A stretch of 64,000 nt of DNA from NCBI GenBank assembly GCA_902622955.1, contig CACNRP010000002.1, positions 53,502-117,501 on the forward strand, written 5' to 3'. The translations under genes and the position numbers were made by a program. Positions 1 to 64,000 of this stretch are shown here, in pieces. Below the pieces are notes generated by a model, which saw nothing but the letters and a program-made list of their open reading frames with translations, did not search any database and was not told the origin of the DNA. This DNA comes from an uncultured Pelagibacteraceae bacterium (GTDB lineage: Bacteria; Pseudomonadota; Alphaproteobacteria; Pelagibacterales; Pelagibacteraceae). Every line of letters starts with the position of its first letter. The first letter of the stretch is position 1.

Positions 1-1897
1 CTTTTTCTGTTTTTTGAAGTTTTTTAACAATAGCAAAAGTTCCAAGCGCATTATCAAAATGCTCTTCAAAAATGTCTAATTTATCCATTGGAAGATTTGC
101 AGGAGTTAATTTCTGCATGTCTTTTATTGCATTCGTAATTCTTTGTTCTTCAGTGTTGTAAATCGCAAATTTGTATTCTTGTAAACAATATTGTAGCTTT
201 GGATTCATCGGTGGTGGAGCAACGTTAGATGTTAAATATGTTCTTGCTGGTAGATAATTTACTAATGATGGATAAAAACCAACAATTCCAAGACCTATTA
301 ATTGTAAAATAATAAATGGAACCACTCCCTTCCAAATATTTAAAGTAGTAACGAGTTTTGAAGCTACACCTTTTAAGTAAAATAATGCAAAACCAAAAGG
401 TGGTGTTAAAAATGAGGTTTGTAAATTTACCCCAATCATGACACCAAGCCAAATTGCACTTACATTAGCTCCTGGTTCAGCTAATAATATTGGGGCAATT
501 ATAGGAACAACAACTACAGCTATTTCAATAAAATCAAGAAAGAAACCTAGTAAAAAAATTACTGCCATTACAACAATAAACTGTGTCCAAAATCCACCCG
601 GTAAATCTTGAAGAAAATCTCTTACTAACTCTTCACCTCCAAACGCTCTAAATCCAGAGGTTAACATTGCAGCACCTAATAAAATTATAAAAACCATTGA
701 AGTCGTTACGCATGTTTCTGTAACAACTTCTCTTAAAACATTCTCAATTTTATACGCTCTCCAAAAACTCCAAATAATTCCTATTAAAAAAGTAATTGTA
801 AAAAATCCTGTAATAAAAATTGCGGTAAGATCTCTAGTTTCTACAGCCTTAATATTTAAATTATAATTCTTAGATAAAATATAAATTGGAATGACTGATA
901 AAATTGCAATTATAATTGGATAATAAGCATCTTTTTTTCCTTTATGTAAACGATAACCTGCCATCATAGTTGCACCTATTGCTCCAATAGATCCAGCTTG
1001 ATTAACGGTTGCAATACCTAAAAGTATAGATCCTAAAACCGCAAAAATTAAAGCAAGAGGAGGAATAATTACTATTAAAACCTTCATCCAAAATTTTGAG
1101 TCAAAATTTCCTTTAAATGGAACAGGAGGAGCTGCCTTGGGATTTAATCTTGCATAAACAAATACATAAATCATATACAAACCAACCAATACTAAACCAG
1201 GTAATAATGCCCCCAAAAACATATCTCCTGCAGAAGTAGATCCCACTCTAAATTCTCCAGGCATATTAAATTCACCAGTTAAAATTTTGTAATCAGTCTG
1301 ACGCATAGTATTTGCAACGTCTGCTGCGCTAGCTAATTGATCGGCTATGATAATTAATACAATAGAAGGAGGTATAATTTGCCCAAGAGTTCCTGATGAA
1401 CAAACAATTCCACTTGCTAAACTTTTATCGTATTTATTATTGAGCATTGTGGGTAATGATATTAATCCCATTGCTATTACTGTTGCGCCAACAATACCCG
1501 TGGTTGCTGCAAGTAATGCCCCAACAAAAATTACTGATATTCCTAAACCTCCAGGGATAGGTCCAAACAACTGCCCCATTGTAACTAAAAGATCTTCCGC
1601 GATTTTTGATTTTTGCAGCATGATCCCCATGAAAATAAATAAAGGAATTGCAATTAAAGTATCAGTTTCTACATCCCAGTAGTTACTCCTAAAGTTTGTA
1701 ATACCGGCAGTTAACCATTCTTTAGGGCCATCAACAGCAAAATAAGCACTACTATCTCCTGCAAATAAATAACCAAAAAAAGCAGCTAGCCCGATTGAAA
1801 TTATTGCTGATCCAGGTAATGCAAAAGCTACTGGAAAACCAGAGGCTAGTGCTCCAATCATTATAATTACAAGTAAAGCTAAAAATAAATGTTCCAT
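1..1897 (-). CDS. TRAP transporter large permease (DctM family), C-terminus runs off left edge
   Basis: Open minus frame from ATG at 1897 to position 1, absent from ORF track because no stop lies in the window; translates MEHLFLALLVIIMIGALASGFPVAFALPG...LQTSFLTPPFGFALFYLKG, typical DctM. Confidence 0.9.
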   Translation of the reverse strand, partial: MEHLFLALLVIIMIGALASGFPVAFALPGSAIISIGLAAFFGYLFAGDSSAYFAVDGPKEWLTAGITNFRSNYWDVETDTLIAIPLFIFMGIMLQKSKIAEDLLVTMGQLFGPIPGGLGISVIFVGALLAATTGIVGATVIAMGLISLPTMLNNKYDKSLASGIVCSSGTLGQIIPPSIVLIIIADQLASAADVANTMRQTDYKILTGEFNMPGEFRVGSTSAGDMFLGALLPGLVLVGLYMIYVFVYARLNPKAAPPVPFKGNFDSKFWMKVLIVIIPPLALIFAVLGSILLGIATVNQAGSIGAIGATMMAGYRLHKGKKDAYYPIIIAILSVIPIYILSKNYNLNIKAVETRDLTAIFITGFFTITFLIGIIWSFWRAYKIENVLREVVTETCVTTSMVFIILLGAAMLTSGFRAFGGEELVRDFLQDLPGGFWTQFIVVMAVIFLLGFFLDFIEIAVVVVPIIAPILLAEPGANVSAIWLGVMIGVNLQTSFLTPPFGFALFYLKGVASKLVTTLNIWKGVVPFIILQLIGLGIVGFYPSLVNYLPARTYLTSNVAPPPMNPKLQYCLQEYKFAIYNTEEQRITNAIKDMQKLTPANLPMDKLDIFEEHFDNALGTFAIVKKLQKTEK

Positions 1898-1900
1898 TAT

Positions 1901-2884
1901 TTAATTCTTTAAAAGTTTATGACTGCTACTCATGAAGTAGCTAGTAAATTGAGTTAACATACTTACTGCAAAAACAGCTAAATAAACTGCCATTAGATAA
2001 AGTAAATATAATCCGTTTGAACCTTGCTGCGTAATTTCAAATGAAATTACAGGACCATTGATGATACTAGCTTTGCCCCCCATGCCTAAAAATATTACAA
2101 TCAAACATAAAGGAATTCCTAGAATTAATGACCCAATTGCATTAGTCCATGCTTTTTTACGTTCACTAAAACCAGTATAAAGAACATCAACTCTAACATG
2201 GCCCTCGTGAATTAAAGCATAAGCGCTTGCAAATAAATAAAGAGCTGCATACCAAAAACGAACAAGATCTCCCTGAAATGCCTGTTCATACTGAAATATG
2301 AATCTTGAAAGAACTATCAAAAATTCACTTCCAACTACTAAGACTGCTAGCCAAATAAACCCTACAGATCTTGTAAAAAAACCAATTACAAAAGAAGCCA
2401 ATATTAAAGGAAAGTGTATATATGTAATTCTGAAAGCAGGTATTACTAAATTAATTTTAAGTTGTTCTCCAAAAATTGGCTCAACTAGTTTTTCCACAAC
2501 CATAAATGAGATTAAAAAATCTGCTACTCCAACTATTAACACAGCCCAGAAAGAAGATCTTACTACGTAAGCAGTAATTTTTGTTAGGATCTCAGAGTCG
2601 GTTTGTAATGTTTGTTTTATAGATTTTAGAACAAAAAATATAACACCTATGAAAGACGCAAAATAAAATAGTAATTGAATATATGATAAGTTGATTGCTA
2701 ACCCCTCTAAAGGTTTATTTAATTTTTTAAATCCAAATAATTCATAATGAGCAAAAAGTTTTTTCACTCCTGGCCAATCAAACCAAACTGTTAAAACATT
2801 ATTAATTAGAAAAACTAATGTTAAGGCTAAAATAGAATAACTAAATATTCTTATTAAAATAGATAAGTTATTTTTTTCAACCAT
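1901..2884 (-). CDS. TRAP transporter small permease (DctQ family)
   Basis: Multi-TM protein with FASAYALIHEGHVRVDVLY motif; sits between DctP and DctM. Confidence 0.85.
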   Translation of the reverse strand: MVEKNNLSILIRIFSYSILALTLVFLINNVLTVWFDWPGVKKLFAHYELFGFKKLNKPLEGLAINLSYIQLLFYFASFIGVIFFVLKSIKQTLQTDSEILTKITAYVVRSSFWAVLIVGVADFLISFMVVEKLVEPIFGEQLKINLVIPAFRITYIHFPLILASFVIGFFTRSVGFIWLAVLVVGSEFLIVLSRFIFQYEQAFQGDLVRFWYAALYLFASAYALIHEGHVRVDVLYTGFSERKKAWTNAIGSLILGIPLCLIVIFLGMGGKASIINGPVISFEITQQGSNGLYLLYLMAVYLAVFAVSMLTQFTSYFMSSSHKLLKN

Positions 2885-2912
2885 ATTTAAAAACTTTTAT
2901 TGATAAGTAAAA

Positions 2913-2936
2913 AGAGGGCCCATTTAAGGGCCCTCT
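2913..2936 (-). terminator. Intercistronic hairpin with T-run downstream of dctP
   Basis: agagggccc-atttaa-gggccctct, perfect 9-bp stem; minus strand continues TTTT. Confidence 0.75.
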
Positions 2937-2955
2937 AATAATAGTAAGAATTAAA

Positions 2956-4089
2956 TTATACTCCTAATGCTCTATTTCTTTGAGCAACATATGGCCCGTC
3001 AGACAAATTAGTCCAAGCACCAATTTCCTTACGACCTTTAACAAAGGCAGCATGTACTTTCTTAGCAAGAGCACTATGTTGTTGAACTTCGTCGAAAACT
3101 TCAGCAGCACCTTTAGCGAAAGCATCATAAACTTTATCGTTAAACTTCTCTAGTTTAACTCCACTTTCGTTTACTAATCGTGCTAGTGCAGCTCCGTTTT
3201 TAGCATTGTATTCAGCCATTGTAGTTGTGTCAGCCCAATCACATGCAGTTTTAATAATTAACTGATCTGATTTTGACAAACTAGTAAACCAAGATTTATT
3301 AACACCGCATGCTAATGTAGATCCTGGTTCATGCATTCCTGGATAGTAATAATACTTAGCAGCTTCCTGGAATTTCATCGCTTCATCATTCCAAGGTCCT
3401 ACCCATTCTGTTGCATCAATTGCCCCTGACACAAGGTTTTCATAAATTTGTCCACCAGGTAGTGAAATTGGAGAACCACCAAGTTTTCCAAGAACTTGTC
3501 CACCTAAACCAGGCATACGCATTTTTAAACCTTTAAAGTCATTAGCTGATCTAATTTTTTTATTAAACCAACCACCCATTTGCACTCCAGTATTACCAGC
3601 AGCAAAACTTTGTGTACCAAAATCATCAGTCAATTCGTCCCACAATTCTTGTCCACCAGCAAATTTTAACCACGCATTCATTTCAGCATATGTGAAACCA
3701 AATGGAACTGCAGTAAAATATCCAAATGCAGGGTGTTTTTTAACCCAATAGTAATCAGCACCATGATACATTTGAGAGTTACCTGATGCAACTTCATCAA
3801 ACGAGTCGAATGCTTTAACTCTTTCATTAGCAGCGTAATAAGTGACTTGAATACGACCATCACTCATGTCGCTTAATCTTTGAGCAAGTCTTTGTGCGCC
3901 AGTTCCTAAGCCTGGAAAATCTCTAGGCCAAGTTGCTACCATAGAAGCTTCTACTCTTTCTTTGGCAACAGCTGGAGCAGATAAAGATGATGCTGCAACA
4001 GCAGCAACACCAGTTGCAGCTGCAGTTTTAAAGAACTTTCTTCTTGAAGGTGATCTAGAAACCTTCAATGATTTTTTTTCTTTAATCAT
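2956..4089 (-). CDS. TRAP substrate-binding protein DctP, 2-oxoacid/monocarboxylate (TakP-like)
   Basis: Tat-like SRRKFFK signal; GNTGVQMGGWF, IDATEWVGPWND, YYYYPGMHEPG motifs. Confidence 0.88.
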   Translation of the reverse strand: MIKEKKSLKVSRSPSRRKFFKTAAATGVAAVAASSLSAPAVAKERVEASMVATWPRDFPGLGTGAQRLAQRLSDMSDGRIQVTYYAANERVKAFDSFDEVASGNSQMYHGADYYWVKKHPAFGYFTAVPFGFTYAEMNAWLKFAGGQELWDELTDDFGTQSFAAGNTGVQMGGWFNKKIRSANDFKGLKMRMPGLGGQVLGKLGGSPISLPGGQIYENLVSGAIDATEWVGPWNDEAMKFQEAAKYYYYPGMHEPGSTLACGVNKSWFTSLSKSDQLIIKTACDWADTTTMAEYNAKNGAALARLVNESGVKLEKFNDKVYDAFAKGAAEVFDEVQQHSALAKKVHAAFVKGRKEIGAWTNLSDGPYVAQRNRALGV

Positions 4090-4217
4090 TAGTTATCTCC
4101 TCTTCTTTGTTAATTAACTAATAAGATTTAATTACAAATGAGACTGTAAGTCTAGATTAAAATAACAAATGAATATCGTATTACAATCTGAGGTAGTAAA
4201 TTGAATATTGATGAATT

Positions 4218-4394
4218 TTATTTTTTGTCGAAAAAGGCTTCGTAGAGCATCATAGATATTGCTAACGCCATCAAAATATAAACAGGTATAACATCAAGAA
4301 AACCAATCATCATTGATCTTGTAAGAGTTGTGGCTAATCCAATAAGAAAAAAAATTGCAAAAGAAAGTCCGATAAGAGTTACAAGTTTATTCAT
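4218..4394 (-). CDS. Small membrane protein (about 58 aa)
   Basis: ORF track start is 4433, but ATG at 4394 gives less overlap with the amidase; two predicted TM segments. Confidence 0.55.
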   Translation of the reverse strand: MNKLVTLIGLSFAIFFLIGLATTLTRSMMIGFLDVIPVYILMALAISMMLYEAFFDKK

Positions 4395-5739
4395 TAAATT
4401 TCTCACTTTCTTTTTCAAGCCAACTGCAGACACCTAAGAAACGATTGTCATCGTACTTCTCACCAATCACTTGAATGCCTAATGGTAAATTATTTTCTCC
4501 TTGAAGTAAAGGCAGAGAAACACATGGTGTACCCAAATAAGACCATACTTTATTAAAATCTGCTGAACCAGTACTTTTTAATCCCTTTAAAGCAATGCCT
4601 GGACTTGATGGAGATAAAACCCCATGATAATCCTCGAACACTTCTTTGTATGAATCGTAACTTCTTTTCATAAAATCTATTGCTTCAGCATAATCCTTTG
4701 CAGTATGTTTTTTTCCATTAGCAATTGCATTTTGCATAATTTTTGAAAGTTTTGTTTTATAATTTTTATAATAGTCACTAAAATTATTAGCTAAATCAGT
4801 TTCATAAATAATTTGATGATACTTATGAATATCTTTGAAATATGAAGGAGTATCATGAATTTCAATATTTTTTTTAAATGATTTAATAAAATACTCAAAA
4901 GCTTCTTTTGATTTTTTATCAATTGTTTTCCAAAACTCAGTTTTATAAAAAATAAACTTTGGTTCATACAAAGGACCCTTTTTTGCTATATCAATCATAT
5001 TATTTGAAGAATAGTAGACAGTTGCAGGATCATGGGAGTCTTTTTTAATTAACTCTTTAACTAGATAAGCAATATCCTCAACCGTTCTTCCAAAAACACC
5101 AATATGATCGAGTTTCTCTGAAGTTTTTAATACTCCATTTCTAGAGATTAGACCGTAAGAAGGTTTGTATCCAACAACACCACAATATGATGCTGGTCTT
5201 ATTATTGATCCTCCTGTCTGTGATCCAATTGATAGTGGGGCCATGAATGATGCGATTACTGCTGCAGAACCACTTGATGATCCTCCAGGTGTTCGCGAGT
5301 AATCATGTGGATTTTTTGTTTTAGATGGATTTAAATAAGCTAGCTCTGTAGTAACTGTTTTACCCATTACAATTGCACCAGAAGCATGAAGTAAATCAAT
5401 AATTTCTGCATTTTGAGAATATGATTTCCCTTTTCTAATTGGTGTTCCACATTCAGTAGGCATATCTAAAGTGCCAACAATATCTTTTACTGCAACTGGT
5501 ATTCCGTGTAGAGGACCGGTGGGCTTACCAGATTTTTTATAGTCATCTGACTCTTTTGCTTTTTCTAATAATAATTCTTTATCAAAGAAGGCCCATGCAT
5601 TTATGTCTTTTTCAAATTTGTTAATTCTTTCTATATAAGCCTCACATATTTCAACGGACGTTATTTGAGAGTTTGAAATTTTAGTGATTAATTCTTCGAC
5701 TGAAAAATTTATAATTTCATTCATGGATCTAGTTTGCAA
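4387..5739 (-). CDS. Amidase (GatA/amidase signature family)
   Basis: GGSSSGSAAVIASFMAPLSIGSQTGGSIIRPASYCGVVGYKPSYG. Confidence 0.92.
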   Translation of the reverse strand: MQTRSMNEIINFSVEELITKISNSQITSVEICEAYIERINKFEKDINAWAFFDKELLLEKAKESDDYKKSGKPTGPLHGIPVAVKDIVGTLDMPTECGTPIRKGKSYSQNAEIIDLLHASGAIVMGKTVTTELAYLNPSKTKNPHDYSRTPGGSSSGSAAVIASFMAPLSIGSQTGGSIIRPASYCGVVGYKPSYGLISRNGVLKTSEKLDHIGVFGRTVEDIAYLVKELIKKDSHDPATVYYSSNNMIDIAKKGPLYEPKFIFYKTEFWKTIDKKSKEAFEYFIKSFKKNIEIHDTPSYFKDIHKYHQIIYETDLANNFSDYYKNYKTKLSKIMQNAIANGKKHTAKDYAEAIDFMKRSYDSYKEVFEDYHGVLSPSSPGIALKGLKSTGSADFNKVWSYLGTPCVSLPLLQGENNLPLGIQVIGEKYDDNRFLGVCSWLEKESEKFNE

Positions 5740-7090
5740 ATAACTGATCAGGTAGCCATAAAGCTATACCTGGAAATAAATACATTAAAACCATTCCAAG
5801 AATAACTATTGCTAGAAAAGGCATTATTCCTTTAAAAACCTCGATTAATTCAACATTTTTGGATTGTACCCCTTTTAAATAGTACGCCGACATTGCCATG
5901 GGGGGTGTTAAAAATGAGGTTTGCAAATTTAAAGCAATCAGCATTGCAAAAAAATAAGGGTTCACACCAAAAAATTCAACTAATGGTAAAAATATTGGAA
6001 CAAATATAATTAATATTTCAGTCCATTCTAAAGGCCATCCCAATAAGAATATTATAATTTGTGTAATAACCAAAAATTGCCAAGGTTTAATATCCATTGA
6101 CTTGAAAAAGTGCTCAAAAACTTCGTGTCCACCTAAATATGAAAATACTGATGCAAATGTCCAGGAACCAATAAATAACCACATGATCATTGCAGTAGTT
6201 TTTGCAGTTAAGAAAACCGACTCTTTAAAATTTTTCCATTTTAGCGACTTATAAAAAAAGGATAAAACCAAAGCTCCAAATGCACCTACGCCAGCTGCTT
6301 CAGCTGGAGTTGCTAAACCAGCAAGAATACTTCCTAAAACTAAAATAATAAGAGAAAATAAAGGTAAAAAAGAAACTAAAACTTCCTTTAGTATTACCGC
6401 TCTTGGGGGTATTTCTTCTTTAGGAGGTTTAGGTGCTATTGACGGATTAAAGTAAGCTAAAATAATAGCATATAAAATATATAATCCTGCCAACATTAAT
6501 CCTGGAAATATTGCTGCTGCAAATAATCTAAGTGGTGATAACTGAGCTATCACAGCATAAACAATAAGCATAATACTTGGTGGAATTAAAATTCCTAAAC
6601 AACCACCAGCACATATAACTCCTGAAGCAAATTTTTTATCATAACCAGCCTTGACCATCGCAGGCCAAGCAAGTAGACCCATTAAAGTTACAACTGCACC
6701 AATTATACCTGTCGCTGTTGAAAATAAAGTACATGTAATCAAAGCTGCCACTGCCATTGATGCCGGAAGAGAATGAGAAGCAAGCCTAATTGCATAAAAT
6801 AATCTTGCAACTATTCCTGCTCTTTCAACTAAATATCCCATAAATAAAAATAAAGGTACGGCGGTGAGAACGTGATTATCCATGACAGAGTAGGTGTTTT
6901 GGACAAATAATTTAAATATCCTATTATCAAATAGATGATCCATTCTAGATGGATCAAAATAAGCATAGTAACCAAATCCTAGACCCATTGCCATTAAAGT
7001 GAAGGCAATCGGAAAACCTAAAAGGACAGCAAACAAAAATATTACCATCATTAAAATTGCAATTTCTGGATTTGTTAAACTAAACAACAT
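5729..7090 (-). CDS. TRAP transporter large permease (DctM family)
   Basis: GIVARLFYAIRLASHSLPASMAVA, LQTSFLTPPMAMSAYYLKG. Confidence 0.93.
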   Translation of the reverse strand: MLFSLTNPEIAILMMVIFLFAVLLGFPIAFTLMAMGLGFGYYAYFDPSRMDHLFDNRIFKLFVQNTYSVMDNHVLTAVPLFLFMGYLVERAGIVARLFYAIRLASHSLPASMAVAALITCTLFSTATGIIGAVVTLMGLLAWPAMVKAGYDKKFASGVICAGGCLGILIPPSIMLIVYAVIAQLSPLRLFAAAIFPGLMLAGLYILYAIILAYFNPSIAPKPPKEEIPPRAVILKEVLVSFLPLFSLIILVLGSILAGLATPAEAAGVGAFGALVLSFFYKSLKWKNFKESVFLTAKTTAMIMWLFIGSWTFASVFSYLGGHEVFEHFFKSMDIKPWQFLVITQIIIFLLGWPLEWTEILIIFVPIFLPLVEFFGVNPYFFAMLIALNLQTSFLTPPMAMSAYYLKGVQSKNVELIEVFKGIMPFLAIVILGMVLMYLFPGIALWLPDQLFAN

Positions 7091-7670
7091 CTATATCTTC
7101 TTCCTCTTTAGATTTTCTCATTAAAATTTTTTCAGTTTCTTCAGCACCAGCTTCTCTTTCAGGCCAGTGTCCTGTTTTAATACATATAATTGCTCTAAAT
7201 ACTTCACTCACTCCTTGAATAGTAAGAAGTATACCTGATAGCGGTATTAACGATTTAGCCATATAAATTTGAATTTGCGCAGGACTATTCCAGCTAGTTT
7301 CTTTTACCATCCAAGCTTTAGCAGCATATTCATATCCATAAAAAGCAAGGGCAATTACGCCAGGAAAGAAGAAAATAAAATACAATACTAAATCGATCCA
7401 TCCTTGAACTTTTGTAGGGAATAATCTGTAAATTACATCTCCCCTGACATGAGCCTCAGTTGCTAAAGTGTATGCACCTGCCATCATGAAAATAGCGCCA
7501 TACATCTGAAGACTAAAATCAAAATTCCATAAAGTTGGAGCGTTAAAAGCATAAGCCATTATTACCTCATAACATGTTCCACCCATTAATATTACAATGC
7601 ACCATGAAAAAGCTTTTCCCATTGAGGAGCTTAGAGTATCGGCAAATTTTATATAAGAATGCATAAACAA
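7080..7670 (-). CDS. TRAP transporter small permease (DctQ family)
   Basis: TLATEAHVRGDVIYRLFP motif; operon position. Confidence 0.88.
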   Translation of the reverse strand: MFMHSYIKFADTLSSSMGKAFSWCIVILMGGTCYEVIMAYAFNAPTLWNFDFSLQMYGAIFMMAGAYTLATEAHVRGDVIYRLFPTKVQGWIDLVLYFIFFFPGVIALAFYGYEYAAKAWMVKETSWNSPAQIQIYMAKSLIPLSGILLTIQGVSEVFRAIICIKTGHWPEREAGAEETEKILMRKSKEEEDIDVV

Positions 7671-7710
7671 ATAACTTATCTTAATTTTCTTATTTTATTC
7701 AATTAAAAAA

Positions 7711-7732
7711 AAGGGGGCCATAAAGCCCCCTT
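7711..7732 (-). terminator. Intercistronic hairpin with T8 tract downstream of dctP
   Basis: aagggggc-cataaa-gccccctt; minus-strand T run follows. Confidence 0.8.
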
Positions 7733-7753
7733 AATTTTTGATATTTTTTAAGC

Positions 7754-8911
7754 TTAGATTTTAACTTTCGCTAACGGACCAAACTCATTTTCATAAGCAA
7801 GTCTGTAGTTAGGTTGATTCATTAGTAAGTATTTCATTACTCTTTTCGCATAAGCTTTTTGTGAATCAACAATCTTCTTAAAGAACGGATCTTTAGAAGA
7901 GAAGTCACCTACAACTTTATCCCAACCTTTTAACTGCTCTGCAAGAATTGCATCCGAAGTTTGGTAAACATTTACTTTATGCTCATTCATCAATTTTGAT
8001 AAATCAGCAGAGTATCTTACCAAAGCTTTAAAGTAGTTAGCAGTATTTGCTGCATACGAAGCATTTTTTAGGATTGCTTGGTTTGCAGGAGATAAGCTAT
8101 TAAATGTTTTTTTGTTAATTGGTATTTCAAACATCTCTTGTGATTGGTGGAAAGATCCTAAGTGATAATGCTTAGATACATCTTGCATACCAAACTGAGA
8201 GTCTGAAGTAGGATTGTTAAACTCAGCTGCTTCAATCAAACCAGTTTTCATAGCTGGCTGAATTTCACCACCTGGTAATTGTCTAACTACCATTCCCATT
8301 GCAGTAAGAACGTTTGTTGCTAAACCAACAGTTCTATACTTCATACCTTTAACATCAGATACTTTAGTTACGTTCTTTTTAAACCAACCAAACGGCTGAG
8401 CAGGCATTGGCATTGCGAATACACCGACATAATCATATCCAACTTTAGCAAGTGTTTCCTCATATAATGCTCTTCCACCACCTTCTTCCATCCAAGCCAT
8501 TACTTCTTGAGATGATAGACCGTATGATGGACCTGTTCCGAAAAGAGACGCGGCAGGATTTTTTCCATACCAGTAAGCAGTAACCCAGTGACCCATATCT
8601 AGCACACCGTCACTAACAGCTTGTCCAATTTCTCCAGTTTTTACAACTGCTCCAACAGGTTGAAGATCAATTTTTAAACTTCCACCTGACATGTCTCCAA
8701 CCATTTTGGCATAGTCTCCGGCCATTTCAAAAAAGATGTTAGCGCCTGAAGGCCAAGCTGCCTGCATCTTTAATGTTTGTGGAGCACCAAATGCAACGTT
8801 CGGCATTGCTACAGCTGTCGCTGCTGCTGCACCTGTCGCTGCTGCGGCTTTGAAGAACTTTCTTCTTGAAGGAGTTTTTGAACCCTTCAATGATTTTTTA
8901 CTCTTAATCAT
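7754..8911 (-). CDS. TRAP substrate-binding protein DctP
   Basis: Tat-like SRRKFFK signal; DctP fold motifs (LPGGEIQPAMKTGLIEAAEFNNP). Confidence 0.9.
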   Translation of the reverse strand: MIKSKKSLKGSKTPSRRKFFKAAAATGAAAATAVAMPNVAFGAPQTLKMQAAWPSGANIFFEMAGDYAKMVGDMSGGSLKIDLQPVGAVVKTGEIGQAVSDGVLDMGHWVTAYWYGKNPAASLFGTGPSYGLSSQEVMAWMEEGGGRALYEETLAKVGYDYVGVFAMPMPAQPFGWFKKNVTKVSDVKGMKYRTVGLATNVLTAMGMVVRQLPGGEIQPAMKTGLIEAAEFNNPTSDSQFGMQDVSKHYHLGSFHQSQEMFEIPINKKTFNSLSPANQAILKNASYAANTANYFKALVRYSADLSKLMNEHKVNVYQTSDAILAEQLKGWDKVVGDFSSKDPFFKKIVDSQKAYAKRVMKYLLMNQPNYRLAYENEFGPLAKVKI

Positions 8912-9040
8912 AAGTTTCTCCCTTATTAGTTAATTAACTGGCGAGGAATTAAACATAGATTCAAATTGGAGTCTTTCTAAAAAGAGTCACAGATTGTCAC
9001 AATTAAACTCAGAATAGAAATTTTCAATTTTTAGTTGATT

Positions 9041-10114
9041 CTAAATCAACTTATTGTCCTCATAGACACAACATTTCTCAGCAGGTATATGTAGTTTAAC
9101 TTTCTGATTTGGAATTTCTGTTTCTCTATTAACTTTTGATTTAATTGTAAAATTTCCCATTTTGGCTGTGATTAATTTATAATTCCCAAGATCCTCAACC
9201 TTTTCAACATTAACATCAACCAAGTTTTCATTTTGGTTTTGTGCAATTTTAATGAATTCCGATCTAATTCCTAATTTAATATTTTTAGTTTTTAAGTTAG
9301 ATAAATTTGTATGTGTTTTAATTAAAACATTATTAATTTTTACACTATTGCCTGATGAAGCCTCGCTTTCAAATAAGTTCATAGCTGGAGATCCAATAAA
9401 GTATCCAACAAAAGTTGTATTCGGTCTTTCAAAAAGTTCTTTTGGTGAACCAGTTTGTACTACTTCACCTTCGCTCATGACAATAATATTATCAGCAAAC
9501 GTCATTGCCTCATTTTGATCATGAGTAACGTAAACTAATGTAGTTTTGTATTGCTCATTAATTTCTTTAAGATTTCTTCTTAATCTAAATTTTAAATCTG
9601 GATCAATAACTGTTAACGGTTCATCCATTAGAACAGCAGCTACATCTTCTCTTACAAGACCTCTTCCTAAAGATATTAATTGTTTTTGATCTGCAGTTAA
9701 TTTTCTTGCAGGTGAATTTAAAAAAGATTGTAAATTTAAAGTTTCAGCAACTGAATTAACTCTTTCATCGATTTTGTTTTTAGAAAAATCTCTACATTTC
9801 AGTGGAAATGCTAAATTTTCATAAACAGTCATAGTATTATAAATAACTGGAAATTGAAAAACTTGAGCAATATTTCTATCCTCTGTTTTTAAATCTGTAA
9901 CATCTTTATCATCAAACAATATTCTTCCGGCAGAGGGTCTCACTAAGCCAGATACAATATTTAGCATTGTGGTTTTTCCACATCCAGAAGGACCTAAAAT
10001 TGCATATCGATTTCCATTTTCCCATGTCATTGAGAAAGGATTTAAAGCATATACTGGATTTAGATCATTTGGATTGTATGAATGAGATATGTTACTTAAA
10101 TCAATTTTAGCCAT
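9041..10114 (-). CDS. ABC importer ATPase with non-canonical signature (GlpT/UgpC-like)
   Basis: Walker A GPSGCGKTT, Walker B VLMDEPL, switch VTHD; signature LTADQKQ instead of LSGGQ. Confidence 0.88.
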   Translation of the reverse strand: MAKIDLSNISHSYNPNDLNPVYALNPFSMTWENGNRYAILGPSGCGKTTMLNIVSGLVRPSAGRILFDDKDVTDLKTEDRNIAQVFQFPVIYNTMTVYENLAFPLKCRDFSKNKIDERVNSVAETLNLQSFLNSPARKLTADQKQLISLGRGLVREDVAAVLMDEPLTVIDPDLKFRLRRNLKEINEQYKTTLVYVTHDQNEAMTFADNIIVMSEGEVVQTGSPKELFERPNTTFVGYFIGSPAMNLFESEASSGNSVKINNVLIKTHTNLSNLKTKNIKLGIRSEFIKIAQNQNENLVDVNVEKVEDLGNYKLITAKMGNFTIKSKVNRETEIPNQKVKLHIPAEKCCVYEDNKLI

Positions 10115-11186
10115 TCAAACCTCCAAATGGTGAAGATGCTAATTTTCCATTAGCATTGAACGCATAAGCTCTGTCAACTTTAAAATTTATTTTTACTTTA
10201 TCGTGTATCTTAAAGTTTAGAACTTCTTCAATTGAAACAATAATTTTTGTATCTCCTCTTTTTAAGTGAAGTAAAGTTTCTGAACCACTAATTTCTGCAA
10301 GCTCAACTTCAAATTCGTGTCCGTTTTCGTTTAATTCAATATCAGAAGATCTTAAACCGATTTTTAAACCATCTTCAGTTAATTTAGATAAATGTTGTGG
10401 GGCCTCTACATCAATGCCCTCAAATCTAATGTGATTACCTGTAATTTTAGCTTCTATAATATTCATGGGCGGGTCATTTGAAATTTCTGCAACTTTTAAT
10501 GAATTTGGGTTTTCAAATATTTCTTTCGCTGGACCAACTTGTAAGACCTTACCTTCATCTAAGACAATAACTTCACCATTTAATTCCATGGTTTCCCGGG
10601 GATCAGTAGTTGAATAAATTAATATTGTTTCATCTGCTAAACCTTTAGAAAATAGGTTTTTAAATTCTTCTCTAAGTTGTTCTCTCAATTTGTAATCTAA
10701 GTTTACTAGGGGCTCATCTAGCAATAATATTTTAGCGTTTTTGACTAAAGATCTTGCAAGCGAAACTCTTTGTTGCTGCCCTCCAGAGAGCTCTTGTATC
10801 ATTCTATTTTCATAACCTAATAATCCTACAGACTTTAGAGCATCCATTACTTTTTCATTAATAATACTTTGATCTATTTTTCTTTGTTTCAAAGGAAAGG
10901 CTATGTTTTCAAAAACATTTAAATGTGGGTAGTTTATAAATTGCTGATAAACCATTGCTACATTTCTTTCCCACACAGGAATTTTTAAAAAATTTTTACC
11001 ATCAAATTCAATTTCACCACTGTCTGGTGTTAAAAGGCCAGCTATTGTTTTTAATAGCGTTGTCTTTCCAGATAACGTTCTTCCTAAAATTGTGTAGAGA
11101 TTCCCTTCCTTAAAATTAAACGATACTTCGTTTAAATGATATTGATCATCTGGTTTGTATGATAAATTATTTGCAACTAAATCCAT
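10107..11186 (-). CDS. ABC importer ATPase lacking switch His (GlpS/UgpC-like)
   Basis: Walker A GRTLSGKTT, LSGGQQQR, LLLDEPL; STTDP in place of xTHD. Confidence 0.88.
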   Translation of the reverse strand: MDLVANNLSYKPDDQYHLNEVSFNFKEGNLYTILGRTLSGKTTLLKTIAGLLTPDSGEIEFDGKNFLKIPVWERNVAMVYQQFINYPHLNVFENIAFPLKQRKIDQSIINEKVMDALKSVGLLGYENRMIQELSGGQQQRVSLARSLVKNAKILLLDEPLVNLDYKLREQLREEFKNLFSKGLADETILIYSTTDPRETMELNGEVIVLDEGKVLQVGPAKEIFENPNSLKVAEISNDPPMNIIEAKITGNHIRFEGIDVEAPQHLSKLTEDGLKIGLRSSDIELNENGHEFEVELAEISGSETLLHLKRGDTKIIVSIEEVLNFKIHDKVKINFKVDRAYAFNANGKLASSPFGGLNG

Positions 11187-12034
11187 TACTTAATAGCTCC
11201 TGATAAATTTCCTTTTGACAAATATCGCTCAACTATGAACGCAACAATAATTAAAGGTGCTACTGAAACTAAAGCTGATGCCGATAGACTCCACCAAGGA
11301 GTTACTGATGAATTTAATGCAACAATCTTAACTGGTAACAATTGAACTTCTGTAAAAGTTAAAATAAAAGCAAAGAAGAAATCAATCCATCCAAAAATTA
11401 TACAAAACATCCCAGCTACAATTAATCCTGGTATTGAATTAGGTAACACAACTTTTAAAAATGCTTGATAAGGGTTGCAACCATCAATTAGAGCTGTCTC
11501 GTCAATTTCTCTTGGAACTTTGTTAAAAAAATCAACCATAATCCAAACTGCTATTGGCATTAATAAGACAATATAGACAACAATTAGCCCTGTTAGACTG
11601 TCCAATAAGTTTATTGAACTTAAAAATAAAAAAAACGGTATTGATAAAACAATTGGTGGCATAATTCTTTGTGAGATAAAGAAAAAAGTGATATCATTAT
11701 TTTTTACAAAACCCGCCTTAAATGTATATCTGGATAATGCGTAAGCGGACAATGTTCCAAGAATAATACTAATTAAACTTGCAGTACAAGTTACAAACAT
11801 ACTATTAAAATAAGGTTCAATTATATCTACTCCACCTTTAGCTGGTGACTTAATTAATACCTTCCACCCTTCTAAGTTTGGCTCAAAATCAACCCATGGA
11901 ATATATGTTACTCCCCCATTAACAGACTGAAAATCTTTAAAAGAAGTTGTTAAAGCCCAAAGGAAAGGAGCAACTACAAATACTGTCCAAACGACAATAA
12001 AAAAATATTTCAAAAAAATATATAGTTTATCCAT
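11186..12034 (-). CDS. ABC sugar/polyol-type permease (MalG family)
   Basis: EIDETALIDGCNPYQAFLKVVLPNSIPGL EAA loop. Confidence 0.9.
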   Translation of the reverse strand: MDKLYIFLKYFFIVVWTVFVVAPFLWALTTSFKDFQSVNGGVTYIPWVDFEPNLEGWKVLIKSPAKGGVDIIEPYFNSMFVTCTASLISIILGTLSAYALSRYTFKAGFVKNNDITFFFISQRIMPPIVLSIPFFLFLSSINLLDSLTGLIVVYIVLLMPIAVWIMVDFFNKVPREIDETALIDGCNPYQAFLKVVLPNSIPGLIVAGMFCIIFGWIDFFFAFILTFTEVQLLPVKIVALNSSVTPWWSLSASALVSVAPLIIVAFIVERYLSKGNLSGAIK

Positions 12035-12037
12035 TAC

Positions 12038-12901
12038 CTATTCTTTTAATAAAACTTTGGTTAATACTTTTGCTATAATAGTTAGACTTATGATCATGAT
12101 TATTAAGTAAGTAAATGACATCGAGGCTGCATACCCCATCTGAAATTCTCTCAATCCCTTAATAAATATATAAAAACTTGAAGTTTCCGTAGAAGTACCT
12201 GGACCACCAGAAGTTAAAACATAAACTGTATCCATAATCTTCGATGCCTCAATTAACCTTATAATTATTGCTCCAATTGAAATGGGAGCCATCAATGGAA
12301 ATGTTACATAAATAAATTTTCTGACTGGACTAGCACCATCAATCGCGGCAGCTAGAAAAGGTTCTTTTGGTAAAGATAATAAACCAGCTAGTAAAAGCAA
12401 AAACATAAATGGAGTCCATTGCCATACTTCAACTATAATGACTGTAAATTTTGCGATAACTGGATCTGTCAACCACTTTGGAGCTACTCCAAAAACTGAT
12501 AAAATATCATTTACTGGTCCTAGAGACTCATGAAAAAAAGTTCTCCAAATAACTGTCATGATCACTGGTGTTGTCATCATTGGAACTAGAAAAAGAACTC
12601 TAAAAAATCTTTTAAATTTTATATCTTTCCAGACCATATGTGCCAATGCAAAACCAATCACATATTGCAATATAACTGTTGTAACTGATAAAAAACTTAA
12701 TCTAAAAAATGATTCCCAAAATCTTGGGTCATCAGTGAATAATCTTATGTAATTTTCTAAACCTATATAATCTAAACCAGGATTATAACTATTCCATCCC
12801 GACAAACTTAGTCTTACTACGAAAATAATTGGAAAAATTAATATTCCTATCAATACAAATAAACCTGGAAACAGGAAAAAATATTTATGCTTAAAGTTCA
12901 T
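12038..12901 (-). CDS. ABC sugar/polyol-type permease (MalF family)
   Basis: LAAAIDGASPVRKFIYVTFPLMAP EAA loop. Confidence 0.9.
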   Translation of the reverse strand: MNFKHKYFFLFPGLFVLIGILIFPIIFVVRLSLSGWNSYNPGLDYIGLENYIRLFTDDPRFWESFFRLSFLSVTTVILQYVIGFALAHMVWKDIKFKRFFRVLFLVPMMTTPVIMTVIWRTFFHESLGPVNDILSVFGVAPKWLTDPVIAKFTVIIVEVWQWTPFMFLLLLAGLLSLPKEPFLAAAIDGASPVRKFIYVTFPLMAPISIGAIIIRLIEASKIMDTVYVLTSGGPGTSTETSSFYIFIKGLREFQMGYAASMSFTYLIIMIISLTIIAKVLTKVLLKE

Positions 12902-12932
12902 TTATCAGTAAAGGATTATATTATTTTTATTA

Positions 12933-12962
12933 TATGTGGCCATTAAAAATAATGGCCACATA
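12933..12962 (-). other. Intercistronic hairpin between binding protein and permease genes
   Basis: tatgtggccatt-aaaaat-aatggccacata, perfect 12-bp stem, no T-run. Confidence 0.8.
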
Positions 12963-12975
12963 AAGTATTTTTAAA

Positions 12976-14514
12976 TTAAAGCTTGTTGTCTTCCATTTTG
13001 ACACCAACAGCATAAGCATCTTGAACTGCTTTTTTACCTACTCTACTCACAATTGCTTCCCACTCTTTAGCAACTTCATCTAAAGCTTCTTGAGGAGATA
13101 ATTGTCCTGCTAAAGCTTTTGAAGTTCCTGTAGCGACAGCACTTGTAAATTCAAATACACCTGGAACTCTTAGAGGGAAAACTCTGTTGTTACTTTTTTC
13201 CATATCTAAAAGTGTCTTGGTGTAACTGTTAGCGATCTCTGGATCCCAACCCATGCTATTTATGTAAATATTAGGGTCAAAGTCTGAGTTTTTAAATGGG
13301 TTAACACCAAATCTACCAATTGCTAAGTCAGCTTGATGGTTTGCACCGTTAGAAAAGAAACATAGGTAATCAAACGCCATATCTTTTACTTTACTTTTCT
13401 TAGCAACACCTACTGCCCAACCCCAAACAATGTAAGGAGCTTGGTTGTATTGATTTTCCCAGCTATTAGATACTCTGTTCCAAACTTTGTTTGCGCCTGG
13501 AAGTGGAGCTGCACCAACTTTATTTTTAATTGGGCTATCATCTTGCATCGCTGCAATAAATGCATCATCCCAAGAAAAACTAAATAAAGTCTGTCCGCCA
13601 CCAAATGATCCGATTTCATCACCTAGACCAAAGTTTGTTCCTCCTGGAGGTACATACTTAGTGGCTTCAACCCAGTCAGTTAACGCTTCTACAAACCCAG
13701 GGTTATTGATGTTTGGCTTCATAGTTTCTAAATCAAAAAAGAAACCACCTGGAGTTCTTGGGTTTTTTGCATACGCTACTGATCTACTAAAAAAAGCTGC
13801 GAACATTAAGTCATCTTTTTTCATAACCTCAGCTGAACCGTATTCTTTTTCACCGTCTCCATCCCAGTCCCAACCATTGAAATATTTAGCCATTTCGCCA
13901 TATTCTTTCCATGTTGTAGGAACTTTTAGTTCTTTACCTGTGTCTGCTTTATATTTTTTTTGCATTTCAGGGTTATCTATTACGTCTTTTCTGTATTTTA
14001 GATAATGTCTATCACCATCAACTGGGTATTGGTACATAGTTCCATCCCAAGATGATACACCCATATGAGATTTAGTTACGTCTTTCATCTCAGGTGAGTT
14101 CATATACTTCTTAGGAACTGGTGCTAAATATCTTTTCCAGTCATTGATAAAGTTAGAAAATCCAAACACAACATCGTAAGGAGCTTGTCCAGCTTGGAAA
14201 GGAACCATAGCTTTTGAGTACAAATCACCTGCTGGTGTATGTGTAACTTCAACTTTTGCACCAGTTAATTTCTCAAACTGTTCAGCGTGTAAAGCTGTTG
14301 GCTCACCCATTACAGGTATTGCGTGAGTATTTATTTTAAGAGTTTTTCCTTTGTAATTTTTCTTAGACATCTTCTCATAAGAACAATCACCTGGAATATC
14401 TCCTGTAGCTTTGATATGTGGAAATTGATCACTCCACTTATCAGCGTATGCCATAGGACTAAATATCATTAAACTTGATATAATAGCCGTCAAGCAAGTT
14501 TTCATTAGTTTCAT
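12976..14514 (-). CDS. ABC extracellular solute-binding protein (family 1)
   Basis: Sec signal peptide; FEKLTGAKVEVTHTPAGDLYSK; operon with permeases/ATPases. Confidence 0.88.
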   Translation of the reverse strand: MKLMKTCLTAIISSLMIFSPMAYADKWSDQFPHIKATGDIPGDCSYEKMSKKNYKGKTLKINTHAIPVMGEPTALHAEQFEKLTGAKVEVTHTPAGDLYSKAMVPFQAGQAPYDVVFGFSNFINDWKRYLAPVPKKYMNSPEMKDVTKSHMGVSSWDGTMYQYPVDGDRHYLKYRKDVIDNPEMQKKYKADTGKELKVPTTWKEYGEMAKYFNGWDWDGDGEKEYGSAEVMKKDDLMFAAFFSRSVAYAKNPRTPGGFFFDLETMKPNINNPGFVEALTDWVEATKYVPPGGTNFGLGDEIGSFGGGQTLFSFSWDDAFIAAMQDDSPIKNKVGAAPLPGANKVWNRVSNSWENQYNQAPYIVWGWAVGVAKKSKVKDMAFDYLCFFSNGANHQADLAIGRFGVNPFKNSDFDPNIYINSMGWDPEIANSYTKTLLDMEKSNNRVFPLRVPGVFEFTSAVATGTSKALAGQLSPQEALDEVAKEWEAIVSRVGKKAVQDAYAVGVKMEDNKL

Positions 14515-14540
14515 TATTACCTCTCTCTTCCTTTACTTAA

Positions 14541-15602
14541 TTACGGAACTAAAACAGCTCGTCCCTTAACTTTACCGTCGTTAAGATCATGAAGTGCTTT
14601 ATTAGCATCGTCCAATTTATATTCTTCCATGGATAGCTTAACTTTTCCTCGATCAGCTAATTCCATCAATTCATATAATTCAGACCACGTTCCCACTAAA
14701 TTACCTACAATCGTTTTCTCAGAAATAATTAAATCAACCGCAAGCGATTTAATTTCTTCTCCGTATCCAACGATATAGTAAAAACCACCATTAGAAGTCA
14801 TTTGAATTCCCATGGCAGTAGATCCTTTTTCTCCAACGAAATCTATAACTGCTTCAGAACCTTTGCCTTTAGTAAGTTCTTGAACTTTTTCAATTTCGTT
14901 TCCGTCAATTAAAACTCCGTGATCACCACCAAGTTCCATTGCATGTTTTAAAGCTGCTTCAGATTTTTCAACTATTATAATGTCAGCAGCACACATTGCT
15001 TTAAGACATTGAATAGCAATATGTCCTAAACCACCAGCACCAATAACTGTACAGCTTTGTCCTGGCAATAAGTGTCTAGTTGCTTTTTTAACAACTCTGT
15101 AAGCTGTAAGACCTGCATCTGAAAAAGGAGCAACATCTTTAGGAGCTAATACTTTTGGGAGCTTAATTAAATTTCTAACACTTGTTTTTAATAGCTCTGA
15201 ATATCCACCTTCTTTAATACTTAAACCAGGGAACGCTCCAGCAGCAGCATGCATATCATTACCTCTTCTACAATCTAAACAAGTACCCCCTGTTCCTGAT
15301 ATTAATGGGTGTAAAATAACTGGATCACCTTTTTTATATTCTGTAACATCTTTTCCAACATCTTCTACCCAACCTGCATTCTCATGTCCCATTACACATG
15401 GCAACAATTTTCCATCTGGATCTTGAATGTGTTTCCATACTCCTTCAATTATATGTAAATCTGTTCTGCAAACTCCTGCAGCACCAATTTTAACAATTAC
15501 ATCTGATGCCTTCTCAATCTTTGGATCTGGCATTTCTTCGCCTGTAACCCAAACTTTCTCTTTCATTTCTGGGTCATACTTATGCAAAACCTGTGCTTTC
15601 AT
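14541..15602 (-). CDS. Zinc-dependent alcohol dehydrogenase (MDR family)
   Basis: GVCRTDLHIIEG, GHENAGWVEDVG, GAGGLGHIAIQ. Confidence 0.92.
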   Translation of the reverse strand: MKAQVLHKYDPEMKEKVWVTGEEMPDPKIEKASDVIVKIGAAGVCRTDLHIIEGVWKHIQDPDGKLLPCVMGHENAGWVEDVGKDVTEYKKGDPVILHPLISGTGGTCLDCRRGNDMHAAAGAFPGLSIKEGGYSELLKTSVRNLIKLPKVLAPKDVAPFSDAGLTAYRVVKKATRHLLPGQSCTVIGAGGLGHIAIQCLKAMCAADIIIVEKSEAALKHAMELGGDHGVLIDGNEIEKVQELTKGKGSEAVIDFVGEKGSTAMGIQMTSNGGFYYIVGYGEEIKSLAVDLIISEKTIVGNLVGTWSELYELMELADRGKVKLSMEEYKLDDANKALHDLNDGKVKGRAVLVP

Positions 15603-15747
15603 CGTTTTCTCTCCCTTTTAATTTTCTAAAACTTTATTAAAAATTTGAATTGCTATGGAGTCAATGACGCTTTTAAGTGTTCAATTATTGGACAAATACA
15701 ACCTACGGTTAGTTGTTGAATACACTATTTTTATTTATCTTTTAAAA

Positions 15748-16836
15748 ATGGGAAATTTATCCTCAGTAAATAAAGAATTTAAAAATATTTTAAAAAAAAG
15801 AGGGATGATGTCCTATGCAATGGGGAAGGAAATTTCTGATAGCTGGTCGAGATGTATTGCGGAAGGACTTAACCCATTTAAGGATCCAAAACAAAGCGTA
15901 GTATCCTCTTTTGAATTAAATAAAATAAAAGAGAAAAATGAGGCTCTGAGAAAAATAGTTCTCCCAGAATTGGAACTTTTATACTCGCAAATAGCTGGAA
16001 CAAATTTTATGGTCGCGTATTCAAATGAGAATGGGTTAGTGCTCGATACAATATATGACAAAACTTGTCTTAAAACAGATGTAGGCAAAACCGTGATACC
16101 TGGATCTATTTGGGCTGAAAAAATATGTGGAACAAATGGTTTGGGATTATCTGTAGAATTAAAAAAACCAACAATAGTTTCTGGCAAAGAACATTTTTTT
16201 ACAGCACATGAAAATATATCATGCTTTGCAAGTCCAATAATTAATTATGACGGTAAAACTATTGGCATTATAGATGCTTCTACTGATTATATGTCTAGAG
16301 AACAGCATACTCTAGCTTTGGTAAAACTTGCAACTAGAAGTATCGAAACAAAATTATTTTTAAAAAAGTTTGAGCATGAATTAATTTTATCGTTTCATCC
16401 TCGAAAAGAATATTTATCAACAACAAGTGTAGGTTTATTAGCTATTAATGGAGATGGTCTAATTGTGGGCGCAAACAGTAATGCAAAAATTATGCTTAAT
16501 GGGTTAGTAGATCTAAAAAATGAAAACTTCAATAAAATTTTTACTAATTCATTTTCATCTATTGCATCAGATTTGTTAAATAATAAAACATTAAAAATTA
16601 CTGATCATTTAGGCTCATCTGTTTTTGTGGTAAGAAGTCAAATTTTTAAGGAAAATAAATTTATCGAAACAATAAAAGAAAAGAAAAAAAGTACTTGTAA
16701 AAAGTGCGAAGATACAAAAATTAAAAGAGAGAAATGTACTTTAATTAGGTCAACTTTTAATGAGACAAATAATATCTCTGCTACTTCTAGAAAATTAGGT
16801 GTTTCTAGAACTACAATTTATAAGCACTTGCAATAA
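15748..16836 (+). CDS. AcoR-like GAF + Fis-type HTH regulator without AAA+ domain
   Basis: ORF track start 15655; ATG 15748 (MGNLSSVNKEF) favoured. GAF-like WAEKICGTNGLGLSVELKKPTIVSGKEHFFTAHENISCFASPI; C-terminal ISATSRKLGVSRTTIYKHLQ. Confidence 0.82.
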   Translation: MGNLSSVNKEFKNILKKRGMMSYAMGKEISDSWSRCIAEGLNPFKDPKQSVVSSFELNKIKEKNEALRKIVLPELELLYSQIAGTNFMVAYSNENGLVLDTIYDKTCLKTDVGKTVIPGSIWAEKICGTNGLGLSVELKKPTIVSGKEHFFTAHENISCFASPIINYDGKTIGIIDASTDYMSREQHTLALVKLATRSIETKLFLKKFEHELILSFHPRKEYLSTTSVGLLAINGDGLIVGANSNAKIMLNGLVDLKNENFNKIFTNSFSSIASDLLNNKTLKITDHLGSSVFVVRSQIFKENKFIETIKEKKKSTCKKCEDTKIKREKCTLIRSTFNETNNISATSRKLGVSRTTIYKHLQ

Positions 16837-16842
16837 ATTTTT

Positions 16843-17757
16843 TTAATCAATTGGATAGTTCCAAGCACTACCACCTATTATTTTTGAAATTGCTGAAAAA
16901 TCTTTAGTATCATTTCCTTCTTTACAAAATTGATCATAAATTTCTAGGGCCATTTTGCCTAATGGTGTTTGGGCATTTACACTTTTTGCACATTCATTTG
17001 CAAGTTTAAGATCTTTATTCATCATCCCTGCAGAAAAACCAGGGCGATAATTATTGTTAGAAGGAGTTCCATCAATCAAACCTGGTAAAGGAGGGTAAAC
17101 TGAAATAGGCCAACTATTTCCTGATGCATTTTTCATTATTTCATGAACCTTTTTAATATCTATCTTCAATCTTTTAGCTAACATTAATGATTCAGAAGCT
17201 GCAATCATTGCTATTCCTAGGGCCATATTGTTACAGATCTTAGCTCCATTACCGCTTCCAATATCGCCGGCATGATAAATATTTTTTCCCATAACTTTTA
17301 AAATAGGCAATGCTTTTTCGAAAGCTTCTTTAGACCCACCAACCATTATATTAAGAGTTGCTTTTTGAGCACCCATTACTCCTCCGCTTACAGGAGCATC
17401 TATCATCATAATACCTTTATTATTAGCAGCTTTTCCGATCTCTTTTGATGTTTCTATGTCTATTGTTGAACAGTCTATCAACAAACAATCTTTTGAAACT
17501 TTATTAATTATCCCATTATCACCTAAGTATATTTCTTTTGAATGTTTACCTTCAGGTAACATTGTAATTACTATTGAGATTTCGTCGTTTATTAAATTTT
17601 CAATACTTTCTGATGTGTTTAATTTCTTTTTTTTAGCTTGCTCCATCATTTCTTTTGAAACATCAAATACAGTAATCTTTTTGCCAGATTTAAACAAGTT
17701 TTCTGCCATTGGATTTCCCATATTTCCAACTCCAATAAAAGCAATTTTATCACTCAC
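16843..17757 (-). CDS. NAD(P)-dependent oxidoreductase, 3-hydroxyisobutyrate dehydrogenase / tartronate semialdehyde reductase family
   Basis: GVGNMGNPMAENL, DAPVSGGVMGAQKATLNIMVGG. Confidence 0.92.
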   Translation of the reverse strand: MSDKIAFIGVGNMGNPMAENLFKSGKKITVFDVSKEMMEQAKKKKLNTSESIENLINDEISIVITMLPEGKHSKEIYLGDNGIINKVSKDCLLIDCSTIDIETSKEIGKAANNKGIMMIDAPVSGGVMGAQKATLNIMVGGSKEAFEKALPILKVMGKNIYHAGDIGSGNGAKICNNMALGIAMIAASESLMLAKRLKIDIKKVHEIMKNASGNSWPISVYPPLPGLIDGTPSNNNYRPGFSAGMMNKDLKLANECAKSVNAQTPLGKMALEIYDQFCKEGNDTKDFSAISKIIGGSAWNYPID

Positions 17758-17871
17758 ACATATCTCCTGTAATTTATTTTATAAATTTTATACAAACATT
17801 ATTTATATTTATCGTCAATATCGTATTATTCAAATTCGACTTTTAAATATAATAAAAATAAATTATTATTT

Positions 17872-18771
17872 ATGAATTGGATATTAGTAACAGTTTGTGG
17901 AGCTTTTTTTCAAAATTTAAGATCATCCTTACAGAAAAAATTAAATAAAGATATTTCTACTATAGCTTCAACATATGTTAGATTTGCATTTGCATTGCCA
18001 TTCGCAGCAATCTTATTTTTTATATTCTTTAGAGACTTACAGATATTAAAAGAAATATTAGTGCAACCAGACTTCTTACTTAACATTTTTCTAGCATCGA
18101 TCTTTCAAATCATTTTTACATTTTTTTTATTATATTTGTTTAATTTTTCAAATTTTGTTGTAGGTACATCTCTTAGCAAAACAGAAGTTATACAAGTAGC
18201 ATTATTTGAATATTTAATATTAAATGAAAAATTAAATAAGTTTGGAATTAGTGGAATTATTATCTCAACACTTGGAGTTATCTTATTGTCAGTAAAAGAT
18301 TTAAGACTTTTTTTGAATAATTTATTTTCAAAAACTACTATAATTGGTTTGATTTCAGGTTTGTTTTTAGGTTTAAGTGTTGTTTATTTTAGGGCAGCTA
18401 TTTTAACATTAGAAAATATTAGCTCAAATTTTGGAAAAGCTATTTCGGCACTATTCATTGGATTGTTTATTCAAACATTAATTTTAACAATTTATTTAAT
18501 TTTTTTTGAAAAGTCAGAATTTAAGAAACTTTATCATGATAAGTACGAATGTTTTTTAACGGGTATTGCTGGATTATTAGCATCATTATCCTGGTTTTAT
18601 GCTTTCACCTTAATACAATCTTCATTTGTAAGAGCTGTTGGTCAAATTGAATTATTATTTAGTTATTTTTCTTCAAGATATATGTTTAAAGAAAAAGTAA
18701 AAATTACAGAAATTATTGGAATTATAATTTTTGTTATTGGGGTTACAATTCTTTTAATATCTAGAACTTAA
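17872..18771 (+). CDS. EamA/DMT-family transporter
   Basis: Multi-TM, duplicated EamA-like pattern. Confidence 0.8.
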   Translation: MNWILVTVCGAFFQNLRSSLQKKLNKDISTIASTYVRFAFALPFAAILFFIFFRDLQILKEILVQPDFLLNIFLASIFQIIFTFFLLYLFNFSNFVVGTSLSKTEVIQVALFEYLILNEKLNKFGISGIIISTLGVILLSVKDLRLFLNNLFSKTTIIGLISGLFLGLSVVYFRAAILTLENISSNFGKAISALFIGLFIQTLILTIYLIFFEKSEFKKLYHDKYECFLTGIAGLLASLSWFYAFTLIQSSFVRAVGQIELLFSYFSSRYMFKEKVKITEIIGIIIFVIGVTILLISRT

Positions 18772-18789
18772 ACTACGATTAATCTTGTT

Positions 18790-19743
18790 TTAATTTACTT
18801 TGTTTTTACAATTTCCTGTCTTGAAGTATTCATCCAAATTATCAATAGCTAAGTTGGCCATCGCGGTACGAGTGTCTTTTGTTGCACTTCCCAAATGTGG
18901 AAGAATAAATGCACTTTTATGTTTTAAATAACCTGGGTTTAAATTTGGCTCATTTTTGTAAACATCTAAACCAACTGCATAAACTTTTCTTCTATCAAGA
19001 GCATCAATCATAGCTTCATCTTCAATAATATCTCCTCTAGCAACATTAGTGACTACAGCACCTTTTGGTAAGTACTCTAATGTTTCTCTATTAATCATAT
19101 CTACAGTCTCTTTTGATGCAGGGCAACAAACTGAAAGAACATCTGAAACTGACAACAAACTTTTTAAATTATCATGATAGGTTGCGCCTTGTTCTTTTTC
19201 CTCACTTAATTTTGAACGGTTGTGATAATGAATTTTCATACCTAAAGATTTTGCGATCTTTGCTATTTTTTGGCCAATTCTTCCCATTCCTAAAATGCCC
19301 AACCTAGATCCAGTAAGTTGTTTTCCAATTAAATAGTCAGCTGACCATTTCCAGCCTCCTTGTCTAGCACTATCAATACCCTCTGAAGCTCTTCTACAAG
19401 CCCCAAGAATTAACAAAACACCAATCTCAGCAGTCGCATCTGTTAAAACGTCTGGTGTATTTGTTACTGCAATTCCTTTATTTTTGGCTGCCTCTAAATC
19501 TATATTTCCGAATCCAACAGCAAAATTTGATATTATTTTAATACTATCAGGAAGTTTATTAATTGTTTCGGCATCTAATTTATCTGTTAGTGATGATAAA
19601 ATTCCATCACAACCTTGACTAAGTTCTATAAGTTTATTTTGTGAATACAATTCATCGTTAAGATTAAAATTTGAATTAAAAATTTCTTTTGCCTTATCCT
19701 CACATGTTCTTAGAAGTTTTCGAGTAATTAGAATTTTTTTCAT
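18790..19743 (-). CDS. D-2-hydroxyacid dehydrogenase (glyoxylate/hydroxypyruvate reductase family)
   Basis: LGILGMGRIGQKIAKIAKSLGM, LPHLGSAT. Confidence 0.93.
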   Translation of the reverse strand: MKKILITRKLLRTCEDKAKEIFNSNFNLNDELYSQNKLIELSQGCDGILSSLTDKLDAETINKLPDSIKIISNFAVGFGNIDLEAAKNKGIAVTNTPDVLTDATAEIGVLLILGACRRASEGIDSARQGGWKWSADYLIGKQLTGSRLGILGMGRIGQKIAKIAKSLGMKIHYHNRSKLSEEKEQGATYHDNLKSLLSVSDVLSVCCPASKETVDMINRETLEYLPKGAVVTNVARGDIIEDEAMIDALDRRKVYAVGLDVYKNEPNLNPGYLKHKSAFILPHLGSATKDTRTAMANLAIDNLDEYFKTGNCKNKVN

Positions 19744-19752
19744 ATGTTTTTA

Positions 19753-21126
19753 TCAATTTAAATCAAAAACTTTTCCTGGATTCATAATATTATTACAATC
19801 TATACTTCTCTTAATTGCTTTCATAACAGGGATATTATCCATATGTTCTTTTAAAAGATAATGTTTTTTTTGTAATCCAATACCATGCTCACCAGTTATT
19901 GTTCCTTCTAGTTCTAGTGCTTTATTTATTAAATCATCGCTATACTGTCTTATTTTTTTTTGTTTTTCCTTATCATGCGGATCATATAAAATTATTGAAT
20001 GAAAATTACCATCACCCACATGACCAACCATCGGTGCTGTTAAGCCAAGCCTATTAACTTCTTTTTCTGCCCAAGATATACATTCAACTAATTTTGAAAT
20101 AGGAACACAAACATCTGTTGAATAAACTTTCATATTATTTCCTAATGCCTTAACCGAATAATAAACATCATGTCTTGCTTTCCATAGTTTTTTCTGCTCC
20201 TCAGTTGAAGAAGCCCATTGAAAATCACTTCCATTGTTGTTCTTGGATAATTCCTCGACAATAGATATTGCCTCATTATTTGTTGTCTCACTTCCATGAA
20301 ATTCAAAAAACAATGTTGGGGACGCTTTTACATTGTCTAGCTTAGAATATTTAATACTGATCTCCATTTGATCTTTGTTTAACATTTCAATTCTTGCTAT
20401 TGGCACACCATATTGAATTACTTCTTGAGCAGTTTTTACTGCAGAATCTAAATCTGGAAAATAACACACGGCACTCATTATACTTTCAGGAATAGGGGAC
20501 AGTCTAACCTGAACCTCAGTAATTATTCCTAAAGTTCCCTCAGACCCAATAAATAAGTTAGTCAAATTATAGCCTGCAGAAGTTTTTTTAGTTCTACTGC
20601 CTGTTTTTATAATTTCACCGTTTGGCAAAACAACAGTTAAACCAGAGATAACTGTTCTCATTGTGCCATATTTCACCGCCATAGTGCCTGAAGCTGATGT
20701 AGATGCCATACCACCTAAAGCTGCATCTGCGCCTGGGTCAATCGGAAAAAATACGCCATCCTCTCTTAAGTGCTCGTTTAATTGTTTTCTCGTAACATTT
20801 GCTTGAACCCTACAATCAAAATCTTCTGCATTGACAGATAATATTTTATTCATTTTTTCTAATGAAATTGTAATACCATTGGAATTTCCGACAGCATTTC
20901 CCTCTAAAGAAGTTCCTGTACCAAATGGAACTACAGGAATTTTATTTTCATTACAAATTTTTAAAATTTGCGAAACTTCCTCATTTGTTTCTGGAAAAAC
21001 TACAGCTTTAGATAAAACGGGATCATAGGTATCTTCACCTCTAGCATAATTTGCCCTTGTAGATTCAGAGGTCGAAAATCTACCATTAAAAATTTTTTTT
21101 AACTGTGAATGAACTTGATCTATCAT
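19753..21126 (-). CDS. FAD-linked oxidase (GlcD / D-lactate dehydrogenase type)
   Basis: VPFGTGTSLEGNAVG, DPGADAALGGMASTSASGTMAVKYGTM, GTITGEHGIGLQKK. Confidence 0.93.
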   Translation of the reverse strand: MIDQVHSQLKKIFNGRFSTSESTRANYARGEDTYDPVLSKAVVFPETNEEVSQILKICNENKIPVVPFGTGTSLEGNAVGNSNGITISLEKMNKILSVNAEDFDCRVQANVTRKQLNEHLREDGVFFPIDPGADAALGGMASTSASGTMAVKYGTMRTVISGLTVVLPNGEIIKTGSRTKKTSAGYNLTNLFIGSEGTLGIITEVQVRLSPIPESIMSAVCYFPDLDSAVKTAQEVIQYGVPIARIEMLNKDQMEISIKYSKLDNVKASPTLFFEFHGSETTNNEAISIVEELSKNNNGSDFQWASSTEEQKKLWKARHDVYYSVKALGNNMKVYSTDVCVPISKLVECISWAEKEVNRLGLTAPMVGHVGDGNFHSIILYDPHDKEKQKKIRQYSDDLINKALELEGTITGEHGIGLQKKHYLLKEHMDNIPVMKAIKRSIDCNNIMNPGKVFDLN

Positions 21127-21168
21127 TTCAAATATTAATAATAATGAAAAATTCTAATAAAATACAGT

Positions 21169-22344
21169 TTATTTAGTAAGCATTTTTTTAATATTTTCTA
21201 ACGCATTAGAAATATTATCTTGGGAAGCAGCAAAACTAAATCTTACATAATCATTACAAGTTTTTCCAAATGCAGTACCTGGAACTATTGCTACTCCTGC
21301 TTCGTGCATCGCCTTTTTACAAAATTCACTTCCATTCATTCCAGTTTCAATTACTTTTGGAAATGCATAAAATGCACCTCCTGGTAAACTACATTCAACT
21401 CCTGGTAAACTATTTAATCCTTCGTGAATTAGTTTTCTTCTTTGAGTAAATTTATCCATCATGGCATGAATAGAGTCGTCTGGGCCATCCAAAGCAGCAA
21501 TTCCTGCAAACTGAGCAGCTGCGTTGACACACGAAACGCTATTTATAAGTAATTTGTTTACATGCTCAACTAAATGCTCTGGCCAAAAACTCCAACCTAG
21601 TCTCCAACCTGTCATTGAGTAAGCTTTACTCCAACCCTCTAAAACAATTAGTCTATCTCTTAACTCTGGATAATTGAAAAAAGTTGGCATTTCTTTATCA
21701 TCAAAAATCTGTCTACTATAAATTTCATCACTTAAGATTGTTACGTGTGGATGTTTCTTTAATCCCTCGGCTAACTTATCAATCTCTGGTTTTTCAACAA
21801 AACTACCAGTTGGATTATTTGGATTGATTAAAATTAATAATCTAGTTTTTTCAGTAATTAAGGATAAGATTTTATCAGCATTAAATTTCAAGTCCTTATC
21901 CTCAGTTAAATCATATGGAACTGCTGTTGATCCAGTGTAATTAATCATAGACTCATAAATTGGAAAAGCTGGTGTAGGGTGAATTATTTCAGCTCCAGGT
22001 TCACCAAAACATTGTATTGCATAATGCATAGTAGGTTTACCGCCTGGCATAATTAGAATTCTCTCAAAATCGACTTCTTGATTATACCTTTTTTTAATCC
22101 AACGTGTAACTGCCTGTCTACATTCTGGTATACCATTAGACATCACGTAACCATGGTGGCCATCATCTAAAGCTTTTTTTGCAGCTTCAACCACGTGTTT
22201 TGGTGTTTTAAAATCTGGCTGACCTAATCCCAAGTGTATCATAGGATGACCTTGAGCCTCAAGTTTTTTAGCCTCTGCTAATACTGTAAAAGCACTTTCG
22301 GTTCCAAGTCTATCAAGCGATTGAGCAAGTTTCATAATTTGCAA
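21169..22344 (-). CDS. PLP-dependent class I/II aminotransferase
   Basis: NPNNPTG, SKAYSMTGWRLGW. Confidence 0.93.
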   Translation of the reverse strand: MQIMKLAQSLDRLGTESAFTVLAEAKKLEAQGHPMIHLGLGQPDFKTPKHVVEAAKKALDDGHHGYVMSNGIPECRQAVTRWIKKRYNQEVDFERILIMPGGKPTMHYAIQCFGEPGAEIIHPTPAFPIYESMINYTGSTAVPYDLTEDKDLKFNADKILSLITEKTRLLILINPNNPTGSFVEKPEIDKLAEGLKKHPHVTILSDEIYSRQIFDDKEMPTFFNYPELRDRLIVLEGWSKAYSMTGWRLGWSFWPEHLVEHVNKLLINSVSCVNAAAQFAGIAALDGPDDSIHAMMDKFTQRRKLIHEGLNSLPGVECSLPGGAFYAFPKVIETGMNGSEFCKKAMHEAGVAIVPGTAFGKTCNDYVRFSFAASQDNISNALENIKKMLTK

Positions 22345-22407
22345 CCTAGCGGAAAAGATATTTATTGTCTATTATTGATTGAATAAAAGTATTTATAATT
22401 TTTATAA

Positions 22408-23559
22408 CTAATTACGATAAATAATTTTAGATCTATCTAAATCTTTAACGGATTTGCATCCCATAAGTATCATATTTCTTCTTATTTCTTTATTCATATT
22501 TTCCAGTAACCTTTCTACACCTAGCTGACCACCTGCTCCTAAACTAAATAAAAAAGCCTTTCCAAAACTACAAGCTGTCGCACCTGCAGCTATCGCCTTC
22601 AAAACGTGGGTTCCACGTCTGATACCACCATCTAAAATTATCTCTAATTTATCGCCTACAGCGTCTGAAATTGCTTTTACTTGATCAAAAGGAGACCTTG
22701 ATCCATCAAGCTGTCTTCCTCCATGATTTGAAATCATTATTGCAGTGCAACCAATATCAATTGCTTTTTTTGCGTCTTCAACTGACATTACTCCTTTTAA
22801 TGCCATGGGTTTATTCCATTTTTTTATACAATATTCAGCATCTTTCCAGTTCATTGCTGGATCATATTGCTCATTAATGTAGTCCATAACCGATTTAGCA
22901 ATATTTGTACCTTTTTCAGTTTTATTTTTTATATTTGCTAGCTCGAATTTTTTATTTGTAAAATATTTAAAAACCCATCCAGGCCTCATAGCAAAACTTA
23001 ATAAACTATCTAGCGTAAATTTAGGTGGTGTTGTAAATCCAGTTCTATGATCACGTTCACGATTTCCAGCTACAAGTGTATCAACTGTAATACACATACC
23101 ATCAAAATTTGCCCTAGAACATCTTTCAATTAAATCATCTGTAATAGATTTGTCTTTATGAATATAAAGTTGAAAAAGTTTGGGACCACTTGAAATGTTT
23201 GCTACCTCCTCAATTGAAAAAGATGCCATAGTAGACATACTATAAATAGTATCAAATTTTTCAGCAGCTCTTGCAGAAGCTTTGTCACCCTCTGGATCAT
23301 ACAAACTTTGCATAGCTGTCGGAGATAAAAATAATGGCATACTAATTTTTCTTCCAAACACCGTAGTTGATAAATCTGGCTCACCAACGCTATTAAGAAT
23401 ATTTGGGACTAAATCACAGTCATTAAATGCATCTGTATTTCTATTAAGTGTTACTTCATCATCAGCACCACCATCAATGTAATGAAAGATAGGAGCTGGT
23501 AATTTTTTTTTTGCTAATTTTCTAAAATCTTCAAAATTATAACAATCATTTATGTTCAT
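22408..23559 (-). CDS. FMN-dependent alpha-hydroxyacid dehydrogenase (LldD-like), copy 2
   Basis: PIFHYIDGGADDEVT, ISNHGGRQLDGSRSPFDQ. Confidence 0.92.
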   Translation of the reverse strand: MNINDCYNFEDFRKLAKKKLPAPIFHYIDGGADDEVTLNRNTDAFNDCDLVPNILNSVGEPDLSTTVFGRKISMPLFLSPTAMQSLYDPEGDKASARAAEKFDTIYSMSTMASFSIEEVANISSGPKLFQLYIHKDKSITDDLIERCSRANFDGMCITVDTLVAGNRERDHRTGFTTPPKFTLDSLLSFAMRPGWVFKYFTNKKFELANIKNKTEKGTNIAKSVMDYINEQYDPAMNWKDAEYCIKKWNKPMALKGVMSVEDAKKAIDIGCTAIMISNHGGRQLDGSRSPFDQVKAISDAVGDKLEIILDGGIRRGTHVLKAIAAGATACSFGKAFLFSLGAGGQLGVERLLENMNKEIRRNMILMGCKSVKDLDRSKIIYRN

Positions 23560-23564
23560 GATTC

Positions 23565-24716
23565 CTATCTTCTGAATCTTAAATTATTTCTGTTTAAATC
23601 ACTAATTTTAGTGCAGCCCATTAACTTCATGTCTCTTACTAATTCAGATTTATACTTCTCTAAAGCTCTCTCTACACCTGCTTGTCCAGCTGCTGCTAAC
23701 GCATATAAATAAAGTCTTCCACCAGAACATGCTTTTGCACCTAATGATAATGCTTTAAGCATATGAGTTCCTCTATGAATTCCTCCCTCGCAGATTACAT
23801 CCAGCTTATCACCAACAGCATCAACAATCTCAGCAAGTTGATCAAAAGGTGATCTTGATCCATCAAGTTGTCTTCCACCATGGTTTGAAACCATTATTCC
23901 TGTACATCCAATATCAACTGCTCTCTTAGCATCTTCAACACTCATGACTCCTTTTAAAGCAAAATGGCCTCCCCATTTAGAGCAAAGTTGTTCAGCATCT
24001 TTCCAGTTCATTGACTGATCCAGCATTGTAGAGAAGTAATTTCCAATTGAAGAATTTGTGCTCGTACCCTCTTTTACAAAATCTTGAAGATGAGGTAATT
24101 CAAATTTACCTTTTGTTAAATAATTTATTCCCCACATTGGCTTTGTGGCAAAACTAAATAAACTTGATAATGTTAGTTTTGGTGGTGAAGTAAATCCAGT
24201 TCTTAAATCTCTTTCTCTATTTCCTCCAGTAATTGTATCTACTGTTAGAGCCATGACATCAAACTTAGCTGCTTTTGCTCTCTCTAAACATGAATCATTA
24301 AGTCCTCTATCTTTATGAAAATAGAACTGAAACATTTTTGGCGTATCAACAAGTGAAGAAATTTCCTCCACACTTACAGTTGCTAGTGCCGACACACCAA
24401 ACATAGTATTAAATTTTTTAGCTGCTTTACCTACAGCCCTTTCACCATCGTAATGAAATAATCTCTGCAAAGCGGTTGGTGATAAGTAAAAAGGTAAATC
24501 TAATTTCTTTCCAAATATAGTTGTCGATAAATCAACATTCTCTACACCTCTTAAAACATTAGGAACTAAATCAACATCATCAAATGCACTTGTATTTCTA
24601 GAGTATGTGATTTCATCATCTGCAGCACCATCAATGTAATGAAATATTGGTGATGGCAATTTTTTTTTAGCTAGTTTTCTAAAATCACTAAAGTTATGAC
24701 AATCTTTTAAATTCAT
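23565..24716 (-). CDS. FMN-dependent alpha-hydroxyacid dehydrogenase (LldD-like), copy 1
   Basis: PIFHYIDGAADDEIT, VSNHGGRQLDGSRSPFDQ; same length (383 aa) as neighbour. Confidence 0.92.
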   Translation of the reverse strand: MNLKDCHNFSDFRKLAKKKLPSPIFHYIDGAADDEITYSRNTSAFDDVDLVPNVLRGVENVDLSTTIFGKKLDLPFYLSPTALQRLFHYDGERAVGKAAKKFNTMFGVSALATVSVEEISSLVDTPKMFQFYFHKDRGLNDSCLERAKAAKFDVMALTVDTITGGNRERDLRTGFTSPPKLTLSSLFSFATKPMWGINYLTKGKFELPHLQDFVKEGTSTNSSIGNYFSTMLDQSMNWKDAEQLCSKWGGHFALKGVMSVEDAKRAVDIGCTGIMVSNHGGRQLDGSRSPFDQLAEIVDAVGDKLDVICEGGIHRGTHMLKALSLGAKACSGGRLYLYALAAAGQAGVERALEKYKSELVRDMKLMGCTKISDLNRNNLRFRR

Positions 24717-24726
24717 AAATACTTTT

Positions 24727-25242
24727 TTAAAAGTTTTTGAAAAAATTAAACATATAACTATTTGCCCCAGGATTTTTATTTCCTAAACTGGCATTAGATA
24801 TATGATTATAAGAAAAACCTAATTCACTTGTTTTTGATAAATCGAGTGAAATTTGTAGTTCACTTTTGAATTCAATTAAATGACCTAAATCTTTACCATC
24901 TCCTTCGTGATAAATTCCAGGTGTAAAGCTGGGGGTAAGATTTAGTGCTCCTAGTTTATATTGTGCTTGAACACCGGTATAGAAGTATCCCGCATTGTCT
25001 GCAGTAATTAAGAATCCAGTTATAGGAGAAAGATTTCCTAAAAAAGTATCTCTATTTAAATTTTCATTTTGATGTTGAAAACCAATTAACGTTGATTTTT
25101 TTCCATCATCACTAAAATCAAACATTCCAGTGTATACACTGAATTCTGTGTTTTGATTCTTTAAAACTTTTTCTTCAGCAGTTGAACAAAAAGCAAATGT
25201 TATTATTAACAAATTTATTATAAATTTTTTTAAATTCATCAC
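24727..25242 (-). CDS. Acyloxyacyl hydrolase / PagL-like outer-membrane protein
   Basis: Signal peptide; C-terminal YNHISNASLGNKNPGANSYMFNF resembling PagL HxSN motif. Confidence 0.7.
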   Translation of the reverse strand: MMNLKKFIINLLIITFAFCSTAEEKVLKNQNTEFSVYTGMFDFSDDGKKSTLIGFQHQNENLNRDTFLGNLSPITGFLITADNAGYFYTGVQAQYKLGALNLTPSFTPGIYHEGDGKDLGHLIEFKSELQISLDLSKTSELGFSYNHISNASLGNKNPGANSYMFNFFKNF

Positions 25243-25250
25243 TAATTAAT

Positions 25251-25610
25251 TTATTTTTTAACTATAAAATTTTTATAGATTATTGCACCTCCTGCTAAAA
25301 ATATCAATAACGGCAATATCCAAAGAATATAAGTATTTTTATTTAATACAGGATCATAGAGTATCCATTCACCGTATTTATTTTTAAAATATTCATAGAT
25401 TTGATCTTCAGAAAGACCTTCCTCAAGCTTTTTATCGACAACAATTTTTAAACTATTTGCAAACTCAGAGTCCGAATCGTAAACTGACTGACCTTGACAT
25501 ATAAGGCATCTTAAATTTTTAGTTATTTTATTCCTTTTATCATTTTCCTCAGCATTAAGTTTTAGAGGTAAAAATAATATAAGAATTAAAAAAAATCTAA
25601 AAACTTTCAT
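25251..25610 (-). CDS. ccmH: Cytochrome c maturation protein CcmH
   Basis: LRCLICQGQSVYDSDSEFA. Confidence 0.93.
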   Translation of the reverse strand: MKVFRFFLILILFLPLKLNAEENDKRNKITKNLRCLICQGQSVYDSDSEFANSLKIVVDKKLEEGLSEDQIYEYFKNKYGEWILYDPVLNKNTYILWILPLLIFLAGGAIIYKNFIVKK

Positions 25611-26125
25611 TTTATCAATAAATTAATTTCATCAATTGATTGTTGGTTAAGAGGTCCAATATATTTTTTAATAATTTCATTATTATAAATTAAAAATGAC
25701 TCTGGAACCCCATAGGCTCCCCAATCAATTGCAATTGTGCCTTCTGAATCTATAAATATTTCTTTATAGGGATTTCCTAATTCTTTCAAAAAGTTTTTTC
25801 CACTTTTTAAATTATCTTTATAATTCATTCCAATAATAATTACTTTATTATCCTTATTTAGATTCATTAAAAAAGAATGTTCTTGACGGCATGGAACACA
25901 CCAAGATGACCAAATATTTAATAAATAAATCTTATCTAACTCAAAGATGCTTGATGATTCCATATTTTCACCAGAAAAAAATTCTTTAGTATTAAACTTT
26001 GGTATATCTTTTCTTTTATTAACATCTGGAGTGTATATTTTAGAGTCTTTTAGAGATTTATAAAAAATAAAAAATATTATTCCAAAAATAATAATTATTG
26101 AAAAAGGTAATACTTTATTTTTCAT
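25607..26125 (-). CDS. ccmG: Thiol:disulfide interchange protein CcmG/DsbE
   Basis: LNIWSSWCVPCRQEH, WGAYGVPESFLI. Confidence 0.92.
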   Translation of the reverse strand: MKNKVLPFSIIIIFGIIFFIFYKSLKDSKIYTPDVNKRKDIPKFNTKEFFSGENMESSSIFELDKIYLLNIWSSWCVPCRQEHSFLMNLNKDNKVIIIGMNYKDNLKSGKNFLKELGNPYKEIFIDSEGTIAIDWGAYGVPESFLIYNNEIIKKYIGPLNQQSIDEINLLIK

Positions 26126-27996
26126 AATCTTTTTTGTAAAAAGCTAATAATTCCCCCAACAGATATTAGAATTACTGATAACCAAATCCACAACATAAAG
26201 GGTTTAACTTGATATCTTACATTAAAAAAATCTTGATTTTGAACTAAGTTGATTACAATAAACTTATCAGACATTAAGGTTGTTTTAATATCAGCTTCAC
26301 TTGTGGCAATTACAGGTTGATTATAAATTCTCAACTCTGGCGAAAATCTATCTTCCTCGCCATTAGAATTACTTATGAAAAAATTCGCAATAATAGCGTT
26401 GTAATTTTGCTCTTTTTTTTGATCTACACTCTCAAAAATTATCTTTGTTTTTGAATTTTCGAAAGTTTCACCAACTTTAAGATTTGTTATTACTTCACTT
26501 GAAAATAAATTATTAAATAAAATACTTAAAATTAATAAACTAAATCCAAAATGTGCTATATTTTGCGAAATATTTTTATATTTTTTCACAAAAAAGTCTC
26601 TCAATGTAATAAAGAATAAATAAAGTGCGCTGGATATCAAAATTGTATTTATTAAAAAATTTTGATTAAAATTTTTTAACACTAAAAATGCTAATATTAT
26701 TGAGATAATTAAAAAAGAAATTAAATATATTTTGTCTTCTAGTTTAGATTTAATCCATTTTAGCTTTGGACCAATCGCCATCATTAATAAAAATGGAATT
26801 AAAAATGGTATTATTAATTTATGATAAAAAGGGGGTCCAACTGATATTTTTTGAGAAGAAATTACATCTAGAAAAATTGGATATACAGTACCAATTAAAA
26901 CAACTGATAAAAAATACATCATAAACCAGTTATTAATTAAAATTGAAGTTTCTTTACTCAACCAAAAAAAACTATAAGATTTTTTGTCATCATCATTGTG
27001 AAAAAAGAAAAAAATAAAAATAGATAAAAAAATCAAAATGAATAAAAAAATAAGAATAAATAACCCTCTTTCAGGATCATTAGCAAATGTATGAACTGAA
27101 TTTAGAATTCCTGATCTTACTAAAAATGTTCCACACATACTTAAAGTAAATGTTGCTATAGAAAGAATTATTACCCATGAAGTTAAATAAGATTTTTTTT
27201 CTAATACTAAAATACAATGTAAGAGAGTAGTTAATGCTAGCCATGGCATTAATGAAACGTTTTCTACTGGATCCCAAAACCAAAAACCACCCCAGCCTAA
27301 TTCATAATAAGCCCAAATTGATCCAAGCAAGATTCCTAAAGTCAAAAATATCCATGAAATTAAAATCCATTTTTTTATATGTGATGCCCAACTCATAGAT
27401 ATAATTTTTAAACTCGTTGCTGATAAAACAGATGAAAAAATAATTGAAGAACCTACATAGCCTAAATATAAAATTGGTGGGTGAATTGCTAAAGCTGGAT
27501 CTTGTAAAATTGGATTTAACCCCTGTCCTTCAGTAGGTGTTGGAAAAATATAACTAAATGGATTTGATGTTTTAATTAAAAATAAAAAGAAACCTACTAT
27601 AATTATTTGTTGAAAAAATAGAGTTAAAATTTTGTACTTAACTGGTTGATTTTTGGTTTTAATTAAAAATAAAAAAATAAATAAAGTCAAAACAAGTAAC
27701 CATAATAATAAACTACCTTCGTGATTACCCCATGTTCCACTTATTTTATAAAATAATGGTTTTGTAGTGTGGGAATTATTAAATACTGTTTCATTGCTAA
27801 AATCTGAAACAACAAAAGAAAAAATTAAACACAAAAAACTAATTACAACAAAAAATAATTGTAAAAATGTAAAAGATATTATTTTAATATCTAATTTATT
27901 TGAATTATTAAAATTTTGATATGAAAAATAAAATAATGATAACCCAATTACTAATCCTAATATTAATGAATAATAACCAACAAAACTATAGATCAA
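26122..27996 (-). CDS. ccmF: Heme lyase CcmF
   Basis: GTWGNHEGSLLLW, WGGFWFWDPVENVSLMPWL. Confidence 0.96.
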   Translation of the reverse strand: MIYSFVGYYSLILGLVIGLSLFYFSYQNFNNSNKLDIKIISFTFLQLFFVVISFLCLIFSFVVSDFSNETVFNNSHTTKPLFYKISGTWGNHEGSLLLWLLVLTLFIFLFLIKTKNQPVKYKILTLFFQQIIIVGFFLFLIKTSNPFSYIFPTPTEGQGLNPILQDPALAIHPPILYLGYVGSSIIFSSVLSATSLKIISMSWASHIKKWILISWIFLTLGILLGSIWAYYELGWGGFWFWDPVENVSLMPWLALTTLLHCILVLEKKSYLTSWVIILSIATFTLSMCGTFLVRSGILNSVHTFANDPERGLFILIFLFILIFLSIFIFFFFHNDDDKKSYSFFWLSKETSILINNWFMMYFLSVVLIGTVYPIFLDVISSQKISVGPPFYHKLIIPFLIPFLLMMAIGPKLKWIKSKLEDKIYLISFLIISIILAFLVLKNFNQNFLINTILISSALYLFFITLRDFFVKKYKNISQNIAHFGFSLLILSILFNNLFSSEVITNLKVGETFENSKTKIIFESVDQKKEQNYNAIIANFFISNSNGEEDRFSPELRIYNQPVIATSEADIKTTLMSDKFIVINLVQNQDFFNVRYQVKPFMLWIWLSVILISVGGIISFLQKRL

Positions 27997-27997
27997 T

Positions 27998-28417
27998 TTA
28001 TTTTTCTCCCAATGCCTCTTTTACTTCTGGCGGCATATAATTTTCATCATGCTTAGCTAAAATTTTTGTTGCAGAAAAAAAATTTCTGTCTTTTAAAAAA
28101 CCTTCTGCCACAACCCCTTTTCCTTCAGCAAATAAATTTGGTACTGCCCCTGAGTAAGTCACATTTATTTCATTTTTAAAATCAGTAATTATAAAATTAA
28201 CTTCATTTGAATTTATTATTATAGAATTTTTTTTAACCATTCCTCCAACTCTTATTTTATTTTTTTCAATTTCAGCAAGTGAATTTATTTCAGTGGGTGA
28301 TTGAAAATACACTACATTTTTCTCTAAAGATTTTAAAATTGAAAACGTTGTTAAAATTAAAGTGATTAATATTACTATTACAAACAAAAATCTTAATTTA
28401 ACTTTTCGACCATACAT
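27998..28417 (-). CDS. ccmE: Heme chaperone CcmE
   Basis: [24 protein letters not shown]. Confidence 0.94.
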
Positions 28418-28427
28418 GGTTTAAAAG

Positions 28428-28655
28428 TTAATTATTCGTTGCGTTTGCTAAAATTTCTTTGTTTATTCTCTGTGATTTTGCAGAATTAGCTTGCCTAGTA
28501 GTAAGCGATCCGAATTTAGCAACAAATTTATTTTGCTCTCTAACAAACTGTATTTTAGTTATTAAATATAAACCTAAGAAACTTATTAAAGTAAAGCTAA
28601 AAGCAGATAATACATATACAGCATATCCATTCATAAAAAATAATTCGTTTATCAT
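28428..28655 (-). CDS. ccmD: CcmD-like heme exporter small protein
   Basis: Single-TM small ORF between ccmC and ccmE. Confidence 0.65.
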   Translation of the reverse strand: MINELFFMNGYAVYVLSAFSFTLISFLGLYLITKIQFVREQNKFVAKFGSLTTRQANSAKSQRINKEILANATNN

Positions 28656-29359
28656 AGTCTATCTAAACCTTTATTTTTAATTTTTATCAGTTCTGTATTA
28701 TATTTCATCAAGAAAATTAACAGTGAAAAAAGAGCAAATGCCGCAGTCATTATCAATAGTGGATAAAGCATCGAGGAGTGAATTGAGGTTTTAGACAAAA
28801 TATTAATAGATGCAGGTTGATGGAGTGTATTCCACCAATCAACTGAATATTTTATTATTGGAACATTTATAATTCCTAAAATAGTTATAAATGTTGAAAT
28901 CTTATAGACTCTTTCTTCCTCATTATAAACTCTCCACGCAATTAAATACATTGCATAAAATAGTGCCAGTATTAACATTGAAGTTATTCTTGCATCCCAA
29001 GCCCACCAAGTTCCCCAGGTTGGTTTTCCCCAAATTGATCCTGTTACTAAAGCGATAATATTGAAAACAAATCCCGATGGAGCTAAACTTTTAGAAATTA
29101 AAAAAAAGTTTTTATTTCTAAACACGAAACCACTTATAGATAAAAAAGTTATAGAAGAAAATATTCCGAGCGATATCCATGCAGCAGGAACATGGACATA
29201 CATAATTCTAACTGCATCACTTTGTTTGTAGTCCTCAGGAGATAGAACTAATGCTTCAACTAATCCAATACTTAAAACAATAATAAACAAAAACAATACA
29301 TACTTAGGTGCCTTTGACGTGATCTTGAAAATTTTGTTAGGTTCAAAAAGTTTAAACAT
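28652..29359 (-). CDS. ccmC: Heme exporter protein CcmC
   Basis: VHVPAAWISLG, WGTWWAWDARITSMLIL. Confidence 0.95.
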   Translation of the reverse strand: MFKLFEPNKIFKITSKAPKYVLFLFIIVLSIGLVEALVLSPEDYKQSDAVRIMYVHVPAAWISLGIFSSITFLSISGFVFRNKNFFLISKSLAPSGFVFNIIALVTGSIWGKPTWGTWWAWDARITSMLILALFYAMYLIAWRVYNEEERVYKISTFITILGIINVPIIKYSVDWWNTLHQPASINILSKTSIHSSMLYPLLIMTAAFALFSLLIFLMKYNTELIKIKNKGLDRL

Positions 29360-29403
29360 ATTTTAATTTAGAATTTTTTTTGGTGATTTCTATTATGAAA
29401 TAG

Positions 29404-29474
29404 TTTTCTGATCAAGAATGCAGAGGGGGAGATAATATGATTGAAATTAACGTTTAACACTCTTGACCAGAAGA
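29404..29474 (-). ncRNA. Candidate structured RNA / leader element upstream of ccmC
   Basis: 17-position long arm pairing; minus strand pairs 16/17 with two G-U wobbles; C-rich apical region (UCUCCCCCUCUG). Confidence 0.5.
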
Positions 29475-29538
29475 TAAAGAAATATAGCTAATTTGTATGG
29501 CCTAGATTTGAGCTAAATGTGGTTGAATGATGATTGCC

Positions 29539-29859
29539 TTAATTAGAAAGCTTAAAATAACTAGAACCTTTTTTTCCTGAAAAAATCTCTTCAATTAAGG
29601 GGTGTTTTATCGGCTCATCAGAGTCATCTATTAATAAGTTTTGCTCAGAAACATAAGCTTCATAAGTTATCTCATCATTTTCTGCCAATAAATGATAAAA
29701 TGGTTGATCTTTTCTCGGTCTCACATTTTTTGGAATAGATTGATACCATTCCTCTGAATTATTAAATTCAAAATCGACATCATAAATCACTCCTCTAAAT
29801 TCGAAGTGTTTATGCTTTACTATATCTCCTATTGAAAATTTTGCTTTTTGGATTGCCAT
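29539..29859 (-). CDS. hspQ: Heat shock protein HspQ
   Basis: FSIGDIVKHKHFEFRGVIYDVDFEF, QPFYHLLAEN. Confidence 0.93.
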   Translation of the reverse strand: MAIQKAKFSIGDIVKHKHFEFRGVIYDVDFEFNNSEEWYQSIPKNVRPRKDQPFYHLLAENDEITYEAYVSEQNLLIDDSDEPIKHPLIEEIFSGKKGSSYFKLSN

Positions 29860-29946
29860 TGTACTTAGTATGGGTATTTAAAAATAAAAATCAATGCTAA
29901 AAATATTAATGTTTTGTGATGTGGCAAATATGTTAATATCTTTTTA

Positions 29947-30498
29947 GTGAATAAATCTTTTTTAAAATTTGTTACTGATTTTGGTCCTTTAGCAATATTT
30001 TTTTTCTATTATTACAATAATGATAAAAATTTATCTGTAGCGATACCTCCACTGATAGTTGCAACTTTAGTTGCATTAGCAATAGTTTGGTTTTTTGAAA
30101 AAAAAATTCCTCCAATGCCTTTGCTAAGTGGAATTTTAATTACTTTTTTTGGTGGATTAACTATCTACTTTAATGATCCTATATTTATCTATGTAAAACC
30201 AACTATCATTAATATTATGTTTGCTCTTGCATTATTTTTTGGGAAATATTTTACTAATGAACCTATTCTTAAAAAAATTATGGGTAAATCTGTTCCTCTA
30301 ACTGATATTGGATGGGAAATTCTTAATAAACGATGGATGTATTTTTTCTTTGGTCTTGCTTTATTAAATGAAATTGTTTGGAGAACTCAAACAGAAGAAT
30401 TTTGGGTTAATTTTAAAGTTTGGGGAATGCTTCCAATAACAATAATATTTACAGGATTTCAAATACCATTAATTAATAAACATAAAATTGATGGGTAG
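29947..30498 (+). CDS. Inner membrane septation protein A family (YciB/IspA)
   Basis: DFGPLAIFFFYYY, LNEIVWRTQTEEFWVNFKVWG. Confidence 0.92.
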   Translation: MNKSFLKFVTDFGPLAIFFFYYYNNDKNLSVAIPPLIVATLVALAIVWFFEKKIPPMPLLSGILITFFGGLTIYFNDPIFIYVKPTIINIMFALALFFGKYFTNEPILKKIMGKSVPLTDIGWEILNKRWMYFFFGLALLNEIVWRTQTEEFWVNFKVWGMLPITIIFTGFQIPLINKHKIDG

Positions 30499-30835
30499 TA
30501 ATTTAAAATTAGTTGTAAATAATCCTCATAATAAAATAGAAGAAAAACATTTTTTTGAAAAAAATGAGCTTAAGATTATATTAGACTTGTATGCGAAGAT
30601 GGTTTCTGAGGGTTCTTGGAAAGATTACGGTTTAAATATTTCAAGTAAACAAGTGGGGTTTAGTGTTTTTAGAAATGCTACTGAAAATGCCCTTTATAAA
30701 ATCTGTAAAAATTTTAAGCCTAAAAATAAAAATCTCAAATATTTGATTACTGATACAAGTGGTAAAATACTAAAAAATTCTTACGATCTTAGAATTTTAT
30801 TGAAAAATACCAACTGGAAGAAACTTCAAAAATAA
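30488..30835 (+). CDS. DUF2794 family protein
   Basis: ELKIILDLYAKMVSEGSWKDYGLNIS...VGFSVFRNATENALYKI. Confidence 0.85.
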   Translation: MMGSNLKLVVNNPHNKIEEKHFFEKNELKIILDLYAKMVSEGSWKDYGLNISSKQVGFSVFRNATENALYKICKNFKPKNKNLKYLITDTSGKILKNSYDLRILLKNTNWKKLQK

Positions 30836-30837
30836 AT

Positions 30838-31599
30838 TTATCTTCTTTGGCCAAATAATCTTAACAACATTATAAATAGATTAATAAAATCTAAATATAG
30901 AGTTAGAGCGCCCATTACAGCTTTCTTGCCCACTAACTCGCCAGAGTCTGAGGCTACATACATATTTTTGATTTTCTGAGTATCATAAGCTGTTAAACCA
31001 ACAAATATTAAAACACCTAAAATTGAAATTACAAAATACATCATTGAAGATTTCATAAAGATATTTACAATTGAAGCTATAATTATTCCAATTAGACCCA
31101 TCATTAAAAAAGATCCAAACTTTGTAAGATCTCTTTTAGTTGTATATCCGTAGATACTCATCGCTCCAAATGTTGCAGATGTAATAAAGAATACTCTTGT
31201 TACACTCATTCCAGTATAAACCAATAATATTGAAGATAATGATAGACCCATCAAAGCTGCAAAAACCCAAAACGTAGTTTGTGCCTTTGATGCACTCATC
31301 TTATTAATTCCAAAACTCATGTAAAAAACGATACCTAGAGGTGCTAACATTACAAGCCATTTAAGACCTGATAAATAAATTGCATTCCCAATCTGCGTTA
31401 GACCAACGATTGAACCTGCATCATTAGTAACAACAGACATTTTAAATGTTAATAGTGCTACTATTCCAGTAAGCAATATACCTGTTGCCATATAGTTATA
31501 AACTTTTAGCATGTAGGCTCTTAAGCCTTGATCCATTACGGCAGCTGTTTGTTGTGCTGCTTTTGCTCTATTTAGTATCCCGTTTTTATCAAATTCCAT
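30838..31599 (-). CDS. Bax inhibitor-1/YccA family membrane protein
   Basis: Seven-TM pattern, LTAYDTQKIKNMY, LYLDFINLFIMLLRLFGQRR. Confidence 0.93.
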   Translation of the reverse strand: MEFDKNGILNRAKAAQQTAAVMDQGLRAYMLKVYNYMATGILLTGIVALLTFKMSVVTNDAGSIVGLTQIGNAIYLSGLKWLVMLAPLGIVFYMSFGINKMSASKAQTTFWVFAALMGLSLSSILLVYTGMSVTRVFFITSATFGAMSIYGYTTKRDLTKFGSFLMMGLIGIIIASIVNIFMKSSMMYFVISILGVLIFVGLTAYDTQKIKNMYVASDSGELVGKKAVMGALTLYLDFINLFIMLLRLFGQRR

Positions 31600-31679
31600 A
31601 ATACGTAATATATATATTCTTTTACTAATTATTCAAGATACCTTAAAAAGATTAACAAAATTTTAACTTAATATTTCTA

Positions 31680-32714
31680 ATGAATTACAAAAATTTAGGT
31701 AATACCGATATTAAAGTGAGTACAATTTGTCTCGGTACTATGACGTGGGGAGAACAAAATACTGAGCTTGAAGCATTTGAACAAATGGATTTTTCTTTAG
31801 ATCAAGGAGTAAACTTTTGGGACACTGCTGAATTATATGCTGTACCACCAAGAAAGGAAACCTATGGTGATACAGAGAAAATTATTGGAAACTGGTTTGA
31901 AAAAACTAAAAAAAGAGACAAAGTCATTCTTGCAACAAAAGTTGCTGGTCCAGCAAGAGATTATTTAAGAAGTGGAGAAAATAGTTTTACAGGTCCAAAC
32001 TTAGAATCTGCTTTAAATGACAGTCTTCAAAGACTTAAAACTGATTATATAGATTTATATCAACTTCATTGGCCAGAAAGAAATGTAAATAATTTTGGAA
32101 AACTAAGTTATGTTCATAAAGAAAATGAATGGAATAAATTTGAAGATGTTCTTGCAGAGTTAAATAAATATATTGATCAGGGAAAAATAAGATACGTTGG
32201 TTTATCAAATGAGACCCCTTGGGGAGTTTTAAATTATCTTCAGTTATACAAAGATAAAAAGTTACCAAGAATGATGTCAATTCAAAATCCTTATAGTTTA
32301 TTAAATAGATCTTACGAAGTTGGACTAGCTGAAGTTTCTATAAGAGAAAATATTGGCTGCTTAGCTTACTCTCCACTTGCAAGTGGATATTTAAGTGGAA
32401 AGTATAGAAACAGGAATTTTCCCAAAGGATCAAGAATGGAGAGAGATTTCGATTTCTGGACAAGGTATAGAAAACCTAATACTGAGGATGCAGTTGAACA
32501 TTATTATAAAATTAGTGAAAAATTTGATCTAGATATGAGTCAAATGTCTATAAAATTTTGTGAAATCCAAGACTTTATGACTAGTGTAATAATTGGGGCA
32601 ACTACAATGGAGCAGTTGAAAACAAATATAGAAAGTGTAAATGTAAACTTATCTGATGATATCATTAAAGAAATTAACCAAGTACAAACAATTTATCCAA
32701 ATCCATGTCCATAA
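31680..32714 (+). CDS. Aldo/keto reductase
   Basis: CLGTMTWGEQN, LYQLHWPERN, VGLSNETPWG. Confidence 0.93.
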   Translation: MNYKNLGNTDIKVSTICLGTMTWGEQNTELEAFEQMDFSLDQGVNFWDTAELYAVPPRKETYGDTEKIIGNWFEKTKKRDKVILATKVAGPARDYLRSGENSFTGPNLESALNDSLQRLKTDYIDLYQLHWPERNVNNFGKLSYVHKENEWNKFEDVLAELNKYIDQGKIRYVGLSNETPWGVLNYLQLYKDKKLPRMMSIQNPYSLLNRSYEVGLAEVSIRENIGCLAYSPLASGYLSGKYRNRNFPKGSRMERDFDFWTRYRKPNTEDAVEHYYKISEKFDLDMSQMSIKFCEIQDFMTSVIIGATTMEQLKTNIESVNVNLSDDIIKEINQVQTIYPNPCP

Positions 32715-33217
32715 TTAAAAAAATTTCAATTTTTTTAGGAATATTTTTTATATTTGGTATTACCCAAATCTCAGCACAAGAAATTAAAAAAATTGGTAAA
32801 TATAAAGATTGGGAGGCAATGGTAGTTTCAGATCCTGATGGCAAAGTATGCTTTGCGCAATCTTTACCTATTTTACAAGCCCCAAAAAAAAATAAAAGAG
32901 ATGCAAAATTATTTGTTGCTTTTAGACCTAATGACAAAATTTCAAATGAAGTTAGTGTAACACCGGGTTATGAATTTAACAAAAATAATTCTGTAACAGC
33001 TGCTTCAGGAAAAAACAAATTTAAATTCGATATTAAAGAGCAGGGTTTTGCATGGATTGCAGATAATAAAATCGAATTGAAAATGATCAAACAAATGAGA
33101 AAAGGATCAAGAATTATGATTACTGGATATAATCAACAAGGATCTCAAACTATTGATCATTACTCACTACTAGGATTTACTAAAGCTTATAACGCCTCAA
33201 AAAAAGCTTGTAGTTAA
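32705..33217 (+). CDS. Invasion-associated locus B (IalB)-like periplasmic protein
   Basis: Signal peptide, KIGKYKDWEAMVVSDPDGKVCFAQS, GFAWIADNKIELKMIKQMRKG. Confidence 0.75.
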   Translation: MSIIKKISIFLGIFFIFGITQISAQEIKKIGKYKDWEAMVVSDPDGKVCFAQSLPILQAPKKNKRDAKLFVAFRPNDKISNEVSVTPGYEFNKNNSVTAASGKNKFKFDIKEQGFAWIADNKIELKMIKQMRKGSRIMITGYNQQGSQTIDHYSLLGFTKAYNASKKACS

Positions 33218-33221
33218 TTTA

Positions 33222-34406
33222 ATGAAATCAAGAAGAAAAATTGTTCTAGCTTATTCTGGAGGGCTCGATACTTCTATAATTTTAAAATGGCTTCAAGAAA
33301 ATTATGATGCAGATGTAATTTGTTATACAGCAGATATTGGACAAGAAATTAATAGAAAAAAAATTATTACTAATGCAAAAAAATTTGGTGTTAAAAATAT
33401 AATTATTAAAGATTTAAAAGATATTTTTGTTAAGGATTATGTTTATCCCATGATCAGAGGACACGCGATCTATGAGGGTGTTTATTTATTAGGGACATCA
33501 ATAGCAAGACCTCTTATTGCAAAAGATCAAATAAGAGTGGCTAAAAAATTTAAAGCTTATGCTGTTTCACATGGAGCAACCGGTAAAGGCAATGACCAAG
33601 TTAGATTTGAATTAGGCTATCATTATTTTGGTCCCAAAATTAAAATCATAGCCCCGTGGAGAATTTGGAAATTAAAATCAAGAACAGACTTAATTAATTA
33701 TGCAAAAAAACATGGCATAGCTATTACTAAAGATAAAAAAGGTGCACCTCCTTTTTCAGTAGATGATAATTTATTTCATACATCAACTGAAGGTAAGGTG
33801 CTAGAAAATCCAAAAAATTCAGCACCAGAATTTATTTTTCAGCGAACAATTTCTCCAGAAAAGGCACCGAACAAATCATCGTTTATTACTATCAATTTTA
33901 AAAACGGTGATCCTTTTGGAATAAATGGAAAAAAAATGTCTCCGGCTAAATTATTAACAAAGCTCAATGACATCGCAGGTAAAAATGGAGTTGGAAGAGT
34001 TGACTTAGTGGAGAATAGATTTTTAGGTATCAAATCTAGAGGTGTATATGAAACACCCGGTGGAACTCTTTTAATCAATGCTCATCGAGCAATTGAGTCT
34101 GTTACTTTAGATAAAGAAACTATGCATAAAAAAGATCAGATAATGTCTAGATATGCAGAGTTAATTTATAATGGTTATTGGTACTCAAAAGAAAGATTTA
34201 AACTTCAAAAAATTGTAGATTTAAAAAGAAGTAAAGTTAATGGCTCAGTTAAACTTAAATTGTATAAAGGAAATATTACTATTCAATCAAGGGTTACTAA
34301 TAGTAGTGCCTATTCAATGAGGAAAGTTTCATTTGAAGAAAATAAGTCATTTAATAAATCTAATGTTGAAAGATTTATCAATTTTCATAAAAAAAAGCTT
34401 CGTTAA
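33222..34406 (+). CDS. argG: Argininosuccinate synthase
   Basis: VLAYSGGLDTSIILKWL, SHGATGKGNDQVRFE. Confidence 0.97.
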   Translation: MKSRRKIVLAYSGGLDTSIILKWLQENYDADVICYTADIGQEINRKKIITNAKKFGVKNIIIKDLKDIFVKDYVYPMIRGHAIYEGVYLLGTSIARPLIAKDQIRVAKKFKAYAVSHGATGKGNDQVRFELGYHYFGPKIKIIAPWRIWKLKSRTDLINYAKKHGIAITKDKKGAPPFSVDDNLFHTSTEGKVLENPKNSAPEFIFQRTISPEKAPNKSSFITINFKNGDPFGINGKKMSPAKLLTKLNDIAGKNGVGRVDLVENRFLGIKSRGVYETPGGTLLINAHRAIESVTLDKETMHKKDQIMSRYAELIYNGYWYSKERFKLQKIVDLKRSKVNGSVKLKLYKGNITIQSRVTNSSAYSMRKVSFEENKSFNKSNVERFINFHKKKLR

Positions 34407-34466
34407 TAGTATAGTTTAGGACAAATTAACATTTGTTTTAATTGTTAAAAATTATATCTTTAAGTA

Positions 34467-34922
34467 ATGGAATCAATAAAGAACTGGATGAGAGATGCTG
34501 CAAACATTTTGTTTGATGATAGTAAAAATGATCTTCGTGCACTTCCCAAAACAGTTAGATTACAAATACTTTTGGTTTTAAGTTTTATTTGGACTACAGT
34601 TTTTAGTTTATATGTTTTTTCTTATACAACATTTGCATTTGGATGGGCTGGACTTTTTTTAGCTCACATTGGTTTAATATTTGCTGTCTACATGACATTT
34701 AAACAATTTCATAGAGCAGAAGCGAAGTCCGCAAGTGTTTTTCAAACAAAAAATTTTGATCCTTTTAAAATAATGGTGATCGTTTTTGTAATTGTATTTA
34801 TTTTTGTTTTTTCAAAAGGAATAGAGGTTTTAACAAGTCCAAACCCAAATTCTTATTCAATCCCATATGACGGTCCCTTAAAATCAGCAATTGAAAAATG
34901 GCTACCATTTAGTAAAGATTAA
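34467..34922 (+). CDS. Conserved membrane protein of unknown function
   Basis: Three predicted TM helices. Confidence 0.6.
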   Translation: MESIKNWMRDAANILFDDSKNDLRALPKTVRLQILLVLSFIWTTVFSLYVFSYTTFAFGWAGLFLAHIGLIFAVYMTFKQFHRAEAKSASVFQTKNFDPFKIMVIVFVIVFIFVFSKGIEVLTSPNPNSYSIPYDGPLKSAIEKWLPFSKD

Positions 34923-34924
34923 CA

Positions 34925-35305
34925 ATGGATAATATTACAAAAAACTTACAGTTAGCTTTGATGTGTATTATTCTGGTGAGTACAGTTATTGCTGTTGGAA
35001 TTGAAATAAAAAATATGTTCACAAACCAATCAGTTACTCTAGCTGACTTGCTTTTAATGTTTCTTTATTTAGAAGTGCTAGCAATGGTTAGAGTTTTTTG
35101 GAACCAGCAATCAATTAGTATTACTCTTCCACTACTTATTGCAATTACGGCTCTTGCTCGATTTATAATCTTACAAGGTAAAGAGATGGACCCAACTGCA
35201 CTTGTGTATGAAGCAGTTGCTATTTTGTTAATAGCTGCAGCGATTGTTGTTTTAAGGTTGAGACACAGTGATAAATTAGGTCTGAAGAAAAAAAAATCGA
35301 AATAA
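34925..35305 (+). CDS. Phosphate-starvation-inducible PsiE family protein
   Basis: LLLMFLYLEVLAMVRVFW, four-TM. Confidence 0.75.
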   Translation: MDNITKNLQLALMCIILVSTVIAVGIEIKNMFTNQSVTLADLLLMFLYLEVLAMVRVFWNQQSISITLPLLIAITALARFIILQGKEMDPTALVYEAVAILLIAAAIVVLRLRHSDKLGLKKKKSK

Positions 35306-35314
35306 TTAAAAATT

Positions 35315-36451
35315 ATGTTTGAAGCTTCAAGGGCTAAGGCCTTAAATAAATTAGATAATTTTGTTGAAAATAACCTTGCAGAATATTCAAGATTAAGAAA
35401 CTTTGATTATGGACCTGAAAAAAGATCAAATGTATCTTGTTTATCACCATATATCACTCATGGAATAACTAATGAAAAAGAAGTCATTCAGAAAGCGCTG
35501 AGTAAATTTTCTTTTTCAAAAAATGAAAAATTTATTCAAGAAGTTCTATGGCGAACTTATTGGAAAGGCTGGTTGGAACTAAGACCAAATGTTTGGACAG
35601 ATTATCTTGCTGAATTAAATCAAATAAAAAATGAATTTCAAAATAATCAAAACTATCTTTCTGCAATTGATGGGAAAACAGACATTGAGTGCTTTAATGC
35701 TTGGGTTAATGAGCTTAAAGATTACAATTATTTGCATAATCACACAAGAATGTGGTTTGCTAGTATTTGGATTTTTACTCTAGAATTACCTTGGCAATTG
35801 GGTGCAGAATTTTTTATGCAACATCTCTATGATGGAGATGCTGCATCAAACACTCTTGGATGGCGATGGGTTGCAGGTGTTCAAACGCAAGGAAAGCATT
35901 ACCTTGCTAGTGAATGGAATATTAAAAAATTCACTAACAATAGATTTCAAAATATAAAATTAAATGAAAATGCACCTCCAAAAATTTCAGAAAAATCTTA
36001 TCAAATAATTAAACAGAATTTCAATAACCCACAAAATATTGAGAATAAGAATCTTTTAATTTTTGAAAATAATCTCTCATTTGAAATCACTGACTTTCAG
36101 GAAAAGAACTTTGAAAAAATTTACTTAGTTTCTAATAAAAATGAAAATAGATCCATAAAACTAAGTGAAAAATTGATGAAATTTAAATCTCAGTTAATAG
36201 AAGACCAAGGGCAAAGATTAAAAGATCAATCTATTGATTGCCAGGTTGTAGACATAAGTGAATTAACAAAAATTGAAAATTGTTATGGTTTATATCCAAC
36301 AGTAGGTGAAAATTTAGATTTTTTAAATTCGAATAATTTAAAGATAGATTTTTTATATAGAAATCTTGATCAATTGGCTTGGCAATACTGCAATAAAGGA
36401 TTTTTTAATTTTAAAAATTATATTCCCAAAATAGTTTCGACTTTTAATTAA
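35315..36451 (+). CDS. Photolyase/cryptochrome FAD-binding domain protein with N-terminal FAD domain and C-terminal extra domain
   Basis: NVSCLSPYITHGI, FIQEVLWRTYWKGW, DGDAASNTLGWRWVAGVQTQGKHYLASEWNI. Confidence 0.87.
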   Translation: MFEASRAKALNKLDNFVENNLAEYSRLRNFDYGPEKRSNVSCLSPYITHGITNEKEVIQKALSKFSFSKNEKFIQEVLWRTYWKGWLELRPNVWTDYLAELNQIKNEFQNNQNYLSAIDGKTDIECFNAWVNELKDYNYLHNHTRMWFASIWIFTLELPWQLGAEFFMQHLYDGDAASNTLGWRWVAGVQTQGKHYLASEWNIKKFTNNRFQNIKLNENAPPKISEKSYQIIKQNFNNPQNIENKNLLIFENNLSFEITDFQEKNFEKIYLVSNKNENRSIKLSEKLMKFKSQLIEDQGQRLKDQSIDCQVVDISELTKIENCYGLYPTVGENLDFLNSNNLKIDFLYRNLDQLAWQYCNKGFFNFKNYIPKIVSTFN

Positions 36452-36669
36452 AACCAACGAACCATCCCAATAATTCCAGCTGTTGCGTAAAAAAATTGTA
36501 AAAATAAAATTCCTTTATGGCCACCTCTATACGCCCAAATACCAATTAAGATTGCAGATAAAAGTAATAAACAAAAACCAAAAAACTCTATCCCAATATT
36601 TAAAGCCACAAACAAAGAATATAATATTGCAGTTATAACCCCTGCCCACTCAAAGATTTTGTTATTCAT
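36448..36669 (-). CDS. Small membrane protein
   Basis: 73 aa hydrophobic ORF overlapping the upstream gene by ATGA-like junction. Confidence 0.6.
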   Translation of the reverse strand: MNNKIFEWAGVITAILYSLFVALNIGIEFFGFCLLLLSAILIGIWAYRGGHKGILFLQFFYATAGIIGMVRWF

Positions 36670-37385
36670 AAAAGTTTTTTAAAATTATCATAAAGGATTG
36701 TAGAGTAGTTATTCATATCTTTCATGTTATCTTTTGCAGATTTATCAAACTTTTCTAATGCACCATTACCAAGCTGATCTTCCAAAGCTTTTTTGTATTC
36801 CGGGACACAACCCCATTCATTGACCGTGGTATCTTTTATTTCTATATGAAATTGAATTCCATAAGCATGATTTTGATATTTAAAAATTTGATACTTAGTG
36901 ATCGGGGAAGAGGCTAATAAAGTTATATTTTTATTATCCTCGATTCCTTGAACCTCATAAGAATGCCATTGTAAACTTTTAATTGTATCAGGAAATTTTG
37001 AAAACAATTTATCTACATTTTTTTCATTAGAGAAATTAATATCCATAATCCCTATTTCTGCTGGTTTAGATTTAACCACTTTTCCACCAACTACCTCTCC
37101 TAAAAGCTGACAACCTAAACAAAAACCTAAATAAGGTTTTTTTAGATTAATAACAAATTCTTTGATTGCTTTCTTTTCTTCTATTAACCAAGGATATTCT
37201 TGTTCCATATAGGTATCCATTGGTCCCCCCATGCAAAACATTCCATCAAATTTACTTAAATCGTGTGGTACTTTTTCACCTTCATCTAACTCAATAGTGG
37301 TGAGCTTAAATCCATCTGCCAGCATTAAATCTTTAATGTAACCTGGGTCTTCTATTTTGATATGTTGTAATACAATTATATTCAC
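36666..37385 (-). CDS. Class I glutamine amidotransferase
   Basis: GMFCMGGPMD, PYLGFCLGCQLL, GIQFHIE. Confidence 0.9.
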   Translation of the reverse strand: MNIIVLQHIKIEDPGYIKDLMLADGFKLTTIELDEGEKVPHDLSKFDGMFCMGGPMDTYMEQEYPWLIEEKKAIKEFVINLKKPYLGFCLGCQLLGEVVGGKVVKSKPAEIGIMDINFSNEKNVDKLFSKFPDTIKSLQWHSYEVQGIEDNKNITLLASSPITKYQIFKYQNHAYGIQFHIEIKDTTVNEWGCVPEYKKALEDQLGNGALEKFDKSAKDNMKDMNNYSTILYDNFKKLL

Positions 37386-37390
37386 TAAGT

Positions 37391-37519
37391 TTAGCTTAGC
37401 TTAGAACACTTCTTGGAACAATATTTTACTCTCTCCCAGTTCAACTTCCATTTTTTGCGCCAAGTAAATGGTCTTTTACAAATTGGACAAGTTTTGGTTG
37501 GTAAATTTTCTTTTTTCAT
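37391..37519 (-). CDS. DUF2256 zinc-ribbon-like small protein (42 aa)
   Basis: Not in ORF track; manual translation [46 protein letters not shown] overlap with upstream photolyase stop. Confidence 0.88.
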
Positions 37520-39006
37520 CAAATTGTATTTTGTTTAATAAATTTGTCAGCTTCTGATAAAATTAATTTTTTTCTCTCAGATTTCATTTTATCAAATATC
37601 CTTACCATCATAGATAGGCGAGGATTTTTTAAAAAAAATTTTCTGTTTCGGTCTATAAACCTCCAATAAAGGCCATCCATTGTGTTACACCACTCCCCTT
37701 TTTTAAAATCCATCATTTTCATAAAGTATGCAGATCCACAAATGTAAGGTTTAGTTGCAAAAATTCCTCCATCATTAAATAGTCCCATACTAATATTTGG
37801 AACCATCACCCAATCTGAAGAATCAGCAAACATTTCCATAAACCACTTATAAACAATTAATGGTTTGATCTCACAAAGGTTCATAATGTTTGATAAGATC
37901 ATTAATCTTTCAATATGATGTGACCATGCATGATTTACCGCATTTTTAATTGCGTAATCTAATGGTGGAAGACCAGTTGATCCCTCATACCAAGAAATTT
38001 TCATTTTTCTATTATGTTTAAAAAAATTTCCATTTTCAATTTCTTGTGAATACGACTGATAAACTCCTCGCATAAATTCTCGCCATCCGATTACTTGGCG
38101 AATGTAACCTTCTAAAGAGTTCATTCTAATTTTATTTTTTTTATGAAATTCTAAAACTTTTTGAATTACAAATTCAGGGGTTATTAAACCTAAATTTATA
38201 TAAGGACTCAATGCACTATGAAATAGGATATTATCTTTTTGATCAACTGCATCTTCATAATCACCAAATAAATTTGATTTTTCTTTTATAAAAAAAATTA
38301 AAAGTTTGACAACATCATCGTATTCTGTTGCAAACCAAAAGTTGTCTGTACTTCCAGGATGATTTTTAAATTCTTTTTCAATAAGAGGCTTTAATTTTTT
38401 TGTGTGATTTGTTTCATTAATTTTTGGAAATTTAGGAATTGAAATATCTTTTGGTAATTTATTTCTATTATCTTCATCAAAACTCCACTTACCTCCAATA
38501 GGATTACCATCTGAGCCCATCAATATTCCAGATTTTTTTCTAACTTCCTTGTAGAAAGTTGCCATGAATGGTTTTTTTGATTTTGATAAATAATTTTTAA
38601 ATTCTTCTCTAGAATTTAAAAACATAGGAGTTTGAACAATATTCCAATTTATTTTTTCTTTTCTTAAAAATTTTGAAATCTTTTTTTCAAAAAATTTATC
38701 CTCTACTTCAAAACTTGAAATTTCTTTTATTTTTTTTTGTGTGATTATTTTTTTTAGTTTTTTTAAATAATCATCACTAAATTCTTTATCTTCAATTTTA
38801 AGATAATCTAATTTAAATTTATTTTTTCTTAACCCATCTGCATAAGATCGCATTGAAGATAAAAATAATAAAATTTTTTTCTTATGATGCTTTTCATAGG
38901 TGCATAAACCCTTATCTTCAGCCATAAAAAACAGGTGGTCTTTTTTGAAGCGGTCTAGGTATTTTGTTGGAAATAATTGATTACCAAGTATAAAAAATAA
39001 CTTCAT
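37519..39006 (-). CDS. Cryptochrome/photolyase-related protein (FeS-BCP, PhrB-like)
   Basis: [74 protein letters not shown]. Confidence 0.92.
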
Positions 39007-39033
39007 AATTAAATATAACTAATAAAAATTTTT

Positions 39034-39744
39034 ATGTCAGAAAAATATGTAATTTTTGGTGCGACAGGTTCTATTGGATCAAGTTTGGCTGAACAATTAA
39101 AAAGCTCTGGAAATGATATTCATTTGGTTGCAAGAAATGAAAGTGAACTTAGTCATATATCTGAAAAACTTGGATGCTCGCATACTGTTGCAGATGTTTT
39201 GGAAGATGGATTCATTGAAAAAGTTAAATCAGATATTTCTGAAATTAAAGGCCTTGCTTATTGTGTGGGTTCAATTGATTTAAAGCCATTAAGAATGGTT
39301 AGTGAGCAAGACTTTCAAAAATGTATGAAGCTTAATCTTTATTCAGCTGTAGAGGTTATTAAAGGATTTCAAGAAAGTTTAAAAAAAAATAAAGGGTCTA
39401 TAGTGTTATTTTCCACTGTTGCTGCTCAAAGGGGATTTACCAATCATGCAATAATAGCTTCAACAAAAGCTGCTGTTGAAGGTTTAACGGTTTCACTTGC
39501 AGCTGAATTTGCTCCAAACATAAGAGTAAACTGTGTAGCACCAAGTTTAACAAAATCTAAAATAGCAGAACCAATGTTAAAAAATACTGCTATTGCCGAA
39601 GGTATTGCAAAAGCACACCCCCTTAAAAGATTAGGTGAGGGTAAAGACTCTGCGGCTCTTGCTAAATTCTTACTTACAGAAGATAGTTCTTGGGTTACTG
39701 GACAAATAATTGCAGTTGATGGTGGAAGATCAAAACTTTCTTAA
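39034..39744 (+). CDS. SDR family oxidoreductase
   Basis: FGATGSIGSSLAEQL; ASTKAAVEGL; VTGQIIAVDGG. Confidence 0.92.
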   Translation: MSEKYVIFGATGSIGSSLAEQLKSSGNDIHLVARNESELSHISEKLGCSHTVADVLEDGFIEKVKSDISEIKGLAYCVGSIDLKPLRMVSEQDFQKCMKLNLYSAVEVIKGFQESLKKNKGSIVLFSTVAAQRGFTNHAIIASTKAAVEGLTVSLAAEFAPNIRVNCVAPSLTKSKIAEPMLKNTAIAEGIAKAHPLKRLGEGKDSAALAKFLLTEDSSWVTGQIIAVDGGRSKLS

Positions 39745-39966
39745 ATGGATTGGGATTTAAATCATCTTAAAAAAATAAAATCATCTTGGTTAAAACATTT
39801 TTTATATGCAAGCTATTTTAACTTTTTAGCTCTTTTAATTTTTATTACAGGTTTGATACATAGCATTTTTCCATGGATTTTTACTTTTACACCTTACAAA
39901 CTCGCAAAAAAAATTGTTAATGGAACAGAAAAGCAATTTAGAAGTAATTTTAAAAAAAGGAATTGA
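39745..39966 (+). CDS. DUF6356-like small membrane protein
   Basis: HLKKIKSSWLKHFLYAS...GLIHSIFPWIFTFTP pattern. Confidence 0.65.
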   Translation: MDWDLNHLKKIKSSWLKHFLYASYFNFLALLIFITGLIHSIFPWIFTFTPYKLAKKIVNGTEKQFRSNFKKRN

Positions 39967-40630
39967 ATTAAAATCCAGTGGCACTACAGGTCCACAAAAA
40001 AAGATTTATCAATCCCCTTATAAACTAAAACGAGCAAATAAAATTGCACGTGAATCCCAAAAAATCTCATCAAAAAGTAAAATTTACACTGTATGTAAAC
40101 TAGAACATGCTGGTGGACTTTTAGCACAAACACTCCCAGGTTATGAAGTAGGAGCTGATATAGAAATTGAAAAATTTAATGCATATAATTTTTGTAAAAA
40201 AATTAAAAACTTTACTCACAGCCATATTACACCAAAACATGGTAAGGCTATAATGATGACTAAATCATTTCAAACTTTGAATTTAAAAGGTATTTGGATT
40301 ACCTGTGGTAGTGAGCCAGTAGATTGGGAATTAATAATTAATTTTGTTAAAAAAGGATGCAAATTTATGGTGAATTGGGGGATGACAGAAATAGGTCCTT
40401 GTGCAATTAACACTTTGTTTAAAAATATAGATGAAGTTGAAGAATATAAAAAGAGAGCACTAAAAGGAACGTTAATGGGAAATAAAGTTTACTGTGATAC
40501 AAAAATTGAAAAAGATACATTGCATGTTAAAGGAGATATTAGTGTTTTTGGAAATAATTGGTTTGATACAAAAGATATAGTGAAAAAAAACCAAAAAAAT
40601 GAGTTTTATATTGAGGGTAGGTTAGAATAA
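39920..40630 (+). CDS. Minimal AMP-binding (ANL-like) protein
   Basis: KSSGTTGPQKKIYQS, NWGMTEIGPCAIN, DISVFGNNWFDTKDIVKK...FYIEGRLE; ATG at 39920 (track start 39914 is TTG). Confidence 0.75.
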   Translation: MEQKSNLEVILKKGIELKSSGTTGPQKKIYQSPYKLKRANKIARESQKISSKSKIYTVCKLEHAGGLLAQTLPGYEVGADIEIEKFNAYNFCKKIKNFTHSHITPKHGKAIMMTKSFQTLNLKGIWITCGSEPVDWELIINFVKKGCKFMVNWGMTEIGPCAINTLFKNIDEVEEYKKRALKGTLMGNKVYCDTKIEKDTLHVKGDISVFGNNWFDTKDIVKKNQKNEFYIEGRLE

Positions 40631-40633
40631 TCT

Positions 40634-41701
40634 ATGAAAATAATCCTTTTAACTATAATTATATTATTTTTTAAAGTTTCCTTATCATACTCTGAAAATT
40701 TTACTTTCAAAAAATTAGCAGATTTAAATGACCCGTGGGGGTCATCATTTATAAATAATGAAGAACTTATTCTTACTGAAAAAACTGGAAAAATAAAAAT
40801 AGTAAATATTATTTCTAAAGAAGTTTATGAAGTAGAGCATAACTTAAATTATTTTGTACATGGACAAGGAGGCTTGTTAGATATCATTTATCAAAAAAAT
40901 ACCTTGTGGATTTCTTATTCTGAAAATAGAGGTGATTGGAAAACGAGCACCTCTATTGCAAAAGCTAAATTAGACAAAAAAAAATTAGATTTTGAAAATA
41001 TATTTCAAGCCGAACCGCCAATAGAATCTGGCTATCATTTTGGATCAAGACTAGCAATAAAAGATAATTATCTTTTTGCATCTGCTGGTGAAAGAGGACA
41101 AGGAATGATTGCTCAAGATCCAACAAAACATGCTGGAAGTATAATTAGAATTCATATTGATGGGAGTATCCCAAAAGATAATCCAAAGTTTGACGGTAAA
41201 TCTAATTGGTTACCAGAAATCTACCAAATTGGTGTTCGTAACCCCCAAGGTCTGACTTTATCTCCTTTTGATGGAAAAATTTATATCAGTAATCACGGTG
41301 CAAAAGGTGGTGATTGGTTTGGCGAAGTAAAAAAAGGAGAGAATTATGGTTGGAAAATTTTAGGTTGGGGTGGCACAAATTATTCAGGATCAAAAATTGG
41401 ACCCAAGTGGAAACCAGGATTTACAAAGGCAATTCATTACTGGGTACCATCTATAGCTACAAGTGCAATAACTATTTATAAAGGAGATGAGTTTAACGAA
41501 TGGAATGGTCAAGCACTTATTACTTCATTAAAAGATAAATCAATGAGAAAGCTAAACTTTCAAAATTTATCAAATGTAGAAGAAACAATTATTTTTAGCG
41601 ATATAATTGGAAGAATTAGAGATATACAAATACACCCCGCTAATGGGAAAATATATTTTCTTGCAGGAAACAGTTTGTGGTTAATGGAGAGAAAGAAATA
41701 A
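40634..41701 (+). CDS. PQQ-dependent sugar dehydrogenase-like (YliI/soluble aldose dehydrogenase family)
   Basis: HGQGGLLDI, GVRNPQGLTLSPFDGKIYISNHGAKGGD, ENYGWKILGWG. Confidence 0.88.
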   Translation: MKIILLTIIILFFKVSLSYSENFTFKKLADLNDPWGSSFINNEELILTEKTGKIKIVNIISKEVYEVEHNLNYFVHGQGGLLDIIYQKNTLWISYSENRGDWKTSTSIAKAKLDKKKLDFENIFQAEPPIESGYHFGSRLAIKDNYLFASAGERGQGMIAQDPTKHAGSIIRIHIDGSIPKDNPKFDGKSNWLPEIYQIGVRNPQGLTLSPFDGKIYISNHGAKGGDWFGEVKKGENYGWKILGWGGTNYSGSKIGPKWKPGFTKAIHYWVPSIATSAITIYKGDEFNEWNGQALITSLKDKSMRKLNFQNLSNVEETIIFSDIIGRIRDIQIHPANGKIYFLAGNSLWLMERKK

Positions 41702-41703
41702 AG

Positions 41704-42630
41704 TTATAAAGTTAAGTATCTTATGGCTAAAAAAATAGTTCCTATAGATGCGATAGTAGATACAAAGATAGCCTTTATTATATTTTCAGGACTTACGTTG
41801 TATGCAGAACATAGAACTATAGCTGTAACTCCACAGGGTGCAACGCTCACAAAAAAAGCACCGGGTATTTCTGATGGCGATCCTGAATTAAAAAACAATA
41901 GTCCAATCAATAATAAAATTATTGGAGAAATAATTAATTTTAAAACTGATATTGAAACAGACAATTTGTTAATTATATCTACCGTATAAAAAGAGAGAAT
42001 TATTCCAATTGCAAATAATCCAACTGGCGAAACACATGCAGCAAGTCTAGACAAAGTGTAGTCAATTGGTGTTTGATCAATATTAAAATTTAGTAATAAA
42101 ATTAATAAACCGATAATTACTGAAAGAATAAATGGATTAAAAAATAAATTTTTAAAAAAAGCGAATAAATTTACATTTTTTTTTGTAGATAATTCTAAAA
42201 AAAAAGCAATCACAGATAACAAAATAACTCCATCCATTAATATAATACTTGCAACTTGTGTAATTATATTTTGTTGAAAATAGATTTCTGTTATTGGTAA
42301 AAGCAATGTCACATGGTTTGATAATGCAACTGTTAAAGACCAAATTATAGACTCTGGGACTGGTCTTTTAAAATATTTGGATGTAATTAGATAAGCAATA
42401 ATTCCACATATCGACTGCATAATTAAATAAGAGAGAATTTGTTTAAAATCTACTTGTCCAATTTCATTTTGCGCAATTAACTTAATTATCAATGCTGGTA
42501 CAGCAATGTAAAATAGGAAAAGATTTAAAATTTTAGCATGACTAAGATCTAAAACTTTTAATTTACCAAATATAAATCCCAAAAAAGTAATAAATATAAA
42601 AGGAGTAAGTCCCAAAAAAATTGTGAACAT
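41704..42630 (-). CDS. AEC family transporter
   Basis: Ten-TM pattern, FFVSVAPCGVTAIVLCSAYNV. Confidence 0.82.
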   Translation of the reverse strand: MFTIFLGLTPFIFITFLGFIFGKLKVLDLSHAKILNLFLFYIAVPALIIKLIAQNEIGQVDFKQILSYLIMQSICGIIAYLITSKYFKRPVPESIIWSLTVALSNHVTLLLPITEIYFQQNIITQVASIILMDGVILLSVIAFFLELSTKKNVNLFAFFKNLFFNPFILSVIIGLLILLLNFNIDQTPIDYTLSRLAACVSPVGLFAIGIILSFYTVDIINKLSVSISVLKLIISPIILLLIGLLFFNSGSPSEIPGAFFVSVAPCGVTAIVLCSAYNVSPENIIKAIFVSTIASIGTIFLAIRYLTL

Positions 42631-42633
42631 AAA

Positions 42634-43425
42634 TTATTTGATTGTTATCCTATGCATTATTCTATTTCCTTTGAAAGGTGTTGCCTGATGTAGCATAGAT
42701 CTGTTATCCCATACAGCCAATTGATTTTTCTCCCAAGGAAGTGAGAACTGAAATTTTTTTTTAATTTGATGATTGAATAAAAATTTTTTTAATTTTTTCT
42801 GACTTTTAATTTTTGAACTAAAGCCAACAAAATGTCCTGGACTACAATAAATCGAATATTTTGAGCTTATTTTTTTAATTATCTTGTGTGAAGATTTAAG
42901 TTCTTTAATATTTTTTCCTTTTTCTTTTACTCTTTCCTTGGTTGTGATTGAAATTGGGCCTTCAGAGGAATATTTACCTTTAATTGTTTTGAATTTCTTT
43001 CTAATTGAATTTGGCAACTCTTCATAAGCAAGATATTGAGAACAAAATTCTGTATTAGCTTTGCCTTTTTTTGGTACAAGTTTTGAGAACAACATGGTAA
43101 ATCTTGGCGGTTTTTTTGTATAAATTGAGTCTGTATGAAATTGTTCACCGAAACTTGGACCTTTATCAGTTGATTTTCTTTGTACTACTGTAATTTGAGG
43201 AAATTTTTTATTTAACCCCTTTAATCTTGGATAATTGGCTAATTTTCCAAAGTGTTTAGCAAACTTTATATAAAGTTTAGAGGTCAATTTTTGATTTCTA
43301 AAAAATATCAATCCATATTTATTTAGTGCTTTCTTGATTTTAGAAATGTCTTTATTAGAAATATCTTTCAAATTTAAAATTATCTCTGCACCGATATTTT
43401 TTTTATTAGGTATTATCTCAAGCAT
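42634..43425 (-). CDS. TauD/TfdA family Fe(II)/2-oxoglutarate dioxygenase
   Basis: FHTDSIYTKKPPRFTML (HxD), LAVWDNRSMLHQATPFKGNRIMHR. Confidence 0.93.
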   Translation of the reverse strand: MLEIIPNKKNIGAEIILNLKDISNKDISKIKKALNKYGLIFFRNQKLTSKLYIKFAKHFGKLANYPRLKGLNKKFPQITVVQRKSTDKGPSFGEQFHTDSIYTKKPPRFTMLFSKLVPKKGKANTEFCSQYLAYEELPNSIRKKFKTIKGKYSSEGPISITTKERVKEKGKNIKELKSSHKIIKKISSKYSIYCSPGHFVGFSSKIKSQKKLKKFLFNHQIKKKFQFSLPWEKNQLAVWDNRSMLHQATPFKGNRIMHRITIK

Positions 43426-44290
43426 TTTTTAAAAAAAAAGTTTTTAAATTTTTTATTGTTTGTTTGGGGCTTTCCTCCGGTATAAAATGATCTGAATTAA
43501 CTTCTACGCCACAAACTTTTTTATTAGTATATTTTTGCCAAACTTTAATCGAATTAAATTGTTTTCCAACTACCCCATTCTTTCCCCACAAAACTTGAAT
43601 AGGGATATTTAATTTTTTTTTTCTATCTTTTTTATCATGCTCCAAATCTATACTCGCCGCAGCCCTATAATCCTCACATGTTGCATGAATTCTTTTTTTT
43701 TGTTTAAAGGCCCTTAAATATTTGTTTTCAATCCTTCCAATCGCAAGTTTAGATGATCTGTTAAAACGACTTTTTAACCACCTTTTAGGATCTGCCATTA
43801 TCATTTTCTCTGGCAAAGGTGCTGGTTGTATTAAATAAAACCAATGAAAATATCCTTTTGCAAATTTCATATTTGTTTGTTCATACATATCTAAAGTAGG
43901 ACAAATATCTAATACACTAATTGCCAAAATTTTTTTTCTAAAATCCCTGGCCATACGATGGGCAACCCTTCCACCCCGATCATGACCTGCAACAAAAAAT
44001 TTTTTAAAATTTAATTTACTCATCAATTGAACCATATCTTTAGCCATTTCTCTTTTAGAATAATTCTTATGGTTTGTACCACCGGGTAAAACTAAACTGT
44101 CTCCATATCCTCTAAGATCAGCGACTATTACTGTGAAATATTTACTAAGTTCAGGAGCAGTCTTATGCCACATCACATGTGTTTGCGGATATCCATGAAG
44201 TAATAATAAGGGAGGACCTTTACCTTTAAATCTACAAAAAATTTTGCCCTTATTTACTTTAATAAATTTTTTTTTAAAACCATTGAACAT
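43418..44290 (-). CDS. Alpha/beta hydrolase, fluoroacetate/haloacetate dehalogenase-like
   Basis: LLHGYPQTHVMWHK, VAGHDRGGRVAHRMARD, YFHWFYLIQPAPLPEKMI. Confidence 0.87.
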   Translation of the reverse strand: MFNGFKKKFIKVNKGKIFCRFKGKGPPLLLLHGYPQTHVMWHKTAPELSKYFTVIVADLRGYGDSLVLPGGTNHKNYSKREMAKDMVQLMSKLNFKKFFVAGHDRGGRVAHRMARDFRKKILAISVLDICPTLDMYEQTNMKFAKGYFHWFYLIQPAPLPEKMIMADPKRWLKSRFNRSSKLAIGRIENKYLRAFKQKKRIHATCEDYRAAASIDLEHDKKDRKKKLNIPIQVLWGKNGVVGKQFNSIKVWQKYTNKKVCGVEVNSDHFIPEESPKQTIKNLKTFFLKNA

Positions 44291-44301
44291 GATTAAACTA
44301 T

Positions 44302-44577
44302 TTAATTATTTAATAGTTTGTTTTTCGCCTTTTCAAATTCCTCTTGGGAAATAATTCCTTTTTCCTTTAAATCATTCAATTTAGTAAGTTCATCACTTAA
44401 ATTAGTGCTATGTTCAGAATCAGTATCTAATATCTCACTGGTCTTATTTTCATCTTCCTCTTTTTCAGCTCTGTTAGCTTCCTTAGACTTAAAACCATTC
44501 ATAATTGCCATTCCACCTAAGTATAAAACATAAGCCATAATGGGAATTACCAATCCAAAAAATATTATTTTTTCCAT
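44302..44577 (-). CDS. SHOCT-domain small membrane protein
   Basis: LTKLNDLKEKGIISQEEFEKAKNKLL. Confidence 0.82.
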   Translation of the reverse strand: MEKIIFFGLVIPIMAYVLYLGGMAIMNGFKSKEANRAEKEEDENKTSEILDTDSEHSTNLSDELTKLNDLKEKGIISQEEFEKAKNKLLNN

Positions 44578-44580
44578 AAT

Positions 44581-44784
44581 TTAATCTTCGTCCTCTTCTC
44601 GCCAATTTTTTTCATACATCAAATATGCAGCATAAACTACTGATACTGTTCCTACAATCATACCATAATCAAAACCAGTTTGCTTGTCATGCAAATACCA
44701 ACCAAGCTGTGTTGCTCCAATAGGTGGAACGGTAAGAAGCAAAAAAATTATACCGAATCTGTAAGGTCGTTTAGGTTTTTTCAT
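44581..44784 (-). CDS. Small membrane protein
   Basis: 67 aa, two hydrophobic segments, adjacent to SHOCT gene. Confidence 0.6.
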   Translation of the reverse strand: MKKPKRPYRFGIIFLLLTVPPIGATQLGWYLHDKQTGFDYGMIVGTVSVVYAAYLMYEKNWREEDED

Positions 44785-44822
44785 CCTAATAAATTAACAG
44801 ATTACAGCTAGTGATTTAATTA

Positions 44823-45668
44823 TTAAATTTGCGATCTTTTGAAACAGTCTATAGTATTTTTAAGCAAACAAGCAATTGTCATTGGACCCACTCCACCTGG
44901 AACTGGCGTAAGTGCTTTTGCGTTTTTTGAAACTTCATCAAAATGGACATCACCAACTATACCTTTATCAGTTTTATTTATTCCAACATCAATAACAATA
45001 GCGTCTTTCTTTACCCAATCTCCTCGAACAAGCTCAGGTATACCTACAGCTGCTACAATTATATCTGCCTCTAAACACTCAGCTTTTAAATCTTTAGTTT
45101 TTGAATGTGTTATTGTGACAGTGCAATTTTCTTTTAAAAGAAGTTGTGTCATTGGTTTTCCATTTAAGTTTGATCTACCCACAACTACAGCTTTTTTTCC
45201 ATTAAGATTAGGTTCAAATTTTTTAATTAACAAATAACAGCCAAGTGGCGTACAAGGAATAGAGCTTTCATATCCAGAAGAAAGATTACCTACATTCATT
45301 GGATGAAATCCATCTACATCCTTTGAAGGATGAATTGCCTCTATAACTTTTTGTTTATCTATATGTTTAGGTAAAGGAAGTTGAACTAAAATTCCTGAAA
45401 CAGTTTTATCATTATTTAATTCTTTAATTTTTTCTAAAACAGTCTTTTCTTCAACTGAGTCTGGATATTTAATAACTTCAGAATTTAATCCTACTTCATT
45501 TGCTGATTTTTCTTTATTTCTTACATAAATCTGGCTAGGTGTTAAATCACCAATAAGTATAACAGTTAAACCTGGTACTTTATTATGTTTTGCTTTTAAC
45601 TCTGTAACTTCTTGCTTTAACTCTGCTCTTAATTCTGCAGCTGCTTTTTTTCCATCAATTAAAATCAT
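44823..45668 (-). CDS. folD: Methylenetetrahydrofolate dehydrogenase/cyclohydrolase
   Basis: VQLPLPKHID, VVGRSNLNGKPMTQLL, PVPGGVGPMTIA. Confidence 0.97.
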   Translation of the reverse strand: MILIDGKKAAAELRAELKQEVTELKAKHNKVPGLTVILIGDLTPSQIYVRNKEKSANEVGLNSEVIKYPDSVEEKTVLEKIKELNNDKTVSGILVQLPLPKHIDKQKVIEAIHPSKDVDGFHPMNVGNLSSGYESSIPCTPLGCYLLIKKFEPNLNGKKAVVVGRSNLNGKPMTQLLLKENCTVTITHSKTKDLKAECLEADIIVAAVGIPELVRGDWVKKDAIVIDVGINKTDKGIVGDVHFDEVSKNAKALTPVPGGVGPMTIACLLKNTIDCFKRSQI

Positions 45669-45677
45669 ATTTATTCC

Positions 45678-45968
45678 TTAAAAAATCATTGGTGCAATGT
45701 ACAGCTTCATACACATTTCGATAAACCAAATCAATAAAAGAAGGATGATTGGAGAAATATCTAATGAACCCAAATTTGGTAAAAAACGTCTTATTTTATT
45801 TAAGAAAGGCTCGGTTAATTTGTAACTCAACTCTAAAATTGCATAAACAAATCTATTTTGAGTATTAAGAACGTTAAAAGCTATTAACCAACTGACAATG
45901 ACATTAGCAATGACAACATAAGAGTACAGTTTTAAAATTTGTAAAATTAAATAAAAAATAGCTATCAT
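45678..45968 (-). CDS. YggT family membrane protein
   Basis: TEPFLNKIRRFLPNLGSLDISPIILLLLI. Confidence 0.92.
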   Translation of the reverse strand: MIAIFYLILQILKLYSYVVIANVIVSWLIAFNVLNTQNRFVYAILELSYKLTEPFLNKIRRFLPNLGSLDISPIILLLLIWFIEMCMKLYIAPMIF

Positions 45969-47050
45969 TTTTTTTCAACATAAATCGACTGACTTGGAAA
46001 TGCAAATGAAGCACCATTTTTTTCAACAATTTCTTTAATCGCGATTGCTAATCTTTCTTTAACATCGAGCCAATTATTCCAACTACCTGATTTTGTGAAA
46101 CATCGTACATACATATCTATTGAACTATCTGAAAATTTATCAACTCTTACAGCAACTCCAATTGAAGTATTGTAATCTTCACTTGAGTTAATGTGATTTT
46201 CTATTTCATCTCTAATCTTTTTAAGCTGATCTACTGTAGTGTCGTATTGGAGTGTAATAATCCAACTAATTAACCAGTTTGAAGTTTCACTTACATTTAC
46301 AACTGCATTTTCTGCAAATTGAAAATTTGGAATAATAGCAAGAGACTTATCGAACTTTCTAATTGTTGTTGATCTAAATCCAATCTTTTCTACTATACCT
46401 TCAATAATACCCTCAACCGCAATCCAATCACCAATCTTAAATCTCTTTTCAACTAATACTAAAATTCCTGAAATTAGATTTTTAAATAAATCTTGTGCAC
46501 CTAATGCAACAGCAACTCCAAATAATCCAAGACCTGCAATAATTGGACCTATTTTAATTCCCCACAATTCTAAAACTGCTGCTAAACCTAAAATAAAAAT
46601 TAAAATTTTTAATGATTTAATTATCCAGCCAATAAGTTCTCTTGTTAATATTTTATCTAAACCACTAAGTATGTATGAGATAGGTTCTATGATTTGGTGA
46701 ATTACCCAAAAAATTAAAATAGTGATCAAAGTTCTATTAATTGTATCCACTACCTCTCTTCCTTCTATTGAGAAAGTCATATAGTAGCTTGCAATAAAAA
46801 ACCCTAATACAATTGGTAAAAATCTTGCTGGTCCTACAAGTGATTGAACAAAAGTATCATCTAATTTATTCGTTGTTCTTTTCGAGATGATTTCTAATTT
46901 TTTAATAACTAATTTGCTTATTAGACCTCTAAAAATTAAAAATACTAAAAATATTCCAATACCAATTAATATTTGAAAAATATCAACACCAAGAATTCCC
47001 TTATCCCATACTGATAGAAATATCTCAGAAAAATTATTAATTAATTCCAT
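45965..47050 (-). CDS. MscS family mechanosensitive channel
   Basis: LGLFGVAVALGAQDLFKNLISGILVLVEKRFKIGDWI. Confidence 0.94.
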   Translation of the reverse strand: MELINNFSEIFLSVWDKGILGVDIFQILIGIGIFLVFLIFRGLISKLVIKKLEIISKRTTNKLDDTFVQSLVGPARFLPIVLGFFIASYYMTFSIEGREVVDTINRTLITILIFWVIHQIIEPISYILSGLDKILTRELIGWIIKSLKILIFILGLAAVLELWGIKIGPIIAGLGLFGVAVALGAQDLFKNLISGILVLVEKRFKIGDWIAVEGIIEGIVEKIGFRSTTIRKFDKSLAIIPNFQFAENAVVNVSETSNWLISWIITLQYDTTVDQLKKIRDEIENHINSSEDYNTSIGVAVRVDKFSDSSIDMYVRCFTKSGSWNNWLDVKERLAIAIKEIVEKNGASFAFPSQSIYVEKK

Positions 47051-47052
47051 TT

Positions 47053-47751
47053 TTAAATTTTATATAACAAAAACTCTTCTTCTCCAGAATTAAAAAGAAA
47101 AATTTTTTTCCATTTGATTTCGTTCAATATAGACGAGGTTTTTTCGCCTATACACATTAAATTCGTATTCATCCATAAATTTTCGGTTTGGTAAATCTTT
47201 ATGAAATTTAAAAAACTTGATGCGCTATTTTGCGAGTAAACATAGACCATATCAGGCATATTTAGTCTTAATTCATTAACAAATTTTTCATCAAATTTTT
47301 GATTATGATCTACTCTATAATTAATAATTCTTTTCACACTAAAACCTACACTTAATAACTGTTGATCTAAATCAACCGATATTGTTTCACCACTAACATA
47401 AAGCAATTCTTTATTTTTGGAATCGTAACTTTGAATTATTAACTCCTTCAAGTTTGCAACATTTCCTTCAGCCGCAATTGTATTTTGAAAACCAACACTT
47501 CTTGCTTTATTTTCTGTAGCGTTACCAACACAAAAGCATTTAATGTTTTTATCTAATCTTTCTGTGTTTAAGAATTTTACAGCATTTGCACTAGTGAAAA
47601 CAATTCCACCATACTCAGAAAAGTTAATTTCCTCGTAATTAACTTTTTCAATTCTTATTAATGGAAGATGAGAAACTTGATGTCCTAAAGATTTAAATTT
47701 TAATATAATTTCAGAACAGTCTTCCAATGGTCTTGTGAATAAAATATGCAT
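47053..47751 (-). CDS. hemD: Uroporphyrinogen-III synthase
   Basis: HILFTRPLEDC, GIVFTSANAVKFL; adjacent to hemC. Confidence 0.87.
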   Translation of the reverse strand: MHILFTRPLEDCSEIILKFKSLGHQVSHLPLIRIEKVNYEEINFSEYGGIVFTSANAVKFLNTERLDKNIKCFCVGNATENKARSVGFQNTIAAEGNVANLKELIIQSYDSKNKELLYVSGETISVDLDQQLLSVGFSVKRIINYRVDHNQKFDEKFVNELRLNMPDMVYVYSQNSASSFLNFIKIYQTENLWMNTNLMCIGEKTSSILNEIKWKKIFLFNSGEEEFLLYKI

Positions 47752-47752
47752 A

Positions 47753-48670
47753 CTATCTTTTATATGTTTTGTTTGATTTTGTTTTTAAAAGTATCCCAAC
47801 TTCTTTACCAAGTTCTTTGAATTCATTCAAATTACCAACCTTTTTTTCATAAAACCTTTGTTTGCCATCTAAAGAAAAAAGTTCGGCCTCCACTATAATC
47901 TTCTCTCCATCAACCACTGAATGAGCACCAATTGCTGTTTCACAATCTCCATCTAAAACTTTTAATATATTTCTCTCCAGGTTTGCTCTTTTATATGTTT
48001 CCTCATGATTAATTTTTTTTAAAATAGAAATTGTCTCGTCATCATTCTCCCTGCACTGAAGTGCTATTACACCTTGTCCCGCACTAGGAATTATTTCCTC
48101 AGCAGAAAAAATTTCGGAGATTTTATTTTCGAATTTTAAAAATTTGATACCTGCATAAGATAATATAATTGCATCATACATTCCTTCATTCAGTTTTCTA
48201 ATTCTAGTATCCACATTTCCTCTAATTAATTTGCAATTTAAATCTTTTCTAATTTTTTTTATCTGAAATTCTCTTCTAAATGATGAAGTTCCAATAATTG
48301 ACTTTTCATCTAAGTCTTTAAGTTTCTTTTTGCCCTTTGTAATTAAAATTTCCCTAGGGTCATTTCTTTCAAGAAAATTATCTGTTCTTAATCCTTCTGT
48401 CTCATTAGCTGGCATATCTTTCAGCGCATGAACTGCGATATCAATATTTTTTAATAGAAGTTCTTTTTCAATATTGCTGGAAAACAAACCTTTGCCACCA
48501 AGCTCTGATAATCTTACATCCTGCACCTCATCACCTTTAGTTTTAATTGATTTAATTAAAATATCGTCATTACTAAGGTTGGTATTCTTAATAATTTTAT
48601 CTTTAGCTTGTTGTGCATAAAGTAAGGCAAGCTTGCTACCTCTAGATCCAATTATTATTTGTTTACTCAT
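47753..48670 (-). CDS. hemC: Porphobilinogen deaminase
   Basis: MSKQIIIGSRGSKLALLYAQQ start at 48670; GDCETAIGAHS. Confidence 0.95.
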   Translation of the reverse strand: MSKQIIIGSRGSKLALLYAQQAKDKIIKNTNLSNDDILIKSIKTKGDEVQDVRLSELGGKGLFSSNIEKELLLKNIDIAVHALKDMPANETEGLRTDNFLERNDPREILITKGKKKLKDLDEKSIIGTSSFRREFQIKKIRKDLNCKLIRGNVDTRIRKLNEGMYDAIILSYAGIKFLKFENKISEIFSAEEIIPSAGQGVIALQCRENDDETISILKKINHEETYKRANLERNILKVLDGDCETAIGAHSVVDGEKIIVEAELFSLDGKQRFYEKKVGNLNEFKELGKEVGILLKTKSNKTYKR

Positions 48671-48725
48671 AAAAAATTTATTTCTTACTTGTATAAAGAT
48701 TGTACAATTATTAAAAACTATTTTA

Positions 48726-49799
48726 ATGAGCAAAAAACCCTTAATTCTTGGAATAGAGTCTAGTTGTGATGAAACTGCAGCTTCTTTAATTACTGAAAAT
48801 GAAAGAGGATTCCCAGTAGTTTTATCCAACATTGTCTCAAATCAAGTGGAAATTCATAAGGAGTTTGGTGGAGTAGTTCCAGAACTTGCTGCCCGTTCAC
48901 ATATTGAAAAAATAGACTGGATCGTCAAAAAAGCTATTAAAGAAAGTGGTAGAAAAATTGATGAGATAGATGCAGTTGCCTCTACAGCTGGACCTGGATT
49001 AATTGTATGCTTGTCAGTTGGTCTAAGTTTTGGGAAAGCTTTAGCCTCAGCAATGAATAAACCTTTTATTGCCGTTAATCATTTAGAGGGACATGCCTTA
49101 AGTCCAAAACTAAATACAAATCTAAATTATCCATATTTACTTCTTTTAATTTCAGGTGGGCACTCACAATATTTAAGTGTGCAGAATCTTGGAAAATATA
49201 AAAGATTAGGAACAACTATTGATGATGCTTTAGGTGAAGCGTTTGATAAAACAGCAAAACTTTTAGGAATAGAATTCCCTGGAGGACCTAAAATAGAAAT
49301 TCTAGCAGAAAAAGGAGATCCGAAAAGATATGAATTACCTAAACCAATATTTAACAAAGGAGGTTGTAATCTTTCTTTTGCGGGTCTTAAAACTGCTGTA
49401 TTAAAAATAAGTAAAACAATTAAATCTGAACAAGATAAATATGATCTTGCATCATCTTTTCAAAAAACAATTGAAGAAATTTTATATAAAAAAACAAAGA
49501 TTGCCTTTACTGAATTTGAAAAAATAAATAAATTAAATGAAAAAATCTTCGTAGTTGCAGGTGGAGTTGCGGCAAATAAAAAAATTAGATCTATGTTAAT
49601 TAATCTATGTGAAGAAAATAATTATAAAAGTATTTTTCCACCTATAGAATTTTGTGGAGATAATGCGGCAATGATTGCAATGGTAGGTTTAGAAAAATAT
49701 AAATTAAAAAAATTTAATAATCTTGATTATCCTGCGAAACCTAGATGGTCATTAGATGAAAATGCTCTTTTTTTAAAAGGTGCTGGATTGAGCTTTTAA
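48726..49799 (+). CDS. tsaD: tRNA threonylcarbamoyladenosine biosynthesis protein TsaD
   Basis: MSKKPLILGIESSCDETAAS start at 48726; NHLEGHALSP. Confidence 0.96.
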   Translation: MSKKPLILGIESSCDETAASLITENERGFPVVLSNIVSNQVEIHKEFGGVVPELAARSHIEKIDWIVKKAIKESGRKIDEIDAVASTAGPGLIVCLSVGLSFGKALASAMNKPFIAVNHLEGHALSPKLNTNLNYPYLLLLISGGHSQYLSVQNLGKYKRLGTTIDDALGEAFDKTAKLLGIEFPGGPKIEILAEKGDPKRYELPKPIFNKGGCNLSFAGLKTAVLKISKTIKSEQDKYDLASSFQKTIEEILYKKTKIAFTEFEKINKLNEKIFVVAGGVAANKKIRSMLINLCEENNYKSIFPPIEFCGDNAAMIAMVGLEKYKLKKFNNLDYPAKPRWSLDENALFLKGAGLSF

Positions 49800-50659
49800 T
49801 GAATAATATTAATAAACTAACAAAATTTTTAAATTTAATAAAAGATACAGATAGTTTGCTTGAATTTCAAATAATAGAAATAGGTGCTCATCCTTATGAA
49901 GAAAAAGAAGAGCCATTTTACCAAATATTAGATTATTTCCCTAAGTCGAAAATATATGCATTTGAGATAGATGAAAATGAATGTGATAAATTAAATAAAT
50001 CTAGTAAATCAGGCGTTAAATATTTCCCTTACGCTATTGGGCAAAAAGATGAAGAGATAAATTTCTATGAAACAAAACATCCTATGTGTAGTTCTACTTA
50101 TGAACCAAATGAAGAACTGTTAAAAAAGTATAACAATCTTGAAGTTGCTTTGCTTAAGAATATCTCAAAAATTAAAACAACAAGCTTAGATAGATTTTTA
50201 AAAAAAGAGAAAATTAATTCTATAGACTTTATTAAAATAGATATTCAAGGAGGGGAAATGAACGTCTTTAAAGGTGCTAGAGAAGGTTTAAGAAACACCT
50301 TAATGGTTGTAAGTGAAGTAGAATTTATACCTATATACAAAAATCAACCTCTATTTGGGGATATCAACTCATTTTTAAATAAAGAAGATTTGATATTTCA
50401 TAAATTTTTAGGCTTAGCAGGTAGATGCTTAAGTCCAATTATTCTCAATAAAAATAAAAATTTTGCGACACAACATATTTGGTCAGATGCAATTTTTATA
50501 AAAAATATTTTGAATTTAGAAAAACTTAATAAATCTCAATTGCTTAAATCGGCTGTTTTCTCCTTTTTGTACGGAAGTCCAGACTTTACTTTTCACTATT
50601 TACTAGCTTACGATAAATTAGATAAGACTAATTTAGTAGATGAATTTAAAAAAATATGA
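49799..50659 (+). CDS. FkbM family methyltransferase
   Basis: IDFIKIDIQGGEMNVFKGAREGL. Confidence 0.85.
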   Translation: MNNINKLTKFLNLIKDTDSLLEFQIIEIGAHPYEEKEEPFYQILDYFPKSKIYAFEIDENECDKLNKSSKSGVKYFPYAIGQKDEEINFYETKHPMCSSTYEPNEELLKKYNNLEVALLKNISKIKTTSLDRFLKKEKINSIDFIKIDIQGGEMNVFKGAREGLRNTLMVVSEVEFIPIYKNQPLFGDINSFLNKEDLIFHKFLGLAGRCLSPIILNKNKNFATQHIWSDAIFIKNILNLEKLNKSQLLKSAVFSFLYGSPDFTFHYLLAYDKLDKTNLVDEFKKI

Positions 50660-51483
50660 CCAAAGTCAACTTTCATAAACAAATTAATTTTTTTCAATTG
50701 TCATGTTTTGTTAGAGAAAACCATTTAAATCATTCAGAAATTTTAAAACAAGCTTTTCAGGCTGGTGCACTAAAAGATGAAAATCAAAAATTTTTATATA
50801 ATTTCATTAAATCAATTGGAAAAACAGATGATATTAAATCTCAATTATATCAAGACTTATTTGCAAAATTTATTGTTGGAGATAAATTTAACAAAAGCTT
50901 TCTTGAATTCGGAGCCACAGATGGTTTAAATTTATCGAATACATATTGGTTAGAAACTTTTCATAACTGGAATGGTCTTCTATCTGAACCAAGTACACAA
51001 TGGCATGAAAAGTTAGAAAAAAATAGACCAAATACATCACTAATTAAGGAATGCATTTGGTCTGAAAGTAATAAAAAGCTAGATTTTTTTATTTCAGATA
51101 ATGGTGAATTTTCTACTATTGAACAATTTAAAGAATATGACAGAAGTTCTATGCCGGCTAATACAGATGAAAGAGTCAAAAGTGGAAAAAAAATAATTGT
51201 AAATACTGTTTCATTAAATGATGTTTTAGAAAAAAAATTTCAATCTAAAGTGCCATCATATATTTCAATAGATACAGAAGGATCGGAGTATGAAATTCTA
51301 AAATACTTTGATTTTAAAAAATATAGACCATTAGTATTTACCGTGGAACATAATTTTACTATACATGAAAAAAAAATTGATAAACTTATGGAGGCAAATA
51401 ATTACATGAGAATATTTAATAAAATTACCTTTTTTGATGGATGGTATATAACAAAAGAAATTTTTAATGAGCTTAATCGTTAA
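50656..51483 (+). CDS. FkbM family methyltransferase-like protein
   Basis: FLEFGATDGLNLSNTYWLE, PSYISIDTEGSEYEILKYFDF. Confidence 0.85.
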   Translation: MTKVNFHKQINFFQLSCFVRENHLNHSEILKQAFQAGALKDENQKFLYNFIKSIGKTDDIKSQLYQDLFAKFIVGDKFNKSFLEFGATDGLNLSNTYWLETFHNWNGLLSEPSTQWHEKLEKNRPNTSLIKECIWSESNKKLDFFISDNGEFSTIEQFKEYDRSSMPANTDERVKSGKKIIVNTVSLNDVLEKKFQSKVPSYISIDTEGSEYEILKYFDFKKYRPLVFTVEHNFTIHEKKIDKLMEANNYMRIFNKITFFDGWYITKEIFNELNR

Positions 51484-51897
51484 ATGAATTATTGGTTATT
51501 GAAATCTGAACCAAATGTTTGGTCAATTGATCAGCAAAAAAAAACTGGCACTAAAGGTGCACCCTGGGATGGTGTTAGAAATTATCAAGCTGCAAAAAAT
51601 TTAAAAAGTATGAAGAAGGGAGATCTTTGTTTTTTTTATCATTCAAATATTGGAAAAGAGATAGTTGGAATCGTAGAAGTTATTAAAGAGTCTTATATAG
51701 ATAAAACTGACAAAACAGGTAAGTTCGTTGCTGTGACTGTTCAATTTAAGTCTAAATTTTCTAAGCCTGTAACACTTGAAAATATCAAAAAAAATAAGGA
51801 TTTAAGCCACTTAGCTCTGATAAAACAAAGTCGGCTATCTGTAATGCCTGTTGATTATAAAAGCTGGAAAATTATAAATAACATGAGTAAGATTTAA
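51484..51897 (+). CDS. EVE domain protein
   Basis: YWLLKSEPNVWSIDQQ, GVRNYQAAKNLKSMKKGDLCFFYHS. Confidence 0.94.
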   Translation: MNYWLLKSEPNVWSIDQQKKTGTKGAPWDGVRNYQAAKNLKSMKKGDLCFFYHSNIGKEIVGIVEVIKESYIDKTDKTGKFVAVTVQFKSKFSKPVTLENIKKNKDLSHLALIKQSRLSVMPVDYKSWKIINNMSKI

Positions 51898-51912
51898 AAA
51901 AAAAATTATCTC

Positions 51913-54051
51913 ATGCCGAAGAAAAAAAAGAAAAAAAGCAAAGTAAGAAAAAAAAGATCTAAAGTTAGAAAAAAAACTTCAAAAAGGGCGAAGAAAAGAT
52001 CTAAAGTTAGAAAAAAAACTTCAAAAAGGGCGAAGAAAAGATCTAAAGTTAGAAAAAAAACTTCAAAAAAGGTAAAAAAAAAAATTAAGGCAAAAAAAGA
52101 AAACGGAAATACGCCTCCCGAAGTTATTATTAAAACGAAACCAGAGTGGATTAAAAGTAGTCTAGCAAATAAAAGTAAGTACCAACAAAAATATTCTCAA
52201 TCTATAAAAAGTAATGATGAATTTTGGAGAAAAGAAGGGAAAAGAATTACTTGGATCAAACCTTATAAAAAAATTAAAGATATAAAATATAGCACTAAAG
52301 AAGTAAAAATTAAATGGTTTCAAGATGGTACTTTGAATGCTTCCACAAATTGTATTGATAGACATTTAAAAGATAAGAAAGATAAAACTGCAATTATTTG
52401 GGTAGGAGATGATCCGAAAGATAGTCAAAAAATTTCTTATAAACAACTTCACCAAAAAGTTTCAAAAGCAGCCAATGGTTTAAAAAAATTAGGAATTAAA
52501 AAAGGTGATCGTGTAACAATTTATTTAACGATGATACCAGAGTTAGCAATTTTAATGCTAGCTTGTGTAAGAATTGGTGCAGTTCACTCTATTATTTTTG
52601 GAGGTTTTTCAGCAGAATCGATATCCGGAAGAGTTAATGATTGCGAGTCTGAATATGTTATTACTGCAGATGAAGGAGTGCGAGGTGGAAAAACTATACC
52701 ACTCAAATATACAGTTGATGAAGCTTTAATGAGTTGTCCAAATGTCAAAAAATGCGTTGTTGTTAAACGTACTGGTAATTATATAAACTGGGATCAAAGT
52801 AGAGATGTTTGGTATCATGAATTGATAAAAGATGTTCCTAATCATTGCGAACCAGAAGAAATGAATGCAGAAGATCCTTTATTTATTTTATATACTTCGG
52901 GCTCAACAGGAAAACCCAAAGGGGTTCTTCATACTACTGGTGGTTATATGGTTTATGCATCAATGACACATCAATACATTTTTAATTATAAGCCTAAAGA
53001 TATTTATTGGTGTACCGCGGATATTGGATGGGTGACTGGACATAGTTATATTATTTATGGACCGCTATCTAATGGTGCAACGACTATAATGTTTGAAGGA
53101 ATTCCAAATTATCCCGATAGTTCAAGATGGTGGCAAATAGTTGATAAATACAAGGTTAATACTTTTTATACAGCCCCAACAGCAATTAGAGCATTAATGC
53201 GTGAGGGAGATAAACCAGTTAAAAAAACCTCAAGAAAATCCCTTAAACTTTTAGGAACAGTGGGAGAACCAATAAATCCAGAGGCTTGGATGTGGTACTA
53301 TAAAACCGTAGGTAATTCTAAATGTCCAATTGTAGATACTTGGTGGCAAACTGAAACAGGGGGAATTATGATTGCTCCACAAACGGGAGCTATTCCTCTT
53401 AAACCTGGCTCAGCAACTAAACCTTTCTATGGAATTAAGCCAGTATTGGTTGATAAAAACGGTAAAGAAATTAAAGGAGCTGGAGAAGGAAGATTGTGTA
53501 TAGCTCAATCATGGCCTGGACAAATGAGAACTGTTTATGGTGATCATCAAAGATTTATTGATACATATTTTTCTCAATTTAACGGAAAATATTTTACGGG
53601 TGATGGATGCCGAAGAGATAAAGATGGATATTACTGGATCACTGGTCGAGTAGATGATGTAATCATTGTTTCAGGACATAATCTTGGAACGGCTGAAATT
53701 GAAAGTGCATTTGTTGCTCATCCAAAAGTAGCTGAGGCTGCTGTAGTTGGTTACCCTCACGATATAAAAGGTAATGGTTTATATTGTTATGTAACCTTGA
53801 ATGCAGGAGAAACCGAAACAGGTGAACTAGAAAGAGATCTTAAACTTTGGGTCAGAAAACAAATCGGACCTTTGGCAACTCCAGATTTGATTCATTTTAC
53901 TCCAGGTCTTCCTAAAACAAGATCTGGAAAAATAATGAGAAGAATTCTAAGAAAGATTGCTGCTAATGAACATGGTCAATTAGGTGACACAACTACTCTG
54001 GCAGATCCAAGTGTAGTTGATAGCTTAGTTGACAATAGAAAAAATATTTAA
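51913..54051 (+). CDS. acs: Acetyl-CoA synthetase with Lys/Arg-rich N-terminal extension
   Basis: [46 protein letters not shown]. Confidence 0.96.
51955..52070 (+). repeat. 42-bp in-frame tandem repeat, nearly 3 copies
   Basis: agatctaaagttagaaaaaaaacttcaaaaagggcgaagaaa repeats at 51955, 51997 and 52039. Confidence 0.93.
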
Positions 54052-54692
54052 AACTGGATTAAATCTTTAAACTCTTGTTTAACAACATCCCATTTTAAAA
54101 TCATTGAATTTAGAACAATCTTTCGATCTAAAGTTTTTAATTCATCTGCAATTGGAGCCCATTTATATAAAGAAAGTGCACTAAGATTAAAAGGTAAGTC
54201 TTGATAATAACCATCCCAATTTATTTTCTCCAATCGTTCATCAAAACTTTTTCTAGCTTCATCGATTATATCTAATGGCATCTTATTAGAAATTTCATCA
54301 TCTAAAATTTTATTAAAAATTTCGTTTGCTTTATGAATATCCTGATAATTGAAATTAACTTTCAAATATGAAAAAGTAAAAAAAGTTAAATCTTGTAATG
54401 CAACTGAATAAATATTCCATTTAGCAAGATTTACTGATGACATAAACTCATCATTATCAAAATGAAGAACATATCTTGTTCCCATTCTGGTTTTTAGATA
54501 ATTATATAAAGTAACTTGGGTAGCCCAGGCAGATTTTGTTTGAATAAAATTTTCTAGTTCATCTATATTTTTTATTTTTTTTTTTGGAATAAATGCCTTA
54601 AACATAGCAAATAAATATGTTTTGAAATCCTCAAGTTTAATATCTCTCCAAGTTAATTTGTATTTACCCATGTTAATTTGTAAGTGCGCCAA
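54048..54692 (-). CDS. Conserved protein of unknown function
   Basis: 214 aa ORF, divergent from symporter operon; start could be 54671. Confidence 0.65.
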
Positions 54693-54721
54693 TTATATCT
54701 TAAAAAAGTAAGTAAATAAGT

Positions 54722-54744
54722 ACCTAAAATGGTGAATTTTAGGT
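54722..54744. promoter_or_regulatory. 9-bp perfect inverted repeat in divergent intergenic region / symporter leader
   Basis: acctaaaat-ggtga-attttaggt. Confidence 0.6.
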
Positions 54745-54806
54745 CTTTTCAAAACCCTCATAATGGTTATGGTTTCACCCAGTTATAACTAAATAGAGAG
54801 GTATAA

Positions 54807-55067
54807 ATGTCAAATCAACAAAAACACTGGGAAAAAACCAGGGGATTGTTATTTATAACACTGGCAATCTGGTTTGTTTTCTCAATTGGCATCTTTCTCT
54901 TTGGAGCTGAAATGAACGAGGTCACAGGACCTTTCGGTTATCCATGGACATACTGGTTTACGTGTCAGGGATCTCTTGGTGCTTTCGTAATCTTAATTTT
55001 CTGGTTTGCGAATAGACAGGAAAAAATCGATGAAGAGTTCGGCTTTAGCGAAAGAGAGGACGAATAA
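54807..55067 (+). CDS. DUF4212 (sodium/substrate symporter small subunit)
   Basis: HWEKTRGLLFITLAIWFVFSIGIFLF, GFPYWTY-like segment. Confidence 0.92.
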   Translation: MSNQQKHWEKTRGLLFITLAIWFVFSIGIFLFGAEMNEVTGPFGYPWTYWFTCQGSLGAFVILIFWFANRQEKIDEEFGFSEREDE

Positions 55068-56878
55068 TGAAAGGTAATTTCATAGATAATTTGCCTAAAG
55101 TTTACGGGATCTATACAGGAGGATTTATAGGTTTCATAATCATTATGGCAATTGCTGAACAGATGGGTATGACAGCTAAAGCGATTGGTATCGCTTTTGT
55201 TGCATTTACGGTATTCATCTATGCATTAATCGGTTGGCTATCAAGAACAGCCCAAGCAGATGCATATTACGTAGCTGGTAGGCAAGTACCAACAGTCTTC
55301 AACGGAATGGCGACTGCAGCAGACTGGATGTCTGGTGCTTCATTCGTTGCAATGGCGGGTGGGATTTACTTTAAAGGTTACGGCTATATGGCTCTACTTG
55401 TAGGTTGGACTGGTGGTTACGTGCTTGTTGCATCTTTATTAGCACCATACTTAAGAAAATTTGGCTGTTATACAGTTCCAGATTTTATAGGTACTAGATA
55501 CGGTGGTAATTTAGCTAGATTTAGCGCAGTTGTAGTTTTAACTGTTGCTTCATTTACTTATGTAACCGCACAAATAAACGCTACAGGTACTATTGCATCT
55601 GTTGCACTTGATATCCCATTCCAATACGCAGTTTATGTTGGACTAATAAGTATCTTATTATGTTCAATGTTAGGTGGTATGAGAGGGGTGACTTGGACAC
55701 AGGTTGCACAATATATCGTACTAATTATAGCTTACCTGCTTCCAGTATTCTGGATCAGTAACAAAATGGGTGCGGGTTTCTTCCCTCACTTTATGTTAGC
55801 TGATGAGGTAGCTAGAATTGGAGAATTAGAACAACAGTTCGGTTTTGTTAAAAACGCGGCTGCTGATCTAAAATCAGTACCTAAAGGCTTAGCAGGAATA
55901 ACTAAAGCACACTCTGCAGTTAACGCTACACCTTGGGCATTTATTTCGTTAGCATTAGCGATGATGATGGGAACAGCATCATTACCGCACGTGATGATGA
56001 GATACTTTACTACTCCAAGTGTAAAAGCAGCTAGAAAATCAGTAGGTTGGTCATTATTCTTTATCTTCCTACTTTATTCTTCTGCTCCAATGTTAGCTAC
56101 ATTATCTAAGTTATCATTGATCGACCCGAATTTACCAACAGGTATTATCGGTAAGACATTTGCAGAAGTGGAAGCGATAGATTGGTACCAAAACTGGAAC
56201 CAGGCAAACCTAATGTTTATCAGCGACTTTAACGGAAATGGAACTCTTGAATTAAATGAGTTCTTCATGGGTGGTAAAGCCGTTGTATTAGCAACACCAG
56301 AGATAGCTGGATTACCTTATGTAATTTCAGGTCTAGTTGCTGCAGGAGGTATGGCAGCTGCCATGTCTACTGCTGATGGTTTGATTCTAGCGATTGCAAA
56401 CGCTATATCACATGATGTTTACTATAAGATCATTGATCCAAAAGCGGAAACTGCAAAACGACTACTTGTTGCAAGGGTATTACTTGTAGTAATTGGTTTT
56501 GCTGGAGCAACTATTGCAGCAATGGAGATACAAGGAATCTTAGGTTCGGTCATCTGGGCTTTTGATTTTGCGATGTCTGGATTGTTCTTCCCACTTGTAC
56601 TTGGTGTATGGTGGAAGAGAGCTAATAGACAGGGTGCGATTGCTGGTATGCTAGGTGGTCTAGCCGCTGGTGCTTGGTACTTAGTTTGGGTACGAACTGG
56701 TGGAAGTGGATTCCTAGGAATTACTCAGTTAACATTTGGTATCTTCGGATCAGCTGTTAGTTTAGTTTTAATGGTAGTAGTTAGTTTAATGACTGCAGAA
56801 CCAGATAAAGCTACTCAAAAAATGGTTGATGATGTACGTGTACCGAGTGGTAAATCAATTCTTGGTAGATCACACTAA
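55067..56878 (+). CDS. Sodium:solute symporter large subunit (VC_2705/ActP-like)
   Basis: YYVAGRQVPTVFNGMATAADWMSGASFVAMAG, SLPHVMMRYFTTPSVKAARKS. Confidence 0.94.
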   Translation: MKGNFIDNLPKVYGIYTGGFIGFIIIMAIAEQMGMTAKAIGIAFVAFTVFIYALIGWLSRTAQADAYYVAGRQVPTVFNGMATAADWMSGASFVAMAGGIYFKGYGYMALLVGWTGGYVLVASLLAPYLRKFGCYTVPDFIGTRYGGNLARFSAVVVLTVASFTYVTAQINATGTIASVALDIPFQYAVYVGLISILLCSMLGGMRGVTWTQVAQYIVLIIAYLLPVFWISNKMGAGFFPHFMLADEVARIGELEQQFGFVKNAAADLKSVPKGLAGITKAHSAVNATPWAFISLALAMMMGTASLPHVMMRYFTTPSVKAARKSVGWSLFFIFLLYSSAPMLATLSKLSLIDPNLPTGIIGKTFAEVEAIDWYQNWNQANLMFISDFNGNGTLELNEFFMGGKAVVLATPEIAGLPYVISGLVAAGGMAAAMSTADGLILAIANAISHDVYYKIIDPKAETAKRLLVARVLLVVIGFAGATIAAMEIQGILGSVIWAFDFAMSGLFFPLVLGVWWKRANRQGAIAGMLGGLAAGAWYLVWVRTGGSGFLGITQLTFGIFGSAVSLVLMVVVSLMTAEPDKATQKMVDDVRVPSGKSILGRSH

Positions 56879-56888
56879 ATAATCTTTT

Positions 56889-56914
56889 AAAGGGGCGATT
56901 AATTTCGCCCCTTT
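56889..56914 (+). terminator. Rho-independent terminator of symporter operon
   Basis: aaaggggcga-ttaatt-tcgccccttt followed by T-rich tract. Confidence 0.88.
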
Positions 56915-56946
56915 TATTTCAATACATTTTCCAATATAAATTTTGA

Positions 56947-57297
56947 ATGTCAGCAAATTTTCATCCTTTAATATATTTTATCGATTATTTGCTCGGAATT
57001 GTAATGTGGACACTGATTGGAAGAGTGGCAATGAATATTTTTCAAAGAGAGGACTCTCAGTTTTTTTTCATGAGAGTATTTGTAAAATACACTAATCCTT
57101 TAATAAAATTATTTAAACCAATCACACCTTCATTTATTATCGGACCTTTGGTGCCCTTATATATTGCCTGGTTCTTTTACATGATCAGATTTTATTTAAT
57201 GCCTTGGATATTAGGATATTCAGTAATGGGAATGTTATCATTCCCTTTGGAGAGCGAAATTTCTAGACAAATTTATCAATTTTTTAATTCATTTTAA
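56947..57297 (+). CDS. YggT-like membrane protein
   Basis: FVKYTNPLIKLFKPITPSFIIGPLVPLYIAWF. Confidence 0.65.
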   Translation: MSANFHPLIYFIDYLLGIVMWTLIGRVAMNIFQREDSQFFFMRVFVKYTNPLIKLFKPITPSFIIGPLVPLYIAWFFYMIRFYLMPWILGYSVMGMLSFPLESEISRQIYQFFNSF

Positions 57298-57331
57298 TTT
57301 TTAAAATTGATACTAGTTAATTTAGTAATCA

Positions 57332-57991
57332 ATGAAAAATATACAAATTTCTCCATCTATTCTATCAGCTGATTTTAGTCAGTTAGGTACTGAAATAAAA
57401 AGGCTTGAAGAAGGTGGGGCAGACATGATTCATGTCGATGTAATGGATGGTCATTTTGTTCCAAATTTAACAATAGGACCACCTGTAATTAAAGCTCTTC
57501 GTAAACACTGCTCATTAAAATTTGATGTTCATTTAATGATTTCACCTGTACATAAATACATAGAAGCTTATGCTGATGCGGGAGCAGATATAATTACCAT
57601 TCACCCTGAAGCAACTGATAATTTAGAAAATTCAATTAAAAAAATAAAAGAGAAAAATAAAAAAGTTGGAGTTTCGCTAAATCCTAAGTCTAAAATTGAC
57701 TTAATTTCCAGTTTATTAGATCAAATAGATTTAGTTTTAATTATGAGTGTAAATCCTGGGTTTGGTGGTCAAAAATTTATGCCAGAGGTTTTAGATAAAA
57801 TAAAGAATCTTAAAAAAATAAAAGAACAAAAAAAATTAAATTTTGACATAGAAATTGATGGAGGCATAAACTTTGACAACTGTAAAAGTGCAATTGATGC
57901 TGGTGCAAATATTCTAGTCTCTGGCACAACAATATTCAAAAGTAATGATGGAGATATTAAAAAGAATATTAATTTATTAAAATTAAAATAA
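57332..57991 (+). CDS. rpe: Ribulose-phosphate 3-epimerase
   Basis: SPSILSADFSQLGTEI, HVDVMDGHFVPNLTIGP, SVNPGFGGQKF. Confidence 0.97.
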   Translation: MKNIQISPSILSADFSQLGTEIKRLEEGGADMIHVDVMDGHFVPNLTIGPPVIKALRKHCSLKFDVHLMISPVHKYIEAYADAGADIITIHPEATDNLENSIKKIKEKNKKVGVSLNPKSKIDLISSLLDQIDLVLIMSVNPGFGGQKFMPEVLDKIKNLKKIKEQKKLNFDIEIDGGINFDNCKSAIDAGANILVSGTTIFKSNDGDIKKNINLLKLK

Positions 57992-57995
57992 GTTA

Positions 57996-59621
57996 ATGAT
58001 TAAAAAAAGTTCCTTAGGCATTTTAGGTCAATTTTACTTAAACATAAAAAGTAGTTTTAAATTAATTTATCAAAATTCAAATTTTTATGAAAAAAGAATA
58101 TCAAAAACTTTTGATAATACATTTGATTATAAACCAAGTCCTCATTTATTATCATCTATAATTAGATATCAAAATAAAAAATATAAAATTGAAGATTTTA
58201 CTATTGATTCAATTTGGCAAGATAATTTAAGTTCGAAAGATTATGAAAAATTAAATAATTTTTTTTGGTTTTTCAGCTTAGATTTAAAATCCTCAAAAAA
58301 AACTGCACAAAAAGTTATAACAAATTGGATATCAAATAATCGTAGATATCAAAAAAAAAGTTGGGAATTTGACTTAACTGCAAAAAGAATTATTTCATGG
58401 CTGTCAAATCATCAACTTACCTACGAAGATAGTGACCAAGAATACAGATCAACTTTTGATCATATGATCCAGAAGCAAACCAACCATTTACTAAATGAAA
58501 TAAAAAACTCAAAAGAGATGAAAAACAAAATGATTGGATGTGCTGCAATAATTTTAACAGGATTAGCTTACAAGAATGAAAAACAATATCTTGATTTTGG
58601 GTTAAACTTATTAAAAAATATTATTAAATTTTCAATAGACAACCAAGGTTTTCCAAAATCAAGAAATATAAGAGAATTAATATTCTATTTAAAATATTTT
58701 ATAATTATTAGAGAGTGGTTTAAAGAATCTCAGAGTCTTATTCCTGAATATATTGATGAAAACATTTACTTTTTAGGTTCAAATTATGCTTTCATATGGC
58801 AGAATATAAAACAAGATATTTTTTTTAATGGTAATTATTCTTCGGATAATAAAGATTTTGATCAATACTTAAAAAGGTTTGGTTATTCATTTAAAAACCA
58901 AATTAATGAGATAGGTGGGTATACAATACTTAAAAACAAAAAGATAACTCTTGCTGCGGATATTGGCTCAAGTCCTAACAAAACATTTTCTCATGACTAT
59001 CAGGCTGGCGCTTTATCATTTGAAATATTTTCGAATGATAAAAAGTTAATTTCGAACTCAGGTTACTACTCTGATATCAATAATAAATTTAACAAATTGT
59101 CAAGAAGCACTTCTCTACATTGTGCTCTAACGATTGAAGATTACTCATCATGTAATTTTAAAAAAAATAATAAAAATTTATTTATTGATAAAGGTTTAAA
59201 AGTTTCAAAAAAAAATATTATTTTTGAAAATAATTATTGGAAAATATCAGGTGCACATGATGGATATTTAATTAAATTTGGAACAAGCTATGAAAGAGAA
59301 ATCGAGTTTTATCCTAAACAAATGAAATTTATTGGCTATGATAAATTATTTAGAAAAGTAGCCAATAAAAAAATTAAATTTGATATTAGATTTCATCTTG
59401 AACCGAACTCAAAAGTAATGAAAACACAAGATAACAAATCTATCCTGATTGAAATAGAGGATGAAGGATGGAAATTTAGTTGTGATAGTTTCGATATAAA
59501 CATTGATAATGGAATATACTTCGGTAATAAAAATTCGTATAAAGAAAACCAAAATATTTTTATCTCAGGTATGAATAACGAAACAGAACAAATTATAAAA
59601 TGGGAGATTAGCAAATTATAA
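57996..59621 (+). CDS. Heparinase II/III family protein
   Basis: ISWLSNHQL, GGYTILKNKKITLAADIGS, HDYQAGALSFEIF. Confidence 0.85.
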   Translation: MIKKSSLGILGQFYLNIKSSFKLIYQNSNFYEKRISKTFDNTFDYKPSPHLLSSIIRYQNKKYKIEDFTIDSIWQDNLSSKDYEKLNNFFWFFSLDLKSSKKTAQKVITNWISNNRRYQKKSWEFDLTAKRIISWLSNHQLTYEDSDQEYRSTFDHMIQKQTNHLLNEIKNSKEMKNKMIGCAAIILTGLAYKNEKQYLDFGLNLLKNIIKFSIDNQGFPKSRNIRELIFYLKYFIIIREWFKESQSLIPEYIDENIYFLGSNYAFIWQNIKQDIFFNGNYSSDNKDFDQYLKRFGYSFKNQINEIGGYTILKNKKITLAADIGSSPNKTFSHDYQAGALSFEIFSNDKKLISNSGYYSDINNKFNKLSRSTSLHCALTIEDYSSCNFKKNNKNLFIDKGLKVSKKNIIFENNYWKISGAHDGYLIKFGTSYEREIEFYPKQMKFIGYDKLFRKVANKKIKFDIRFHLEPNSKVMKTQDNKSILIEIEDEGWKFSCDSFDINIDNGIYFGNKNSYKENQNIFISGMNNETEQIIKWEISKL

Positions 59622-61156
59622 TGAAAAAGATCAAAACAGCTCTTATTTCTGTGTCTGATAAAAAAAACTTAAAACCACTCCTAAATATTTTAAAAAAAAT
59701 CAAAGTAAAAATAATTAGTTCTGGTGGCACCTATAAGGAAATTAAAAGATTAAAATTTAAATGTGAAGAAGTATCCAAATTTACAAATTCTCCAGAAATT
59801 TTGGATGGTAGAGTTAAAACTCTTCACCCAAAAATACATGCTGGTATTTTAAATCAAAGAGAGAAAAAATCTCATTTAAAGGATTTAAAAAATCATAATT
59901 TTGAAAATATTGATTTAGTAATTGTAAATTTTTATCCATTTGAAAACGCTTTAAAAAAAACAAATAACTACAAAAAAATAATAGAAAATATAGATGTGGG
60001 TGGTCCTACAATGGTAAGATCCGCAGCTAAAAACTTTAATGATGTAACTGTGATTACATCTACAGACCAGTACGATGAATTAATTAAAGAACTTAAAAAA
60101 TATAAAGGATCTACTTCCTTAAATTTTAGAGAAAAACTATCAAGAACAGCATTTACTGAAACAGCTTATTATGATTCTGTAATTTCGAATTATTTTAATA
60201 AGCAGACAAATACCATTTTCCCTAAAAAGAAAACTTTTCAAGGAAATTTAATTGGGCAACTTAGGTATGGAGAAAATCCGCATCAAATAGGTGCAATTTA
60301 TTCGACTAGTTCAGGTATTGACTTAAAACAAATTCATGGAAAGCATCTTAGTTACAACAATTATAACGACATTTTTAGTGCTCTTTCGGTTTCAAGATCT
60401 TTACCAAAAGGTAAGGGAACTGTCATAATAAAACATTCAAATCCTTGTGGTGTTTCCATAAAAAGTAATCATTTAGAGAGCTATAAATCTGCTCTTTCAT
60501 GTGATCCTGTAAGTGCTTTTGGTGGAATAGTTTCTTTTAATTTTAAAGTTAAAAAAAATTTAGCTATGGAATTAGATAAGTTGTTTTTTGAAGTAATTAT
60601 TGCAAATGGATTTGATAATAGTGCTGTCAAAATACTAAAAAGAAAAAAAAACTTAAGATTAATTGATGGAACAAATTATAAATCAGAAGAATTTCTCAAG
60701 TTTGTATCATTTAATCAAAATATAATAGTTCAATCAGAAGACACAAATTCATTTTCAAATAAAAATTTTAAAATTGTCTCAAAACGAAGGCCATCGTCAA
60801 AACAATTTAAAGACCTTGTTTTTGCTTTTAACGTATGTAGACATGTTAAATCAAATGCAATAGTATTGGCATCTAATGAGACAACTGTAGGAATAGGTTC
60901 GGGTCAACCGAGTAGGTTAGATAGTTGTCAAATAGCAATAAATAAATTAAAAAAATTTAATCTTAAAACAGATAAATTAGTTGCTGCTTCAGATGCCTTT
61001 TTTCCTTTTGTAGATGGTATTGAAAAATTGGTACAGCATGGTGTTAAAGCAATAGTTCAGCCATTTGGATCAATAAGAGATAAAGAAATAATTAAATATG
61101 CAAATGAAACTGACACGGTGCTACTTTTTTCAAGCACGAGACACTTTAAACATTAG
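59621..61156 (+). CDS. purH: Bifunctional AICAR formyltransferase/IMP cyclohydrolase
   Basis: ALISVSDKKNL, SSGGTYKEI, LDGRVKTLHPKIHAGIL, KHSNPCGVS. Confidence 0.96.
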   Translation: MKKIKTALISVSDKKNLKPLLNILKKIKVKIISSGGTYKEIKRLKFKCEEVSKFTNSPEILDGRVKTLHPKIHAGILNQREKKSHLKDLKNHNFENIDLVIVNFYPFENALKKTNNYKKIIENIDVGGPTMVRSAAKNFNDVTVITSTDQYDELIKELKKYKGSTSLNFREKLSRTAFTETAYYDSVISNYFNKQTNTIFPKKKTFQGNLIGQLRYGENPHQIGAIYSTSSGIDLKQIHGKHLSYNNYNDIFSALSVSRSLPKGKGTVIIKHSNPCGVSIKSNHLESYKSALSCDPVSAFGGIVSFNFKVKKNLAMELDKLFFEVIIANGFDNSAVKILKRKKNLRLIDGTNYKSEEFLKFVSFNQNIIVQSEDTNSFSNKNFKIVSKRRPSSKQFKDLVFAFNVCRHVKSNAIVLASNETTVGIGSGQPSRLDSCQIAINKLKKFNLKTDKLVAASDAFFPFVDGIEKLVQHGVKAIVQPFGSIRDKEIIKYANETDTVLLFSSTRHFKH

Positions 61157-61490
61157 CTATTTTATCTATTTTTGCTGCAAGGATAAAATCACTTTCAGCT
61201 AAACCTTTTATCGCGTGTGTAAATATTTTGATTCTCGCATAACCCCATCCAAACCACAAATCAGGATGATGACCTTCTGCTTCGGCAATTTCACCAACTT
61301 TATTTACAAAATTTTGGCTTTTTAAAAAATTATCAAATTTAAAATTTTTAATTAAGTGAAATCCATCAATCTTATCCTCTAAAACTTGCCAGCCATCAAC
61401 TTTTTTTAAATATTTGTGAATTTCATCTGCGTTAAAAGGAGCAATATTTCCCTCACATGGTATACATTTTTTGTTTGCTAAATCAGACAT
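61146..61490 (-). CDS. Pterin-4a-carbinolamine dehydratase family
   Basis: DGWQVLEDKIDGFHLIKNFKF, EAEGHHPDLWFGWGYARIKIFTHAIKGL. Confidence 0.92.
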   Translation of the reverse strand: MSDLANKKCIPCEGNIAPFNADEIHKYLKKVDGWQVLEDKIDGFHLIKNFKFDNFLKSQNFVNKVGEIAEAEGHHPDLWFGWGYARIKIFTHAIKGLAESDFILAAKIDKIANV

Positions 61491-61492
61491 AA

Positions 61493-62626
61493 TTAATTTT
61501 TAAAAATATTAAAAAGTTTTTTAGTAATTATTTTCCAATTATAATTGTCATGAACATAATTCATAGCTTTTATTTCCTCATATTCTTTTTTTTTTAACAA
61601 AACATTTGTAATACAGGTAATTAATGAGTCTAGGTTTGGCTCTAAATAAGTCTTGTTTTTTTTATTTACTATTTTGCTTTCGATTTGCAATCCAAGACAT
61701 TGATCAAAATAATCATCTGTAGATCCTCCTTTGGTAATTACTATGGGTACTCCAGTTGCAGCTGCCTCGAGAGGTGTCATGTTAAATCCCTCAGCTCTAT
61801 ATGGAGAAACATAACAATCAGATATATTGTAAATATCATTCAAATCAGATAACTTTAAATTTTTAGAGATTATAATTATATCTTTTATATAATTTTCTTT
61901 TAATAAATTTGAGTATTTAGAATTTTTCATTTTACTTAAATATTGAGATGCATAAATTTCAAATAAATTACTTTGATCTTTTAAAATCAGTTTCAAATTT
62001 TTAAACTTTTCTTTTAAAATAAAATAAGCAACTAATAAAAAGTCAATTCCTTTATTTTCTGTCATCGCACCAATGTTTGAAATAACCAGGTCATCTTCAT
62101 TAAGACCCAAGTTATTTCTAATTTTTTTTCTTTTATCTTTATTAATTTTATAAAAACTTTTTGAATCAACACCATTTGGAACAACAGAAATTTGATTTGA
62201 AGAAAAACCTGAGTTTAAAAAACCTTTTTTAGACCATTCCGAAGGTGTAATTATATTTACAAATGAATAATCAATATTTTCATGTCTTTTTTCTAAGTAA
62301 AGACCATCTATATTTTGATATTCAGAAGTACCATAAACAAATAACTTTTTTGATTTACTTATTTCAAAATTATACGGAAATGAAATTCTAAATATAATAT
62401 CAAAAAATTCGCCTTCAAGCGGAGATTCAATGCTATCTATAATTAAATTTTCTTCTTCTAAAAAACCATTAGAATTTTCTAACTCATTCCACTTAGAATT
62501 ACCAAATTCTATATCTTTATGTTTCAATTCAACGGGAAGTTTTTTAAATTCTATTAATTGTTTTTGATTAACAATTGCATAAGAATGATTAATTTTTCTC
62601 CAACCTTCAACACAAAGTTTTGTCAT
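61493..62626 (-). CDS. Glycosyltransferase group 1 (GT4-like)
   Basis: YVSPYRAEGFNMTPLEAAATGVPIVITKGG; start corrected from 62677 to 62626 because the 5' part lies in tRNA. Confidence 0.85.
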   Translation of the reverse strand: MTKLCVEGWRKINHSYAIVNQKQLIEFKKLPVELKHKDIEFGNSKWNELENSNGFLEEENLIIDSIESPLEGEFFDIIFRISFPYNFEISKSKKLFVYGTSEYQNIDGLYLEKRHENIDYSFVNIITPSEWSKKGFLNSGFSSNQISVVPNGVDSKSFYKINKDKRKKIRNNLGLNEDDLVISNIGAMTENKGIDFLLVAYFILKEKFKNLKLILKDQSNLFEIYASQYLSKMKNSKYSNLLKENYIKDIIIISKNLKLSDLNDIYNISDCYVSPYRAEGFNMTPLEAAATGVPIVITKGGSTDDYFDQCLGLQIESKIVNKKNKTYLEPNLDSLITCITNVLLKKKEYEEIKAMNYVHDNYNWKIITKKLFNIFKN

Positions 62627-62632
62627 CAATTT

Positions 62633-62707
62633 TGGAGCGGGCAAAGGGGGTCGAACCCTCGACCTTCTCGTTGGCAACGAGACGCTCTACCACTGAGCTA
62701 TGCCCGC
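62633..62707 (-). tRNA. tRNA-Gly(GCC), CCA encoded
   Basis: GCGGGCATAGCTCAGTGGTAGAGCGTCTCGTTGCCAACGAGAAGGTCGAGGGTTCGACCCCCTTTGCCCGCTCCA; cloverleaf arms pair. Confidence 0.97.
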
Positions 62708-62843
62708 CTTTATATAATTCTTAAAATTAGTGCTTTTTTAAATATTAAGCAATAGACAAAATAATTTAAAGTTTGATCGATCATTTGAAGTTGTGACAAA
62801 CTTAAATGTTATAAAAAATTAAATATGATATATTTTAAAAAAA

Positions 62844-63488
62844 ATGAATATAGAAAATCTTCCAAATAAAATTCCAGTATTCCCTTTAAGTAACTTTATA
62901 ATTTTTCCCAAAACAACAGTTCCGCTAAATATTTTTGAACCTCGTTACATTGATATGATAAATGATAGTATGAAATCCAATAAGATGATTGGAATAATAC
63001 AACCTAAAAATTCTAAAAATAAACAATTACAACCTGAATTACACGAGGTTGGTTGTCTTGGAAAGATTGTTAGCTTTAAAGAAACTGAAGATGGCAGATT
63101 TTTCATTGAATTGAATGGGTTAATAAGATTTAAAAAAATCAAAGAAATAATCACTGATAATAAATACAGAATCTTAGAGGTAAATTTTAAAGATTTCTAC
63201 AATGATCTAAGCAATGAAAAAGAAAATTTAAAATTTTCAGATCTTGAGTTAGTTTTTAAGGATATAAAATCTTTGTTTGAAAAAAGAGGCTTTATAATAA
63301 ATTGGAAAGCATTAGAAAAACAAAGTCTTGACGAAACAATTAACGCACTTGCAATGGCTTCCCCTTTTTCTTTAGAGGAAAAACAAGTTTTATTAGAGGC
63401 AAAAAACTTAGATATAAGAAAAAATAAAATTTCCCAAATACTAAATACTTATACCTTTGATGATTATAACAATACAACAATTCAATAA
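62844..63488 (+). CDS. LON peptidase substrate-binding domain protein
   Basis: IPVFPLSNFIIFPKTTVPLNIFEPRYIDMINDSM, GCLGKIVSFKETEDGRFFI. Confidence 0.92.
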   Translation: MNIENLPNKIPVFPLSNFIIFPKTTVPLNIFEPRYIDMINDSMKSNKMIGIIQPKNSKNKQLQPELHEVGCLGKIVSFKETEDGRFFIELNGLIRFKKIKEIITDNKYRILEVNFKDFYNDLSNEKENLKFSDLELVFKDIKSLFEKRGFIINWKALEKQSLDETINALAMASPFSLEEKQVLLEAKNLDIRKNKISQILNTYTFDDYNNTTIQ

Positions 63489-63489
63489 A

Positions 63490-64000
63490 TTATAGATTTA
63501 TTCCTTTATCGGCAAATTGAGTAAAAATTTTATTCAAATAAGGGTTCTTTCCTAAAAGTTTTACTGACTTGGTAAAAACACTACTATCTAGTTTCCTCTC
63601 AAAATTAAAAAATTCATGAATAAAATCTATACCATTCGAAAAAATATAATTTTTATGTTTTAATTTTTTTTCAAATTGACTATTAACAGAACTATCAAGA
63701 TCTAAACCTAAATCGATTTTTTCTTTAATTATGTTAATCAACACAACGAGATCCCTTATCGTCATATTAAAGCCTTGTCCAGCAAGAGGATGTATTCTAT
63801 GAAGTAGGTCTCCAAAAGCTAAAATATTTTTGTGATAGTAATTTCTTAAAATAATAGATTTTAAGTTAAAATTTTCTAATTTTTCTATACTTTTTATTTT
63901 ATATTTGAAATTATATAAATTAATCAATTGATCTAAATTTTCTTTATATTTATTTTTTGATTTATGAATTGAGAATACAATCGAAGTTTGATTTTTTGAA
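63490..64000 (-). CDS. UbiH/UbiF/COQ6-type FAD monooxygenase, N-terminus runs off right edge
   Basis: AFGDLLHRIHPLAGQGFNMTIRDL; frame stays open from 63927 to 64000. Confidence 0.87.
   Translation of the reverse strand, partial: SKNQTSIVFSIHKSKNKYKENLDQLINLYNFKYKIKSIEKLENFNLKSIILRNYYHKNILAFGDLLHRIHPLAGQGFNMTIRDLVVLINIIKEKIDLGLDLDSSVNSQFEKKLKHKNYIFSNGIDFIHEFFNFERKLDSSVFTKSVKLLGKNPYLNKIFTQFADKGINL

Follow-up and report, generated by a model that had tools for sequence, protein, structure and literature searches.

A NewPHL-type photolyase with inverted domain order in SAR11 and its probably antenna-derived C-terminal domain

A 64,000-nucleotide stretch of DNA from an uncultured Pelagibacteraceae bacterium (SAR11; assembly GCA_902622955.1, contig CACNRP010000002.1), referred to here as the window, contains at 35315–36451 on the forward strand an ATG-initiated gene for a protein of 378 amino acids. 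Profile, PDB and homologue matches identify it as a NewPHL-type photolyase with inverted domain order. The FAD domain comes first and a Rossmann-like, antenna-type domain comes last, as the initial annotation had suggested and as is supported both by profiles and by the AlphaFold2 fold. In our judgement the protein is very probably a CPD photolyase of the NewPHL class, in which a C-terminal, probably antenna-derived domain most likely seals the FAD site. The inverted order is already described as NewPHL / Phr7, and the architecture is hence not novel; the antenna resemblance of the last domain is evidence beyond what PMC9426592 and PMC13274461 describe.

The N-terminal FAD-binding catalytic domain was located using Pfam, NCBIfam and PDB matches, and comprises residues 2–212 (35318–35950, forward strand). 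Residues 2–196 align with positions 201–396 of the class I NCBIfam model (E 3e-21), and residues 6–196 with residues 204–395 of E. coli photolyase, 1dnp (E 3.8e-16). It follows that the protein begins at the start of the catalytic domain, a point that had been read by eye from the sequence. Photolyase matches to the full-length AlphaFold2 model span about 200–220 columns. The Pfam FAD_binding_7 match covers residues 73–197 (E 1.1e-18) and only positions 1–127 of the 203 in the profile, so the C-terminal part of the canonical FAD domain, with its helices, is also missing. The usual N-terminal antenna domain is indeed lacking, as had been claimed: a Pfam search and inspection of the upstream frame, which is open for just 3 codons 5′ of the ATG, revealed no PF00875 domain N-terminal to the FAD domain, and none of 25 orthologues (this one included) has an in-frame antenna domain upstream, the frame extending there over 0–35 codons. 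The catalytic domain is followed by a poorly conserved linker (residues 213–242; 35951–36040, forward strand), for which AlphaFold2 predicts few secondary-structure elements, mostly at lower confidence, and then by a C-terminal α/β domain, the antenna-like “Z-domain” (residues 243–378; 36041–36448, forward strand), which was delimited using AlphaFold2, profile and fold comparisons.

We refer to proteins of this kind as long forms; in Alphaproteobacteria they consist of the FAD domain and about 145–195 further residues, and are more divergent than the SAR11 copies. All 47 long forms agree without exception at the positions equivalent to E. coli E274, W277, R278, N341, R344, M345, W359, D372, D374, N378 and W382. 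In the SAR11 protein these include, all on the forward strand, E76 (35540–35542), equivalent to the CPD contact E274; M146 (35750–35752), equivalent to M345 in the substrate pocket; N179 (35849–35851), equivalent to N378 next to the flavin N5; and W183 (35861–35863), equivalent to W382, the first tryptophan of the photoreduction chain. The outer tryptophan W306 is replaced by phenylalanine in the SAR11 protein and is mixed in other long forms, and photoreduction may therefore take another route. The Fe-S motif CxxC...C is absent from the SAR11 protein and from the other long forms checked; it is present in related loci L135, L136, L139 and L231. Given these conserved residues, and by analogy with the NewPHLs that have been characterised, the SAR11 protein should bind FAD and repair CPDs.

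NewPHLs have an inverted domain topology and repair CPDs in single-stranded DNA, the named members being A8LJA9, M7YZC8, Q2N8F4 and B6IPR5 (PMC13274461). The FAD domain comes first in NewPHL / Phr7, where it is followed by a C-terminal domain and where Phr7 occurs in Prochlorococcus, and also in the split phr4/phr5 and the fused phr6 (PMC9426592). As far as PMC9426592 relates it, the inverted-order class was already described in 2020 by Emmerich et al. The SAR11 protein resembles NewPHL / Phr7 in its N-terminal FAD domain, preceded by no antenna; in its additional C-terminal domain (about residues 243–378), which is equated with the Z-domain by position and description; in the absence of the Fe-S cysteines, as stated for Phr7; and in its occurrence in Alphaproteobacteria and marine picoplankton. 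We file it as a further NewPHL lineage, matched to the named NewPHLs by description only.

Several other groups share some of these features. The N-terminal antenna domain is also absent from the short photolyase-like proteins (SPL), reportedly those of Xu et al. 2021, and from Phr4/Phr5/Phr6. However, these are FAD-only, or have a clearer antenna domain as a separate gene or fusion; several SPL and Phr4/Phr6 proteins carry an Fe-S motif of four conserved cysteines that the SAR11 protein lacks; and SPL consist of the catalytic domain only, whereas the SAR11 protein has a C-terminal α/β domain as predicted by AlphaFold2. Class I CPD photolyases of the E. coli PhrB type share the catalytic domain and active-site residues, but their antenna is N-terminal, their FAD domain has the full C-terminal helices, and a branch with 100/100 support lies between. 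Among the solved structures listed, those of the prokaryotic (6-4) photolyases / FeS-BCP (CryB, PhrB) match the fold of the C-terminal domain best; these proteins have the normal order, with the DPRP-type domain N-terminal, and many have an Fe-S cluster.

The short and fused relatives offer a bridge to the canonical antenna. In Alphaproteobacteria, all ten FAD-only short forms found here are followed by an antenna-like (phr5-like) ORF of about 130–155 amino acids, here called P5. In all ten (L133–L140, L304 and L307) the P5 match begins close to where the FAD-only ORF stops, at most 8 bases before its stop codon and at most 14 bases after it. The two genes frequently overlap, which suggests translational coupling. 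Elsewhere P5 is fused C-terminally to the FAD domain, giving FAD-first, Phr6-like proteins on plasmids of Deinococcus (L231, L235) and Persicobacter (L232, L236); the Deinococcus fusions carry the CxxC...C motif. Profile comparison matches P5 to canonical antenna domains with 96.4% probability (P 1e-9), and three of nine P5 members have a PF00875 match (best E 3.6e-5).

In the FAD-domain tree, which is unrooted and in which long branches meet, the long forms make up one clade (support 100/99), with the short forms as their sister group, and the long, short and fused forms together are split from 37 canonical photolyases by the 100/100 branch. Since a P5 gene stands at the stop codon in all ten short forms found here, a single lineage may comprise the split and fused forms together with the NewPHLs. 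We give an even chance to the reading that SPL/Phr4 short forms, Phr6-like fusions and NewPHLs constitute one antenna-last lineage, in which a diverged antenna lies downstream, either encoded by a gene of its own that abuts the first, or fused to the FAD domain, or in the shape of the Z-domain.

The C-terminal domain is conserved in pattern, chiefly in the tail D-x3-W-x5-G-F-F-x-F-K-x2-I-P, with variations. Searches of Pfam, NCBIfam and PDB found no convincing sequence match to an antenna or other family. Using a shallow input alignment (41 rows, composed of the SAR11 protein and related-locus sequences), AlphaFold2 predicts for the domain alone an alternating α/β fold with five strands (pLDDT 81.5, pTM 0.73), and the full-length model (pTM 0.80) contains the same C-terminal elements. 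The region is thus predicted to be ordered and of α/β type, rather than disordered or of a non-Rossmann fold. The initial annotation had picked out antenna-like strands in order in this region, and this is largely borne out: predicted strands and helices alternate across residues 246–375, and in the profile comparison the first strand, LLIFENNLSFE, is paired with LVWFRxDLR, the first strand of the antenna, and the alignment is colinear onward.

Of the 50 matches that a Foldseek search of the C-terminal domain against PDB listed, CryB of Rhodobacter sphaeroides has both the top probability (0.99) and the top TM-score (0.51), and other prokaryotic (6-4) photolyases come next by TM-score. The N-terminal antenna is the sole α/β domain of matching size in CryB and the prokaryotic (6-4) photolyases. 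The E-values are weak, at 0.01–0.1, and eIF2B subunits, SDR and shikimate dehydrogenase appear among the same 50 matches with similar or better ones. Profile comparison with the plain antenna profile reached 31% (score 28.4), and block-swapped nulls scored up to 30.8. When antenna and P5 were merged, the profile matched the SAR11-type domain with 91.5% probability (P 8.8e-7), against 13.4% for Usp, which has the same broad fold class, and 0.4% for SDR, and column shuffles gave 5% at most. Block-swapped nulls of this comparison scored 42.5 versus 44.2 for the true order; being so close, they imply that the profile shows kinship of β-α units more than the exact order of elements. We consider it probable that the C-terminal domain is truly homologous to the antenna domain.

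An alternative to this conclusion is that a Rossmann-like domain unrelated to the antenna replaced the lost parts, its antenna likeness being convergent; the protein would still be a NewPHL-type photolyase. The absence of Pfam or PDB sequence matches to any antenna family, the competing eIF2B, SDR and shikimate dehydrogenase folds, and the block-swapped nulls that equal the plain antenna profile would all fit such a replacement. We nevertheless think it rather unlikely, given the gap between the merged antenna and P5 profile and the Usp and SDR controls, the leading position of photolyase relatives in Foldseek probability and TM-score, and the undisputed antenna-type domain, split or fused, at the equivalent place in relatives. 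An antenna-derived domain can in turn have been reached by different routes. The initial annotation had offered circular permutation or a replaced C-terminus, and of this the reversed order stands. A literal circular permutation, in which a canonical photolyase gene was duplicated in tandem and the outer halves were then lost, would explain why both domain types are kept with their order reversed, but the canonical FAD domain lacks its final portion here, C-terminal helices included, and we find this route improbable. The downstream antenna-like genes that abut the short forms, and the C-terminal fusions in other relatives, point instead to fusion of neighbouring genes, so that an origin by fusion in reverse order is no less likely than one by literal permutation.

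Two further readings concern the protein as a whole. A cryptochrome-like light sensor that has lost DNA repair would be compatible with the sequence; it is very improbable, because every long form retains the full set of substrate-contact residues and CPD repair has been shown for the NewPHLs that were characterised (PMC9426592, PMC13274461). The source genome is fragmented and 66.7% complete, which might raise the suspicion of a truncated gene or an assembly artefact; this reading, to which we attach a negligible probability, is refuted by the conservation of the gene at full length, as follows.

Full-length copies with 52–93% identity to the SAR11 protein occur in 25/61 sampled genomes, counting its own; one of the 25 consists of a single contig and has a listed completeness of 100%. 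At least 80 further loci in other single-cell genomes and MAGs have full-length ORFs of 377–382 amino acids. GTDB contigs contain 590 related stretches, and the best 80 of these all carry the name Pelagibacteraceae or Pelagibacterales. More widely, a manual reading of matches placed the long form in 21 of 289 evenly drawn alphaproteobacterial genomes, and the domain order is therefore common to SAR11 and other Alphaproteobacteria. Ruegeria, Novosphingobium and Niveispirillum, which belong to the same family or order as sources of the named NewPHLs, have the long form; in the phylum sample none was found outside Alphaproteobacteria. A viral origin was considered and rejected: relatives are absent from viral contigs, and matches in phage records are limited to the FAD domain at 25–30% identity.

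Upstream of the photolyase gene lie an ORF resembling a membrane protein (151 amino acids; 34467–34922, forward strand), taken from the ORF list and syntenic in SAR11, and a PsiE-family gene (34925–35305, forward strand; Pfam PsiE E 2.7e-18, supported by synteny), which ends 9 bases before the photolyase start and is probably co-transcribed with it. Downstream on the reverse strand, Pfam and synteny identify a small zinc-finger-like DUF2256 gene (43 amino acids; 37391–37522) and a prokaryotic (6-4) photolyase-type gene with DPRP and FAD domains (37519–39006). These two genes overlap at the start of the (6-4)-type gene and occur together in SAR11 loci. By eye, the (6-4)-type protein seems to lack the CxxC Fe-S ligand pair, as is reported for Prochlorococcus PromaPL. 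In the 70 SAR11 loci with full flanks, argG is upstream in 69 and psiE in 58, and within 3 kb downstream DUF2256 is found in 45 and the (6-4) photolyase-type gene in 41.

Genomes with the long form contain other photolyases: a (6-4) photolyase-type gene was found in 40/41 and a PF00875 protein in 41/41. The companion is adjacent to the long form in few genomes (the (6-4) type in G594; the PF00875 protein in G188, G610 and G466). The SAR11 NewPHL works alongside other photolyases and does not replace them. A photolyase-like protein of about 490–560 amino acids, whose PF00875 match is confined to the first ~125 profile positions, adjoins the fused or long form in L232, L236, G188, G610 and G466, and in L232 and L236 it sits downstream of the FAD+P5 ORF. 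On plasmids of Ruegeria sp. TM1040 (L233) and Peteryoungia desertarenae (L238), an AarF/ABC1/UbiB kinase-family gene adjoins the long form.

We propose that the N-terminal domain binds FAD and that light-excited, reduced FAD would pass an electron to the cyclobutane pyrimidine dimer. The dimer is probably in single-stranded DNA, CPD specificity and single-strand preference both being carried over from the characterised class. The C-terminal α/β domain most likely closes over the FAD site, taking the place of the missing C-terminal helices; the abstract of Emmerich et al. 2020 (Nucleic Acids Res., doi 10.1093/nar/gkaa1147) reportedly states that the C-terminal domain seals the FAD site. This domain may or may not bind a light-harvesting pigment. 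As to its origin, the simplest account, which has no need of a literal permutation, is that adjacent FAD and antenna genes were fused in that order, the antenna part then changing strongly in the NewPHLs.

Inverted-order photolyases are widespread in SAR11, which is among the most abundant bacterial groups of the surface ocean. The link with P5 is relevant to the proposed descent of the photolyase family from short photolyases that have no antenna. If the arrangement is general, these supposed ancestors would not lack the α/β domain, which the next gene would encode. The link between the Z-domain, P5 and the ordinary antenna makes gain, loss and re-ordering of the antenna in photolyases testable.
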